Shown: positions 1-50,341 of the stretch, piece after piece | How the letters are laid out: each line of letters starts with the position of its first letter | Position numbering within the stretch: position 1 is the stretch's first letter | Assembly: GCA_013140755.1 (NCBI GenBank) | Contig: JABFSF010000049.1 | Span: 1-50,341, forward strand | Direction of reading: 5' to 3' | DNA: 50,341 bases | Source: Methylotenera sp. | Lineage (GTDB): Bacteria; Pseudomonadota; Gammaproteobacteria; Burkholderiales; Methylophilaceae | Position numbers and translations under genes: made by a program | Notes under the pieces: generated by a model | What the model was told of the DNA's origin: nothing | What the model saw: only the letters and a program-made list of their open reading frames with translations | The model's database searches: none

Positions 1-72
1 GCCTATTTACGTGTCGCCAAGTGATGTGCCTAGAAGATTGTTATTGCCAATTGTGCCTTTAATCACCGCCAT
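1..72 (-). pseudogene. Broken 5' end of an RTX-like calcium-binding repeat gene
   Basis: An ATG at 72 follows a strong ribosome binding site (AAAGGAG, spacing about 7). It reads a peptide ending IGNNNLLGTSLGDT and then meets TAA at 9-7; the frame continues as Ile-Gly after the stop. The wording resembles the first repeat of haemolysin-type calcium-binding proteins, which commonly open with Met-Ala-Val-Ile-Lys-Gly-Thr and continue GNDxLxGTxGNDTLxG. In that pattern the stop occupies the place of a Leu codon, so one TTA-to-TAA change would explain it. Only 72 bases are visible, so this could also be a genuine 21-residue peptide, or the start of a gene read by reinitiation. The family assignment is an inference from a very short stretch. 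Confidence 0.4.
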
Positions 73-154
73 GATAAAACTCCTTTAAATGTAGTGCGTG
101 TCAATAAAAAATGTGATGAAAATGTTGTTTCTAATAAAGCCATACAACTAAGAA

Positions 155-1327
155 CTACCCATCTAAAAAAGTATCAATGGTTGTAAATACAGCGGCAAGT
201 CTTATCAAATCCTGCTGCCTTTCTGTTTCTGTTTTAAATAACAATGCAGCTAAATGGGTGCGTACTGTGGTTATTTTCACGTCTAAACTTTCAGCAATTT
301 GGCGTGGGGTATGGCTGCTCAACAACAATTCGAGTACTTTGGTTTCAGCCAAAGTGAGGTTAAATAAATGGGTCATTAAACCAACGCTGGTATTGCTTTG
401 CTGATAATCGTTAAAAATCCATACCATCACGCCAAGTTCTGCCTGGTTTGCAATGAATTGTGATTGCCATTGAGGCAAGCTTTTTAATGGTGAGGCCACT
501 ATGGTGAGTACTTGATTATTTAGGGTGACTTTCCGACAAACAATTTGTTGCGTCTTAGCTAACTGGGAAATTTCTAAGACTTTTATGGGCAAACCAAGAG
601 ACTGTTTTGTCGATTTTATTTCAGCCAAATAAAACGAGCTGATTAAGCGTTTTGCTAGCGCGTTGGCAAAGGTCATTTTGCCATCAGCATTCAGTACTAA
701 CACACCATGATTAAGTTGGTTAAGCGCGACCTCCAAAGTATGGTTGAGCGTTTGATATTGCAATGCTTGCTGGTGCAATAGCCATGCGCGCTGCACATGC
801 GGTAAAAGCTTCCGTAATACTTCTACATTATTTTGCGTAAAGCTCTCATCGTGCGCAGGCTTGTAAAAGGCAAGTACCGTAGTAGGTAGCTGATATGCGT
901 TATCTTCACCAAATGGAATACTGGCTAACAAATGTCCTTGTTGATGTTTTAAACAAAACTCTTTAAAAAAACGTGTATTTTGTAAATGACTATGATGGAT
1001 TAATTCATCCCCAATAATGATGTTACCCATTTTAAACAAATCATTAGATGCGGCAGAGGAGTTATACGGGTCTTCTAACACAAAGTTTTCAAGGTAGTCT
1101 TGAATGGTTCCAATTTTGTATCTTTTGGAATAGTGATGCGGCAAATCTAACAGTTGCTTGCAGGGCGTAAACAATAACGCCGTATCAGCCTGCAATACTT
1201 CGCATATTGCATCTAAGGCATTGCCCCATAAAGCAGGCTTACCAACCGCACCATAAATGGCATCTAACGGATATGTCCAATCTAATGGTGCGGAGTTGAG
1301 ATACACTAAAGCCTCATTTTCGCACAC
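155..1327 (-). CDS. PAS-containing LuxR-type transcriptional regulator
   Basis: A 390-residue protein whose C-terminus (about 322-380) is a LuxR/GerE helix-turn-helix: the segment TLAETKVLELLLSSHTPRQI begins it and the recognition helix follows at VKITTVRTHLAALLFKT. Residues about 195-230 (LNHGVLVLNADGKMTFANA) look like the start of a PAS sensor. The first 190 residues are not recognised and have no membrane segment, so it is a soluble DNA-binding regulator with an unknown signal. The start codon is GTG at 1327 and no convincing Shine-Dalgarno sequence precedes it, so the N-terminus is uncertain; no ATG occurs in the first part of the frame. It lies between a two-component pair and a truncated RTX-like gene on the same strand and could regulate the latter, but nothing shows this directly. 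Confidence 0.8.
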   Translation of the reverse strand: MCENEALVYLNSAPLDWTYPLDAIYGAVGKPALWGNALDAICEVLQADTALLFTPCKQLLDLPHHYSKRYKIGTIQDYLENFVLEDPYNSSAASNDLFKMGNIIIGDELIHHSHLQNTRFFKEFCLKHQQGHLLASIPFGEDNAYQLPTTVLAFYKPAHDESFTQNNVEVLRKLLPHVQRAWLLHQQALQYQTLNHTLEVALNQLNHGVLVLNADGKMTFANALAKRLISSFYLAEIKSTKQSLGLPIKVLEISQLAKTQQIVCRKVTLNNQVLTIVASPLKSLPQWQSQFIANQAELGVMVWIFNDYQQSNTSVGLMTHLFNLTLAETKVLELLLSSHTPRQIAESLDVKITTVRTHLAALLFKTETERQQDLIRLAAVFTTIDTFLDG

Positions 1328-1430
1328 AGAGCTAGCTGACTAAGTTGATAGATAAGCATGAAAAGGGTGTTTAAATAAAACCTGTGAGTTGAATAGTGAG
1401 GCTATTTTATCCATCGAGTCATGCTCGCAC

Positions 1431-1448
1431 CTCATTCACATGAATGAG
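1431..1448. promoter_or_regulatory. Inverted repeat CTCATTC-ACAT-GAATGAG
   Basis: Two perfect 7-base arms around a 4-base loop lie in the 192-base gap between the response regulator (stop at 1520) and the PAS/LuxR regulator (start at 1327). No U-tract follows, so a terminator is unlikely. The position suits an operator for a LuxR-type protein controlling the downstream gene. This is inferred from position and symmetry only. Confidence 0.35.
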
Positions 1449-1519
1449 TGGATACAGTTTGGTATTATTTCACACTCACTAAGCTCAAAGTGCGACTTAA
1501 GCAATATGCATTTAAAGAA

Positions 1520-2158
1520 TTAAGGCTCCAACAACCCGCTACGCATGGCGATTAGGGCAATTTCGGCTGAATTATTTGCGTTAAGCTTTTGCTTAATGTT
1601 GTAAAGGTGTGTGCCTACTGTGCGTGGGCTTAAAAATAAAGTTTCTGCGATTTCATTGGTGGTTTTACCTTTTGCGAGTGCCATAAACACTTCAAACTCA
1701 CGTGGAGAAAGCACATCTACAGGGTTTTGGTCACCCGATAATTGCTGAATTGCCATTTGTTGCGCCACGCTGGCTTCTAGGTATTTTTTACCTTTGGCAA
1801 CAGTGTGTATGGCCTTAATTAGCTCTTCTGCCGCACTACGCTTAGTTAAATAGCCCATCGCACCTGCGTTGAGTACGCGCTTGGGGTGTACGGAATCCTC
1901 ATGCGCAGACAAAACTAAAATTTTAGCACTGCTATCTTTGGCTAAAATCCGCTCAATGGCTTCTAGCCCGCCAATCCCTGGCATTGTAATATCCATCACC
2001 ACTACATTGGGGGTGTGTTGCATGTAACGCTGTATGGCTAACTCGCCACTTTCCGCTTCTGCAACAACTTTAATCTCTGCATCAGACTCTAGTAACATTT
2101 TAAAACCCATGCGCACAACGGCATGGTCATCCACCAGCATTACGTTAATTTGACTCAT
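1520..2158 (-). CDS. NarL/FixJ-family response regulator
   Basis: A 212-residue two-component response regulator. The receiver domain (1-120) has the acidic pair Asp10-Asp11, the phospho-acceptor Asp56 (VVVMDITMPG), Ser84 and Lys106. The output domain (about 148-212) is a LuxR-type helix-turn-helix with LSPREFEVFMALAKGKTTNE. Phosphorylation should allow DNA binding to unknown targets. The gene follows the histidine kinase by 51 bases on the same strand, so the two form a pair. It resembles UvrY/UhpA/NarL-type regulators; the length is normal for the family. The regulon cannot be deduced from the window. Confidence 0.92.
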   Translation of the reverse strand: MSQINVMLVDDHAVVRMGFKMLLESDAEIKVVAEAESGELAIQRYMQHTPNVVVMDITMPGIGGLEAIERILAKDSSAKILVLSAHEDSVHPKRVLNAGAMGYLTKRSAAEELIKAIHTVAKGKKYLEASVAQQMAIQQLSGDQNPVDVLSPREFEVFMALAKGKTTNEIAETLFLSPRTVGTHLYNIKQKLNANNSAEIALIAMRSGLLEP

Positions 2159-2209
2159 ATTTTACTTTCTTAACAGTGTGTTCAATTTCTTGCAAAAGTG
2201 CGTTTTTTC

Positions 2210-3574
2210 TTAGCTTTCAGGATGGTTAGGTACGCTGATTTCAATTTCAGTCCCCATGTTAGGGATGGTTTTGATATTAAAGGTTCCATACAGTGCCTGC
2301 ACTCGTTCGCGCATTCCAAGCAGACCAAAATGCCTTGTTTGATCAACTGCATCTACATTCATGCCGATACCATTATCTTTAATGCTCAATTGCAAGGTGT
2401 GATCAGCCGTGTTAATTAAGCGAATCTCAATACTACTCGCTTGTGCATATTTTAATGCGTTATTTAAGGCTTCTTGCACAATTCGATATAAATTGATGCT
2501 GATGGTTTCACCTATTTTTGCATCCGTACCTTGTATGTGTGCTGAAGATAAATTTTCAGAAACATATAATTGCATTTTAATTTCAGGATGTTGCACCTGA
2601 TAACCACTGACTAAATCTTTTAAAGTTTCTGCTAAGCCTAAGTTATCTAAGGCTCCTGGGCGTAATTGCCGCACAATATTGTGCATTCCATCATAAATTT
2701 GATTAGCAGCTGAAACAATCACCTGCGCGTGTTCTGAAATATCAGGGGATTTTTCTTTGGTTTTATTCACAATCGCGACTGCGAAAGTTTTAATTGCCGT
2801 AACATACTGACCTAACTCATCATGCAACTCACGCGCTAAACTTCTGCGTTCGTCTTCAATATGTTGTTGAATTAAATGCGTAAGCTGGCGATTTTCTTCT
2901 AACTCACGCTCAGCCGTGAGTGACTCTGCCATACGGTTTAAACTATGCCCAATACGCTCAAAATCAGGCAGGCTAAACACTGGTAAACGTGTGCTTAAAT
3001 CGCCTCTTTCCATGCGCTTAATCGCTTTTAAAATTTGTGTAATTGGTTGCAATGAATAACTCAGCAACGCATATACCAGCAAATTTAATACCACAAAAAA
3101 ACCAAGCCCCACCCACATCAACTGACTCAAGCCCGCCCATGCTTCACGAATTGAACCCGCAGCACTTGAAGTCACTACCAATTTACCATAACGAATGGTG
3201 CGCTCAACTGTTTCAGCCTTTGGGGAAACCAACTTGGAAAACCACAAAGGCGGATGCACATCGCTTTTAAAGGTGGATTCAGGCGACCGATAAAGTATAT
3301 TACCTCTGGCATCGTACAACACGATATGACTACTACGCACATAGCCTAACGACTGTAAAAAACTTTGTAATACTTTATGCGTTGCACCATATTCTGGGTT
3401 AAGTGAGGAGCTAATAATTACGGTATCTAATAACTGCACCGTCACGCGGCTAGCCGCTTCAACCCGCTCACGAATAGAAACACGCGTATCGTTAATTAAA
3501 ATCGTCCCCACTACCAATATAAAAGCGAAAGAGAGTAATGTCACTAATAAATTTAAACGAAAACGTAAGCTCAT
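2210..3574 (-). CDS. NarX/UhpB-type sensor histidine kinase
   Basis: A 454-residue inner-membrane kinase. One membrane segment lies at about 8-28, then a periplasmic stretch of some 120 residues without a recognised fold, then a second membrane segment at about 152-173. A HAMP linker covers 173-225. The HisKA_3 dimerisation helix carries the phosphorylated His251 (LARELHDELGQYVTAI), and the ATPase domain shows the N-box Asn near 370, DNGIGM at 400-405 and GLLGMRERV at 417-425. HisKA_3 kinases normally act with NarL-type regulators, which fits the regulator just downstream. The ligand is unknown. The start is ATG and the length is typical. Confidence 0.92.
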   Translation of the reverse strand: MSLRFRLNLLVTLLSFAFILVVGTILINDTRVSIRERVEAASRVTVQLLDTVIISSSLNPEYGATHKVLQSFLQSLGYVRSSHIVLYDARGNILYRSPESTFKSDVHPPLWFSKLVSPKAETVERTIRYGKLVVTSSAAGSIREAWAGLSQLMWVGLGFFVVLNLLVYALLSYSLQPITQILKAIKRMERGDLSTRLPVFSLPDFERIGHSLNRMAESLTAERELEENRQLTHLIQQHIEDERRSLARELHDELGQYVTAIKTFAVAIVNKTKEKSPDISEHAQVIVSAANQIYDGMHNIVRQLRPGALDNLGLAETLKDLVSGYQVQHPEIKMQLYVSENLSSAHIQGTDAKIGETISINLYRIVQEALNNALKYAQASSIEIRLINTADHTLQLSIKDNGIGMNVDAVDQTRHFGLLGMRERVQALYGTFNIKTIPNMGTEIEISVPNHPES

Positions 3575-3741
3575 ACCAAGGTATCCTGAATTTTGTGTAA
3601 TCTACTGCTGAGGTGTTAAATCCTCAAGCTTAAATCAGTTGTACAAGACAAATATTATCCCAGATTTTCCGTTAGGCCGCGAAATGATGGTAAATCTGGG
3701 TTAAATTGAAATTGCGGAGTGCTCCGAAAATCTTGCGACAT

Positions 3742-3768
3742 AAAAAAAGCCCCACATCTCTGTGGGGC
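3742..3768 (-). terminator. Rho-independent terminator after tRNA-Asn
   Basis: On the minus strand GCCCCAC pairs with GTGGGGC around a 6-base loop and is followed by a run of seven T. It lies ten bases beyond the CCA end of tRNA-Asn, so it ends that transcript before the histidine kinase region. Confidence 0.85.
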
Positions 3769-3778
3769 TTGCTATATC

Positions 3779-3854
3779 TGGCTCCTCAACCTGGGCTCGA
3801 ACCAGGGACCTACGGATTAACAGTCCGGCGCTCTACCGACTGAGCTATTGAGGA
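3779..3854 (-). tRNA. tRNA-Asn (anticodon GTT)
   Basis: A 76-base cloverleaf including an encoded CCA. The acceptor strands TCCTCAA and TTGAGGA pair perfectly, the T-arm contains GGTTCGAGCC, and the anticodon loop CTGTTAA presents GTT. It lies between the aspartate aminotransferase and the histidine kinase on the same strand and is followed by its own terminator. Confidence 0.97.
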
Positions 3855-3951
3855 ATATCGGCTTTTAAAACTTCGCTAACCGTTGAAAGTTGCGAAGCCG
3901 TGATAATAGAGATTTAAGCGCACTTGGTCAATGCTAAAAAGCGTTTTTTTC

Positions 3952-5157
3952 TTAAATTTTGAGGGCTTTTTCAATTCTATCTAATGCGGTGCGTAAATTA
4001 TCCATAGAAGTCGCAAACGAAATGCGGAAATATCCTTCAGCACCAAACGCTGAGCCTGGCACAACAGCAACATCAAAGCTTTCTAACAGGTAGTCTGCTA
4101 ATGCCATATCATTTGCTTCACTCATTTTGCCTGCTTGGTGTAAATTATTGATTGCACCACGTGCATCTACAAAAGCATAAAATGCGCCCCCTGCCATTAG
4201 GCAACTTAGACCAGCCATGCTGTTAAAGCGGTCAACTACATATTTGTGGCGTTCTTTAAAGGCAGCAACCATTGGTTTAATGCAGTCTTGCGAGCCTTCT
4301 AGGGCAGCTTGCGCGGCCACTTGCGAGATTGAGGTGGGGTTGCTGGTTGATTGGCTTTGCAAAATCTCCATCGCTTTGATGATGTAAGCAGGACCAGCAG
4401 CATAGCCAATTCGCCAGCCTGTCATAGAGTAGGCTTTAGATACGCCATTTAGCACAATTGTGCGGTCTTTAAGCGCAGGTGTCGCGTTCAAAATATTGTA
4501 AAACTTGTCACCTGTTAAATTGACGTGTTCGTACATATCATCAGTTGCCACTAACACGTGCGGATATTTAAGTAATACTTCACCTAAGGCTTTGAGTTCT
4601 TCTAAAGTGTAAACCGCGCCAGTGGGGTTTGATGGCGAGTTAATCATAAAGAGTTTTGTTTTAGGAGTAATAGCGGCCTCTAGCTGCGCGGGTTGCAGTT
4701 TAAACCCTTGCTCAATCCCACACTCCACAATGACGGGGGTAGCTTCTGCCACCATCGCAATGTCCGCGTAGCTTACCCAGTACGGTGCAGGTACAATGAC
4801 TTCATCACCTTTATTAAGCACTGCCAAGCATAAGTTAAAAATCGTTTGCTTGCCACCTACACCCACAATGACTTCATTCACTGCATAATCAAAACCATTT
4901 TCATTTTTAAATTTATTGACGATGGCTTTTTTAAGGCTAGGAATGCCAGAAACAGGAGTGTATTTAGTAAAGCCGTTATCAATAGCGGTTTTGGCAGCTT
5001 CTTTAATGTGCAAAGGTGTGTCAAAATCAGGCTCACCTGCTGCTAAGCCAATAATGGGGCGGCCTTCTGCTTTGTATTTAGCGGCTTTGGCGGTAATGGC
5101 AAGTGTTGGGGATTCTTTAATGGCTTGAACACGAAGTGATAGTACGGAGTGTGACAA
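3952..5157 (-). CDS. aspC: Aspartate aminotransferase (PLP fold type I)
   Basis: A 401-residue class I/II aminotransferase that swaps the amino group between aspartate and 2-oxoglutarate, linking the citric acid cycle with Asp and Asn supply. Visible marks are GLAAGEPDFDTP at about 37-48, SPSNPTGAVY at 174-183, and the pyridoxal-phosphate lysine Lys241 in NGVSKAYSMTGWRIGY. The sequence fits the I-gamma bacterial aspartate aminotransferases, some of which also use prephenate; this cannot be separated here. The start is an unusual TTG at 5157, supported by AAGGA eight bases upstream; no ATG lies nearby in frame. It stands alone, followed by tRNA-Asn on the same strand. Confidence 0.9.
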   Translation of the reverse strand: MSHSVLSLRVQAIKESPTLAITAKAAKYKAEGRPIIGLAAGEPDFDTPLHIKEAAKTAIDNGFTKYTPVSGIPSLKKAIVNKFKNENGFDYAVNEVIVGVGGKQTIFNLCLAVLNKGDEVIVPAPYWVSYADIAMVAEATPVIVECGIEQGFKLQPAQLEAAITPKTKLFMINSPSNPTGAVYTLEELKALGEVLLKYPHVLVATDDMYEHVNLTGDKFYNILNATPALKDRTIVLNGVSKAYSMTGWRIGYAAGPAYIIKAMEILQSQSTSNPTSISQVAAQAALEGSQDCIKPMVAAFKERHKYVVDRFNSMAGLSCLMAGGAFYAFVDARGAINNLHQAGKMSEANDMALADYLLESFDVAVVPGSAFGAEGYFRISFATSMDNLRTALDRIEKALKI

Positions 5158-5285
5158 AATCTGTTCCTTAAAACAAAAATAATGACAGTGTGATTAAATA
5201 TGCCGCCATTTTACGCATAAAAGCTTATGGAATAAACATTTAGCCAACAAAATATATTAGATTGTAATAACGCTTCACCGTACTT

Positions 5286-5780
5286 TTACCATGATTTCAA
5301 TACGATTTTCTCAACATCAACTTCTTGACAATCTTCATTGGTGCAGTGTGCAATTTGCTTCCATTCTGTTGGAAAGGGCATTTTGTTGACAGGTAAATCT
5401 GCACCATCTGTGGCAAATCCTAAAGTAAAAATGACAGCACCTTGATTTACTTTGAAGCCCTTGGTGCTTTCTGCAACAGATGTCATGATGTTGGCAACTT
5501 CTTTTGAAATGGCATCATCAGTATCTAGCCAAGCTTTAATTTTGCCATCTTCGCGCACGGCCATGACTAAAAATCCCCAACTTGGGTTTGCTGGTAAAGG
5601 AGCTAATTTTTTGTTGATATTGATTTCAACTTCTTTCATATATCGGTCCATCTCATCTACGCCATCCATTTTATTAAGGGCAATTTTTTTATCTTGCATC
5701 AAATAAATTTTTAAATATTCCGCATTAGCCGCATGGCTTAACAGTGGGAAAAGCATTAGCAATAAGGCAATCAATCGCAT
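5286..5780 (-). CDS. Secreted protein of unknown function
   Basis: A 164-residue protein with a clear signal peptide (MRLIALLLMLFPLLSHA, cleavage after Ala near 17-20). The mature part has no recognised domain. Two cysteines sit close together near the end (HCTNEDCQEVD), able to form a disulfide in the periplasm. It starts 55 bases after the stop of the serine protease on the same strand, so the two are probably co-transcribed. A role as partner, substrate or inhibitor of that protease is only a guess from position. Confidence 0.7.
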   Translation of the reverse strand: MRLIALLLMLFPLLSHAANAEYLKIYLMQDKKIALNKMDGVDEMDRYMKEVEININKKLAPLPANPSWGFLVMAVREDGKIKAWLDTDDAISKEVANIMTSVAESTKGFKVNQGAVIFTLGFATDGADLPVNKMPFPTEWKQIAHCTNEDCQEVDVEKIVLKSW

Positions 5781-5835
5781 TTTAAATCTCCTGAAATGTT
5801 GAAAAATAGAGCGTTAATTAAATTGATGAGTTGCA

Positions 5836-6846
5836 TCAACATGAAGCATCACATCCCACAAGCACACGATATTCATGGGCTAACTCTTGGCTGATATTAG
5901 CAATAGCAAGGTTGATTTCATGCATGGTGGCTTTATCACCCGCCACTTGAGCCAGCACCCCTAATCTAAACAATGCATCCGTGTTGCTACTATCTAACGT
6001 AACCGCTTGTTGATAGCTCGTTTTGGCTTCGTTTAATTTGTTAAGACTTTCTTGCGCAATGCCTTGCTCATACCACGCATCTGAGTTGCTGGGTTCTTTG
6101 GCAATCCACTCTTTAGCGACTTGTGCTAATTTAGGCCAATCTGCATTGATCTCAGGAATAGCCATTTGCATAAAAAAAGGTTTTTTATTGTCATCTTCTT
6201 CCCAAAATGCTTTGCCTGTAATAGGAAACTGGGTTTCAACAGGAAGTTTTTGTAAATCAGCCAGCCACTCAATGGGCAAAGAGTAAAAATAAGCGGGGCG
6301 ACCTGGGGTTTTAAACGTATTGATACCGAGTAAATTACCCTCTAAATCAAAAATGCCGCTACCACTTGCCCCCATTAAAAATTTTGCACTGCTTCTGATG
6401 ACTTTGCCGCCATCAAATGGATAACTAGCTTTAATTGTGCCCGCAGAGGTCAATGGATTAGGAACCCCGTTAGAGTGCCCAATGGCAAGCACTTCTTGCG
6501 TACGTTTAATTGCAGCAGCTTTGCCAATGGGCGCAGAGGTAAAGGGGAGGTTAGGTGCATTTACCAAACATAAATCATGCCATCGGTCAGCTTGCACTGA
6601 GGCAATCGCATAAGTATCTTCACCACGCGCAACCCATGGCTCTTTGGTGCTTCTAAAAATATGACAATTGGTAATCACCGTATCTTTTTCCACAACAACA
6701 CCAGAACCATAAGCCAAGCCACCACTGGCGTTATAACCTCTAATCATTACCACCGCTTGCAACGATTTAAGTATTTTGGCTTGATCAAAAGCAAATGCAG
6801 ATTGAATGTTCATAAACATTAAACTGAATATAATGAATGTACGCAT
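5836..6846 (-). CDS. Exported trypsin-like serine protease with C-terminal TPR repeats
   Basis: A 336-residue protein with a signal peptide (1-19, ending SAFA). The protease domain (about 30-200) shows a full triad: His62 in VITNCHIF, Asp91 in HDLCLVNAP, and Ser161 in LMGASGSGIFD, with GSGVVVEKD typical of DegP/S1C-type enzymes. No PDZ domain follows. Instead residues about 232-320 carry tetratricopeptide repeats (for example DAWYEQGIAQESLNKLNEAK), which usually bind other proteins. A pair of cysteines ends the chain (GCDASC). It probably acts in the periplasm. The combination of a degenerate S1C protease with TPR differs from DegP, DegQ and DegS. It leads a two-gene unit with the small secreted protein downstream. 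Confidence 0.83.
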   Translation of the reverse strand: MRTFIIFSLMFMNIQSAFAFDQAKILKSLQAVVMIRGYNASGGLAYGSGVVVEKDTVITNCHIFRSTKEPWVARGEDTYAIASVQADRWHDLCLVNAPNLPFTSAPIGKAAAIKRTQEVLAIGHSNGVPNPLTSAGTIKASYPFDGGKVIRSSAKFLMGASGSGIFDLEGNLLGINTFKTPGRPAYFYSLPIEWLADLQKLPVETQFPITGKAFWEEDDNKKPFFMQMAIPEINADWPKLAQVAKEWIAKEPSNSDAWYEQGIAQESLNKLNEAKTSYQQAVTLDSSNTDALFRLGVLAQVAGDKATMHEINLAIANISQELAHEYRVLVGCDASC

Positions 6847-7123
6847 TTATCTCTCCAAAGATTATTTATAATTGCGATGCTTTTGGGAATTACCAAGAAT
6901 GACTTATGCACGCTTCAAATAGTTCAATCAAGGCTCGCAACAACATGTTTTTAAATGTATTGAGTGTTAGTATAATCACATGATTAAACATTCAACGAAT
7001 AGCTAATTAAGTGCTGTTTATTTTCCAATCGATGTCTTAAAAAAACTATTGTCAGGATTTCAGTCTAAATAATGACTAAACCCAAGGTTCACAAAAAGTT
7101 ACACGCCAAACGAAATTTAAAAC
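6847..7123. promoter_or_regulatory. Divergent intergenic region (protease / peptide transporter)
   Basis: This 277-base AT-rich gap separates two divergently transcribed genes and must hold both promoters. A perfect TATAAT occurs at 6971-6976 on the plus strand, but the matching -35 position is poor, so it is only a candidate. No hairpin with a U-tract and no riboswitch pattern was seen. Confidence 0.3.
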
Positions 7124-8788
7124 ATGATAGAAAATCAGCTTCATCATATCAAAATAATAATTGCAGCGTCTTTGATTGCATTACTCACCGCTTGTCATGA
7201 TTCAAACATCGGCGGCGAGACAAAAGAAAAACTTAACGAAAATTACGCAAATGAGTCTGGCGGCACGCTGATTAGTGCCATGACAGGTGAACCCAGCGGC
7301 TTAATTTCCATGATTGCGGGCGAATCCGCTTCTTCTGCGATTAGCTCAAATATTTTTAATAGCCTACTTAAATACAATAAAAATTTAGATCTTGAAGGTG
7401 ATTTGGTCGAAGGTTGGCAGATTTCTGATGATCAAAAAACCATTACATTCACGCTCAAACCCAACTTAAAATGGGCAGATAATCAGCCCATTACCAGTGC
7501 AGATGTACTGTTTACGTGGCAAGCGGTGACCGATGAAAAAACAGCCAGCCCGTACGCTTCAGACTTTCAACTGGTGAAAAAAGCAGAAACACCTGACCCG
7601 CGCACGTTTAAAGTCACGTACGATCAAGCCTATGCGCCTGCGTTAGATAGCTGGGCTGGCTTGCAAATTTTGCCTAAACATTTGCTCGCAGGGCAAGATT
7701 TACATACCACCGCATTTGCACGCAACCCTGTGGGTAGCCATTATTACAAGTTGGATGGTTGGGCGCACGGTGAATATTTAAAGCTTTCCAGAAACCCAAA
7801 CTCCGTGCTTGGCCAAGCTAAAATTGATAAGCTTATTACGCGCATTATTCCTGATAATTCTGCCCAGTTTTTAGAGCTCATGGCTGATAACATTGATACC
7901 ATGGGGCTAGACCCAATTAAATACTCGCGCATTATTCCCGCACGCCCCGAGCTACAGCAAAAGCTTGGGCTCTATAAAGAGCTTGGCAACAGCTACACCT
8001 ACATGGGCTTTAACCTCAAACACAAACCGTTTGATGATGTACGTGTACGCCAAGCTATCAATTACGCCATTGATAAACAAGAAATTATTGATGGCGTGTA
8101 TTTAGGTCTTGGCATTAACATTGCCTCTCCCTACAAACCTGGTACACGCTGGAGCAACCCTAACTTGTCGCCGTACCCCTATAACCCTGCCAAAGCGCAC
8201 GAATTGCTCAAACAGGCAGGCTTTACAGATACCAATGGCGATGGCATTTTAGAGCGTGATGGTAAACCTTTTGCCTTTGAAATTGTCACTAACCAGAATA
8301 AAGAACGTGAAAAATCCGCCGTGCTGATTCAACGCCGCCTCAAAGAAGTGGGCATTGATGTGAAAATTCGCGCCATTGAATGGGCAAGCTTTATTAGCCG
8401 CTTTATTAAAACGGGAGATTTTGATGTGGTGGTATTAGGCTGGGGCTTAGGCTTAGACCCAGATCAATACAATATTTGGCACTCAAGCCAGCAAGCGCCT
8501 GGGCAATTTAACTTTATTGGCTACCACAACCCTAAAGTGGATAAACTGTTAGAAGCAGGCCGCCTTGAACTCAACCCTGATAAACGCATGAAGATTTACC
8601 ACGAATTTGCACAAGTACTGCTAGAAGACAGCCCCATTGTGTACTTATCTGCAGGCTACGGCCTCACCGCGATTCACAAGCGGGTAAAAGGCATTGATAA
8701 CCCCGCACCACCTGCTGGTATTGGTCATAATTCGCAAGATTGGTATATCCCTACCCCATTGCGTAGAAACGAAATGGCAGCGAACTAA
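7124..8788 (+). CDS. Peptide-binding lipoprotein of an ABC importer (SBP_bac_5)
   Basis: A 554-residue extracytoplasmic solute-binding protein of the OppA/DppA/AppA family. The N-terminus is a lipoprotein signal with lipobox LTAC, placing the lipidated cysteine at 24. The family body is evident from ITFTLKPNLKWADNQPITSADVLFTW (shortened here to its key words WADNQPITSADV) at about 124-137, YMGFNLKHKPFDDVRVRQAI at about 289-308 and the C-terminal region GLDPDQYNIWHSSQ. It should capture oligopeptides in the periplasm and hand them to the two permeases that follow by 2 and 1 bases. Length is normal. The substrate cannot be read from sequence. The Shine-Dalgarno sequence before the ATG is weak. 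Confidence 0.9.
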   Translation: MIENQLHHIKIIIAASLIALLTACHDSNIGGETKEKLNENYANESGGTLISAMTGEPSGLISMIAGESASSAISSNIFNSLLKYNKNLDLEGDLVEGWQISDDQKTITFTLKPNLKWADNQPITSADVLFTWQAVTDEKTASPYASDFQLVKKAETPDPRTFKVTYDQAYAPALDSWAGLQILPKHLLAGQDLHTTAFARNPVGSHYYKLDGWAHGEYLKLSRNPNSVLGQAKIDKLITRIIPDNSAQFLELMADNIDTMGLDPIKYSRIIPARPELQQKLGLYKELGNSYTYMGFNLKHKPFDDVRVRQAINYAIDKQEIIDGVYLGLGINIASPYKPGTRWSNPNLSPYPYNPAKAHELLKQAGFTDTNGDGILERDGKPFAFEIVTNQNKEREKSAVLIQRRLKEVGIDVKIRAIEWASFISRFIKTGDFDVVVLGWGLGLDPDQYNIWHSSQQAPGQFNFIGYHNPKVDKLLEAGRLELNPDKRMKIYHEFAQVLLEDSPIVYLSAGYGLTAIHKRVKGIDNPAPPAGIGHNSQDWYIPTPLRRNEMAAN

Positions 8789-8790
8789 CC

Positions 8791-9813
8791 ATGCTCAAAT
8801 ACCTCATCAAACGCGTGCTGTGGATGATACCAATGCTCATTGGCATTAGCCTCATCTCATTTTTTATTATGCATTTAGCACCAGGCGATATTACCAATAA
8901 CGAGGCGGCGTTTAACCCTAAGGCGAGTGAAGAGTCACGCCAAAAGCTGCGTGAAATGTACAACCTTGATAAGCCTATTATTGTGCAATATGGGTTATGG
9001 CTTAAACGCATGGCAACGCTGGATTTTGGTAAATCATTCGCCAGCCATCAAAAACCCGTGTTTTGGCAAACCACTGATAAAGATGGCAACATTACCAAAG
9101 GCTTGATTCAAGAAGCGCTGCCCATCACGCTGATGATTAACTTACTGGGGCTTGCCATTACGCTCACGCTGGCAATTCCACTCGGAATTATCGCGGCACG
9201 CAAATACATGGGCTGGCAAGATCGCTCGATTACCTTGTTTAACTTTATTGGGTTTTCTATCCCGAGCTTTTGGTTATCATTATTACTCATGTATTGGCTT
9301 GGCGTGGTCAACAATTGGTTTCCTATTTCTGGCATGCACAGCCTGAATTACGAGTCCCTCGATACTTGGGGAAAATTGAAAGACTCACTCAGTCATTTAT
9401 TTTTACCTGTGGTCATCCCTTCCATTACTGGCTTGGCAGGCATCACCTTGTTTGTGAAAAACGGCATGCTAGATGTGTTGCAGCAAGACTACATCACCAC
9501 TGCCCGTGCGAAAGGCCTCAATGAGCATCAAGTCGTGTATACCCATGCCCTGCGTAACGCTTTATTGCCGCTGATTACCATTATCGGTTTATCGATTCCA
9601 GGGTTGATTGGTGGCTCAGTGATTGCGGAAACCATTTTTGCCATTCCTGGTATGGGCAAGCTTTTTTACGATGCTGTGCTGATGCGGGATTTTCCCGTAG
9701 TAATGGGTATCCTCACGATTGGTTCGGCACTCACGTTACTTGGCAATTTACTGGCCGATATTGCCTACGCATGGGCAGACCCACGTGTGCGGCGCGGCGT
9801 GGCGAGGGGTTAA
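8791..9813 (+). CDS. Peptide ABC transporter permease, DppB/OppB type
   Basis: A 340-residue inner-membrane permease with about six membrane segments, beginning LIKRVLWMIPMLIGISLISF as usual for DppB-like proteins. The cytoplasmic EAA loop that docks the ATPase is present at about 230-258 (TTARAKGLNEHQVVYTHALR). The gene begins two bases after the stop of the binding protein and ends one base before the next permease, so the three are translated together. An ATPase would be required for transport, and none is encoded in this operon. Confidence 0.9.
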   Translation: MLKYLIKRVLWMIPMLIGISLISFFIMHLAPGDITNNEAAFNPKASEESRQKLREMYNLDKPIIVQYGLWLKRMATLDFGKSFASHQKPVFWQTTDKDGNITKGLIQEALPITLMINLLGLAITLTLAIPLGIIAARKYMGWQDRSITLFNFIGFSIPSFWLSLLLMYWLGVVNNWFPISGMHSLNYESLDTWGKLKDSLSHLFLPVVIPSITGLAGITLFVKNGMLDVLQQDYITTARAKGLNEHQVVYTHALRNALLPLITIIGLSIPGLIGGSVIAETIFAIPGMGKLFYDAVLMRDFPVVMGILTIGSALTLLGNLLADIAYAWADPRVRRGVARG

Positions 9814-9814
9814 G

Positions 9815-10666
9815 ATGCAACTCACTAGGCAACAAAGCATCCTCAAAAAAGCACTGACTAACCCGCTCGCGCTCGCTGGCTTTGTGATTATTGTTTCCGT
9901 ATTTATACTCGCCATGCTCGCCCCGTGGATTGCGCCCTATGACCCGAATGATATCAACGTCAAAGCAATTTTACTCGCACCTTCTGCCCAGCATTGGATG
10001 GGCACAGATGGCCTAGGGCGCGATGTACTCAGCCGCATGTTACATGGCGGCCAAATTTCGCTGCTGGTCGGGTTGGTGGCAGTCGGCATTTCAACGGCGA
10101 TTGGCATTTTGCTCGGCGCACTGGCTGGGTTTTACCGCGGCTGGGTGGATACGTTGATTATGCGCTTGGTGGATGTGATGCTTTCTATCCCCAGCTTCTT
10201 TTTAATTTTGGCGGTGATTGCGTTTCTAACCCCTTCGATTATCAATATCATGATTGTGATTGGGCTTACTTCATGGATGGGCGTCACGCGCTTAGTGCGC
10301 GCTGAGTTTTTAAGCCTGACTGAGCGTGAATTTGTCACCGCATCGCGCACGCTAGGGGCGAAGGATGCACGGTTAATTTTCACCCATTTACTCCCTAATA
10401 GCTTAACACCCATCATTGTGAGCGCAGTACTGGGTGTGGCTGGCGCAGTATTGATGGAGTCAGGCCTAAGCTTTTTAGGCCTAGGGGTACAAGCGCCGCA
10501 AGCCTCATGGGGCAATATTCTCACCGATGGCAAAGAGTATATTCAATTTGCATGGTGGCTATCGCTATTCCCAGGCTTAGCGATTTTAATCACCGTGTTA
10601 GGGTATAATCTCTTAGGTGAAGGTTTACGTGATGCGCTCGATCCTAGAAGCAGTTCAAATCGCTAG
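9815..10666 (+). CDS. Peptide ABC transporter permease, DppC/OppC type
   Basis: A 283-residue permease, partner of the DppB-like protein. It contains IAPYDPNDINV near the N-terminus, the family mark GTDGLGRDVLSRMLHGG, and an EAA loop (TASRTLGAKDARLIFTHLLP). About six membrane segments are visible. The start was placed at the ATG at 9815 because GAGGGG lies seven bases upstream and the next open frame upstream would overlap the dppB-like gene by almost 100 bases. fabI follows after 36 bases on the same strand. Confidence 0.9.
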   Translation: MQLTRQQSILKKALTNPLALAGFVIIVSVFILAMLAPWIAPYDPNDINVKAILLAPSAQHWMGTDGLGRDVLSRMLHGGQISLLVGLVAVGISTAIGILLGALAGFYRGWVDTLIMRLVDVMLSIPSFFLILAVIAFLTPSIINIMIVIGLTSWMGVTRLVRAEFLSLTEREFVTASRTLGAKDARLIFTHLLPNSLTPIIVSAVLGVAGAVLMESGLSFLGLGVQAPQASWGNILTDGKEYIQFAWWLSLFPGLAILITVLGYNLLGEGLRDALDPRSSSNR

Positions 10667-10702
10667 CGCATCTTCAATCAAAAGATTAAAACAGGATTCA
10701 AT

Positions 10703-11503
10703 ATGGGATTTTTAACAGGTAAAAAAGTACTCATCGCAGGCTTGCTCAGCAACCGCTCTATCGCATACGGCATTGCCGCCGCGATGAAACGCGAAGGTGC
10801 AGAACTCGCTTTTACTTACCAACAAGAAAAACACGAAAAACGTGTGGCTGACTTAGCAGCAGAGTTCGATTCTAAAATTGTATTGCCATGCGATGTAGCT
10901 GAAGACGCACAAATTGAAGCACTCTTCCCAGCACTTGCAAAACATTGGGATGGTCTGGACAGCGTTGTCCACTCTATTGCGTTTGTGCCTAAAACCGCAC
11001 TTGTCGGTGATTATTTAGACACAATCAGTCTAGATGGTATCAGCCGTGAAAACTTTCGTATCGCACATGATATTAGCTCATATAGCTTTTCAGCCATGGC
11101 TAAAGCTGCCTATCCAATGATGGAGGGTCGCAATGGTAGCCTACTAACACTCAGCTATTTGGGGGCTGAGCGTACCATGCCTAACTACAATGTGATGGGT
11201 GTTGCCAAAGCCAGCTTAGAAGCTAACGTACGCTATTTAGCGCAAAGCTTGGGACCTCGCGGTATTCGCGTCAATGCAGTTTCGGCTGGTCCCATTAAAA
11301 CACTCGCAGCCTCAGGCATTGCCGATTTTGATAAAATGATAGGTTTTAATGAAAAACACGCTGCTTTGCGCAGAAACGTGACTATTGAAGAAGTGGGAAA
11401 TGCTTCCGCATTTCTCTGCAGTGATTTAGCCTCTGGCATTACTGGTGAAATTACTTATGTTGATGGCGGCATGAATATTACTGCGGCAGGTCAAATTGAT
11501 TAA
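10703..11503 (+). CDS. fabI: Enoyl-[acyl-carrier-protein] reductase, NADH-dependent
   Basis: A 266-residue short-chain dehydrogenase-like enzyme that reduces the trans-2-enoyl-ACP double bond in the last step of each fatty acid elongation round. The nucleotide-binding segment is modified as in FabI ([20 protein letters not shown]), and the catalytic pair is Tyr162 and Lys169 in the Y-x6-K form that is diagnostic for FabI. The start follows AGGA. It is likely transcribed with the peptide permeases upstream and ends at a strong palindromic terminator. It is the usual target of triclosan-like compounds in bacteria that carry it. Confidence 0.96.
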
Positions 11504-11526
11504 GGATTAACGTAACCTCAACAGTT

Positions 11527-11560
11527 AATAAAAAGCCGATGAATTCATCGGCTTTTTATT
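11527..11560. terminator. Bidirectional terminator between fabI and ppiD
   Basis: A perfect 34-base palindrome centred on GAATTC, with the GC-rich core GCCGAT/ATCGGC flanked by A5 and T5 runs. It lies between convergent genes and can end transcription from both sides. Confidence 0.93.
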
Positions 11561-11577
11561 ACATTGATTATAAATGG

Positions 11578-13479
11578 TTAGTTTGTTGCATTATCTAACA
11601 ATAACCTTTGGTTCACTTGCACTTTGGCTTTTTCACGCAATGATTTTTTATAAGCAGCAAGATATTCAGCCGTTAAAGCATTGTTAATTTCTGCTTTAGA
11701 TGATTTTATTGCCTCATCCCCACCTGCAATTGCGGTATCAACACTCACAATTTTTACCAACAAATAACCTTGCTTTTCATCTGCCATTCCTGAATAAGCA
11801 GGCAACTTGCTCACGTCAGTTTTAAACGCTTGCGTCATGGCTAGTTGCGTTAAACCTTGCGCATTTTTACGGTCAACCGTCACCTCAGGAATCCACGCAA
11901 TCTCTGCTACCTCTTTGCCCTCATGTAAAGCTTTTAATGCTACCTCACCTTTAGCAATTGCCAATTTGGAGGCTGCTTCTAATTTGAGTAAACTTTCAAT
12001 GCCCTCTTTCACCTCATCAAAAGTTTTAGGTGTAGCGGCTTTATAATCAATCACACGTGCTGACACCATGTTATTGGGTGCAATTTCAATCGCCTCAGTA
12101 TTACGGCGATCTTTGAGTGATTCCGCAGAAAATACTAAATCCATCAACTTATCGCTCTTTTTAAAGAACTCTGCACCTGATTGACGGCTAATCCAGTCGG
12201 ATTTTTGCACTTGTCCACCATAAGTCTTAGCCGCTGGCTCTAAGCTATCTGACTGCTCATAGACCATATTGGTAAAGCCTTCGGCTTGCTTAATAAATTC
12301 TTCTTGGGCTTTTTTATACATTAAATCACCCTTAATTTGCGGTTTTAATGTGTCAAAATCTGAGCTTTGTCCTGTAATGCCAGTAACTTTAATGATGTGA
12401 TAGCCAAATTCAGACTCTACGAGGTCACTTATTTCATTGACCTTCATACTAAATGCAGCATTTTCAAATGCCTTTACCATTGCGCCGCGACCAAATGAAC
12501 CTAAATCTCCACCTTTAGCAGCAGAGCCTGGGTCTTGAGAGTTTTTCATCGCCAACACTTCAAATGATTTAGGATCTTTTTTCACGCTTGCCAATAATGC
12601 CTCAGCTTTCGCCTTGGCTTCTTGTTTTTTCTCTGGCGTTGGGTTGACACCAAAACCAATTAAAATATGACTTGCACTTCTTTGCTCGTCTCCCTGAAGT
12701 TTTGCTGCATTTTCGTCATAATACGCTTTAACTTCAGCATCAGTCACACTGACTTTTGTAATTAAGTTAGCCGCAGATAATAATAAAAACTCTACTTTCA
12801 CTTGCTCAGGCGTTACAAACTTATCTTTATGTTGTTCGTAATAAGCTTTTACTTGCGCGGGCTCAACTTTTACCTGATTGATAAAATCTCTCGTTTTAAT
12901 TTCAGACACCGTAATCACACGTTTTTGATTCAATAATTTCAATATAGCATCGTTGCGGTAATTGGTCATAAACCCCAATTTAGCAACACCATCTTGCGCT
13001 TGCTGTGCTAATAAATCTGAACGAATACCTGCTTCAAACTTTGAAGGAGATAAATTATTTTGCTGAAGCAGTTGATCGTACAACTCTTGTGAAAACTTAC
13101 CCTCTTTTTGAAAGGTAGGCATCTCGGTGATATAAGTCGCCAACTGTGCATCACTAATCACATAGTTTGATTTTTCAACTTCATCGGACAACAATTGATT
13201 GTTGATTAAACGATCCAACACTAAAGATTTCACTTCTGGGCTATCCAACTGCGCTTGATCAACTTTGCCTTGCGCTTGCATTCTATTGCGCACATCTTGC
13301 ATGGCATTTGCATAAGCCTGCACAGAAATATCCGTACCATTGACCTCAGCGATGGTAGCATTATTACCTGCCTGATTAAAATATGAGTCAATCCCAAATA
13401 AAGCAAATGGAATGGTAATTAACGCTAACAAGGTTTTTCCAACCCATCCTTGCGCTACCCCACGAATACTATCTAACAT
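11578..13479 (-). CDS. ppiD: Periplasmic folding chaperone PpiD (SurA-N, parvulin-type)
   Basis: A 633-residue protein anchored in the inner membrane by one N-terminal segment (about 7-27, ending near [10 protein letters not shown]), with the bulk in the periplasm. A SurA_N-type chaperone region follows, then a parvulin domain (about 255-360) recognised from [20 protein letters not shown] and [20 protein letters not shown]. It assists outer-membrane and secreted protein folding. The start was set at the ATG at 13479, preceded by AGAGAG, and not at the ATG 27 bases further upstream, because all PpiD proteins begin with a short Met-Leu-Asp-x-Ile-Arg stretch. It shares the hairpin terminator with fabI. 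Confidence 0.93.
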
Positions 13480-13673
13480 AAAACTCTCTTTTTCAAACAA
13501 TTTCAAAAAGTAAATCAGATTACCACATCAACAAAACATCCGCGATATAAAAAATTGCGCCTAACTATATCACAACTTTCAACTCAATTAATGATGGCTT
13601 TAGTAGAATGCGCACCAACACACTAAGCAATTAAGCCTAAATTATTTAGAACTGATTATTCTCATGAGTAAAT

Positions 13674-13706
13674 AAAAAAAGCGAGTCAGAAGACTCGCTT
13701 TTTTTA
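13674..13706 (-). terminator. Terminator after tRNA-Asp
   Basis: On the minus strand GCGAGTC pairs with GACTCGC around a 4-base loop and is followed by T7. It lies three bases beyond the tRNA-Asp CCA end. The symmetrical A- and T-tracts may let it work in both directions. Confidence 0.9.
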
Positions 13707-13708
13707 TT

Positions 13709-13785
13709 TGGCGGAGTGGACGGGACTCGAACCCGCGACCCCCGGCGTGACAGGCCGGTATTCTAACCAACTGAACTACCACTCC
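13709..13785 (-). tRNA. tRNA-Asp (anticodon GTC)
   Basis: A 77-base cloverleaf with encoded CCA. The acceptor arms GGAGTGG and CCACTCC pair, the loop CTGTCAC gives GTC, and the T-arm is GGGTTCGAGTCCC. It follows tRNA-Val on the same strand with 164 bases between, an order often seen beside hupB and lon in betaproteobacteria. Confidence 0.97.
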
Positions 13786-13949
13786 ATAAAACTAAGCATA
13801 TCTCGCAATACACTTTAAAAATTTGCGCTTCTTATATTAAGAAATTACAAGTCAATTTACTGAAATTTCACAAAATAAAGAGTGCCTAAACTACCAGCAC
13901 TCTAAATTAACATTTTAGAAACGGCTTGAGTCACACGCTTGTTGGCTTT

Positions 13950-14025
13950 TGGTGGGTGCTAACGGGGTCGAACCGCTGACATTCGCCTTGTAAGGGCGAC
14001 GCTCTACCAACTGAGCTAAGCACCC
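13950..14025 (-). tRNA. tRNA-Val (anticodon TAC)
   Basis: A 76-base cloverleaf with encoded CCA; acceptor arms GGGTGCT and AGCACCC, anticodon loop CTTACAA giving TAC, and T-arm GCGGTTCGACCCCG. It begins 19 bases after the hupB stop, so it may be processed from a hupB-tRNA-Val-tRNA-Asp transcript. Confidence 0.97.
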
Positions 14026-14044
14026 TGCTTAACCAACAAGGGCA

Positions 14045-14317
14045 CTAGTTTACAGCATCTTTAAGTGCTTTACCAGCCCTAAATTTAGGAGAGTTTGCTG
14101 CTTTAATAGAAATAGTTGCACCAGTACGTGGATTGCGACCACTGCGTGCCTCACGTTTTCCAACATAAAATGTACCAAAGCCAATAAGTGTTACTAAATC
14201 GCCTTTTTTCAGTGATTTTGTCACTGCGGCAGTTGTTGCATCTAACGCTCTAGCAGCTGCAGCTTTAGAAATACCTGCTGCACTTGCAATATCATCAATC
14301 AATTCAGATTTATTCAC
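14045..14317 (-). CDS. hupB: DNA-binding protein HU-beta
   Basis: A 90-residue histone-like protein that bends DNA and compacts the nucleoid. The DNA-binding arm is clear in [18 protein letters not shown] followed by RTG, and the proline at the arm tip that intercalates into DNA is present. The start codon is GTG at 14317, supported by GGGGGTG five bases upstream. The gene lies 144 bases after lon on the same strand, as in many Proteobacteria, and is followed by two tRNA genes. Confidence 0.96.
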
Positions 14318-14461
14318 GAGTCACCCCCTTAAAAGGTTTATTAAATTAAAACTTCGGATTATTTCAGTTAATATCTTCGGCAATCAATTACCGTATCAGC
14401 TTTATATCAAGCCTACAAAGGCTATGTCAAGCTTTTATGGGCTTAGTACACACTTATTTTT

Positions 14462-16924
14462 TCAATGCTTAATAGCTAGAGTTTTAGTTTTTGCACTTTT
14501 CTTTGACTTATCAGCAGGTTGTGCAACATTTGTGACATCCTCATTAACTTCAGTCACTTTTCCAATAATAGGTTCAGGTTTTGAAGCTAATGCCAATAAC
14601 AACACATCATCTATCCATTGCACTGGGTGAATATCTAAATGGTTTTTGATATTTTCAGGGATGTCTGCCAAATCTTTCACGTTTTGCTGAGGAATCAACA
14701 CTGTTTTAATGCCACCTCTATGTGCTGCAAGCAACTTCTCTTTTAAACCGCCAATAGGTAAAACTTCCCCACGCAGCGTAATTTCACCTGTCATCGCGAC
14801 ATCAGCACGGACAGGAATATTGGTTAGAATTGAAACCAAGGCCGTTGTAATGGCAATGCCAGCACTTGGTCCATCTTTTGGCGTTGCACCTTCAGGAAAG
14901 TGAATGTGAATATCATTTTCCTCATAGAAGTTGCTAGCAATCCCTAAGCGTTTAGCGCGGCTACGTACCACGCTCATAGCTGCCTGCGTAGATTCTTTCA
15001 TAACTTCACCCAGTTTGCCTGTGGTGGTCGTTTTTCCTTTGCCAGGCAATAAAACGGCCTCAATCGTTAATAACTCCCCCCCCACAGAAGTCCAAGCCAA
15101 GCCCGTAACCTGGCCAATTTGATTTTCTTTTGCTGCCACACCAAAATCGTAACGTTGTACCCCTAAATATTTATCTAGGTTTTTAGGCGTCACGCTAATC
15201 TTTTGAGCTGCTTTAGCTCCTTGTTTTGCTTTAGCTGTCAGCAACTCTTTCACGACCTTGCGACAAACTTTTGCGACCTCCTGCTCAAGCCTACGCACCC
15301 CCGCCTCACGGGTGTAATAGCGAACAATATCTCGAATTGCAGATTCTGAAACTTCAACTTCATGTTCTTTCAAGCCATGCGATTTAAGTTGCTTTGGGAG
15401 CAAATAACGCATCGCAATGTTCACTTTTTCATCTTCTGTATAGCCAGACAAATGGATAATTTCCATGCGATCTAATAAAGGCGCAGGGATATTCATTGAG
15501 TTAGCGGTTGCTACAAACATCACATCGGACAGGTCATATTCTACTTCTACGTAATGATCCGCAAACGTGTGGTTTTGCTCTGGATCTAGCACTTCTAGCA
15601 ATGCTGAAGAGGGATCGCCTCTAAAATCTTGCCCAAGTTTATCTACTTCATCCAACAAGAAAAGTGGGTTTTTAACGGCAACCTTAGTCATGCTCTGCAA
15701 AATTTTACCAGGCATTGAGCCTATGTAAGTTCGTCTATGACCTCGAATCTCAGACTCATCACGCACACCACCTAATGCCATGCGTACAAACTTACGATTT
15801 ACCGCTTTGGCAATACTTTGCCCTAATGAAGTTTTACCCACGCCTGGCGGACCCACTAAACATAAAATAGGGGCTTTAATTTTATCTACACGCTGTTGCA
15901 CCGCAAGGTATTCAACAATGCGCTCTTTTACCTTTTCCAAACCAAAGTGGTCATCATCAAGTATTGCCTCTGCTTTTATCAAGTCTTTACTGATTTTAGT
16001 TTTTTTCTTCCAAGGCAAATTGATAAGCGTATCAATGTAATTGCGCACAACAGAGGCTTCCGCAGACATTGGTGACATTAGCTTCAACTTTTTAAGTTCG
16101 CTAGATACTTTCGCGAGCGCATCTTTAGACATATTTGCTGTTTCAATGCGCTTTTCAAGCTCATCCATTTCAGCATTTTCATCTTGCTCACCCAACTCTT
16201 TTTGAATGGCTTTGACTTGCTCATTCAAGTAATATTCACGTTGGGTTTTTTCCATTTGACGCTTCACCCGACCACGAATGCGTCTTTCCACTTGCAAAAT
16301 GTCAATCTCGCCTTCCATCAAGCGTAGTAAATGCTCCAAACGTTGCGCCACCTCAAACATTTCTAGGATTTTTTGTTTTTCTTCTAACTTGAGCGTTAAA
16401 TGTGCAGCAATAGTATCGGCAAGACGGCTAGCCTCATCAATATTTGAAAGAGAGGTTAGAATTTCAGGTGGAATTTTTTTGTTTAACTTCACATATTGAT
16501 CAAATTGTGCGAACACCGTACGCATTAAAGCCTGTATTTCAACATCACTCACTGATTCAGCGATGAGGTCTGCACGTGCAGCAAAACACTCTTCTGTTTC
16601 TGTAAATTGGCTTATTTTTGCACGTTGCACGCCTTCAACAAGCACCTTTACAGTACCATCGGGGAGTTTCAGCATTTGTAGCACAGTGGCTACCGTGCCT
16701 ACTTCGTACAAATCATCGGCTTCTGGATCATCTTTACTGGCTGACTTTTGTGCTACTAATAACACTTGTTTATTGCTATCTGACGCAAGCTCAAGTGCTT
16801 TAACAGACTTAGTGCGCCCAACAAAAAGTGGAATGACTAAGTGCGGATATACCACCACATCACGCAATGGTAATAGTGGTAACAATCCACTTTCTGGACT
16901 ATAAGAAGGGAGCAATTGCGTCAT
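14462..16924 (-). CDS. lon: ATP-dependent protease Lon
   Basis: An 820-residue cytoplasmic AAA+ protease that degrades misfolded and regulatory proteins. Domains in order: N-terminal substrate domain (about 10-200), coiled-coil (about 200-260), ATPase with Walker A GPPGVGKT at 358-365 and Walker [10 protein letters not shown] at 421-429, and the serine-lysine protease domain with Ser687 in PKDGPSAG and Lys730. The 43-residue distance between the two catalytic residues matches E. coli Lon. The C-terminal tail (about 795-820) is lysine-rich and not conserved. A sigma-32-like promoter lies 45 bases upstream, implying heat-shock control. The order tig-clpP-clpX-lon-hupB is the classical proteostasis cluster. 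Confidence 0.98.
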
Positions 16925-16969
16925 GAAAAGACTTTCAAAATTAAACTAAAAACACTCATATAGAATGTT

Positions 16970-16996
16970 GATGGGGGTTATTTTTAAGAGTTCAAG
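16970..16996 (-). promoter_or_regulatory. Sigma-32 (heat-shock) promoter candidate for lon
   Basis: On the minus strand CTTGAA (16996-16991) is followed after 13 bases by CCCCCATC (16977-16970). This closely follows the RpoH consensus CTTGAA-N13-17-CCCCATNT. It ends 45 bases before the lon start, where a transcription start would be expected. No other match of this quality was noticed near lon. Confidence 0.75.
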
Positions 16997-17007
16997 TATA
17001 GACAGTA

Positions 17008-17033
17008 TTTAAGCATTAAATTTAATGCTTAAA
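17008..17033. repeat. Perfect 26-base palindrome upstream of lon
   Basis: Each half is TTTAAGCATTAAA or its complement, without a loop. It lies just upstream of the sigma-32 candidate promoter and 120 bases after the clpX stop. It may be an operator or a leftover transcription-termination structure; it has no GC-rich core, so termination is less likely. Confidence 0.5.
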
Positions 17034-17101
17034 CATGTTTTTTGAAAGAAATTAACAACATTACGTCAAAAATCTTTTGAGAGGCGTCTCACTAAAGAGC
17101 G

Positions 17102-17142
17102 TCACACCTAATTTTAATTTCAATTGGCTAAATTAGGTGTGA
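17102..17142 (-). terminator. Hairpin downstream of clpX
   Basis: Two perfect 13-base arms (TCACACCTAATTT and AAATTAGGTGTGA) with a 15-base loop begin 13 bases beyond the clpX stop at 17156. No run of U follows, so it may protect the 3' end or slow polymerase and not act as a classical terminator. Confidence 0.55.
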
Positions 17143-17155
17143 TACCATGACCTTT

Positions 17156-18436
17156 TTAACTGACGGCCTCTTCAGAAGGTTTGTCGGCAAAAATAAGAAT
17201 GGGCGGTGTATCACCACGAATCACACCCTCGTCAATCACTACTTTGTTTAAGTTTTTGAGTGAAGGTAATTCATACATAATTTCAAGCAAGGCATGTTCT
17301 AAAATAGACCGCAAACCACGCGCGCCAGTTTTTCGCTCTAATGCTTTTTTAGCAATTAATAGTAAGGCAGAATCTCTAAACTCCAAATCAACGCCTTCCA
17401 TTTTAAACAATTTAATGTATTGTTTGGTTAAGGCGTTTTTAGGCTCTGTCAGAATCGTCATCAATGCTGCTTCATCTAGCGATTCTAGCGTAGCTACCAC
17501 TGGCAATCGCCCAATAAATTCTGGGATCAACCCAAACTTAATTAAGTCTTCAGGTTCAACCTCACGCAAAATCGCACCAACCTCACGCACATCGACTTTA
17601 CTTTTTACTTCCGCACCAAAACCAATACCGCCTTTTTCAGAACGCAATTTAATGACTTTTTCTAAGCCATCAAATGCACCACCGCAGATAAATAAAATGT
17701 TAGTCGTATCAAGCTGAACAAACTCTTGGTTGGGATGCTTACGCCCGCCTTGTGGTGGAATTGATGCAACAGTACCTTCTATGAGTTTCAACAAGGCTTG
17801 CTGAACACCCTCACCTGAGACATCACGCGTAATTGAAGCATTTTCAGATTTACGCGAAATTTTATCAACTTCATCAATATAGACGATGCCACGCTTGGCT
17901 TTTTCTACATCGTAATCACACTTTTGCAACAATTTCTGCATAATATTTTCAACATCTTCACCCACATAACCCGCTTCAGTCAGGGTAGTTGCATCTGCCA
18001 TTACAAAAGGTACATCAAGCACACGCGCCAAAGTTTGCGCTAATAATGTTTTACCTGATCCTGTAGGACCTATCAACAAAATATTACTTTTTGAAATTTC
18101 AACCTCATCATTTTGGCCGCCCTCAGCCAAATGATTATGACCTAAACGCTTATAATGGTTATAAACAGCAACGGCTAAATTTTTCTTAGCTTGCGTTTGA
18201 CCAATCACGTATTGATCTAGAATCTTGCAGATTTCTTGTGGGGTTGGTAAGCTAGTTTGTGCAGATTTTAAGCCATCTGCATTTTGAATTTCTTCTTTAA
18301 TAATGTCATTACATAAATCAACACACTCATTGCAAATAAACACAGAAGGCCCTGCAATGAGCTTTTTAACCTCATGTTGGCTTTTGCCACAAAATGAGCA
18401 ATAAAGTAATTTATCGTCGTCGGCTTGAGTTGCCAT
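17156..18436 (-). CDS. clpX: ATP-dependent Clp protease ATP-binding subunit ClpX
   Basis: A 426-residue AAA+ unfoldase that feeds substrates to ClpP. The N-terminal zinc-binding domain holds Cys13, Cys16, Cys35 and Cys38. Walker A GPTGSGKT lies at 123-130 and the Walker B segment reads [11 protein letters not shown]. The loop that docks ClpP (IGF) is present in the stretch GGIGFGAEV. The gene follows clpP by 85 bases on the same strand. Length and motifs are fully typical. Confidence 0.98.
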
Positions 18437-18521
18437 GCTTGATATCCTATTAAAGGGTTAGCAAAAAGCTAAGTTAGATGAGTTGAATGAATTGATGCGC
18501 CGCAAGCATTCGCTGAGGCTA

Positions 18522-19154
18522 TCAACGGCTACCAATCACTTTATCAATCAAACCGTAAGCCACAGACTGCTCTGCGCTCATAAAATTGTCGCGTTCTGTA
18601 TCTCGGTCAATTTCTTCAGCGGTTCTACCTGTATGATGCGCTAAGATGTCATTAAGTTTTGCACGCAAATATAAAATTTCTTTTGCATGAATTTCAATAT
18701 CGGTTGATTGCCCCTGAAAACCACCTGATGGCTGATGAATCATAATTCTTGAGTTAGGCAGACTAAAGCGTTTATCTTTGGCTCCCGCCGCCAATAAAAA
18801 TGCGCCCATACTAGCGGCCTGACCAATACACAATGTGCTGACATCAGGTTTAATAAACTGCATGGTATCGTAGATTGACATTCCTGCAGTGACAGAGCCC
18901 CCTGGCGAATTGATGTAAAGTGAAATATCTTTGTCAGGATTTTCAGCCTCTAAAAATAAAAGCTGAGCCACCACTAAATTGGCTGACATATCATTCACAG
19001 GACCCACTAAAAAAATAACGCGCTCTTTTAGTAAACGTGAGTAAATATCATACGAACGCTCACCACGACCACTTTGTTCAACCACCATTGGGATGTAACC
19101 CAAACCTTTTGGTATTAAATCTGATTGCACTTGTGAAGGTAGTGAGCTATTCAT
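18522..19154 (-). CDS. clpP: ATP-dependent Clp protease proteolytic subunit ClpP
   Basis: A 210-residue serine peptidase that assembles as a double ring of seven. The triad is Ser115 (GQAASMGA), His140 (IMIHQPSGG) and Asp189, with spacing identical to E. coli ClpP. The first 17 or so residues are likely a processed propeptide. The start lies two bases after the tig stop, showing tight translational linkage, and clpX follows. The product partners ClpX encoded downstream. Confidence 0.98.
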
Positions 19155-19156
19155 AG

Positions 19157-20461
19157 TTAGGCATTTCCCATTAAATCATCAAATTTAACTTTTTTGTCAG
19201 TCACTTTAGCTTGAGCCAACACCCAGCTCACAGTATTTTCTTCTGTTGCTAAGGCCGCTGGCTCATCCAAACGTTTTGGATCAGCATAATACCAAGTCAC
19301 CACATCAGATGGACGCTCAAAGCTTTGCGCAAACACATCTACCATTGCGCGCACTTGGTCAGCATTAGCATGTAAGCCATTTTTATTGATAATTTCACCT
19401 AAAATTAAGCGTAATTTTGTGCTACGTTTGGCTTGCTCTTCAAACATACTTGGCTCAAGCTGAATACTACTCACATCAGCACCGCGTTGCTTCAAGTTTT
19501 GCGCGGTCGTTTCCATCATACGATTGATTTCTGTTCCCAGCAATACGCGTGGAATATCAAACTCTGCACTATCTACCAAAGCCTGAAACACTTGCTCTTT
19601 CAACTTAGCACTCACACGTTTAGCCACTTCTTGCTTGAGGCTATCGGCAATTTCAGCTTTCATTTTCTCAACATCACCATCTTCAACGCCTAAACTTTTA
19701 GCAAAATCGGCATCAATCTCAGGGAATTTTGGTTGAGAAACGCTAATAAATGCGACTTCATAACCCACCGTTTTACCTGCTAATTGTGCTGGGTTATGAT
19801 CAGCAGGATAGGTAATTTCAAACTTCTTAGTCGCGCCTGCTTTGCCGCCAATCAATTCATCGTCAAACGTTGCAACGCGGCCAACCTCGCCAAGCACTAA
19901 ATCAATCCCTTTATCACCTGTTGATTCAACTTCTTGCTCATCAATAAACGCTTTAAGCGTTACATTAACACGGTCGTCTTTTTTAGCCGCACGTTTCACA
20001 GGCTCGTAACTTACGCGCTGTTTTACTAAAACATCTAGCGTTTTTTTAACATCAGCCGCCGCAACTTCTAACGTTGGACGCTCAATTTTCACCTTTGACA
20101 AGTCACCAATAACAACTTCAGGAAACACCTCAAAAGTAGCGGTGTACTCTAAAACAGCGGAAGCTGCATCAAATGGCTTATGCTCAATGTTAGGAAAACC
20201 AGCAACGCGCAATTTATTTTCATCTACGGCATCACCAAAGCTTTCTTCAACCGCAGCCGAATAAACTTCATCACGCACTTGGTTACCATAATGCTGATTG
20301 ACCAAGCCCATAGGAGCTTTACCTGGTCTAAAACCAGCAAATTTCGCAGTACGTGAAATTTGTGCCAAACGTTGCTTAATTTGTCCTTCTAAAGGTTGAA
20401 GCGGAACGCTAATTGTCATTCTACGTTCAAGATTACTGAGGGTTTCAACATTGGTTGCCAT
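19157..20461 (-). CDS. tig: Trigger factor, ribosome-associated chaperone
   Basis: A 434-residue chaperone that meets nascent chains at the ribosome exit. The N-terminal ribosome-binding domain has the signature around [11 protein letters not shown] (the G-F-R-x-G-K-x-P motif), followed by an FKBP-like isomerase domain (about 150-245) and a helical C-terminal domain. The start is at the ATG at 20461, preceded by AGGA eight bases upstream; an alternative ATG at 20503 lies inside a palindrome and would add 14 unrelated residues. It is the first gene of the tig-clpP-clpX set. Confidence 0.97.
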
Positions 20462-20493
20462 GCCGTGTTTCCTAAAGTTTAATAGCACATTGT

Positions 20494-20521
20494 AAATAGG
20501 CACTCAATTGAGTGCCTATTT
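20494..20521 (-). terminator. Palindrome between tRNA-Leu and tig
   Basis: A perfect 28-base palindrome with core AGGCACTC/GAGTGCCT centred on AATT, located 27 bases beyond the tRNA-Leu CCA end and 33 bases before tig. A modest ATTTA tract follows on the minus strand. It may end the tRNA transcript or attenuate reading into tig. Confidence 0.55.
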
Positions 20522-20547
20522 AATCATACTATAGATGATAGTAAAGT

Positions 20548-20632
20548 TGGTGCGAAAGGAGAGACTCGAACTCTCATGGATTTCTCCGCTGGCTTCTAAG
20601 ACCAGTGTGTCTACCAATTCCACCACTCTCGC
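20548..20632 (-). tRNA. tRNA-Leu (anticodon TAG)
   Basis: An 85-base class II tRNA with the long variable arm expected for leucine and an encoded CCA. The acceptor arms GCGAGAG and CTTTCGC pair with one G-U, the D-arm contains GGTAGACAC, and the anticodon loop CTTAGAA gives TAG, reading CUN codons. It precedes tig, as in several betaproteobacteria. Confidence 0.95.
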
Positions 20633-20764
20633 AGGTAGTAAACAGGTGAAATTCACCCGCTTAAATAAAAGCAGCATTGTATCTTAACTTTTCACATTCA
20701 GAAAGAGGCTGTTTTAGATTATATTGTTAGGACGTATGTGCTTTGACACTAATTCAATGGTGCG

Positions 20765-21304
20765 TTAGATTTCCGCCTGCACAAAATCATCCATCGGTGG
20801 TAATTCTGTTAATGAACGCAGGTTAAAATCATCCAAAAAGTGCTTGGTGGTAGCATAAAGCGATGGTCGCCCAGGCACCTCGCGCTGCCCGACAATATCA
20901 ATCCAATCACGCTCTTGCAATTGGCGCATGACATTCGGGTTCACCGTCACCCCGCGGATTTCTTCAATATCGCCCCGTGTTACAGGCTGGCGGTAAGCAA
21001 TAATTGCTAGGGTTTCCATCACCGCGCGTGAATATTTTGGCTGCTTTTCAGGGTTTAGCCGTGCGATAAACTCGCTATATTCAGCCTTTGCTTGAAAGCG
21101 ATAGCCCGATGCCACTTGCACAAGTTCCATAGTGCGCGGCTCCCAATCTACTTTTAGCTCATCTAACACCATGCGTAACGTAGCACGCTCCATGCGGCCA
21201 GCAAAGAGTTTCAACATATCATCTAAGCTTAAAGGCTGCGGCGATGTGAGTAAAGCCGCTTCAAGCACTTGCTTCATTTCTATGATATTTTCAGGCTCTT
21301 TCAT
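20765..21304 (-). CDS. scpB: Segregation and condensation protein B
   Basis: A winged-helix protein of 179 residues that with ScpA and an SMC ATPase forms the bacterial condensin used in chromosome segregation. Recognised from QVLEAALLTSPQPLSLDDML near the N-terminus and the region ETLAIIAYRQPVTRGDIEEIRGVTVNP, with GRPSLYATTKHFLDDF near the end. The start is uncertain: the ATG at 21304 has GAGA eight bases upstream, while an ATG at 21367 overlaps the scpA stop by eight bases but lacks a well-placed binding site and would add 21 residues unlike the family. Confidence 0.93.
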   Translation of the reverse strand: MKEPENIIEMKQVLEAALLTSPQPLSLDDMLKLFAGRMERATLRMVLDELKVDWEPRTMELVQVASGYRFQAKAEYSEFIARLNPEKQPKYSRAVMETLAIIAYRQPVTRGDIEEIRGVTVNPNVMRQLQERDWIDIVGQREVPGRPSLYATTKHFLDDFNLRSLTELPPMDDFVQAEI

Positions 21305-21359
21305 TATGTTTCTCAAGATAGGTAATTTCAATGTAGATGCGCCATTGATTACGCCCCCC

Positions 21360-22136
21360 CTACGCATTCACCTGCAAATAAATCGGCGAGAAAGCTTGTT
21401 GCTGCGTAATGCGAATCAAGCCCTCTTTTGCCAGCTCTAAAATGGCTAAAAAATTCACCACTAATTTTGCTAAACCGTCGTTCATCACATCAAACAACTG
21501 CGAAAACTCGACCAAACCATCCGCCTTTAAGCGACGTAAAATCTGGCTCATATGTTCGCGCACTGAAAGCTCGGCACGGCCAATTTTGTGGTGGCTATTC
21601 AGTTTTGCGCGTTTTAACACATTGCGCCACGCCTCTGCCAGCTCATCTAAGCTCACTTCAGGCGGTTTAATTTCACTGATATGCTGATAATAAGCAGCCG
21701 CTACGCTCAACTCTTCACCCACTTTTGGCAGCTCATCTAAACGCTGTGCGGCAAGTTTAATCGCTTCGTATTCCATCAAACGGCGCACCAACTCAGCACG
21801 CGGGTCATCCTCTTCAGCCACCTCTACGGGTTTTGGCAACAACATGCGCGATTTAATCTCAATTAACATCGCCGACATCAGCAAATAATCACCCGCCAAC
21901 TCTAGCTTAATCGCCTTCATTTTCTCCACATACACCATATACTGGCGCGTTAAATCCGCCATGGGAATATCCAGAATATCCAGATTATGCTTGCGAATCA
22001 GGTATAACAATAAATCAAGCGGGCCTTCAAACGACTCTAAATACACCTCCAGCGCATCAGGCGGAATGTATAAATCTTGCGGCAACTCTGAGAGCAGCTC
22101 GCCTTTGATTTTGATTTCTGATGTGGTGAGTAACAA
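21360..22136 (-). CDS. scpA: Segregation and condensation protein A
   Basis: A 258-residue kleisin that bridges SMC heads. The family core is unmistakable: LEVYLESFEGPLDLLLYLIR, followed by HNLDILDIPMADLTRQYM, and LLMSAMLIEIKSRMLLPKP. The start codon is TTG at 22136, supported by AAGG eight bases upstream, and no ATG occurs before residue 58. In relatives the gene usually follows trpS directly, so its upstream region here was probably altered when the restriction cassette entered. It is followed by scpB with overlapping ends. Confidence 0.95.
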   Translation of the reverse strand: MLLTTSEIKIKGELLSELPQDLYIPPDALEVYLESFEGPLDLLLYLIRKHNLDILDIPMADLTRQYMVYVEKMKAIKLELAGDYLLMSAMLIEIKSRMLLPKPVEVAEEDDPRAELVRRLMEYEAIKLAAQRLDELPKVGEELSVAAAYYQHISEIKPPEVSLDELAEAWRNVLKRAKLNSHHKIGRAELSVREHMSQILRRLKADGLVEFSQLFDVMNDGLAKLVVNFLAILELAKEGLIRITQQQAFSPIYLQVNA

Positions 22137-22153
22137 ATTAAAACCTTAATTAA

Positions 22154-22339
22154 ACAACCGATAATTTATTCGTTATTCCCGAAGAATCCGGCATCTACTT
22201 TAATTCTAAAAATGCAACTTTTCTAAAACATATCAAACACGATGCTCTGGAAGCAGCATGGATACTGGCTTGCAGAGGTATAAAAAATCCTCGACGTAAG
22301 AATCTAGCAAATTACACCGATTTTTTGCTCATAAAATGA
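22154..22339 (+). pseudogene. Orphan open frame, possible 3' remnant of an unknown gene
   Basis: A frame of 61 codons without ATG, GTG or TTG near its beginning runs from just after a stop at 22151 to TGA at 22337-22339, opposite to the genes on either side. Its composition looks protein-like (for example DALEAAWILACRGIKNPRRK near residues 30-49). It is too long to be comfortable as chance in AT-rich DNA, but not decisively so. I do not recognise the family. A likely reading is the tail of a gene cut off when the restriction cassette was inserted or rearranged. Confidence 0.3.
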
Positions 22340-22396
22340 CAACTGCAACCTGCTTTTCATAGGTAGGTGTAGAGAGTAACGAAACCCAGTGTTTTA

Positions 22397-22633
22397 CTAA
22401 GCAGATATACTGTCTTTAAGGCGTCTAGCAACCGCATATATATGATTAACATTTGGATTACCATAAAACTTTTTAGTCAAAGTAAATTGAGTGTTAGTGT
22501 ATTTTTCACCTAAAAAATCTTCAAACTCCCTCAATACATACTCTTCGTAAGACAGCCTTTCAGATTCCTCTAAATAATCAATAACCTTTAATAAAGCTGA
22601 GCGGTCAATATTGCTAGTATCAATTGCATTCAT
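22397..22633 (-). CDS. Small protein co-translated with the DpnI-like enzyme
   Basis: A 78-residue acidic-to-neutral protein with no signal peptide and no recognised domain; predicted to be mostly helical at the N-terminus (LLKVIDYLEESERLSYEEYV). Its ATG lies inside the end of the restriction gene (14 bases overlap), so translation is coupled. The pneumococcal DpnI cassette also carries a second gene of unknown role after the nuclease; equivalence is possible but I cannot see clear similarity. Functions such as modulation of the nuclease are guesses from position. Confidence 0.65.
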   Translation of the reverse strand: MNAIDTSNIDRSALLKVIDYLEESERLSYEEYVLREFEDFLGEKYTNTQFTLTKKFYGNPNVNHIYAVARRLKDSISA

Positions 22634-23402
22634 TTCTTAACTTCCTATAAACACCTTGAGAAATAAACTCTATCAACCCTTTATCTCTCAACACTTGTAA
22701 TTGCTGCCTAATTTTATCTTTAACATGCTTATTTTCTGGATGTTTAAATTGTAGTTGTGCCTCAAAAGCATAAACATCCGCTAACTTGAAGTTCACACTT
22801 TTGATTTTGTCTAAGCAATTCAAAATGTCTAATGTCCAACCTCTGGAGTTTAAAGCCGAATCTTTTAAAAAAAACGTTCTGCGCCAACTATCTAGAACCA
22901 TATCTTTGTTTTGCATAGTCGAGTTTTTAATAAAAAATATTTTTCCACTCTCTGGAATTTTTGTAATGTTAATATTACAACCAACCCAGCCAGCTCTTTT
23001 TGCCGCACTGCTTAATGGTTTTCTTTTTTCAATGATTTCAGGGGTGAAGAAATATCTTGGGATAATAGCAAAATTATTAACTGTCCAATTTTTTGGATTG
23101 TAAGTCAAAAAGAAAAAATTTGGATTATTGGCTGACAACACCCTCTCTATCATTGTGGAGTAAGCTCCATCAACAATCTTTGATGCAAAATTTCCATTTT
23201 TACTTTTTAATTCAAAGTCTTCGTCACAACTTCCACAATAAAAATCTGCTACAGGTTTATTATTTTCATACTCAAAAATTGATGGCGCGCCGCAGTTAGG
23301 GCAATATATATTTTCTTTAACCCAAGACTCCGTTAAAACTCTAGCAATTTGAGATTTACTTACGTAATCATTCGCTAAACCAATATTAAATTGCAAATCC
23401 AT
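22620..23402 (-). CDS. dpnC: DpnI-family methyl-dependent type II restriction endonuclease
   Basis: A 260-residue enzyme closely resembling DpnI, which cuts GATC only when the adenine is N6-methylated. Residues 34-59 hold four cysteines (CPNC at 34-37 and CGSC at 56-59) forming the zinc site. The PD-(D/E)xK nuclease shows Asp53 (PVADFYC), Glu64 and Lys66 (FELKSKNGNF). Further shared words are NPNFFFLTYNPKNW, RKPLSSAAKRAGWVGCNI and SRGWTLDILNCLDKI. The C-terminal winged helix (about 180-254) senses the methyl groups. The start follows GGAGG by 13 bases, embedded in the end of the truncated methyltransferase. DNA here is clearly more AT-rich than trpS and scpA, consistent with transfer. The host must leave its GATC sites unmethylated. 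Confidence 0.93.
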   Translation of the reverse strand: MDLQFNIGLANDYVSKSQIARVLTESWVKENIYCPNCGAPSIFEYENNKPVADFYCGSCDEDFELKSKNGNFASKIVDGAYSTMIERVLSANNPNFFFLTYNPKNWTVNNFAIIPRYFFTPEIIEKRKPLSSAAKRAGWVGCNINITKIPESGKIFFIKNSTMQNKDMVLDSWRRTFFLKDSALNSRGWTLDILNCLDKIKSVNFKLADVYAFEAQLQFKHPENKHVKDKIRQQLQVLRDKGLIEFISQGVYRKLRNECN

Positions 23403-23405
23403 AGA

Positions 23406-23735
23406 CTAATCCGCACCTCCGAATTTACCCCTCGTACCCTTATCAACCTTAACCATTTTTCCAGCATGACAACTAATCCCACCATTAAACAAAAAATAGG
23501 GAGGGTCTGCAAAAATCATATCAAACTTGCCGTTTGGAAATTTAGCTATCAAACTATCCATAAACTCCAAGCAATTGGCTTGATACAACCAAACGCCGTT
23601 TAAATCATCACGGTAAAATAACTTATTGGGGGAAAGTGCTGTCTGCCTAACGACTAAATCTGAAAATGGATCATCTCCAATGGTGATTTTTTCTTCTATT
23701 ACTGGATACTTAAGCATTACGTTACCATTACCCAT
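23406..23735 (-). pseudogene. Truncated beta-class adenine-N6 DNA methyltransferase (N-terminal stump)
   Basis: A 109-residue frame that holds only the N-terminal part of a beta-class amino-methyltransferase. The catalytic motif IV DPPY is at 77-80 in FDMIFADPPYFLFNGGISCH, wording like the DpnA/DpnII-type GATC enzymes, and similarity runs to about VDKG at 97-100. It then turns into unrelated residues and stops four bases before the DpnI-like gene. The target-recognition region and motif I (cofactor binding), which lie C-terminal in this class, are missing, so it cannot methylate DNA. Its ATG overlaps the trpS stop by eight bases; a second Met at residue 7 is also possible. Translation through it probably feeds the restriction gene. 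GATC specificity is inferred, not shown. Confidence 0.85.
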
Positions 23736-24930
23736 AGTTCAAGCCCATCGCATCGCGCACATCCCGCATCGTCTCTCTCGCCAACTTACGCGCTTTTTCG
23801 CAGCCTTCTGCCACAATATTTTTCACTAAAGTCGGGTCTTCAGCATATTGTGCGGCGCGTTCTTGAATCGGTTTGAGTTCTTTTAACACGCCTTCAATCA
23901 CAGGGCCTTTACACTCTATACAGCCAATCGCCGCATTTTTACAGCCGTTTTGCACCCATTGTTGGGTAGTTTCGTCTGAGTAAATTTCATGCAATTGCCA
24001 CACTGGGCACTTGGCTGGGTCGCCAGCATCTGTGCGGCGAATACGTGCGGGGTCGGTGGGCATGGTTTTGATTTTTTTGGCAATCGCGTCAGGCTCTTCA
24101 CGCAGGCTAATGGTGTTGTTGTATGACTTAGACATTTTTTGGCCATCTAAGCCTGGCATTTTTGACGCTGGGGTGAGCTTGTAATCTGGCTCAATTAAAA
24201 TCATTTTGCCACCGCCTTCAAGGTAGCCAAGCAAGCGCTCTTTATCGCCCATGCTCATGCCTTGTTGTTCTTCAATCATGGCACGTGCCGCTTCGAGGGC
24301 TTCTTCATCGCCACTTTGTTGATAGGCAGTGCGCATTTCTTCATATAGCGCACCACGTTTGCTGCCTAATTTTTTAATGGCAGCTTCAGCTTTTTCTTCA
24401 AAGCCTTTTTCTTTGCCGTAAATATGGTTAAAGCGGCGTGCGATTTCACGCGTAAACTCAATATGGGGGATTTGGTCTTCGCCCACGGGGACTTGCGTGG
24501 CTTTGTAAATGAGGATGTCAGCACTTTGTAGTAAGGGGTAACCCAAAAATCCGTAGGTAGATAAATCTTTACTGCTGAGTTTTTCTTGCTGATCTTTATA
24601 AGTGGGTACACGCTCTAGCCAGCTTAATGGCGTAATCATGCTCAACAAGGTATGTAGCTCTGCGTGTTCTGGCACGCGGCTTTGAATAAATATAGTCGCG
24701 TTAGCTGGGTCAACCCCTGCGGCGAGCCAGTCGATGACCATTTCCCACACGCTTTCTTCAATCACCTCAGGGGTGTCGTAATGAGTGGTTAGTGCGTGCC
24801 AATCTGCCACAAAAAATAAGCACTCGTGCTCGTGCTGTAAGCGTATCCAGTTTTTGAGTACGCCGTTGTAGTGACCTAGATGTAAATTGCCTGTGGGGCG
24901 CATCCCTGATAAAACGCGTTCAATTGCCAT
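23728..24930 (-). CDS. trpS: Tryptophanyl-tRNA synthetase
   Basis: A 400-residue class Ic synthetase charging tRNA-Trp. The HIGH-type motif is HLGH at 17-20 and the KMSKS loop sits at 265-269 (GQKMSKSYNN). Compared with the roughly 330-residue forms it has an insertion at about 165-245, typical for the longer variant found in betaproteobacteria. It follows the M50 protease by 58 bases on the same strand. In relatives scpA often comes next; here the restriction cassette separates them. Confidence 0.97.
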   Translation of the reverse strand: MAIERVLSGMRPTGNLHLGHYNGVLKNWIRLQHEHECLFFVADWHALTTHYDTPEVIEESVWEMVIDWLAAGVDPANATIFIQSRVPEHAELHTLLSMITPLSWLERVPTYKDQQEKLSSKDLSTYGFLGYPLLQSADILIYKATQVPVGEDQIPHIEFTREIARRFNHIYGKEKGFEEKAEAAIKKLGSKRGALYEEMRTAYQQSGDEEALEAARAMIEEQQGMSMGDKERLLGYLEGGGKMILIEPDYKLTPASKMPGLDGQKMSKSYNNTISLREEPDAIAKKIKTMPTDPARIRRTDAGDPAKCPVWQLHEIYSDETTQQWVQNGCKNAAIGCIECKGPVIEGVLKELKPIQERAAQYAEDPTLVKNIVAEGCEKARKLARETMRDVRDAMGLNYG

Positions 24931-24988
24931 GTGCTAAAAAACCTTAGTAAATAATTAGGAAATAAATAATTAGGTGGATTATATCAAG

Positions 24989-25624
24989 TTAAACCAAACC
25001 CGCGATTAAACTGTAAACCAGCGAGATCACTGGATCTAGAATTTTGCCCAAAATGCCAGAAAATAGCAGTGCAATGAGTATAAAAAAACCATAACGCTCT
25101 AACTGTGCAAAAGGTTGCGCAAGATGATGCGGCAACAAACTCACAGCAATGCGCCCACCATCTAGTGGCGGCAAAGGAAGTAAATTGAGCACCATCAATA
25201 CAATGTTGATTCCCACGCCCGCTTGCGCCATCAATGCCAGTGGCATTTGAATTACCTCAGGCGCACTTACAGAGATTTTAAGCATCACCGCCCAAAAAAT
25301 TGCCATCACAAAGTTTGAGGCTGGTCCTGCAGCAGCCACCCATAACATGTCTTTTTTAGGATTGCGTAAAGCAGCAAAATTTACAGGTACAGGCTTTGCC
25401 CAGCCAAATAAAATACCGCCTAACATAATGGTTAATGCAGGTAATAATATGGTGCCAAATGGGTCTATATGCTTGAGTGGATTAAGCGAAATTCGTCCAA
25501 GTTTATCAGCGGTATTATCGCCAAAATATTTAGCTGCGTAGCCATGGGCAGCCTCATGCACCGTAATTGCAAAAATAACAGGCAATGCATAAATGCTAAT
25601 TTTTTGTATTAAAGACAATTCCAT
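24989..25624 (-). CDS. Site-2 protease family membrane metalloprotease (M50)
   Basis: A 211-residue polytopic membrane protein with about five or six membrane segments. The zinc ligands are His23 and His27 around Glu24 (ITVHEAAHGYAAKYFGD) and Asp155 in LLPLPPLDGGRI, which corresponds to the second family motif. It belongs to the short RseP-unlike branch with no PDZ domain; a true substrate is unknown. It lies between trpS and the Sua5/YciO gene, a neighbourhood conserved in many Proteobacteria. Confidence 0.93.
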   Translation of the reverse strand: MELSLIQKISIYALPVIFAITVHEAAHGYAAKYFGDNTADKLGRISLNPLKHIDPFGTILLPALTIMLGGILFGWAKPVPVNFAALRNPKKDMLWVAAAGPASNFVMAIFWAVMLKISVSAPEVIQMPLALMAQAGVGINIVLMVLNLLPLPPLDGGRIAVSLLPHHLAQPFAQLERYGFFILIALLFSGILGKILDPVISLVYSLIAGLV

Positions 25625-25715
25625 ATTTTTCTCTTCTTTTTCTCTATCCGCGCTTAAAGCTTCTACTGAAAGGTAGGCTTTACTAACATTGAGTTATCAT
25701 TGCGCATTAAGGTTT

Positions 25716-26339
25716 TTATAATCCAAAAGGTGCTAAATCACCCTGCCCCGCTCGAATTAACGTTGGGGCATCTTCAGTTAAATCAATCACCGAAGTAGCC
25801 CCTGCGGTGCAATGCCCAACATCAATGACCAAATCTAGCACATGCTCTAATTTATCCCGAATCTCCCATGCTTCGCTCATCACCGCTTCTTCATCTGCTA
25901 GATGCAAAGTCATGCTTAAAAGTGGTGCATCAATTGCTTCTAGTATCGCTTGCGCCACCGCGTGCTGTGGAACTCGAATGCCTATTGCGCTGCGTTTGGC
26001 ATGTTGTAACTTTTTAGGCACCTCACGCGTGGCTTTTAAAATAAAGGTATAAGCCCCAGGTGTGTTAGCTTTAAGCAAGCGAAATTGGCTATTATTCACC
26101 ACCGCATAATTACCAAGCTCACTTAAGTTACGGCACACTAGCGTAAATAAATGTTTGTCATCCACCCCGCGAATTTGTCGTATGCGCGTTTGCGCATCCA
26201 CAAAGCCGAGCATACATCCTAGCGCATAGCCTGAGTCTGTGGGGTAGGCAATTACACCGCCCACTTGCAAAATTTCAGCCGTGTGCTTAATTAAGCGTGG
26301 TTGCGGGTTATCTAAATGAATGTTAAAAAGTTGTGACAT
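25716..26339 (-). CDS. Sua5/YciO/YrdC-family protein (threonylcarbamoyl-AMP synthase-like)
   Basis: A 207-residue protein with the Sua5/YciO/YrdC fold. Family marks are VIAYPTDSGYALGC at about 29-42, KHLFTLVCRNLSELG and PGAYTFILKATREVPKK. Members with proven activity make threonylcarbamoyl-AMP for the t6A modification of tRNA at position 37. This one is nearer YciO than TsaC, so full activity is uncertain. The gene is seven bases after the PHP phosphoesterase, the same pairing as yciV-yciO in E. coli, which supports linked RNA-related functions. Confidence 0.9.
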   Translation of the reverse strand: MSQLFNIHLDNPQPRLIKHTAEILQVGGVIAYPTDSGYALGCMLGFVDAQTRIRQIRGVDDKHLFTLVCRNLSELGNYAVVNNSQFRLLKANTPGAYTFILKATREVPKKLQHAKRSAIGIRVPQHAVAQAILEAIDAPLLSMTLHLADEEAVMSEAWEIRDKLEHVLDLVIDVGHCTAGATSVIDLTEDAPTLIRAGQGDLAPFGL

Positions 26340-26346
26340 ATTTAGC

Positions 26347-27207
26347 CTATTTTTCCACAGAGTGACATGTCAATTTTTGTGCTTCTGTCCAATCTTGCCA
26401 TACTGGCACACATTGGCTCGGCAAAGCAGGCACTTGCCCCATGCCCATAAAACTAATACCTTTGCCATGATAGTCAGACCCAATGGATGCTTTTAAACCA
26501 AATAATTGCGCATATTTAGCATACTCCACATAATGCGCTGGGGTGTGGCTACCTGTCACCACTTCAATAGCACTGCCACCTAATGCTCTGAACTCTTCCA
26601 ACAACAGCAACATATTGGTACGTTTAATTTCATAACGCCCAGGATGCGCTAATACCGCCACCCCACCGCTTTGCGTAATTAAACTCACCGCTGATTCTAA
26701 ACTCATCCACACATGATTCACAAAGCCTGGCTTGCCCTTTACCAAAAACTTTTTAAACACGGCTTTATGATCTTTTGCATAACCCTGCGCAACCAAAAAG
26801 CGTGAAAAATGCATTCGCGTAATGATGCTTTTTTGCGCAATTTGCTCAGCACCTGCTAAACTCCCTTTGATTCCCGCCTTTTCAAGCCCCTCAGCCATCA
26901 GTTGTGCTCGATTCAATCGTGCTTGACGCACAGCTTGCAGTGCACTTTTAAGCGGTGCATATTGTGGGTTTATTTTTAGACCAACAACATGCAAGGTGCG
27001 ATTTTTCCAAGTTACAGAGATTTCCACCCCATTGATTAGCGTAATGCCACATTGCGTTGCCGCTTGTTGCGCCTCATCTAAACCACTAATATCGTCATGA
27101 TCAGTCAGAGCCATCACTCGCACGCCATGCCCAGCGGCATGTTGTACAAGCTCAGTTGGAGTAAGCAAGCCATCAGAAACATTAGAGTGCGTATGCAAAT
27201 CAATCAT
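26347..27207 (-). CDS. PHP-domain phosphoesterase, YciV/TrpH (RNase AM) type
   Basis: A 286-residue metal-dependent phosphoesterase. The N-terminal metal site His5-x-His7 (DLHTHSNVSDG), the segment VMALTDHDDISGL and a C-terminal GSDYHG (with Asp and His) are characteristic. The E. coli homologue YciV is a 5'-3' exoribonuclease that trims ribosomal RNA ends and also acts on 3',5'-bisphosphonucleotides. It heads the minus-strand set with the Sua5/YciO gene, the M50 protease and trpS. No signal peptide; cytoplasmic. Confidence 0.92.
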   Translation of the reverse strand: MIDLHTHSNVSDGLLTPTELVQHAAGHGVRVMALTDHDDISGLDEAQQAATQCGITLINGVEISVTWKNRTLHVVGLKINPQYAPLKSALQAVRQARLNRAQLMAEGLEKAGIKGSLAGAEQIAQKSIITRMHFSRFLVAQGYAKDHKAVFKKFLVKGKPGFVNHVWMSLESAVSLITQSGGVAVLAHPGRYEIKRTNMLLLLEEFRALGGSAIEVVTGSHTPAHYVEYAKYAQLFGLKASIGSDYHGKGISFMGMGQVPALPSQCVPVWQDWTEAQKLTCHSVEK

Positions 27208-27349
27208 GATTGCAGTAAAACAAATGAAATATCATGAAACCCTAAAAAGAAAAGTGAATAATCACCACTTGATTTTTTGCCTTATGGCACAATATCAAAT
27301 CATAGCAAAATAGTGCTTAAGTCTAAAATTAGTTTTTAAAAGAGCTCGC

Positions 27350-27901
27350 ATGAAGTTTTTATTTGATTTATTCCCCGTTATTTTATTTTTTATTGCGTTC
27401 AAATTTTTTGGCATTTACGTTGCTACTGCGGTTGCAATTGTGGCAACACTTGCACAAATAATTTATAGCAAAATTCGCCATGGCAAGATTGAAAAAATGC
27501 TCATGTTAAGTGGTGTGATTATCACGCTATTTGGCGGTGCCACCTTACTGTTGCACGATCCAAAATTTATTTTATGGAAGCCCACCGTATTATATTGGCT
27601 CTTTTCTGCGGGCTTATTAGGCGCACAATGGCTATTTAACCGCAACCCTATTCGTAACTTAATGGAAAAACAAGTACAACTACCCGATGCTGTTTGGTCA
27701 AAACTCAACCTCGCTTGGGCAGCGTTATTTTTAAGTTTGGGGTTTTTGAACCTGTATGTCGCCTTTAATTTCACTGAAAATACTTGGGTAAACTTTAAAC
27801 TCTTTGGCATTACAGGCATTATGTTTGTATTTATTATTTTACAAACCTTGTACCTGAGCAAATATCTACCTAAAGAAGAAAATCAGGGAGATCAACAATA
27901 A
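27350..27901 (+). CDS. yciB: Inner membrane-spanning protein YciB / septation protein A
   Basis: A 183-residue protein with about five membrane segments. The family is recognised from [20 protein letters not shown] at the N-terminus, the [10 protein letters not shown] region and the C-terminal [20 protein letters not shown]. YciB (also named IspZ or IspA) contributes to normal cell-envelope behaviour and division. Its stop overlaps the start of the YciI gene (TAATG), so the two are translated together, an arrangement found widely in Proteobacteria. Confidence 0.93.
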
Positions 27902-28200
27902 TGTGGTACGCAATTATTGCAGAAGACAACCCCAATAGCCTTGAAAATCGGCTTGCTTCAAGACCTGCTCACCTAGCAAGATTAACCATGCTACAAGAAG
28001 CTGGACGCTTACTATTAGCAGGGCCATTTCCCGCTATAGATAGCACAGACCCAGGATTAGCAGGGTTCTCAGGGAGCTTAATTGTGGCAGAATTTAATAG
28101 CTTAGATGAAGCGACTATATGGGCAAATCAAGATCCTTTTGTGAGCAATGGCGTTTATAAGCAGGTAAGTGTGAAACCTTTTAGAAAAACACTGCCCTAA
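27901..28200 (+). CDS. yciI: YciI-like protein
   Basis: A 99-residue dimeric alpha-beta barrel protein. The family wording is [40 protein letters not shown] and [20 protein letters not shown]. The His in the second segment matches the conserved His-Asp pair suspected to be catalytic. Function is not established. Coupled to yciB by overlapping stop and start codons, followed by bolA. Confidence 0.93.
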
Positions 28201-28259
28201 GCGATCACCCCATCTAGCATTAGAAAATCCAATTTTTACGCAAAAAAAATCAACTATCA

Positions 28260-28520
28260 ATGTCGTTAATTACCGAAATTACCCAACGCTTAAAAGTATT
28301 AGAACCCACCAATGTAAGTATTATTGACGAGAGCGCGCAACATGCGGGACACAAAGGCAACAGTGGAGGTGGTCACTTTAAACTAAAAATAACAAGCTCG
28401 CATTTTTGCGGAAAAACGCAGATAATGCGACATCGCCTTATTTACCAACAACTTAGTAATTTAATTCCACAACAAATTCATGCGCTGAGTATTGAAGCAC
28501 TTACGCAAAATGAAATTTAA
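28260..28520 (+). CDS. BolA-family protein
   Basis: An 86-residue BolA fold protein with the family stretch STIIDESAQHAGHKG-like (here NVSIIDESAQHAGHKG) and GGGHFKLKI, ending IHALSIEALTQNE. BolA-type proteins partner monothiol glutaredoxins in iron-sulfur trafficking, using His residues visible in the second half (SSHFCGKTQIMRHRLIYQQL). The order yciB-yciI-bolA-parvulin is common in betaproteobacteria. The binding site before the ATG is weak. Confidence 0.9.
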   Translation: MSLITEITQRLKVLEPTNVSIIDESAQHAGHKGNSGGGHFKLKITSSHFCGKTQIMRHRLIYQQLSNLIPQQIHALSIEALTQNEI

Positions 28521-28559
28521 ACTTCTATTTTAATGCACTTTATTTTTTAAGGATTGAAC

Positions 28560-29348
28560 ATGAAATTCACCCAGACTTTAATCACCGTTGCTATTTTATC
28601 TTTAGCCCCATCAGCATTTGCGGCTGATGCTGTTGCTACAGTCAATGGCAAGCAAATCAAACAATCGGTTTATGATTACATCGCTAAAGATGCAACATCA
28701 CGTGGTCAAAAAATTGATGCGCCTGTAAAAGATGCCATTATCAACAAGTTAGTTGATTCAGAAATTATTTACCAAGAAGCGCAAAAACTTGGGCTTGATA
28801 AACAGCCTGATTATGTAGCGCGTGAAGAATTACAACGCCGCGAATTATTAAGCTCTGCTTTTTTACAAGACTATGTAAAGAAAAATCCAATTTCTGATGC
28901 TGACACTAAAGCCGCTTATGAGCAATACAAAAAAGCATACGGTGAAAAAGAATACAACGCACGTCATATCTTAGTCAAAACAGAAGCTGAAGCAAAGGAT
29001 ATTATTGCTCAATTAGGTAAAGGTGGTGATTTTGCAAAAATTGCAAAAGAAAAATCACAAGACCCTGGTTCTAAAGAAAAAGGGGGCGATTTAGGCTGGT
29101 TCTCACCTGCAACCATGGTAAAACCATTTAGTGATGCTGCTGCTGCCTTGCAAAAAGGGGCTGTAACAGCTGCACCAATTCAAACACAATTTGGCTGGCA
29201 TGTTATTAAATTAGCAGATACACGTGCCGCACAACCTTTAGCCTACGACAAAGTAAAAGATGGTTTGCAAAAGAACTTACAACAACGCAACTTAGAAAAA
29301 ATGATGGCAGATTTGCGTAGCAAAACTAAAATCGACATTGCTAAATAA
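28560..29348 (+). CDS. Periplasmic parvulin-type peptidyl-prolyl isomerase
   Basis: A 262-residue exported foldase with a signal peptide (about 1-21, ending SAFA). The parvulin domain runs about 130-225, seen in YNARHILVKTEAEAKD and KSQDPGSKEKGGDLGWFSPA. It resembles SurA/PrsA-type single-domain isomerases. The start was placed at the ATG at 28560, which has AAGGA eight bases upstream; a TTG six bases earlier in frame is less likely. It ends at a strong terminator. Confidence 0.93.
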   Translation: MKFTQTLITVAILSLAPSAFAADAVATVNGKQIKQSVYDYIAKDATSRGQKIDAPVKDAIINKLVDSEIIYQEAQKLGLDKQPDYVAREELQRRELLSSAFLQDYVKKNPISDADTKAAYEQYKKAYGEKEYNARHILVKTEAEAKDIIAQLGKGGDFAKIAKEKSQDPGSKEKGGDLGWFSPATMVKPFSDAAAALQKGAVTAAPIQTQFGWHVIKLADTRAAQPLAYDKVKDGLQKNLQQRNLEKMMADLRSKTKIDIAK

Positions 29349-29362
29349 AATCAACCTGTTGT

Positions 29363-29400
29363 AAATAAAAGGGACTAGATTATCTAGCCCCTTTTATTTT
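29363..29400 (+). terminator. Terminator after the parvulin gene
   Basis: A stem of about 13 pairs (AAAAGGGACTAGAT with ATCTAGCCCCTTTT, one mismatch) followed by TTTTATTTT begins 15 bases after the stop at 29348. It ends the yciB-yciI-bolA-parvulin unit. Confidence 0.85.
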
Positions 29401-29450
29401 GAGTGACAACCAAAATCCTTAAACCTTTAAAAGCAGCTCAAGCTAAAGAG

Positions 29451-29564
29451 TTCACAGAGAATACCTAGAAATCTAAGGCTTAAACATCATTTTCTCTCAC
29501 CGAATAGGTGATTAAAGATGATTGGCTGACCTTTTTTTCTGTGTAATCGCTGTATTCTCTGTGG
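29451..29564. repeat. CACAGAG imperfect inverted repeat, copy 1
   Basis: The element begins TTCACAGAGAATAC and ends GTATTCTCTGTGGA, so 13 of 14 terminal bases are complementary across 114 bases. It lies in the 330-base gap between the parvulin terminator and feoA, which otherwise holds only the Fur-box-like site. The end sequences match the ends of the elements at 36116 and 43549. Confidence 0.65.
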
Positions 29565-29638
29565 ATAACTGCATTTTATAGGTTAAAAAACTATAGCTTT
29601 ACTCTTAATTTATCTATCACAACATGTGACATACGTGC

Positions 29639-29657
29639 GATAATAAGAACAGTTATC
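29639..29657 (+). promoter_or_regulatory. Fur-box-like site upstream of feoA
   Basis: The 19 bases GATAATAAGAACAGTTATC match the Fur consensus GATAATGATAATCATTATC at 13 positions, including both outer hexamer-like arms. It ends 23 bases before the feoA start, where it could block a promoter when iron is plentiful. Confidence 0.6.
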
Positions 29658-29680
29658 ATTCAATGATTTTTTGGGTAAAG

Positions 29681-29908
29681 ATGCAATTATTATCACAACT
29701 AGAATCTGGACAATCTGGGATCATTTTAGCGATTGAAGCTGAGGAGTCTTTGTTTCATCGCTTGTCCGCCCTTGGCTTTCGGGTAGGCAAGCCACTGAGT
29801 TTGATACGTCGTGCTAACTTTAATGGCCCACTCCATGTGCGCCTTGGCTCTACTGATATTGTGTTACGTATCGCTGATGCTATGCGTATTCAAGTGAATA
29901 CACGATAA
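29681..29908 (+). CDS. feoA: Ferrous iron transport protein A
   Basis: A 75-residue SH3-like protein that assists FeoB. Family wording: LHVRLGSTDIVLRIADAMRI, with LSALGFRVGKPLSLIRRA before it. The ATG at 29681 was chosen because GGGTAAAG lies just upstream and the resulting length matches FeoA; an in-frame ATG 18 bases earlier has no binding site. feoB follows after 20 bases. A Fur-box-like element lies upstream. Confidence 0.92.
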   Translation: MQLLSQLESGQSGIILAIEAEESLFHRLSALGFRVGKPLSLIRRANFNGPLHVRLGSTDIVLRIADAMRIQVNTR

Positions 29909-29928
29909 CGATACCAGCGGAATACACC

Positions 29929-31719
29929 ATGAAACGTATCGCCCTACTAGGAATGCCCAACACGGGTAAATCCACATTGTTCAACCGCATCAGCGGGGCA
30001 TCTGCACGCGTGGGCAACTGGCCAGGTATTACAGTAGATTTAATGAGTGCGAAAATTTTAATGGGTGGCCACATCGCAGAACTCATTGATTTACCAGGCA
30101 TTTATGATTTACATGGCTTTTCTGATGATGAGCAAGTTGTCCGTCATTTTTTAGCCAACAACGCACTAGATTTAGTCATCATTTTACTCAACAGTGCGCA
30201 AATAGACCGTCAGCTTTCACTAGTATTGCAGATTAAAAAACTTAATCTACCCTGCGTGCTTGCGCTCAACATGTCAGATGAAGCTAAACGTGCTGGCATT
30301 ACAATTGATGCGCACAGCTTAGAGCAAGCACTGCAAATGCCCGTGATAGAAATCAGTGCTAAGTATGGCGATGGTCTGCCAAAAGCATTGCAAGCGGCCT
30401 CAAATATTCTCAATCAAGTCCAGCAAAAGCCTAGCCCCAATACCATCCGTCAATTACTTGAAGAAGACAATCAAATTGAGCATGAAATGGAAAGGTTAAT
30501 TCAGCAACATGTGCAAATTCCAACATCACTTTCAAACAACGCCACAGACACACTAGACAAAATTTTGCTACATAAATGGTTAGGCTTACCCTTATTTTTT
30601 CTAGCAATGTTCTTATTGTTTCAGTTTATTTTTACGGCAGGAAAACCCTTGCAAGATGGGCTAGCTTGGGCATTAGATTGGCTACGCACAGATGTTTTAG
30701 AAATCGCGTTTGCCTCAACCCCCGCGTGGTTTCATGGTTTAATGTTAGATGGCATCTACAACGGCATTGCTACCGTAGCGGCATTTGTACCAATTATCGT
30801 TCTATTTTTCTTGGTCATGGCAATTGTTGAAGATAGTGGCTATTTGTCACGCGCTGCATTTTTAATGGATGCACTCATGGCAAAAATGGGCTTAGATGGT
30901 CGTGGTTTTGTGATGATGTTAATGGGGTTTGGCTGTAATGTGCCAGCCCTTATGGGCACTCGGGTCATGCGCTCACGCGCGATGCGCCTGCTCACCATGC
31001 TCGTGATTCCTTTTTCGCTCTGCTCTGCACGCTTGCAAGTGTTCATTTTTATGATTGCAGCACTTTTTACCGCCCAGCAAGCTCCGCTCATTCTTTTTGG
31101 GCTTTACCTCATAAGCTTTATTACTATGTTTATGACCGCATTACTTTTTCAACGTCAATATAAAAGCGTTGAGCCTTTTATATTAGAGCTACCGCCCTAT
31201 CGCCTTCCAACTGCCAAACAAATATTGTTACGTGGCTGGCTAGAAGTGAAACATTTTTTAAATCGCGCTACCAAGTTTATTGTGATTGGCGTGGTTCTGG
31301 TATGGTTGATGACAAACTTTCCAAGCAATGTAGCACCAGCCAGTGCAGGCACTTACGCGGGTCAAGTTGGTTTACTGTTTGCTCCAATACTTGACCCTAT
31401 CGGCATTAATCAAGAGCTAGCGATTGCTTTAATTTTTGGCTTTGTTGCCAAAGAAATTGTTGTTGGTGCGCTTGCTGTCATTTACGGTATGCAAGGCGAT
31501 GCGCTGATGGCACAAATGGCAACGCAAATTGATTGGGTGCAGGCCATCAGCTTTATGTTATTCACACTCATTTACACGCCCTGCCTTTCAACCATTGCCA
31601 CATTAAATAGTGAATCAAAAAGTAGCGCATTTATGTGGCTATCCATCGCATGGTCACTTGGTTTAGCTTGGCTGGTCAGCTTTGTGTTTTATCAGAGTGC
31701 ACGAATGCTAGGTTTTTAA
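29929..31719 (+). CDS. feoB: Ferrous iron transporter B, GTPase-coupled
   Basis: A 596-residue inner-membrane Fe(II) importer. The cytosolic G domain begins at residue 8 with GMPNTGKSTLFNRISG (G1), continues with DLPGIYDL (G3) and NMSD (G4). The membrane part has two Gate motifs, including GFGCNVPALMGTR and the modified IPFSLCSARLQV, where many FeoB proteins read IPFMSCGAKLPVY. It is shorter than E. coli FeoB (773) because the linker and C-terminal loops are reduced. No feoC follows. Iron control by Fur is suggested by the site upstream of feoA. Confidence 0.95.
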   Translation: MKRIALLGMPNTGKSTLFNRISGASARVGNWPGITVDLMSAKILMGGHIAELIDLPGIYDLHGFSDDEQVVRHFLANNALDLVIILLNSAQIDRQLSLVLQIKKLNLPCVLALNMSDEAKRAGITIDAHSLEQALQMPVIEISAKYGDGLPKALQAASNILNQVQQKPSPNTIRQLLEEDNQIEHEMERLIQQHVQIPTSLSNNATDTLDKILLHKWLGLPLFFLAMFLLFQFIFTAGKPLQDGLAWALDWLRTDVLEIAFASTPAWFHGLMLDGIYNGIATVAAFVPIIVLFFLVMAIVEDSGYLSRAAFLMDALMAKMGLDGRGFVMMLMGFGCNVPALMGTRVMRSRAMRLLTMLVIPFSLCSARLQVFIFMIAALFTAQQAPLILFGLYLISFITMFMTALLFQRQYKSVEPFILELPPYRLPTAKQILLRGWLEVKHFLNRATKFIVIGVVLVWLMTNFPSNVAPASAGTYAGQVGLLFAPILDPIGINQELAIALIFGFVAKEIVVGALAVIYGMQGDALMAQMATQIDWVQAISFMLFTLIYTPCLSTIATLNSESKSSAFMWLSIAWSLGLAWLVSFVFYQSARMLGF

Positions 31720-31772
31720 AGTGTAAAAATGAGCAACGCAACGATGAAACTAACTAGTTACTCGTCACCCAT

Positions 31773-33230
31773 CTAAGCAACAATAAGTGCTTGAATCATC
31801 TCCAAACCAAAGCCCACACCAAAGCCTGTGGTGTCGCTAGAAACGGCACCTAGGCCGCCTTTGCGATTGGCAGAGGATAAATCGGCATGAATCCAAGCAA
31901 CATCATTTTCAATAAATCGCCCTAAAAAGCGCGCGGCGTGAATATGGTCAGCACCGCCCTCTAGCGTGCATTGTTTAATATCGGCCATGTCGCTGTCTAA
32001 ATCGCTTTCATAGTCTTCATCATACGGAAAAGCCACAATGCGCTCACCCGCTTTTGCGCCTGCACCCACGGCTTTGCAAGCTAATTCTGGGCGATTAGTC
32101 ATAATGCCGCTCATGCGGTCGCCCAAAGCGGTCATCATGCTGCCAGTGAGCGTGGCAAAGTCTATCATCACATCAGGGGTTTGTCGTGAGGCCAAGGTGA
32201 GTGTGTCAGCGAGCACCATGCGGCCTTCAGCATCGGTGTGTACAATTTCAATACTCATGCCGTTAAGCGCGGTCACCACGTCATTTTGCTTATAAGCGAG
32301 CGGACCAATATGGTTTTGTGCAATCGCTAGCCAGCAATCAATTTTAATGGGCAATTGCATCTGCGTAGCCGCCAGCAAAATACCCAAAGCCACCGCACTA
32401 CCACTCATGTCTTCATGCATCCCTTGCATGTATTTGGCGGGTTTAAGGTTGTGCCCACCAGTGTCAAAACAGATGCCTTTACCGATAAGGGCGATGTGTT
32501 TATTCACTGACTTTGGTGCGTAAGTTAAATGTACAATCGCCGCATCTTGCGGCTCACTACCTTGACCCACCGCCACAAATGCGCCTGCACCCATTTGTTT
32601 AAGTGTTGGTATGTCGTATTCAATATGTTGCCAGCCATATTGTGACGCTAACTTAGCAACTTTCTCGCGATAGGTGCTGGGTGTAAGTGCGTTGGGTGGC
32701 GTCATGGTGAGTTGACGACATAATGCATTGCCAGCTACACGGGCATTCACATTTTCATACTGGTGATTAGCTGCGTAACCATAAATCCTAATACTGTTTA
32801 AGGCAGGTTTTTTAGGTTCTTTTTTGTAGCTAGGTAATTCAATTGCATTGATGGTAGCCACATAATAAGCGGCACAAGCGTGCGCTTCACGCGTCGCTTC
32901 ATCGCCAAATACGCAAATTACTAAACTGCTTGGCTGCTCATCAAGCAATGGTTTAACGGCTTTACGCAATAAATCATGTTGCTGAAAAACGTTCAACCTG
33001 TTAGTTAAAATCACAAAGCTGGCATGGCTACCATTGGCTAAATCCAGCGACACAGGCGTTTTTTCTAAGTCTTTTATTTCGCCGCCACTGCGGTTTAATT
33101 TACTTTGCAGCAAATCGGCAAAGGCAAAGTCTTTTTTGGTGGTTGCATCCAAGACAAAAAGTATATGCCTCTCAGAAGATAGCGACTTTTCGCTGCAAAA
33201 ATCTGCAAATTTCTCTAATTTTAATGACAT
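31773..33230 (-). CDS. Leucyl aminopeptidase family protein (M17)
   Basis: A 485-residue cytoplasmic dinuclear metallopeptidase that removes N-terminal residues from peptides. The metal ligands and active-site residues are Lys251, Asp256, Asp274, Asp333, Glu335 and Arg337 (GKGICFDTGGHNLKP and HTDAEGRMVLAD), with spacing identical to E. coli PepA. It belongs to the PepB-like branch in its N-terminus and diverges from PepA there. It converges with feoB; only 53 bases separate the two genes and no clear terminator was seen between them. Confidence 0.92.
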   Translation of the reverse strand: MSLKLEKFADFCSEKSLSSERHILFVLDATTKKDFAFADLLQSKLNRSGGEIKDLEKTPVSLDLANGSHASFVILTNRLNVFQQHDLLRKAVKPLLDEQPSSLVICVFGDEATREAHACAAYYVATINAIELPSYKKEPKKPALNSIRIYGYAANHQYENVNARVAGNALCRQLTMTPPNALTPSTYREKVAKLASQYGWQHIEYDIPTLKQMGAGAFVAVGQGSEPQDAAIVHLTYAPKSVNKHIALIGKGICFDTGGHNLKPAKYMQGMHEDMSGSAVALGILLAATQMQLPIKIDCWLAIAQNHIGPLAYKQNDVVTALNGMSIEIVHTDAEGRMVLADTLTLASRQTPDVMIDFATLTGSMMTALGDRMSGIMTNRPELACKAVGAGAKAGERIVAFPYDEDYESDLDSDMADIKQCTLEGGADHIHAARFLGRFIENDVAWIHADLSSANRKGGLGAVSSDTTGFGVGFGLEMIQALIVA

Positions 33231-33448
33231 TTAAACTTTCTTAACTCTTATATATTATGTAGAACAACACTAGCAAAATGTGATAAAGAACCGATGAAAA
33301 TCGCGGTTTAACTTGACCAAAACCACTAAAAAAGCCACACTGTGGGTTAAAATAACGTCTAACAATTAACTTTTAGCAAATTATACGCGCGTAATAAAAA
33401 TCAGCACAATCAAACAGGCTGCTTGGCAGCAACGGAGAAACACACAAG

Positions 33449-36109
33449 ATGGCAACAAACGGTATTCCAGAAACTGACGCAATAGAAACCCAAGAATGGC
33501 TAGATGCGCTCACTGCCGTGATTGAAAATGAAGGCACCGAACGTGCGCACTTTTTGCTTGAGGCAATGATTGATCAAGCGCGTCGCTCAGGCAGTAATTT
33601 GCCATATAACGCAACCACTGCTTATGTAAATACCATCCCCACGCATTTGCAAGCCAAGTTGCCAGGCGACCCTGAAATGGAGCGTCGTGTGCGCGCATTA
33701 GTGCGTTGGAACGCGATTATGACGGTGCTTCGCGCCAATGAAAAATCGCCAGGCGTGGGTGGGCATATTGCCAGTTTTCAATCTGCGGCTACCTTATATG
33801 ACACAGGTTTCAACTATTTTTTCCGCGCAGCAAATGAAAACTTTGGTGGCGATTGCGTGTATTTTCAAGGACACTCTTCCCCAGGCGTTTACGCCCGTGC
33901 CTTTTTAGAAGGTCGCTTTACTGAAGCGCAAATGGATAATTTCCGTCAAGAAACAGGCGGCAATGGTTTATCTAGCTATCCGCACCCTTGGTTAATGCCT
34001 GATTTCTGGCAATTTCCAACCGTTTCTATGGGCTTGGGGCCAATTGCTGGCATTTACCAAGCGCGTTTCTTAAAATATTTGCATGACCGTGGTATTGCGG
34101 ATACCGCTGACCGTAAAGTATGGGTATTCTGCGGCGATGGCGAAATGGATGAACCTGAGTCACTCGGCGCGATTTCACTAGCTTCACGCGAGAAATTAGA
34201 TAATTTAATTTTTGTCATTAACTGTAATTTGCAACGCCTTGATGGTCCCGTGCGCGGTAACGGTAAAATCATTCAAGAGTTGGAATCCGACTTTAGAGGC
34301 TCGGGCTGGAATGTATTGAAAGTAATTTGGGGTTCATATTGGGATCCGCTTTTGGCGATGGATAAAGATGGTTTGCTCAAAAAACGTATGGAGGAATGCG
34401 TAGATGGGGAATATCAGAACTTTAAAGCCAAAGGTGGTGCTTATACGCGCGAGCATTTCTTTGGCAAATATCCGCAACTCAAAGAAATGGTTGCAGCTAT
34501 GAGTGATAGCGATATTTGGCGATTAAACCGAGGTGGGCACGACCCGCATAAAGTCTATGCAGCTTACAACGCTGCCGTGAACCACAAAGGTCAACCGACA
34601 GTCATTTTAGCCAAAACGGTTAAAGGCTACGGCATGGGTGATGCAGGCGAGGCGCAAAATACCACACACCAACAAAAAAGCATGGATATGGAGTCGCTCA
34701 AAAAATTTCGCGACCGCTTTGATTTGCCATTAACGGATGCGCAAGTGGAAAACCTCAGCTATTACCGCCCAGCAGAAGATTCGCCTGAGATGAAGTATTT
34801 AGCTCAACGCCGTGCCGCGATGGGTGGTTTTGTGCCGCAGCGTCGTCGTAAAGGTAACGAATTAACCGTGCCTGCATTATCTGCTTTTGAAAACATGCTA
34901 AGCGCAACAGGTGAACGTGAAATATCCACCACCATGGCGTTTGTACGCATTTTATCAACACTAGTGCGCGATAAAAATATCAGCAAATATATCGTGCCGA
35001 TTGTGCCAGACGAAGCGCGCACTTTCGGCATGGAAGGCTTATTCCGTCAACTAGGCATTTACTCACACCAAGGTCAATTGTACGAACCGATGGATGCCGA
35101 CCAAGTAATGTATTACAAAGAGTCTAAAGACGGTCAAATTTTAGAAGAAGGCATCAACGAAGCAGGCGCATTCTCAAGCTGGTTAGCTGCTGCTACTTCA
35201 TATAGCGTGACTGGCACGCAGATGATTCCATTCTATATTTACTACTCCATGTTTGGCTTCCAACGCATTGGCGATTTAGCTTGGTTGGCTGGCGATAGCC
35301 GTGCACGCGGATTCTTGTTGGGTGCTACCGCTGGACGCACCACGCTCAATGGCGAAGGTTTGCAACATGAAGATGGTCACAGCCATTTAATGTCAGCCAT
35401 GATACCCAATTGTATCTCATACGACCCAACGTTTGCTTATGAGTTAGCTGTGATTATTCAAGAAGGTTTACGCCGCATGGTGCAAAACCAAGAGGATGTG
35501 TATTACTACATTACCTTAATGAACGAAAATTACAGTCACCCAGAAATGCCAAAAGATAGTGCTGAAGGCATTTTAAAAGGTATGTATAGCTTTAGTAAAT
35601 CTAAAGCTAAAGGTGAAAAAGTACAGCTGATGGGATCAGGCGTAATCTTGCGTGAAGTGATTGTAGCTGCTGAATTGCTAGAAAATGATTGGGGCGTTTC
35701 AGCCGACGTTTGGAGCGTGCCAAGCTTTACTGAATTACGCCGTGAAGGCTTAGATTGCGAGCGTTGGAACATGCTCAATCCAGAGAAAAGACAAAAAGTG
35801 AACTACGTGGCGCAATGCTTGAAAGATGCAAAAGGTCCAGTAGTTGCTTCTACCGATTACATGAAAAGCTTTGCTGAGCAAATTCAACGTTTTGTTCCAA
35901 ATAAATTCGTAGCACTTGGTACAGATGGCTTTGGCCGCTCAGATAGCCGCGAAGCACTGCGTGACTTCTTTGAGGTAAATCGCTATTACGTAGTGGTTTC
36001 TGCGCTAAAAGCATTAAGCGATGAAGGAAAATTGCCAGCAGCCAAGGTTGCTGAAGCGGTTAAAAAGTATAAGTTGGACGCAAATAAACCAAACCCAACG
36101 ACTATTTAA
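33449..36109 (+). CDS. aceE: Pyruvate dehydrogenase E1 component, homodimeric
   Basis: An 886-residue thiamine diphosphate enzyme that decarboxylates pyruvate and passes the acetyl group to the lipoyl arm of AceF. The cofactor motif is GDGEMDEPESLG through NCNLQRLDGPVRGN at about 232-270, the HSSPGVYARAFLEGR segment is typical of the single-chain E1, and the last part includes FVALGTDGFGRSDSR. Length is normal. It is followed by a CACAGAG repeat and then aceF. Promoter sequence was not identified with confidence in the 218-base gap upstream. Confidence 0.97.
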   Translation: MATNGIPETDAIETQEWLDALTAVIENEGTERAHFLLEAMIDQARRSGSNLPYNATTAYVNTIPTHLQAKLPGDPEMERRVRALVRWNAIMTVLRANEKSPGVGGHIASFQSAATLYDTGFNYFFRAANENFGGDCVYFQGHSSPGVYARAFLEGRFTEAQMDNFRQETGGNGLSSYPHPWLMPDFWQFPTVSMGLGPIAGIYQARFLKYLHDRGIADTADRKVWVFCGDGEMDEPESLGAISLASREKLDNLIFVINCNLQRLDGPVRGNGKIIQELESDFRGSGWNVLKVIWGSYWDPLLAMDKDGLLKKRMEECVDGEYQNFKAKGGAYTREHFFGKYPQLKEMVAAMSDSDIWRLNRGGHDPHKVYAAYNAAVNHKGQPTVILAKTVKGYGMGDAGEAQNTTHQQKSMDMESLKKFRDRFDLPLTDAQVENLSYYRPAEDSPEMKYLAQRRAAMGGFVPQRRRKGNELTVPALSAFENMLSATGEREISTTMAFVRILSTLVRDKNISKYIVPIVPDEARTFGMEGLFRQLGIYSHQGQLYEPMDADQVMYYKESKDGQILEEGINEAGAFSSWLAAATSYSVTGTQMIPFYIYYSMFGFQRIGDLAWLAGDSRARGFLLGATAGRTTLNGEGLQHEDGHSHLMSAMIPNCISYDPTFAYELAVIIQEGLRRMVQNQEDVYYYITLMNENYSHPEMPKDSAEGILKGMYSFSKSKAKGEKVQLMGSGVILREVIVAAELLENDWGVSADVWSVPSFTELRREGLDCERWNMLNPEKRQKVNYVAQCLKDAKGPVVASTDYMKSFAEQIQRFVPNKFVALGTDGFGRSDSREALRDFFEVNRYYVVVSALKALSDEGKLPAAKVAEAVKKYKLDANKPNPTTI

Positions 36110-36115
36110 ACATTA

Positions 36116-36190
36116 GCCACAGAGGGCGCAGAGGACACAGAGAAAATAATCTATCAATGAAAAATCTGTGTGCATACTGTCCTCTGTGGC
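36116..36190. repeat. CACAGAG imperfect inverted repeat, copy 2 (between aceE and aceF)
   Basis: The element begins GCCACAGAGGGCGCAGAGGA (then CACAGAG) and ends with the near-complement CCTCTGTGGC preceded by CTGTGTGCATACTGT. The ten terminal bases pair exactly except one. It lies in the only gap of the pyruvate dehydrogenase operon and would form a long hairpin in the shared mRNA. The shadow of its sequence makes a false N-terminal extension of aceF. Confidence 0.8.
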
Positions 36191-36209
36191 ATCAAATAAG
36201 GTGTTAAAG

Positions 36210-37529
36210 ATGAGTTTAAAAGATGTTTTAGTACCCGATATTGGCAACTTTGATTCGGTGGACGTAATTGACGTGTTAGTCAAAGTGGGCGATACCATCG
36301 CCGCAGATGACTCGTTGATGACAGTGGAGTCTGACAAAGCTTCAATGGATATTCCTGCGCCATTTGCTGGCGTAGTAAAAGAAGTCAAGGTCAAAGTGGG
36401 CGACAAAGTCTCACAAGGCAGCCTCATCTTAACGCTTGAGGCGCAAACAAATGCGGGAGTAACGGCTGAAGTTAAGCCCGCACCTTTAGTTGAAGCACCG
36501 AAAGCTATCATACCAGAACCAACTCGCCCAGCTCCAGAGCCACCAAAACAAGTGCAACCTGCACAACAGCCTGCGCCAATTGGCGAACATGTGGTAGCCG
36601 CTTCAGGCAAACTTTCACATGCAAGTCCGAGCATTCGTAAATTTGCGCGCGAGTTAGGCGTGAATCTAGCTTTAGTCAATGGCACAGGTGCAAAAAACCG
36701 TATTTTGCAAATTGACGTACAAAACTTTGTGAAAGGTGAACTCGCCAAACCGCGCACCGAAAACATGGGTGCAGGCTTGGGTGCTCTTGCCACCTTGCCA
36801 ATGCCAGTGATTGATTTCAGCAAGTTTGGTGAGGTTGAAACTAAGCCACTTTCTCGCATTAAAAAATTATCTGGCGCAAACTTACACCGCAACTGGGTAA
36901 CTGCACCGCATGTAACACAATTTGATGAAGCCGATATTACGGATTTAGAAGATTTTAGAAAATCTATGCAAGCAGATGCTGAAAAACGTGGCGTAAAACT
37001 TACTATGTTGGCATTTTTGATTAAAGCTTCTGTCAATGCCTTAAAGGCTTACCCAAACTTTAATGCGTCTCTATCACCCGATGGTGATAACTTAATTTTA
37101 AAAAACTACTATAACGTTGGCTTTGCTTGCGATACGCCAGATGGCTTGGTTGTGCCAGTAGTGCGTGATGTTCATCAAAAAGACGTTTTAGATATCGCAC
37201 GTGATTTAATGGAACTTTCAGCTAAAGCCCGTGAGCGCAAACTTAAAGTAGAAGAAATGCAAGGTGGCTGCTTTACGATTTCTAGCTTAGGGGGCATCGG
37301 CGGCACCATGTTTACGCCCATTATCAACTGCCCAGAAGTGGCAATTTTAGGCGTTTCACGCTCAAGTATGCAACCTGTTTATGATGCAAAAACCAAAACG
37401 TTTGAACCTCGTTTGATTTTACCGATGTCACTCTCATATGACCACCGTGTCATTGATGGCGCAGATGGTGCCCGCTTTACCAGCCATATGCGTATGATGC
37501 TGAGTGATGTGAGAAGGTTGCTTTTATAA
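36210..37529 (+). CDS. aceF: Dihydrolipoamide acetyltransferase, E2 of pyruvate dehydrogenase
   Basis: A 439-residue acetyltransferase. One lipoyl domain (1-75) carries the lipoylated Lys43 in VESDKASMDIPA, then an Ala/Pro/Gln-rich linker (about 80-125), a peripheral-subunit-binding domain (about 130-165) and the catalytic domain with the His-Asp motif in SYDHRVIDGADG. Many relatives have two or three lipoyl domains; here there is one. The ATG at 36210 has AAGGTG eight bases upstream; an ATG at 36168 lies inside the repeat and is rejected. No E3 gene follows; the transcript ends at a strong hairpin. Confidence 0.96.
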   Translation: MSLKDVLVPDIGNFDSVDVIDVLVKVGDTIAADDSLMTVESDKASMDIPAPFAGVVKEVKVKVGDKVSQGSLILTLEAQTNAGVTAEVKPAPLVEAPKAIIPEPTRPAPEPPKQVQPAQQPAPIGEHVVAASGKLSHASPSIRKFARELGVNLALVNGTGAKNRILQIDVQNFVKGELAKPRTENMGAGLGALATLPMPVIDFSKFGEVETKPLSRIKKLSGANLHRNWVTAPHVTQFDEADITDLEDFRKSMQADAEKRGVKLTMLAFLIKASVNALKAYPNFNASLSPDGDNLILKNYYNVGFACDTPDGLVVPVVRDVHQKDVLDIARDLMELSAKARERKLKVEEMQGGCFTISSLGGIGGTMFTPIINCPEVAILGVSRSSMQPVYDAKTKTFEPRLILPMSLSYDHRVIDGADGARFTSHMRMMLSDVRRLLL

Positions 37530-37550
37530 AACTACTTTTCATAACTACCA

Positions 37551-37591
37551 AACAAACATGGCGCATATTCTGCGCCATGTTTGTTTTATTT
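37551..37591 (+). terminator. Terminator after aceF
   Basis: Perfect 15-base arms, AACAAACATGGCGCA and its complement, around a 5-base loop, followed by TTTTATTT. It ends the aceEF unit and may act from the other side as well, since the next gene is convergent. Confidence 0.92.
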
Positions 37592-37608
37592 CACGTTAAA
37601 TCTTGCAT

Positions 37609-38169
37609 TTATTCGCAAAATTTATCAACCTCTTTTTGAGCGTCAATCTTACCCTGATTGATTTCCGCATCACTCATATACTCTCGCTCACCTTGCTCGT
37701 TTAATTTGCTTATTCTCCCACCATTTGTGTAGGTAATTAAGTTGTTTCTAGCAGTTTTGCAGTTTTCTTTATGAATTTTTTTTGCAGTGTCTTTTTCTAA
37801 ATCTGCCTTTTTCTTAGCCTCAGCATCTTTAGCACGTTTTGCAGCAGCTTCCTCTTTACTTAGCGGCTTGGACTCTTTGCTATCGCCAACTGTTTTTTTT
37901 TCATCTGACTTCCTTTCTTCACCAGGTGCTAACTGTGTATTCACTTCTTGCTTGTTGGTTGCTGTTGCATCCCCTTCAACCTCAGATAAAGGCGGAAGGC
38001 CTGTAGGTTTGGGTAATTTTTTTCCTGTCATTGACTCATGCTTAACATTTGATGGCGGAGGAATATCACTGTAACGAATTTTCCCATCTTTATCTTTCCA
38101 CTTATAAATCTCAGCACTCGCCAAAGTTGGTGCTAACACGATGCATAGCAATAAAATACCTATTCTCAT
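37609..38169 (-). CDS. DUF4124-type secreted protein with charged coil
   Basis: A 186-residue protein with a signal peptide (1-19, ending LASA) followed directly by EIYKWKDKDGKIRYSDIPPP, the typical start of DUF4124 domains. The rest is rich in Lys, Glu and Asp with a predicted helical part (about 95-135). It ends with a Cys-containing segment. The function of DUF4124 proteins is unknown; many are periplasmic or cell-envelope associated. It stands alone, 33 bases before the glycosyltransferase stop on the same strand. Confidence 0.8.
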   Translation of the reverse strand: MRIGILLLCIVLAPTLASAEIYKWKDKDGKIRYSDIPPPSNVKHESMTGKKLPKPTGLPPLSEVEGDATATNKQEVNTQLAPGEERKSDEKKTVGDSKESKPLSKEEAAAKRAKDAEAKKKADLEKDTAKKIHKENCKTARNNLITYTNGGRISKLNEQGEREYMSDAEINQGKIDAQKEVDKFCE

Positions 38170-38202
38170 TATCTTGCCTTTATATAAAAAATCATTGCTC
38201 AG

Positions 38203-39414
38203 TTAGATAGTATTACCAGTTAAACTTTGTATCAAGTGTTTATATTGCATAATTGATTTTTCAATAGGATAGTTTTCTTGAATATATTGGCTTGCAGCAC
38301 GCCTCATTGATTTCATTTGTTCTGGCTGATTTAATGCTAAATCTACCGCATCTGCAATCGCTTGGGGGTCAAAAAAGTCAACCAGCAAACCATTTTTCTC
38401 ATGCTCAATAATCTCACGCACTGGGGGGGTGTTTGAGCCAATCACCAAGCAGCCTATCGCCATCGCCTCAAGCATAGACCAAGACAAGACAAACGGCACA
38501 GTTAAATAAATATGTGCTGAGGATATTTGTAAAATTGTCGTAAATTGATCATGCGGTAATCGGCCTAAAAAATGTACACGACTTTCATCAATGCTCACTT
38601 CGCTTAACATTTGCTCTTTGTAGGTTTTACCTTCTTGGCGGCGACCATAACTCACTTCATCTGCACCAATAATCAACACTTGGTAATCGGGTTGCCGTTG
38701 ACATATCAAAGCTAACGCACGCATAAAAATATGAAATCCACGATAAGGCTCTAAGCTTCTGGCAACATAAGTCACCACTTTGTCTTGGCTGGTCAGCACG
38801 CGCCCATTAGGCAATGTTACCGATGCCGTTGGATTTGGCTTAGCCATTGCCGTATTGATACCTTCATGAATCACTGAGATTTTTGGTTGATACTCAAGCG
38901 GATATTGTGATTTTTGCCACTGCGTAGGGCTAATGCCTGCATCACACCCATCTAAACTTAACAAATTAACGATATTTTTAGTGCGAATGCGTAAAAAATC
39001 ATCCGCTTGATTTGGAAACTCTGGGTCAAACCCAGTATCAGCTCCTGTAGCATGATAAAAAAACTCTAAATAGTTAATCAGCTTAGTTTCAGGGAACACA
39101 TCTTTCACATAAAGTGTTTCACCCCAACCTGCATGTCCAATCACCACATCTGGCACAAAGCCTTTTTGTTTTAGTGCTTGCATGGTTCGCGCTACCGCCT
39201 GACCATTTAAAATTGCATTTTCAGCACCAATCAAATAATGGTGTATGCCTTTCGTTGCCCCACGAGATGGCTTGTAAACGATGTTTTGCACTCCCGCCAA
39301 GCCACGTGCCTGCGCCTGTGACATTGAAATCACTTGATGCCCTTCTCGTGCCAAATATGACGCAATATGAGGGAATTGCCCAGGAAAGTTTTGGTGTAAG
39401 AATATAAACTTCAT
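38203..39414 (-). CDS. Glycosyltransferase family 4-like protein
   Basis: A 403-residue GT-B glycosyltransferase, probably acting on cell-surface or secreted polysaccharide. The start is distinctive, MKFIFLHQNFPGQFPHIA. The nucleotide-sugar part includes LSWSMLEAMAIGCLVIGSNT with the E-x7-E residues and PPVREIIEHEKNGLLVDFF. No membrane segments. An in-frame TTG three bases before the ATG at 39414 is ignored. Donor and acceptor are unknown and no neighbouring polysaccharide genes are present. Confidence 0.87.
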   Translation of the reverse strand: MKFIFLHQNFPGQFPHIASYLAREGHQVISMSQAQARGLAGVQNIVYKPSRGATKGIHHYLIGAENAILNGQAVARTMQALKQKGFVPDVVIGHAGWGETLYVKDVFPETKLINYLEFFYHATGADTGFDPEFPNQADDFLRIRTKNIVNLLSLDGCDAGISPTQWQKSQYPLEYQPKISVIHEGINTAMAKPNPTASVTLPNGRVLTSQDKVVTYVARSLEPYRGFHIFMRALALICQRQPDYQVLIIGADEVSYGRRQEGKTYKEQMLSEVSIDESRVHFLGRLPHDQFTTILQISSAHIYLTVPFVLSWSMLEAMAIGCLVIGSNTPPVREIIEHEKNGLLVDFFDPQAIADAVDLALNQPEQMKSMRRAASQYIQENYPIEKSIMQYKHLIQSLTGNTI

Positions 39415-39449
39415 CAAAATCTACTCAATTTAAAATTGTTATAATTAAA

Positions 39450-39932
39450 TTATTTTCTTAAATAAAGTAAGTCACAATACGCAAGACCATTCGCAGATAC
39501 GTGCTGCTCTTGCGCAACCAATTGCCACTGCGCACTCTCTATTTCTGGAAAAAATGCATCCCCTGCAACTTCTAAATCTATTTTAGTCATGTAAAGTTTA
39601 TTTGCAAACTTTAAACCTGCTTGATACAACGATGCACCACCTATTAAAAAGGGTTCTTCATCATTTTCGCAGAGCAATAACGCTGACTCCAGCGAAGATG
39701 CCATGAGTGCGCCTTCAACTTTATAAGCTGGATTTTGCGTGACAATGACTGTCGTACGATTAGGCAACAAGCGACCTAATGACTCATAAGTTTTGCGCCC
39801 CATAATAATGTGATGCCCTGTTGTTAGTGCGCGAAATCGTTTTAAATCTTCGGGCAAATGCCATGGCAAGGTATTATTCACACCAATAACGCGGCGATGT
39901 GCCACCGCAACAATGATGGATAGGTTACACAT
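39450..39932 (-). CDS. folA: Dihydrofolate reductase
   Basis: A 160-residue NADPH-dependent enzyme that regenerates tetrahydrofolate. Motifs: VIGVNNTLPWHLPEDLKRFR with the catalytic acid in the latter part, IIMGRKTYESLG for cofactor binding, and EPFLIGGASLYQAGL. Its ATG overlaps the thyA stop by one base (ending of thyA at 39932), so both proteins of the thymidylate cycle are made together. Length is normal. Confidence 0.97.
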   Translation of the reverse strand: MCNLSIIVAVAHRRVIGVNNTLPWHLPEDLKRFRALTTGHHIIMGRKTYESLGRLLPNRTTVIVTQNPAYKVEGALMASSLESALLLCENDEEPFLIGGASLYQAGLKFANKLYMTKIDLEVAGDAFFPEIESAQWQLVAQEQHVSANGLAYCDLLYLRK

Positions 39933-40726
39933 TAAACCGCGACCTGCCCTTTGATTGCGGGATATGGGTCATAGCCTTCTAACGTAAAATCTTCATATCT
40001 GAAACTAAAAATATCGCGCACTTCAGAGTTGATGTACATGGTAGGTAAAGTGCGTGGTGACCGTTGCAACTGTTCGTTGACTTGCTCAAAATGGTTTGAA
40101 TAAATATGCGCATCGCCTAGCGTATGCACAAAGTCGCCCAATGTCAAATTGCAAACTTGCGCTACCATCATGGTGAGCAAGGCATAAGAAGCAATGTTAA
40201 ACGGCACACCTAAGAAAATATCTGCGCTGCGTTGATATAGCTGACAACTCAACTTACCATCTGCTACATAAAACTGAAAAAATGCATGGCAAGGCGGCAG
40301 CTTCATTTGATCCACATCGGCAACATTCCAAGCTGAGACAATTAAACGACGTGAATCAGGGTTCTTTTTAACTTGCTCCACCACTTGCGCAATTTGGTCA
40401 ATATGGCTGCCATCTGGCTTAGGCCAATTGCGCCATTGGTAGCCATACACGGGGCCTAAATTGCCATTCTCGTCAGCCCATTCATCCCAAATACGCACAC
40501 CGTTTTCTTTAAGGTAAGCAATGTTGGTACTACCCTGCAAAAACCAAAGCAGCTCATGAATAATCGATTTTAAATGCACTTTTTTAGTGGTAAGTAGTGG
40601 AAAGCCCTCAGCCAAATTAAAGCGCATTTGGTAGCCAAATACAGAAATGGTACCTGTACCTGTACGGTCTTCTTTTTTGTTGCCATGCGCTAATACGTGG
40701 CGCAGTAAGTCAGTGTATTGTTGCAT
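39932..40726 (-). CDS. thyA: Thymidylate synthase
   Basis: A 264-residue enzyme methylating dUMP to dTMP with methylenetetrahydrofolate. The nucleophile is Cys146 in [12 protein letters not shown], and [18 protein letters not shown] and [19 protein letters not shown] are textbook segments. Length is the same as E. coli ThyA. It is coupled to folA, which recycles the dihydrofolate that it makes. Confidence 0.98.
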
Positions 40727-40782
40727 ATTAGCTCATCATTCTAGCGTAGGCATATTGTAGGGGTATAATTCATTACATACAG

Positions 40783-42204
40783 TTATACATTTTTCGCAAT
40801 CAAATCTTTAATCTCGCCTGCATCGGCTTTCATTACCGTAAATCGCTGCGGTAAATCTTCAATGCCATTAAGGCTGGCTGGACGCTCTGGAACATGACCT
40901 AAGGCCTCCACAATCGCATCTTCAAACTTAGCTGGCAAGGCAGTTTCTAACACAACCATGGGGATATTTTTTTTTGCATATTCCAAGGCAACTTTTAAAC
41001 CGTCCGCAGTGTGCGTATCAATCACCACGCCATATTTTTTCTGTGTTTCACGAATTGTTGACATGCGATTCGCGTGGCTACTGCTACCTGACACAAAGCC
41101 GTAATCGGCGAGTTTTGGCATTAAGTGTTTGATGTCAAACGCACCTCCGTTATCCACACTCGCCCATAATTCGCGCACTTTTGCGCTATCTTTGCCTACC
41201 AAATCAAACACAAAACGCTCAAAGTTTGAGGCTTTGCTAATATCCATAGAGGGGCTGCTGGTATGATAAGTATTGGCAGAGCCCCGCGGGCGGTACACCC
41301 CTGTTTTGAAAAATTCATCCAGCACGTCATTTTCATTGGTTGCTACAACTAGCTTATCAATAGGCAAGCCCATCATACGAGCAATATGACCTGCGCACAC
41401 ATTGCCAAAATTGCCACTTGGCACAGCAAAGCTGACTTTTTGGCTATTGTTTTGCGTAACAGCTAAGTAACCCTTAAAGTAATACACCACTTGCGCCACA
41501 ATACGGCCCCAGTTGATGGAGTTTACCGCGCCAATTTTATATTCCGCTTTAAATGCTGCATCGTTGCTGACGGCTTTCACCATATCTTGGCAATCGTCAA
41601 ACACGCCTTCCACGGCAATATTGTAGATGTTTTCATCTTGCAAGCTAAACATCTGTGCAGTTTGAAAGCGGCTCATTTTTTTATGTGGGCTAAGCATAAA
41701 TACACGAATGCCTTTTTTGCCACGCATGGCGTACTCTGCTGCGCTACCTGTGTCGCCAGAAGTCGCCCCTAAAATATTGGTAGTTTTGCCAGTTTTGGTG
41801 AGCACGTACTCAAACAAATTACCAAGTAACTGCATCGCCATGTCTTTAAAAGCGAGCGTTGGACCATTTGAAAGACTTAAGAGATATAAATTATCTTCTA
41901 GCTTAAGTGTAGGTGTAATGTCCGCCGCATTTTGTCCATTTCTGGTAAAGCCATACACCTCAGCCGTGTAAGTTTTATGGATAATATCGCGTAAATCTGC
42001 CACTGGAATATCATCTATAAAACGCGATAAAATCGCAAAAGCTAAATCGGCATAGCTCATACCACGCATGGTGGTTAAATCGGCATCACTAAATTGCGGA
42101 TAGGCTTCAGGCAAATATAAACCGCCATCTGGTGCTAAACCGCCTAAAAGAATTTCGCTAAATGTGAGTGTGGGTGATTGTCCACGAGTACTGATATATT
42201 TCAT
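40783..42204 (-). CDS. thrC: Threonine synthase
   Basis: A 473-residue PLP enzyme that converts O-phosphohomoserine to threonine. The cofactor lysine is Lys120 in NGPTLAFKDMAMQLLG. Family segments LGATSGDTGSAAEYA and SPSMDISKASNFERFVFD agree with the longer (class II-like) threonine synthases of Proteobacteria. The start lies immediately before the hom stop with no spare base, so translation is coupled to homoserine dehydrogenase. Confidence 0.97.
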   Translation of the reverse strand: MKYISTRGQSPTLTFSEILLGGLAPDGGLYLPEAYPQFSDADLTTMRGMSYADLAFAILSRFIDDIPVADLRDIIHKTYTAEVYGFTRNGQNAADITPTLKLEDNLYLLSLSNGPTLAFKDMAMQLLGNLFEYVLTKTGKTTNILGATSGDTGSAAEYAMRGKKGIRVFMLSPHKKMSRFQTAQMFSLQDENIYNIAVEGVFDDCQDMVKAVSNDAAFKAEYKIGAVNSINWGRIVAQVVYYFKGYLAVTQNNSQKVSFAVPSGNFGNVCAGHIARMMGLPIDKLVVATNENDVLDEFFKTGVYRPRGSANTYHTSSPSMDISKASNFERFVFDLVGKDSAKVRELWASVDNGGAFDIKHLMPKLADYGFVSGSSSHANRMSTIRETQKKYGVVIDTHTADGLKVALEYAKKNIPMVVLETALPAKFEDAIVEALGHVPERPASLNGIEDLPQRFTVMKADAGEIKDLIAKNV

Positions 42205-43518
42205 TTACTTCCCTAATTCTTCCATACGAATACGCACAAGCTTACCTGTGATTTCTGGCAAGGCTTCAATCGCACTAATCGCCGCATTCATGTTCTTTTC
42301 AAGCGTAATATGCGTCAAAATCACGATATCCGCTTCAGTTTCATTGTCATCTGGCTCTTTTTGCAACATCGCATCAATCGAGATACTTAAGTCACCCAAA
42401 ATTTTGGTTACATTGGCTAATACACCAGGCTTATCACTTGCACGTAAACGTAGATAGTAGGCACTTTGTATTTCATCTATTGGCAATATGGCTAAATCGT
42501 GTACTTGCTCAGGTTGAAACGCCAAATAAGGCACCCGCTGTGCGCTAGTTGCATCAATCAAACGCGCTACATCCATTAAGTCTGCCACAACTGCGCTAGC
42601 CGTTGGCTCAGCACCCGCACCTGCACCGTAGTAAAGCGTAGGGCCAACTGCATCACCCTTCACAACCACCGCATTCATTGCACCATTCACATTGGCGACC
42701 AAGCGCTTCTCTGAAATCAGTGTAGGATGCACACGCAACTCAACACCTTTATTAGTGCACTTAGTAATACCAAGTAGCTTAACGCGGTACCCCAACTCTT
42801 CTGCATATTTGATATCAACTTGTTGCAATTTGGTAATGCCCTCTGTGTAGGCTTGCTCAAATTTCATGGGCATACCAAAAGCAATGGCAGACATAATGGT
42901 AAGTTTGTGCGCTGCATCAATCCCCTCAACATCAAACGTTGGGTCAGCTTCGGCATAACCCAAGCGTTGCGCTTCGCCAATCACATCTTGGTAGGTTAAG
43001 CCTTTTTCACGCATTTCAGTGAGAATAAAATTGGTAGTGCCGTTGATGATACCTGCCACCCATTCAATACGATTAGCACCTAGACCTTCGCGCAGTGCTT
43101 TAATAATAGGGATGCCCCCTGCAACCGCTGCTTCAAACGCCACAATCACGTTATTGGCTTTTGCTGCTGCAAATATCTCATTACCATGCAAAGCAATCAG
43201 GGCTTTATTGGCTGTGACTACATGCTTTTTATTGGCAATGGCTTTTAACACTAACTCACGGCTCAATGTGTAGCCGCCAATCAACTCAACCACAACATCA
43301 ACTTTGGGGTTATTCACCACTTCAAGCGCATCGCCAGTCACCGCCACGCTGCCGCCTGTCATAGTTTTAGCGTGGTCAATATTTCTATCGGCAACCTGTA
43401 TCACATTGATTTGCACGCCTGTGCGACGGGTAATTTCAGCCGCATTACGCGTTAAAACGGTGTAAGTACCCCCGCCAACTGTACCTAACCCCATAATGCC
43501 TACATTTAATGTTTTCAT
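42205..43518 (-). CDS. hom: Homoserine dehydrogenase with C-terminal ACT domain
   Basis: A 437-residue enzyme reducing aspartate semialdehyde to homoserine. The nucleotide-binding motif GLGTVGGG is at 10-17, HVVTANKALIALHG marks the catalytic core, and GIINGTTNFILTEM is a classical segment. A C-terminal ACT domain (about 350-437, beginning YYLRLRASDKPGVLANVTK) senses threonine for feedback. It is not fused to aspartokinase, unlike ThrA of enterobacteria. It precedes thrC directly; a CACAGAG repeat lies upstream. Confidence 0.97.
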   Translation of the reverse strand: MKTLNVGIMGLGTVGGGTYTVLTRNAAEITRRTGVQINVIQVADRNIDHAKTMTGGSVAVTGDALEVVNNPKVDVVVELIGGYTLSRELVLKAIANKKHVVTANKALIALHGNEIFAAAKANNVIVAFEAAVAGGIPIIKALREGLGANRIEWVAGIINGTTNFILTEMREKGLTYQDVIGEAQRLGYAEADPTFDVEGIDAAHKLTIMSAIAFGMPMKFEQAYTEGITKLQQVDIKYAEELGYRVKLLGITKCTNKGVELRVHPTLISEKRLVANVNGAMNAVVVKGDAVGPTLYYGAGAGAEPTASAVVADLMDVARLIDATSAQRVPYLAFQPEQVHDLAILPIDEIQSAYYLRLRASDKPGVLANVTKILGDLSISIDAMLQKEPDDNETEADIVILTHITLEKNMNAAISAIEALPEITGKLVRIRMEELGK

Positions 43519-43548
43519 ATTCTATATTCTGCTTAGTTTATTTATTTC

Positions 43549-43641
43549 AGCCACAAAGTTCATAGAGATGTCAGAGAGAATCTAAAACAAAAAAACAGAG
43601 TGAATTGACTTTGCTCTGAGACTTCTGTGTTATCTGTGGCT
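43549..43641. repeat. CACAGAG imperfect inverted repeat, copy 3
   Basis: The element starts AGCCACAAAGTTCATAGAGA and ends TCTGTGTTATCTGTGGCT; its last 18 bases pair with the start with a few mismatches. It lies in the 121-base gap between the alanine aminotransferase and hom on the same strand, and its ends match those of copies 1 and 2. Confidence 0.65.
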
Positions 43642-44884
43642 AGGTTTTTTCAATCATTACTTTGGCGTGTTTATTTCTATAATTTTCTAAAAACCGAGCA
43701 ATGCGCTTCATCGCCTCAGTTAAGTCATCCACATTTGGCAAGAACACCACCCGAAAATGGTCTGGGGTTTTCCAGTTAAAACCTGTGCCTTGAACCAACA
43801 AGACTTTTTCTTCCAGCAATAAATCTAAAATAAATTGCTGGTCGTCTTTAATCGGGTAAATTTTTGGGTCTAGTTTAGGGAACAAATACATCGCCGCTTT
43901 TGGCTTAACGCAAGTCACCCCAAGGATTGCCGTGAGCATTTCATAGGCTAAATCGCGTTGTTTACACAACCTGCCCGTGGGAGCAACTAAATCATCAATA
44001 CTTTGATAACCACCTAGTGCTGTTTGAATTGCCAATTGCCCAGAAACATTTGAACACAAGCGCATCGAAGCAAGCATATTCAAGCCTTCAATGTAATCTT
44101 TCGCCTGTTTTTTTTCACCACTGACAATCAGCCAACCCGCACGGTAACCACAAGCACGATAATTTTTAGATAAGCCATTAAAAGTCACAAACAATACATC
44201 ATCTGCAAGCGAAGCAATTGATGTATGCGTATTGCCGTCATACAAAACTTTATCGTAAATTTCATCTGCAAAAATCACTAATTTGTGATGTCGCGCAATC
44301 TCAATGATGCCCTCTAAAATCTCACGAGAATACAAAGCACCCGTTGGATTATTGGGGTTAATCACCACAATACCGCGTGTGTTGGCAGTAATTTTTGACT
44401 CAATATCTTTTAAGTCAGGCATCCAGCCTGTTGCTTCATCGCACAGATAATGACGCCCTGACCCCCCTGCCAAATTTACGGCAGCTGTCCACAGTGGATA
44501 ATCAGGCATGGGCACTAAGATTTGATCACCATTATTCAGCAAGCCCTGCATAGACATCACAATCAGCTCAGAAACACCATTGCCGATAAAAATATCATCT
44601 ACCGTAACCCCTTGAATATGCTTGCTTTGGGTATAGTGCATAATGGCTTTACGCGGCTCAAACAAGCCTTTGCTATCAGTATAGCCCGCCGCTTTTGACA
44701 TGTTACGAATCACATCTTGTTGAATCTCTTCAGGCACCTCAAAACCAAATGCGGCAGGATTGCCAATATTGAGCTTGATAATATGATGCCCTTCTTCTTC
44801 CATCTGACGGGCGCGTTGCAACACTGGACCGCGAATATCGTAGCAAACATTAGCAAGCTTGGTGGATTTTTCTATTTTATGCAT
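43640..44884 (-). CDS. alaA: Alanine/valine-type aminotransferase
   Basis: A 414-residue class I/II aminotransferase. PLP lysine is Lys240 in NGLSKNYRACGYRAGW; NPNNPTGALYS lies at 176-186 and the N-terminus KSTKLANVCYDIRGPVLQRA resembles E. coli AlaA, which makes alanine from pyruvate and glutamate. The C-terminus (ENYRNKHAKVMIEKT) partly overlaps the repeat at 43549-43641. Position next to hom-thrC is common in betaproteobacteria. Neighbouring gene on the other side is divergent. Confidence 0.93.
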   Translation of the reverse strand: MHKIEKSTKLANVCYDIRGPVLQRARQMEEEGHHIIKLNIGNPAAFGFEVPEEIQQDVIRNMSKAAGYTDSKGLFEPRKAIMHYTQSKHIQGVTVDDIFIGNGVSELIVMSMQGLLNNGDQILVPMPDYPLWTAAVNLAGGSGRHYLCDEATGWMPDLKDIESKITANTRGIVVINPNNPTGALYSREILEGIIEIARHHKLVIFADEIYDKVLYDGNTHTSIASLADDVLFVTFNGLSKNYRACGYRAGWLIVSGEKKQAKDYIEGLNMLASMRLCSNVSGQLAIQTALGGYQSIDDLVAPTGRLCKQRDLAYEMLTAILGVTCVKPKAAMYLFPKLDPKIYPIKDDQQFILDLLLEEKVLLVQGTGFNWKTPDHFRVVFLPNVDDLTEAMKRIARFLENYRNKHAKVMIEKT

Positions 44885-44973
44885 AAGATTTTTGAGTAAT
44901 TTGTCAGCGACTTTTTGTTAGGCTGTAAAGTATGCTATCTTACCTTTTCACCCCCATTCAAGCAATCTAAAGC

Positions 44974-45345
44974 ATGAAACTACATTTAACACAAAGCGAA
45001 GGCAATCACCTCATCACCGCATATTCAGGCAATAGCATCAGCATTAACCATCAAGCTTACCTACATAGCTTAATCGTGATGCCGCAAACTTTAATCACAG
45101 ATTGGCACACTTCATCTTACGAACAATTAAACCTCGCAGATTTTGAAAAAGCCGCCACACTCAAACCAGAGCTCGTCTTATTAGGCACTGGGCAAGCTCA
45201 CCATTTTCTACACCCAAAAATTTACGCCCCACTCACCCAGCAAGGTATTTCACTGGAGTGTATGTCCACAGTGGCCGCCTGCAGAACCTACAACATTCTT
45301 ATGAGCGAGGGGCGAAACGTGCTTGCCATGCTGATAGCACAGTAG
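44974..45345 (+). CDS. Mth938-like domain-containing protein (DUF498)
   Basis: A 123-residue small globular protein of the Mth938/AAMDC family, recognised from PELVLLGTGQAHHFLHPKIY and GISLECMSTVAACRTYNILM with SEGRNVLAML. The family has a conserved core but no proven reaction in bacteria. It is divergent from the aminotransferase (89-base gap), consistent with the frequent pairing in betaproteobacteria. The protein has no signal peptide. Confidence 0.87.
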   Translation: MKLHLTQSEGNHLITAYSGNSISINHQAYLHSLIVMPQTLITDWHTSSYEQLNLADFEKAATLKPELVLLGTGQAHHFLHPKIYAPLTQQGISLECMSTVAACRTYNILMSEGRNVLAMLIAQ

Positions 45346-45400
45346 CTACGCATAGTTTTAGGAAAATACTGAAACTCCTCAGCCCAACCCTCACACACAG

Positions 45401-45417
45401 AGGAGTCAGTGACTCCT
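45401..45417. repeat. Short palindrome between the Mth938-type gene and hsdR
   Basis: AGGAGTCAGTGACTCCT is self-complementary except for its central base; it may form a six-pair hairpin with a five-base loop. No U-tract follows, so it is at best a weak terminator for the convergent genes on either side. Confidence 0.4.
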
Positions 45418-45463
45418 TAGTCAAAGCGCGAATAAAAATTAAGCACACTCCAAAAGCCTCATA

Positions 45464-48400
45464 CTAATTGGAGATTTCATTTGCTATAAGTTCGGCTTGC
45501 TTTAACACTGTTTCGGTTGCTAACAGCTCCATATCTGGTGGGTAGCCAAACTGTCTGAGTGTGCGTTTTACAATCACTTTAAGTTTGGCTCTAACACTCT
45601 CTTTAATGGTCCAGTCTATGCTGGCGTTTTCTCGCACACGCTGCAGCAACACCACGGCCAACTCTCGCAGTTTGTCTTGCTGCATGAGCTCTTTTGCGCT
45701 GTCGTTGTTGGCCACAGCCGTATAAAAAGCAAACTCTAGCGGGCTTAGTTTCATACGCTCAGCCTCACTGTCGCCATGCACAATTTCTTTGCTCACTTTA
45801 ATGAGCTCATCCATCAATTCAGCAGCGGTAATGATTTTGTTTTGATAACGTTTGATGGAATTTTGTAGCATCTCCATCAAGCTGCGGCTCTGAATCAAGT
45901 TAGTTTTTTCGCGGACTTTGATTTCTTCATTGAGCAGTTTTTTGAGTACTTCTAGTGCGATATTTTTATGTTCATGGTTTTCAAGCTCTAATAAAAACTC
46001 ATCACTCAAAATAGAAATGTCAGGTTTCTTAATACCCGCCGCATCAAATATATCAATGACTTGTTCTGAAACTAAAGCCTTATCTATTACTTGGCGGATA
46101 GTAGTTTCAATTTCCTCGTTGGTTTTGCCTTCACCAGTGCTATCAAACTTGGCTAGCCGTGCTTTTACGGCTTGAAAGAACGCCACCTCATCTTTTACAT
46201 CCATCGCCTCATCATGCGGAATGGCAATTGCAAACGCTTGAGAGAGCGCAGTCACTTCATTCACATAGCGTTTTTTACCATCATCTAACCCTAATACATG
46301 CTCTTCAGCGGCAAGTATCAGTGAAAGCTTTTTAGAGGTGTCTGAATTGAAGTAAAGCTTGTAATCAAAGTTGTGATAAAGCTGCTGCACCACCTCTAAC
46401 TTCTCGCGCATGAGTTCAAGCGCTTGCTCTTGTGCAATGGCTGGGTCGCCTTTGCCGCCTGCATCCGAGTAAAATGACAAAGCCTGTTTCAAGTCCGCCG
46501 CAATACCCAAATAATCCACCACCAAGCCCGCAGGTTTATCACCATATACGCGGTTCACCCTTGCAATCGCTTGCATCAGGTTATGGCCTTTCATCGGCTT
46601 ATCGATATACAGCGTGTGCATACTAGGGGCGTCAAAGCCTGTCAGCCACATATCACGCACAATGACGAGTTTTAATTCATCGTCAGGGTCTTTCATGCGC
46701 TCGGCAAGGTTGCGTCGCTGTTGCTTGGTAGTGTGATGTTTGGCGAGTTGTGGGCCATCGCTAGATGAAGCCGTCATCACCACTTTAATCGCCCCTTGGT
46801 TCAGGTTGTCTGAATGCCACTCAGGTTTTAGCGCAATAATCGCTTCATAAAGCTCTGCGGCTATACGACGCGACATACTCACTATCATGCCCTTGCCCGC
46901 AAACACCTCTTGGCGTTGTTCAAAGTGCGTCACAATATCTTTGGCGATGTTTTGAATGCGTTGCTTGCTGCCTATCAACGCCTCAATTTGCGTCCAACGT
47001 GCTTTGGCTTTTTGGGTTTCGGTCAGCTCGTCTTCTTGTAACTCTTCATCCAATTCAGCCACCAATTTGCGGCCTTCATCGGAGAGTTGCACTTTGGCTA
47101 AACGGCTTTCGTAGAAAATGCGCACCGTTGCGCCATCTTCCACGGCTTGGGCAATGTCGTAAATATCCACGTAGTTACCAAACACCGCAGGCGTATTTAC
47201 ATCGGTGCTTTCAATGGGTGTGCCTGTAAAACCTAGATAAGTCGCATTAGGCAAAGCATCTCGCATATATTTGGCAAAGCCATACACAATCTTTTGGCCA
47301 ATAACTTCCCCAGCTTCATTTTTATCTTCTACAGTTTTGGCTTTAAAGCCATATTGGGTGCGATGCGCTTCATCCGCAATCACTACAATATTGCGGCGTT
47401 CCGATAAGGTTTCATACACGTTGCCTTCTTCGGGCTGAAACTTCTGTATGGTGGCAAATATCACACCACCAGAAGCCACTTTTAAAAGTTCTTTAAGTTG
47501 CTGTCTATCTTCAACTTGTTTTGGTTCTTGGCGCAGTAATTGGCTAGATGCAGCAAAGGTATCAAACAATTGGTCATCTAAATCGTTACGGTCTGTAATC
47601 ACCAAAATAGTTGGGTTATTCAAGGCTAATACAATTTTGCCTGTATAAAACACCATGCTGAGTGATTTACCACTGCCTTGCGTGTGCCACACTACACCAG
47701 CTTTGCGGTCGCCGCGCGGTTGCGTGCGCACGTCACCTAAACCATAACTGGCAGGAGTTTGCGCAACACCTGAAGCTTCAGCCGTTGCACGTAATGTAGA
47801 AATTACAGCCGCATTGACTGCGTAATATTGGTGATAAGCTGCCAGCTTCTTAACTGTGCTGATGCTAATTTGCTTGGTGTGCGGGTCTTCTTTTGAGGAT
47901 TTCTCAAACACAATAAAGTGGCGGATTAAATCTAGCAAAGTCGCTTTATTCAACATGCCGTTAATCAGTGTTTCAAGCTGGCTCACCAAGTGAGAGGCCT
48001 CTGCCTTACCATCGGCACTTTTCCAAGCCATAAAGCGGCTTAAGCCTGCGGAAATACTACCCGCTTTAGCTTCTAATCCATCTGAAACTACCACAAAGCC
48101 GTTATAGGTAAACAAGCTTGGTATCGCTTGTTTGTAAGTTTCTAATTGTCTATAAGCTGAAGTGAGCGTGGTATTTTCATCGGCGGCGTTTTTAAGCTCA
48201 ATCACCACCAACGGCAAGCCATTCACAAACAGAATAATATCTGGACGTTTGTTCTGGTTGTTTTCAATAATGGTGAACTGGTTCGCTACCACAAATTCGT
48301 TATTGTCTGGGTTGTCAAAATCCACCAACCAAACCAAATCCCCGCGTGTGTTGCCGTCTTTTTGATAGCTCACATTCACGCCCTCAGTCAGCAATCGATG

Positions 48401-48667
48401 AAAAGCCTCATTGTTAGCTAACAACTCAGGGGAGCTAATACGCTGTATTATTTTTATTGCTTCGTCTAAGGCGGCAGGTGGCAAGGTTGGGTTAATGCGG
48501 GCGACTGCATTGCGCAATCGGTTGGTAAGCAACACCTCGGCAAAACTCTCGCGCTCAGGAGTTGATGAGTCTGGCGCAATATCAGGCCCATAAATGTAAT
48601 CAAAGCCTAGCGCTTGCAGCCGCTCAATGGCAAGGGTTTCGATTTCTGATTCAGTTAATTTAGCCAT
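45464..48667 (-). CDS. hsdR: Type I restriction enzyme, R subunit
   Basis: A 1067-residue ATP-driven translocase and nuclease of a type I restriction system. The N-terminal nuclease has Asp143, Glu157 and Lys159 (RPDIILFVNG and VVIELKNAA). The helicase motor shows Walker A at about 328-335 (HTQGSGKS), DEAH at 432-435 (VVIADEAHRTQYG), TYLGFTGTPIES (motif III-like) and VRDMWLTGFDAPSMHTLY. A helical C-terminal region binds the methylase core. The ATG overlaps the stop of the RhuM-Fic gene (TAATG). The methylase and specificity genes are not in the window and probably lie upstream beyond 50341. Without them it would be inactive. Confidence 0.95.
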   Translation of the reverse strand: MAKLTESEIETLAIERLQALGFDYIYGPDIAPDSSTPERESFAEVLLTNRLRNAVARINPTLPPAALDEAIKIIQRISSPELLANNEAFHRLLTEGVNVSYQKDGNTRGDLVWLVDFDNPDNNEFVVANQFTIIENNQNKRPDIILFVNGLPLVVIELKNAADENTTLTSAYRQLETYKQAIPSLFTYNGFVVVSDGLEAKAGSISAGLSRFMAWKSADGKAEASHLVSQLETLINGMLNKATLLDLIRHFIVFEKSSKEDPHTKQISISTVKKLAAYHQYYAVNAAVISTLRATAEASGVAQTPASYGLGDVRTQPRGDRKAGVVWHTQGSGKSLSMVFYTGKIVLALNNPTILVITDRNDLDDQLFDTFAASSQLLRQEPKQVEDRQQLKELLKVASGGVIFATIQKFQPEEGNVYETLSERRNIVVIADEAHRTQYGFKAKTVEDKNEAGEVIGQKIVYGFAKYMRDALPNATYLGFTGTPIESTDVNTPAVFGNYVDIYDIAQAVEDGATVRIFYESRLAKVQLSDEGRKLVAELDEELQEDELTETQKAKARWTQIEALIGSKQRIQNIAKDIVTHFEQRQEVFAGKGMIVSMSRRIAAELYEAIIALKPEWHSDNLNQGAIKVVMTASSSDGPQLAKHHTTKQQRRNLAERMKDPDDELKLVIVRDMWLTGFDAPSMHTLYIDKPMKGHNLMQAIARVNRVYGDKPAGLVVDYLGIAADLKQALSFYSDAGGKGDPAIAQEQALELMREKLEVVQQLYHNFDYKLYFNSDTSKKLSLILAAEEHVLGLDDGKKRYVNEVTALSQAFAIAIPHDEAMDVKDEVAFFQAVKARLAKFDSTGEGKTNEEIETTIRQVIDKALVSEQVIDIFDAAGIKKPDISILSDEFLLELENHEHKNIALEVLKKLLNEEIKVREKTNLIQSRSLMEMLQNSIKRYQNKIITAAELMDELIKVSKEIVHGDSEAERMKLSPLEFAFYTAVANNDSAKELMQQDKLRELAVVLLQRVRENASIDWTIKESVRAKLKVIVKRTLRQFGYPPDMELLATETVLKQAELIANEISN

Positions 48668-49653
48668 TAGTTATTGCCGTTGATTAAGTTGATAATCACC
48701 TTCACAATCATATCGCGCTCGTCTGGTTTGCTTTCTGCAATCAGTAAGGTAAAGGCGACCAAAGCATTATCTGCAATGCGCTTCTCACCTAGCTCGTTAT
48801 ACAAGTGTTCATTACGCTCTAAAAACCAAGCAAATATCGCTGCCGCAATACGTTTGTTGCCATCGCTAAAGGCATGGTTTTTAACGATGAAGTACAACAG
48901 ATTGGCTGCTTTCTCTTCTATGCTCGGGTAAAGCTCCTGCCCATCAAAGGTTTGGTAGATAGTCTCTAGTGCACTATTAAACGAATTGTCTTTTTCGTTG
49001 CCAAACAATCCCCCCAATTTTTCTTTATCGCGCCACAAAAGGATTTGTTCCATTGCCTCGCCATATTCGATCTTGGGCTGCACGGGAGAGCGAGTGCCTA
49101 TCACCTGTAAGCGCTGATGGTCGTAATCATCCAGCACGGTGAGTGCATGGCTGTATTTTTCAAGCACAGCTAATATGCTTTGCGATTCTTGCGTCGTTAA
49201 CGCTTGGTTGTGCAGTAGGCGGGAGGATAAAGCAATTGCGCGCTTTAGGTCATTGAGCTTTTCTTGTTCGGCTTGAAGTTTTTGTTCATTTAACGCATAG
49301 CCTTGAACGAGGTATTGTTTGAGGATATTGTTAGCCCAAATGCGAAATTGCGTACCTCTTTTGGAGTTAACACGATAGCCCACCGATATAATGACATCGA
49401 GATTATAAAATTTAACTGGTTTGTCTGAATTAGCAATGTGCAAATTTTGCACATTGCTTTTTTCATCTAATTCACCCTCAGTAAACACATTTTTAATATG
49501 TTTAGTAATCACAGAGCGTTCACGGCCAAATAACTCAGCCACTTGTACTTGCGTCAGCCAAACAGTCTCCTGCTCAAGCCGCACATCAATCTGAGTCTCC
49601 CCACTCTCAGTTTGGTAAATGACAATTTGCTGATTACTGTTATCATCAGTCAT
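48667..49653 (-). CDS. RhuM-like protein with Fic/Doc domain
   Basis: A 328-residue protein of the virulence protein RhuM family. The N-terminal half (about 10-120) contains a helix-turn-helix-like part with ETVWLTQVQVAELFGRERSV and GYRVNSKRGTQFRIWANNIL. The C-terminal half carries the Fic/Doc motif HAFSDGNKR at 260-268. This agrees with the Doc form (H-x-F-x-D-x-N-K-R) more than with the HPFxxGNGR of AMPylating Fic proteins, so a kinase-like action on a cell target is possible. Such proteins often sit inside type I restriction operons. It is two bases from the upstream gene and overlaps hsdR by one base, which ties all three translationally. Confidence 0.88.
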   Translation of the reverse strand: MTDDNSNQQIVIYQTESGETQIDVRLEQETVWLTQVQVAELFGRERSVITKHIKNVFTEGELDEKSNVQNLHIANSDKPVKFYNLDVIISVGYRVNSKRGTQFRIWANNILKQYLVQGYALNEQKLQAEQEKLNDLKRAIALSSRLLHNQALTTQESQSILAVLEKYSHALTVLDDYDHQRLQVIGTRSPVQPKIEYGEAMEQILLWRDKEKLGGLFGNEKDNSFNSALETIYQTFDGQELYPSIEEKAANLLYFIVKNHAFSDGNKRIAAAIFAWFLERNEHLYNELGEKRIADNALVAFTLLIAESKPDERDMIVKVIINLINGNN

Positions 49654-49655
49654 GG

Positions 49656-50270
49656 TTATATTCTTTCATCATCTGACATGATTTGCTTTATAGCCTCATA
49701 AATCCAGCCCGTACTACCTTGCGTATCACGCAAAATCTTAGCAAAGCTTTCTTTGGCAATTTGTTCGCGTATCTTTGCAAACATTTCAGCGCTTAAATGC
49801 TCTTTACCTAACGCTTTAAGTGCTTGCACAATCAAAGTGCTTTCGCGGTGTTTAAAGCCAATGTCTTTTAAGCTGGATTTTTTAAAGGTTAGTTGTACGC
49901 CCATTACATTGTAGCTTTTACTTGGGCCGTCACTCAGGTAAACATATTGCGCGGGAATTTGTGTAGAAAGCCCCAGCAGGTTTAGCGCAGAATCACCAGA
50001 AACCTCAATGCGCCAGCTAAACTTGCGGGCGTAAGCATAGGCAACTTGGTCAATATCAGGCGATAAGGTTTTTTGCAGTAAATCGCTAAATCTAGGGTAA
50101 TCATATAAGCCGCGCGCAACGCGCCTTATTTTGCTAGCTTCAGCCAAATCAGAGAGGGCATTATCAATTTGTTGGCGCGCAAAACGGCCAGCTAAATCAC
50201 TTGATGAGAATGCCCACCCCCTGCCGTGACCAGCTATAAAGTAGAATGTTGATTCTGATATGTTTTTCAC
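49656..50270 (-). CDS. AbiEi-like (DUF6088-type) antitoxin family protein
   Basis: A 204-residue protein with an N-terminal winged-helix part (about 1-65; GWAFSSSDLAGRFARQQIDN and SKIRRVARGLYDYPR) followed by a region (SGDSALNLLGLSTQIPAQYV) reminiscent of AbiEi antitoxins, which repress their own operon. It leads the operon visible here. The start is GTG at 50270 with no Shine-Dalgarno sequence, and an AT-rich segment resembling a -10 region lies only a few bases upstream, so the transcript may be leaderless. Two palindromic boxes lie just upstream. The family assignment is from recall and moderately sure. Confidence 0.75.
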   Translation of the reverse strand: MKNISESTFYFIAGHGRGWAFSSSDLAGRFARQQIDNALSDLAEASKIRRVARGLYDYPRFSDLLQKTLSPDIDQVAYAYARKFSWRIEVSGDSALNLLGLSTQIPAQYVYLSDGPSKSYNVMGVQLTFKKSSLKDIGFKHRESTLIVQALKALGKEHLSAEMFAKIREQIAKESFAKILRDTQGSTGWIYEAIKQIMSDDERI

Positions 50271-50288
50271 ATAGTTAATATAATAAAA

Positions 50289-50323
50289 TTTCTAGAAAAA
50301 GTATATGTTTTTTCTAGAAAAAA
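50289..50323 (-). promoter_or_regulatory. Paired TTTCTAGAAA palindromes, candidate operator of the restriction operon
   Basis: A perfect 16-base palindrome TTTTTTCTAGAAAAAA (50308-50323) and a second box TTTCTAGAAA (50289-50298) have centres 22 bases apart, about two helical turns. They lie 19 to 53 bases upstream of the GTG start, where a promoter is expected. The AbiEi-like protein encoded first in the operon is a natural candidate for binding them. Confidence 0.6.
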
Positions 50324-50341
50324 TGATGGCTTAGCTACCAA

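Follow-up and report, generated by a model that had tools for sequence, protein, structure and literature searches.

The window analysed here is a whole stretch of 50,341 nucleotides from Methylotenera sp. (Methylophilaceae; assembly GCA_013140755.1, contig JABFSF010000049.1). Between trpS and scpA it carries a methylase stump, a gene for a DpnI-family nuclease and a 78-aa ORF, which lie head to tail, all on the minus strand. The features of the locus are as follows.

23728-24930, minus strand: trpS, the left neighbour, upstream in the reading direction
23406-23735, minus strand: methylase stump of 109 codons, the N-terminal part and motif IV of a beta-class enzyme of DpnA type (GATC system, by association)
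23403-23435, minus strand: joint region, with the decayed methylase tail, the TAG and the switch from methylase homology to the DpnI start codon
22620-23402, minus strand: DpnI-family methyl-directed endonuclease (putative), 260 aa, catalytic domain and winged helix
22397-22633, minus strand: companion ORF of 78 aa, without a known family
22137-23727, strand not assigned: AT-rich inserted island of ~1.59 kb, the trpS-scpA interval
21360-22136, minus strand: the right neighbour, which we take to be scpA from the sequence-only reading of this DNA and general knowledge; placed by its position and by homologues adjoining trpS in relatives

The ORFs were confirmed at the positions claimed in that earlier reading, all on the minus strand, and so were an overlap with trpS and the AT-richness of the island: the first ATG of the stump overlaps the end of trpS by 8 bases, and the GC content is 0.34 in 22137-23727 vs 0.42 for the whole window. 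The true start of the stump is unsure, because a second in-frame start (M7) lies 18 bases on and agrees with the start of a related stump, L018. The ATG of the DpnI gene is found 3 bases past the TAG of the stump, and the 78-aa ORF overlaps the end of the DpnI gene by 14 bases. Stump and nuclease had been described as fused; they share a frame, but are separate genes, with one TAG and one codon between them.

trpS was searched for in 61 genomes, one of them the window's own, and loci were taken for the best 30 of the 61, that is, the window and 29 congeners. The scpA gene was in view downstream of trpS in 26 of the 29 congeners, with a gap of 41 bases or less in 15 of these 26 and of 169-1067 bases in 11; in the nearest congeners only 17-18 bases separate the two genes (17 in L095 and L106). 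Two of the 11 long gaps were examined and contain a 195-aa ORF (L096) and ORFs of 80 and 101 aa (L105). In this genus the trpS-scpA gap is prone to insertions, and the near contact of the two genes in 15 of 26 congeners argues that the island came in whole. The comparison of this interval proposed with the earlier reading gave no strain with a GATC cassette, a stump or a DpnI gene at trpS-scpA among the 29 congeners examined. The idea of a fossil swapped in place was therefore half right: replacement of a cassette is supported by the findings below, but a local swap is contradicted by the short gaps and by the occurrence of the same joint at other sites elsewhere. A stretch, AAGCCAGTATCCATGC.GCTT.CAG, is common to window positions ~22210-22300 and the L096 gap, and looks like a dispersed repeat.

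Origin of the methylase stump

The window stump gave no Pfam match over the cut-off. Its matches are to PADLOC MTase_II (E 2.5e-11), to the second methylase of plasmid pSRQ700 (DpnII-type; 59% over 39 aa) and to 21 intact methylases of ~300 aa (52-75% over the matched part), and these bear out the DpnA/DpnII-type kinship read from its preserved words. Motif IV is DPPYFL at residues 77-82. A near-invariant residue beside DPPY is changed in the window stump (S83F), and the neighbour of residue 83 is changed in the L018 stump (N84D). In beta-class methylases the target-recognition domain, motif X and motif I lie in the part that follows. The stump has neither the target-recognition part nor the SAM-binding motif I, its homology ending at codon 111, so that their absence, noticed earlier, holds; without the SAM-binding half the stump, judged from its sequence, cannot be a methylase. 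We considered that it might be one half of a split methylase, and rejected this since a search of its own genome with the intact enzyme L024 returned the stump and two paralogues at 28-30% and nothing else.

Relatives were collected with a two-row alignment (the window stump and the stump of genome G077) from genome_contigs, 84,980 species; the scan relied on two 7-residue patterns and is therefore not exhaustive. It gave 29 loci: four stumps (L018-L021), one longer cut (L023, 175 aa), 21 intact genes, and three that were set aside, L026 (frameshift), L045 (insert and stops) and L046 (a 22-aa match). Two further candidate stumps were rejected, L080 because it is a frameshifted full-length gene and L060 because the gene runs off the end of the available sequence. 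The stump had no match in phage records and none in a confirmed viral contig. In L045 (4990-5400), from a Thiomargarita MAG, the stump-family gene is broken by a short insert and by stops, and the ends of the insert form an inverted repeat (CTCACCTTACGCACC...GTGCGTAAGGTGAG).

The intact enzymes are PF01555-type, and one of them, L036, matches the CcrM and DpnA structures. Their gene neighbours point to the system from which the stump comes. A MutH/Sau3AI-type nuclease adjoins 8 of the 21 intact relatives (one was also compared with PDB) and DpnII adjoins one (L033), so that a GATC-type partner nuclease lies beside 9 of 21; a full-length PD-(D/E)XK enzyme of ~180 aa adjoins another nine and a cut-short copy of it one (L022), while no partner was identified for L031 and L035, for which 394 and 617 bases of downstream sequence were available. 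In the Methylococcales, L090 is a complete Dam-DpnA-DpnII operon, the DpnA of which is a member of the family (53% to the stump), and L081 has Dam, the PD-(D/E)XK enzyme and a DpnA-type gene together. By association, the origin of the stump in a GATC restriction-modification system thus appears well supported, and the GATC specificity that had been proposed for it is upheld in the same way, with MutH/Sau3AI-type nucleases, DpnII and Dam beside relatives and no other specificity indicated. The ~180-aa PD-(D/E)XK restriction enzyme (L036 1614-2150 and relatives) is paired with DpnA-type methylases in many phyla; no Pfam model scores it above the cut-off, and PADLOC gives no match.

The DpnI-family nuclease and its host

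The nuclease was correctly recognised as DpnI-like at the outset. Both domains of the family are complete in the window protein, with Pfam matches to PF06044 (E 5e-81, positions 1-182 of 183) and PF17726 (E 4e-33, positions 1-70 of 70), and the protein aligns over residues 1-255 with the DpnI of PDB 4esj (E 3e-94) and matches PADLOC mREase_II (E 2e-112). An excerpt of the structural work on DpnI assigns catalytic roles to Asp53, Glu64 and Lys66 and the reading of both methyl groups to Trp138 (PMC4117772). In the window protein D53, E64 and K66 are kept, and W139 aligns with the methyl-reading Trp138 after a one-residue insertion. Also kept are the four zinc cysteines, C34, C37, C56 and C59. 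We take the protein as a putative active Gm6ATC enzyme.

Such an enzyme would need a host without methylated GATC. In the host genome, which is 99.6% complete in 159 contigs, no Dam-family methylase (PF02086) was found over the cut-off and two matches lay below it; the window had no match to a Dam query at E 0.01, and the search with intact L024 found no second stump-type methylase in the host. Five PF01555 matches, four of them over the cut-off, are candidates for other adenine methylases. The absence of a Dam-family or stump-type methylase fits a DpnI that would be harmless to its own cell. Avoidance of GATC was tried as a sign of DpnI activity and rejected: the observed/expected ratio is 0.34 in the host sample, 0.15 and 0.23 in the congeners G035 and G010, and 0.84 in G011, and since it is low in G035 and G010, where no DpnI was found, avoidance does not discriminate. 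The host also has a 321-aa beta-class methylase that lies beside a possible partner ORF of 256 aa in G000 C13 (L001). The observed/expected ratio of CCGG is 0.04 in the window and the G000 stretches L124-L128 (150 kb), and 0.07, 0.00 and 0.03 in stretches of G043, G795 and G798, respectively, as against 0.4-0.6 in other congeners; this scarcity points to a separate, CCGG-directed restriction pressure.

The window DpnI is 69-70% identical to the DpnI of L020 and L021 but only 48-50% identical to those of L007-L009, which come from its own genus and family and have no stump within the flanks examined. The DpnI tree splits the window, L020 and L021 from L007-L009 with full support (100/100), and a distant Neisseria sequence groups on the stump side. 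Full-length DpnI was found in two genomes of a 311-genome sample of the order, and in both it is preceded by a stump. Among 150 relatives, the window genome included, a stump precedes one of five full-length DpnI genes, the window's own; the other four have no stump in the flanks examined, and no second genome combines the two. A scan of the genome collection with DpnI as sole query was insensitive, since it returned 0 matches although such loci exist. Carriage of the unit by a phage or plasmid was considered and rejected. Phage records gave one partial DpnI match and viral contigs five partial wH-like ones; hits in the plasmid collection were two chromosome-sized Neisseria records together with distant or partial relatives.

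Small genes also follow the stump-less DpnI genes of the family (L007 1181-1492, L008 1161-1496, L009 1044-1457). They differ from the follower in the window: two are ORFs of 103 and 111 aa that are related to each other, and the one in L009 is an ADP-ribosyltransferase-like protein (ART-PolyVal). Downstream of the DpnI gene in L009 there is also a short C-terminal remnant of DpnII (810-917; 47% over 36 aa), another trace of DpnII-to-DpnI replacement.

The joint and the nuclease slot behind it

In-frame homology to intact L024 (residues 6-111) reaches the DpnI start codon, crossing one TAG. Codons 1-100 of the stump are conserved and codons 101-109 decayed, and TRGKFGGAD, which makes up the last nine residues, is homologous to WDKSRGAEVN in relatives. 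A foreign tail was ruled out by codon alignment with intact methylases; because methylase homology continues in frame to residue 111, this tail is decayed rather than foreign. The truncation, placed earlier after about VDKG, lies at residue 111 of the methylase.

In two Methylococcales MAGs, L020 (G798) and L021 (G795), stump and DpnI are joined as in the window. The alignments are continuous across the joint, with DNA identities of 90.6% over 1137 bp between L020 and L021, 74.4% over 995 bp between the window and L020, and 74.2% over 1005 bp between the window and L021. At the L021 joint, where DpnI starts inside the stump frame, sequence is common to the methylase segment AATCATGAATTT and the DpnI start ATGAATTTGCAG. 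The L020 joint differs from it by one base, and its stump ends with a stop 3 codons after VHKG; the window is decayed around the joint. The flanks of L019, L020 and L021 have no similarity to one another by blastn. The same joint in distant relatives at other sites suggests that stump and DpnI move as a ready-made unit. Behind the DpnI gene of L020 lies a broken DpnII gene (aligned over residues 45-303 of 304, with a late start of the open frame), and this decayed gene behind the same joint gives direct support to the replacement of a DpnII-type cassette by DpnI, as proposed from the window alone.

The nuclease behind the stump is not always DpnI. L019 (G799, a genome rated 6% contaminated) is from a third species with the same genus code as L020 and L021, and is homologous to L021 up to the joint, after which it continues into an unrelated, nuclease-like protein of 248 aa (5323-6069) with a C-terminal match to PADLOC REase_II (E 5e-8) and no Pfam family. 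L019 and L021 share the small ORF (79% DNA identity) and a PD-(D/E)XK remnant (90%), but not the nuclease. In L018, a Methylophilaceae MAG (G077), the protein behind the stump is of DpnI_C-HNH type. The methylases of L018 and L019 end at or within two codons of the window's cut. In L023 an HNH protein related to that of L018 (53%), with the small ORF and the remnant, follows the longer methylase fragment that ends at codon 175, and G621 has a similar HNH protein without a stump. Alignment of these units shows a slot behind the stump that has taken up different nucleases.

Homologues of the 78-aa ORF were found behind the nuclease in L019, L021 and L023, accompanying three nuclease types. Among 369 genomes of the class the window's own was the only one. 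The ORF matched no Pfam, NCBIfam or PADLOC family, no PHROG below E 0.02, nothing convincing in PDB, and nothing in plasmids or a confirmed viral contig; no nuclease remnant was detected behind it in the window at E 1e-3 or 0.01.

Apparent selection on the stump and probable history of the unit

We consider it likely that the island is a DpnI-type defence unit, left by the replacement of a GATC cassette down to a stump, mobile as a block, and with the stump kept by selection. In a GATC restriction-modification cassette, the DpnI gene would have taken the place of the partner nuclease and of all but the 5' third of a DpnA-type methylase gene, joining, probably in a single event, at a short sequence common to the NHEF segment of the methylase and the DpnI start. 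The block of stump and nuclease, with or without the small ORF, would then have spread ready-made between methylotrophs and entered the trpS-scpA gap. The host has no detectable GATC methylase; in it the DpnI enzyme, judging from its family, would cut DNA that comes in with Gm6ATC, and the stump protein would most probably serve as a small accessory of the nuclease unit, its translation coupled to that of trpS and leading on into DpnI.

The view of the earlier reading, that DpnI took over from a DpnII-type cassette and left the stump as an inert relic now being lost, accounts for the decay of the tail past codon 100 in the window and its cut by a stop in L020, for the loss of the SAM-binding half, for the changed residues beside DPPY and for a fragment that is not predicted to fold alone. 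The pattern of substitutions makes such a plain fossil doubtful. After the joint had formed, the L020 and L021 stumps acquired 16 synonymous and 8 nonsynonymous changes in the codons up to VxKG, giving a dN/dS of 0.094 (0.14 for their DpnI genes); under neutrality ~19 of these 24 changes are expected to be nonsynonymous (p 4e-7). With a codon model, omega was 0.069 for five stumps (log-likelihood -993.9, vs -1082.5 with omega fixed at 1, kappa 2) and 0.039 for the three stumps before DpnI, the value for DpnI being 0.085. None of the five stumps has a stop or frameshift in codons 1-97. The stump has also been carried to several sites, and in the window genome there was no local swap, the corresponding sites of congeners being empty.

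The stump is thus apparently selected and not decaying, with L020/L021 as the one clean pair: purifying selection on the first ~100 codons is seen in that pair and would extend to the window genome. In a comparison meant to represent decay, L023 and its intact relative L024 have a dN/dS of 0.59 (5 synonymous, 12 nonsynonymous changes), which is compatible with neutrality (p 0.25) and differs from L020-L021 (p 0.028); since dN/dS is 0.10 for L022-L023 and omega 0.21 for L022, L023 and L024 together, the longer cut is only a soft contrast. AlphaFold gave a pLDDT of 43.9 for the stump alone, and block means of 64-91 at residues 21-80 for the same region within an intact enzyme (same 12 rows). From these models, either the fragment would need a partner or the evidence for selection misleads.

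It is unlikely that the units arose independently, the methylases of the family breaking repeatedly at one weak point where each time DpnI or another nuclease lands. The nearly identical ends of L018 and L019 before unrelated nucleases would agree with this, as would L023, which is cut elsewhere and has the same small ORF and remnant, and the stump-region tree, in which two of 26 inner branches are starred and the stumps are neither united nor separated. Against repeated breakage, the alignment of L020 with L021 runs unbroken through stump and DpnI, and synonymous divergence is equal in the two parts (0.37 and 0.34; p 0.86), suggesting that the block was one unit when they split. The window also aligns to both across the joint, so that one joint is the simpler account for the DpnI units. 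Measured from the window to L020 and L021, the stump has a somewhat larger synonymous divergence than DpnI (p 0.088 and 0.054), and the window stump may have had a history of its own. Taken from these alignments, the joint is of old date, mobile and probably of single origin, with an exchangeable nuclease slot.

That the stump is a translated leader, coupling into the nuclease gene with no protein function, is improbable. The tight packing from trpS through to DpnI and the DpnI start inside the L021 stump frame would suit a leader; for this an open frame suffices and nonsynonymous sites are free, whereas the 8 of 24 changes seen against ~19 expected suggest that selection acts on the stump peptide and not on the DNA or a bare leader.

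A more specific role for the peptide is quite improbable, namely that selection keeps the stump as a protein which renders methyl-directed nucleases harmless to their cell by pairing with, and so poisoning, incoming full-length DpnA-type methylases. Conservation of a fragment for which no fold is predicted in isolation would agree with dependence on such a partner. If so, a cell with DpnI, the wH-HNH or the 248-aa nuclease would spare its own chromosome when a GATC methylase enters, and stump, nuclease slot and small ORF would form a modular anti-methylase/nuclease unit.

Neisseria already provides a known case in which a DpnI gene has replaced a GATC methylase, which contradicts the earlier remark that such swaps are hardly seen outside streptococci. 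Excerpts of two reports describe the DpnI-like drg as replacing dam at leuS/dam, with a truncated methylase in several meningococcal strains, an AT-rich composition and a likeness to minimal mobile elements (PMC4269198, PMC516771). Like the window, that locus has a DpnI-family gene in the place of a GATC methylase with a truncated methylase; as excerpted, it differs in being fixed at leuS and in that the truncated gene is dam. In the window Dam itself is not interrupted by the DpnI gene. Here a DpnA-type gene is the truncated one and its 5' part runs on into DpnI; the joint occurs at varying sites, and the stump seems to be selected. The gonococcal locus L015 holds drg with a 46-residue C-terminal dam remnant, a broken DpnA-type gene and a broken PD-(D/E)XK gene. 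An intact methylase of the stump's type beside this DpnI, which would have spoken against the earlier reading, was not found in the loci collected, and N. gonorrhoeae has the broken one beside drg.

In the pneumococcus the same two enzyme types, DpnI and DpnII, exclude each other, according to an excerpted source (PMC3573125), and L020 likewise has DpnI before a decayed DpnII; unlike the pneumococcal cassettes, the unit does not alternate at a fixed locus, with no GATC cassette at trpS-scpA in 29 congeners. The winged-helix (wH) fusion endonucleases are presented in one report as m6A-dependent type IV systems, with adjacent methylases inactivated by frameshift in two genomes (PMC11037411). The proteins behind the L018 and L023 fragments match DpnI_C and HNH as these do, but a conserved methylase stump, a shared joint and a companion ORF are absent from that excerpted description. 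The DpnA enzymes of DpnII systems (the LlaDCHI-type of pSRQ700; PDB 5hek/5hfj) align with the stump in their N-terminal part; the stump differs in lacking the SAM-binding half and in having an N-terminal extension.

DpnI-type nucleases and GATC methylases cannot coexist, and the passage between the two states is hard to see. Here the joint is preserved, is older than a species split and is common to two orders of methylotrophs, so that the DNA itself records the switch. Should selection on the stump prove real, a methyl-directed nuclease unit would have retained a broken methylase as one of its working components. Because the slot accepts unrelated nucleases, the stump may also serve as a handle for finding new ones, by looking behind it.
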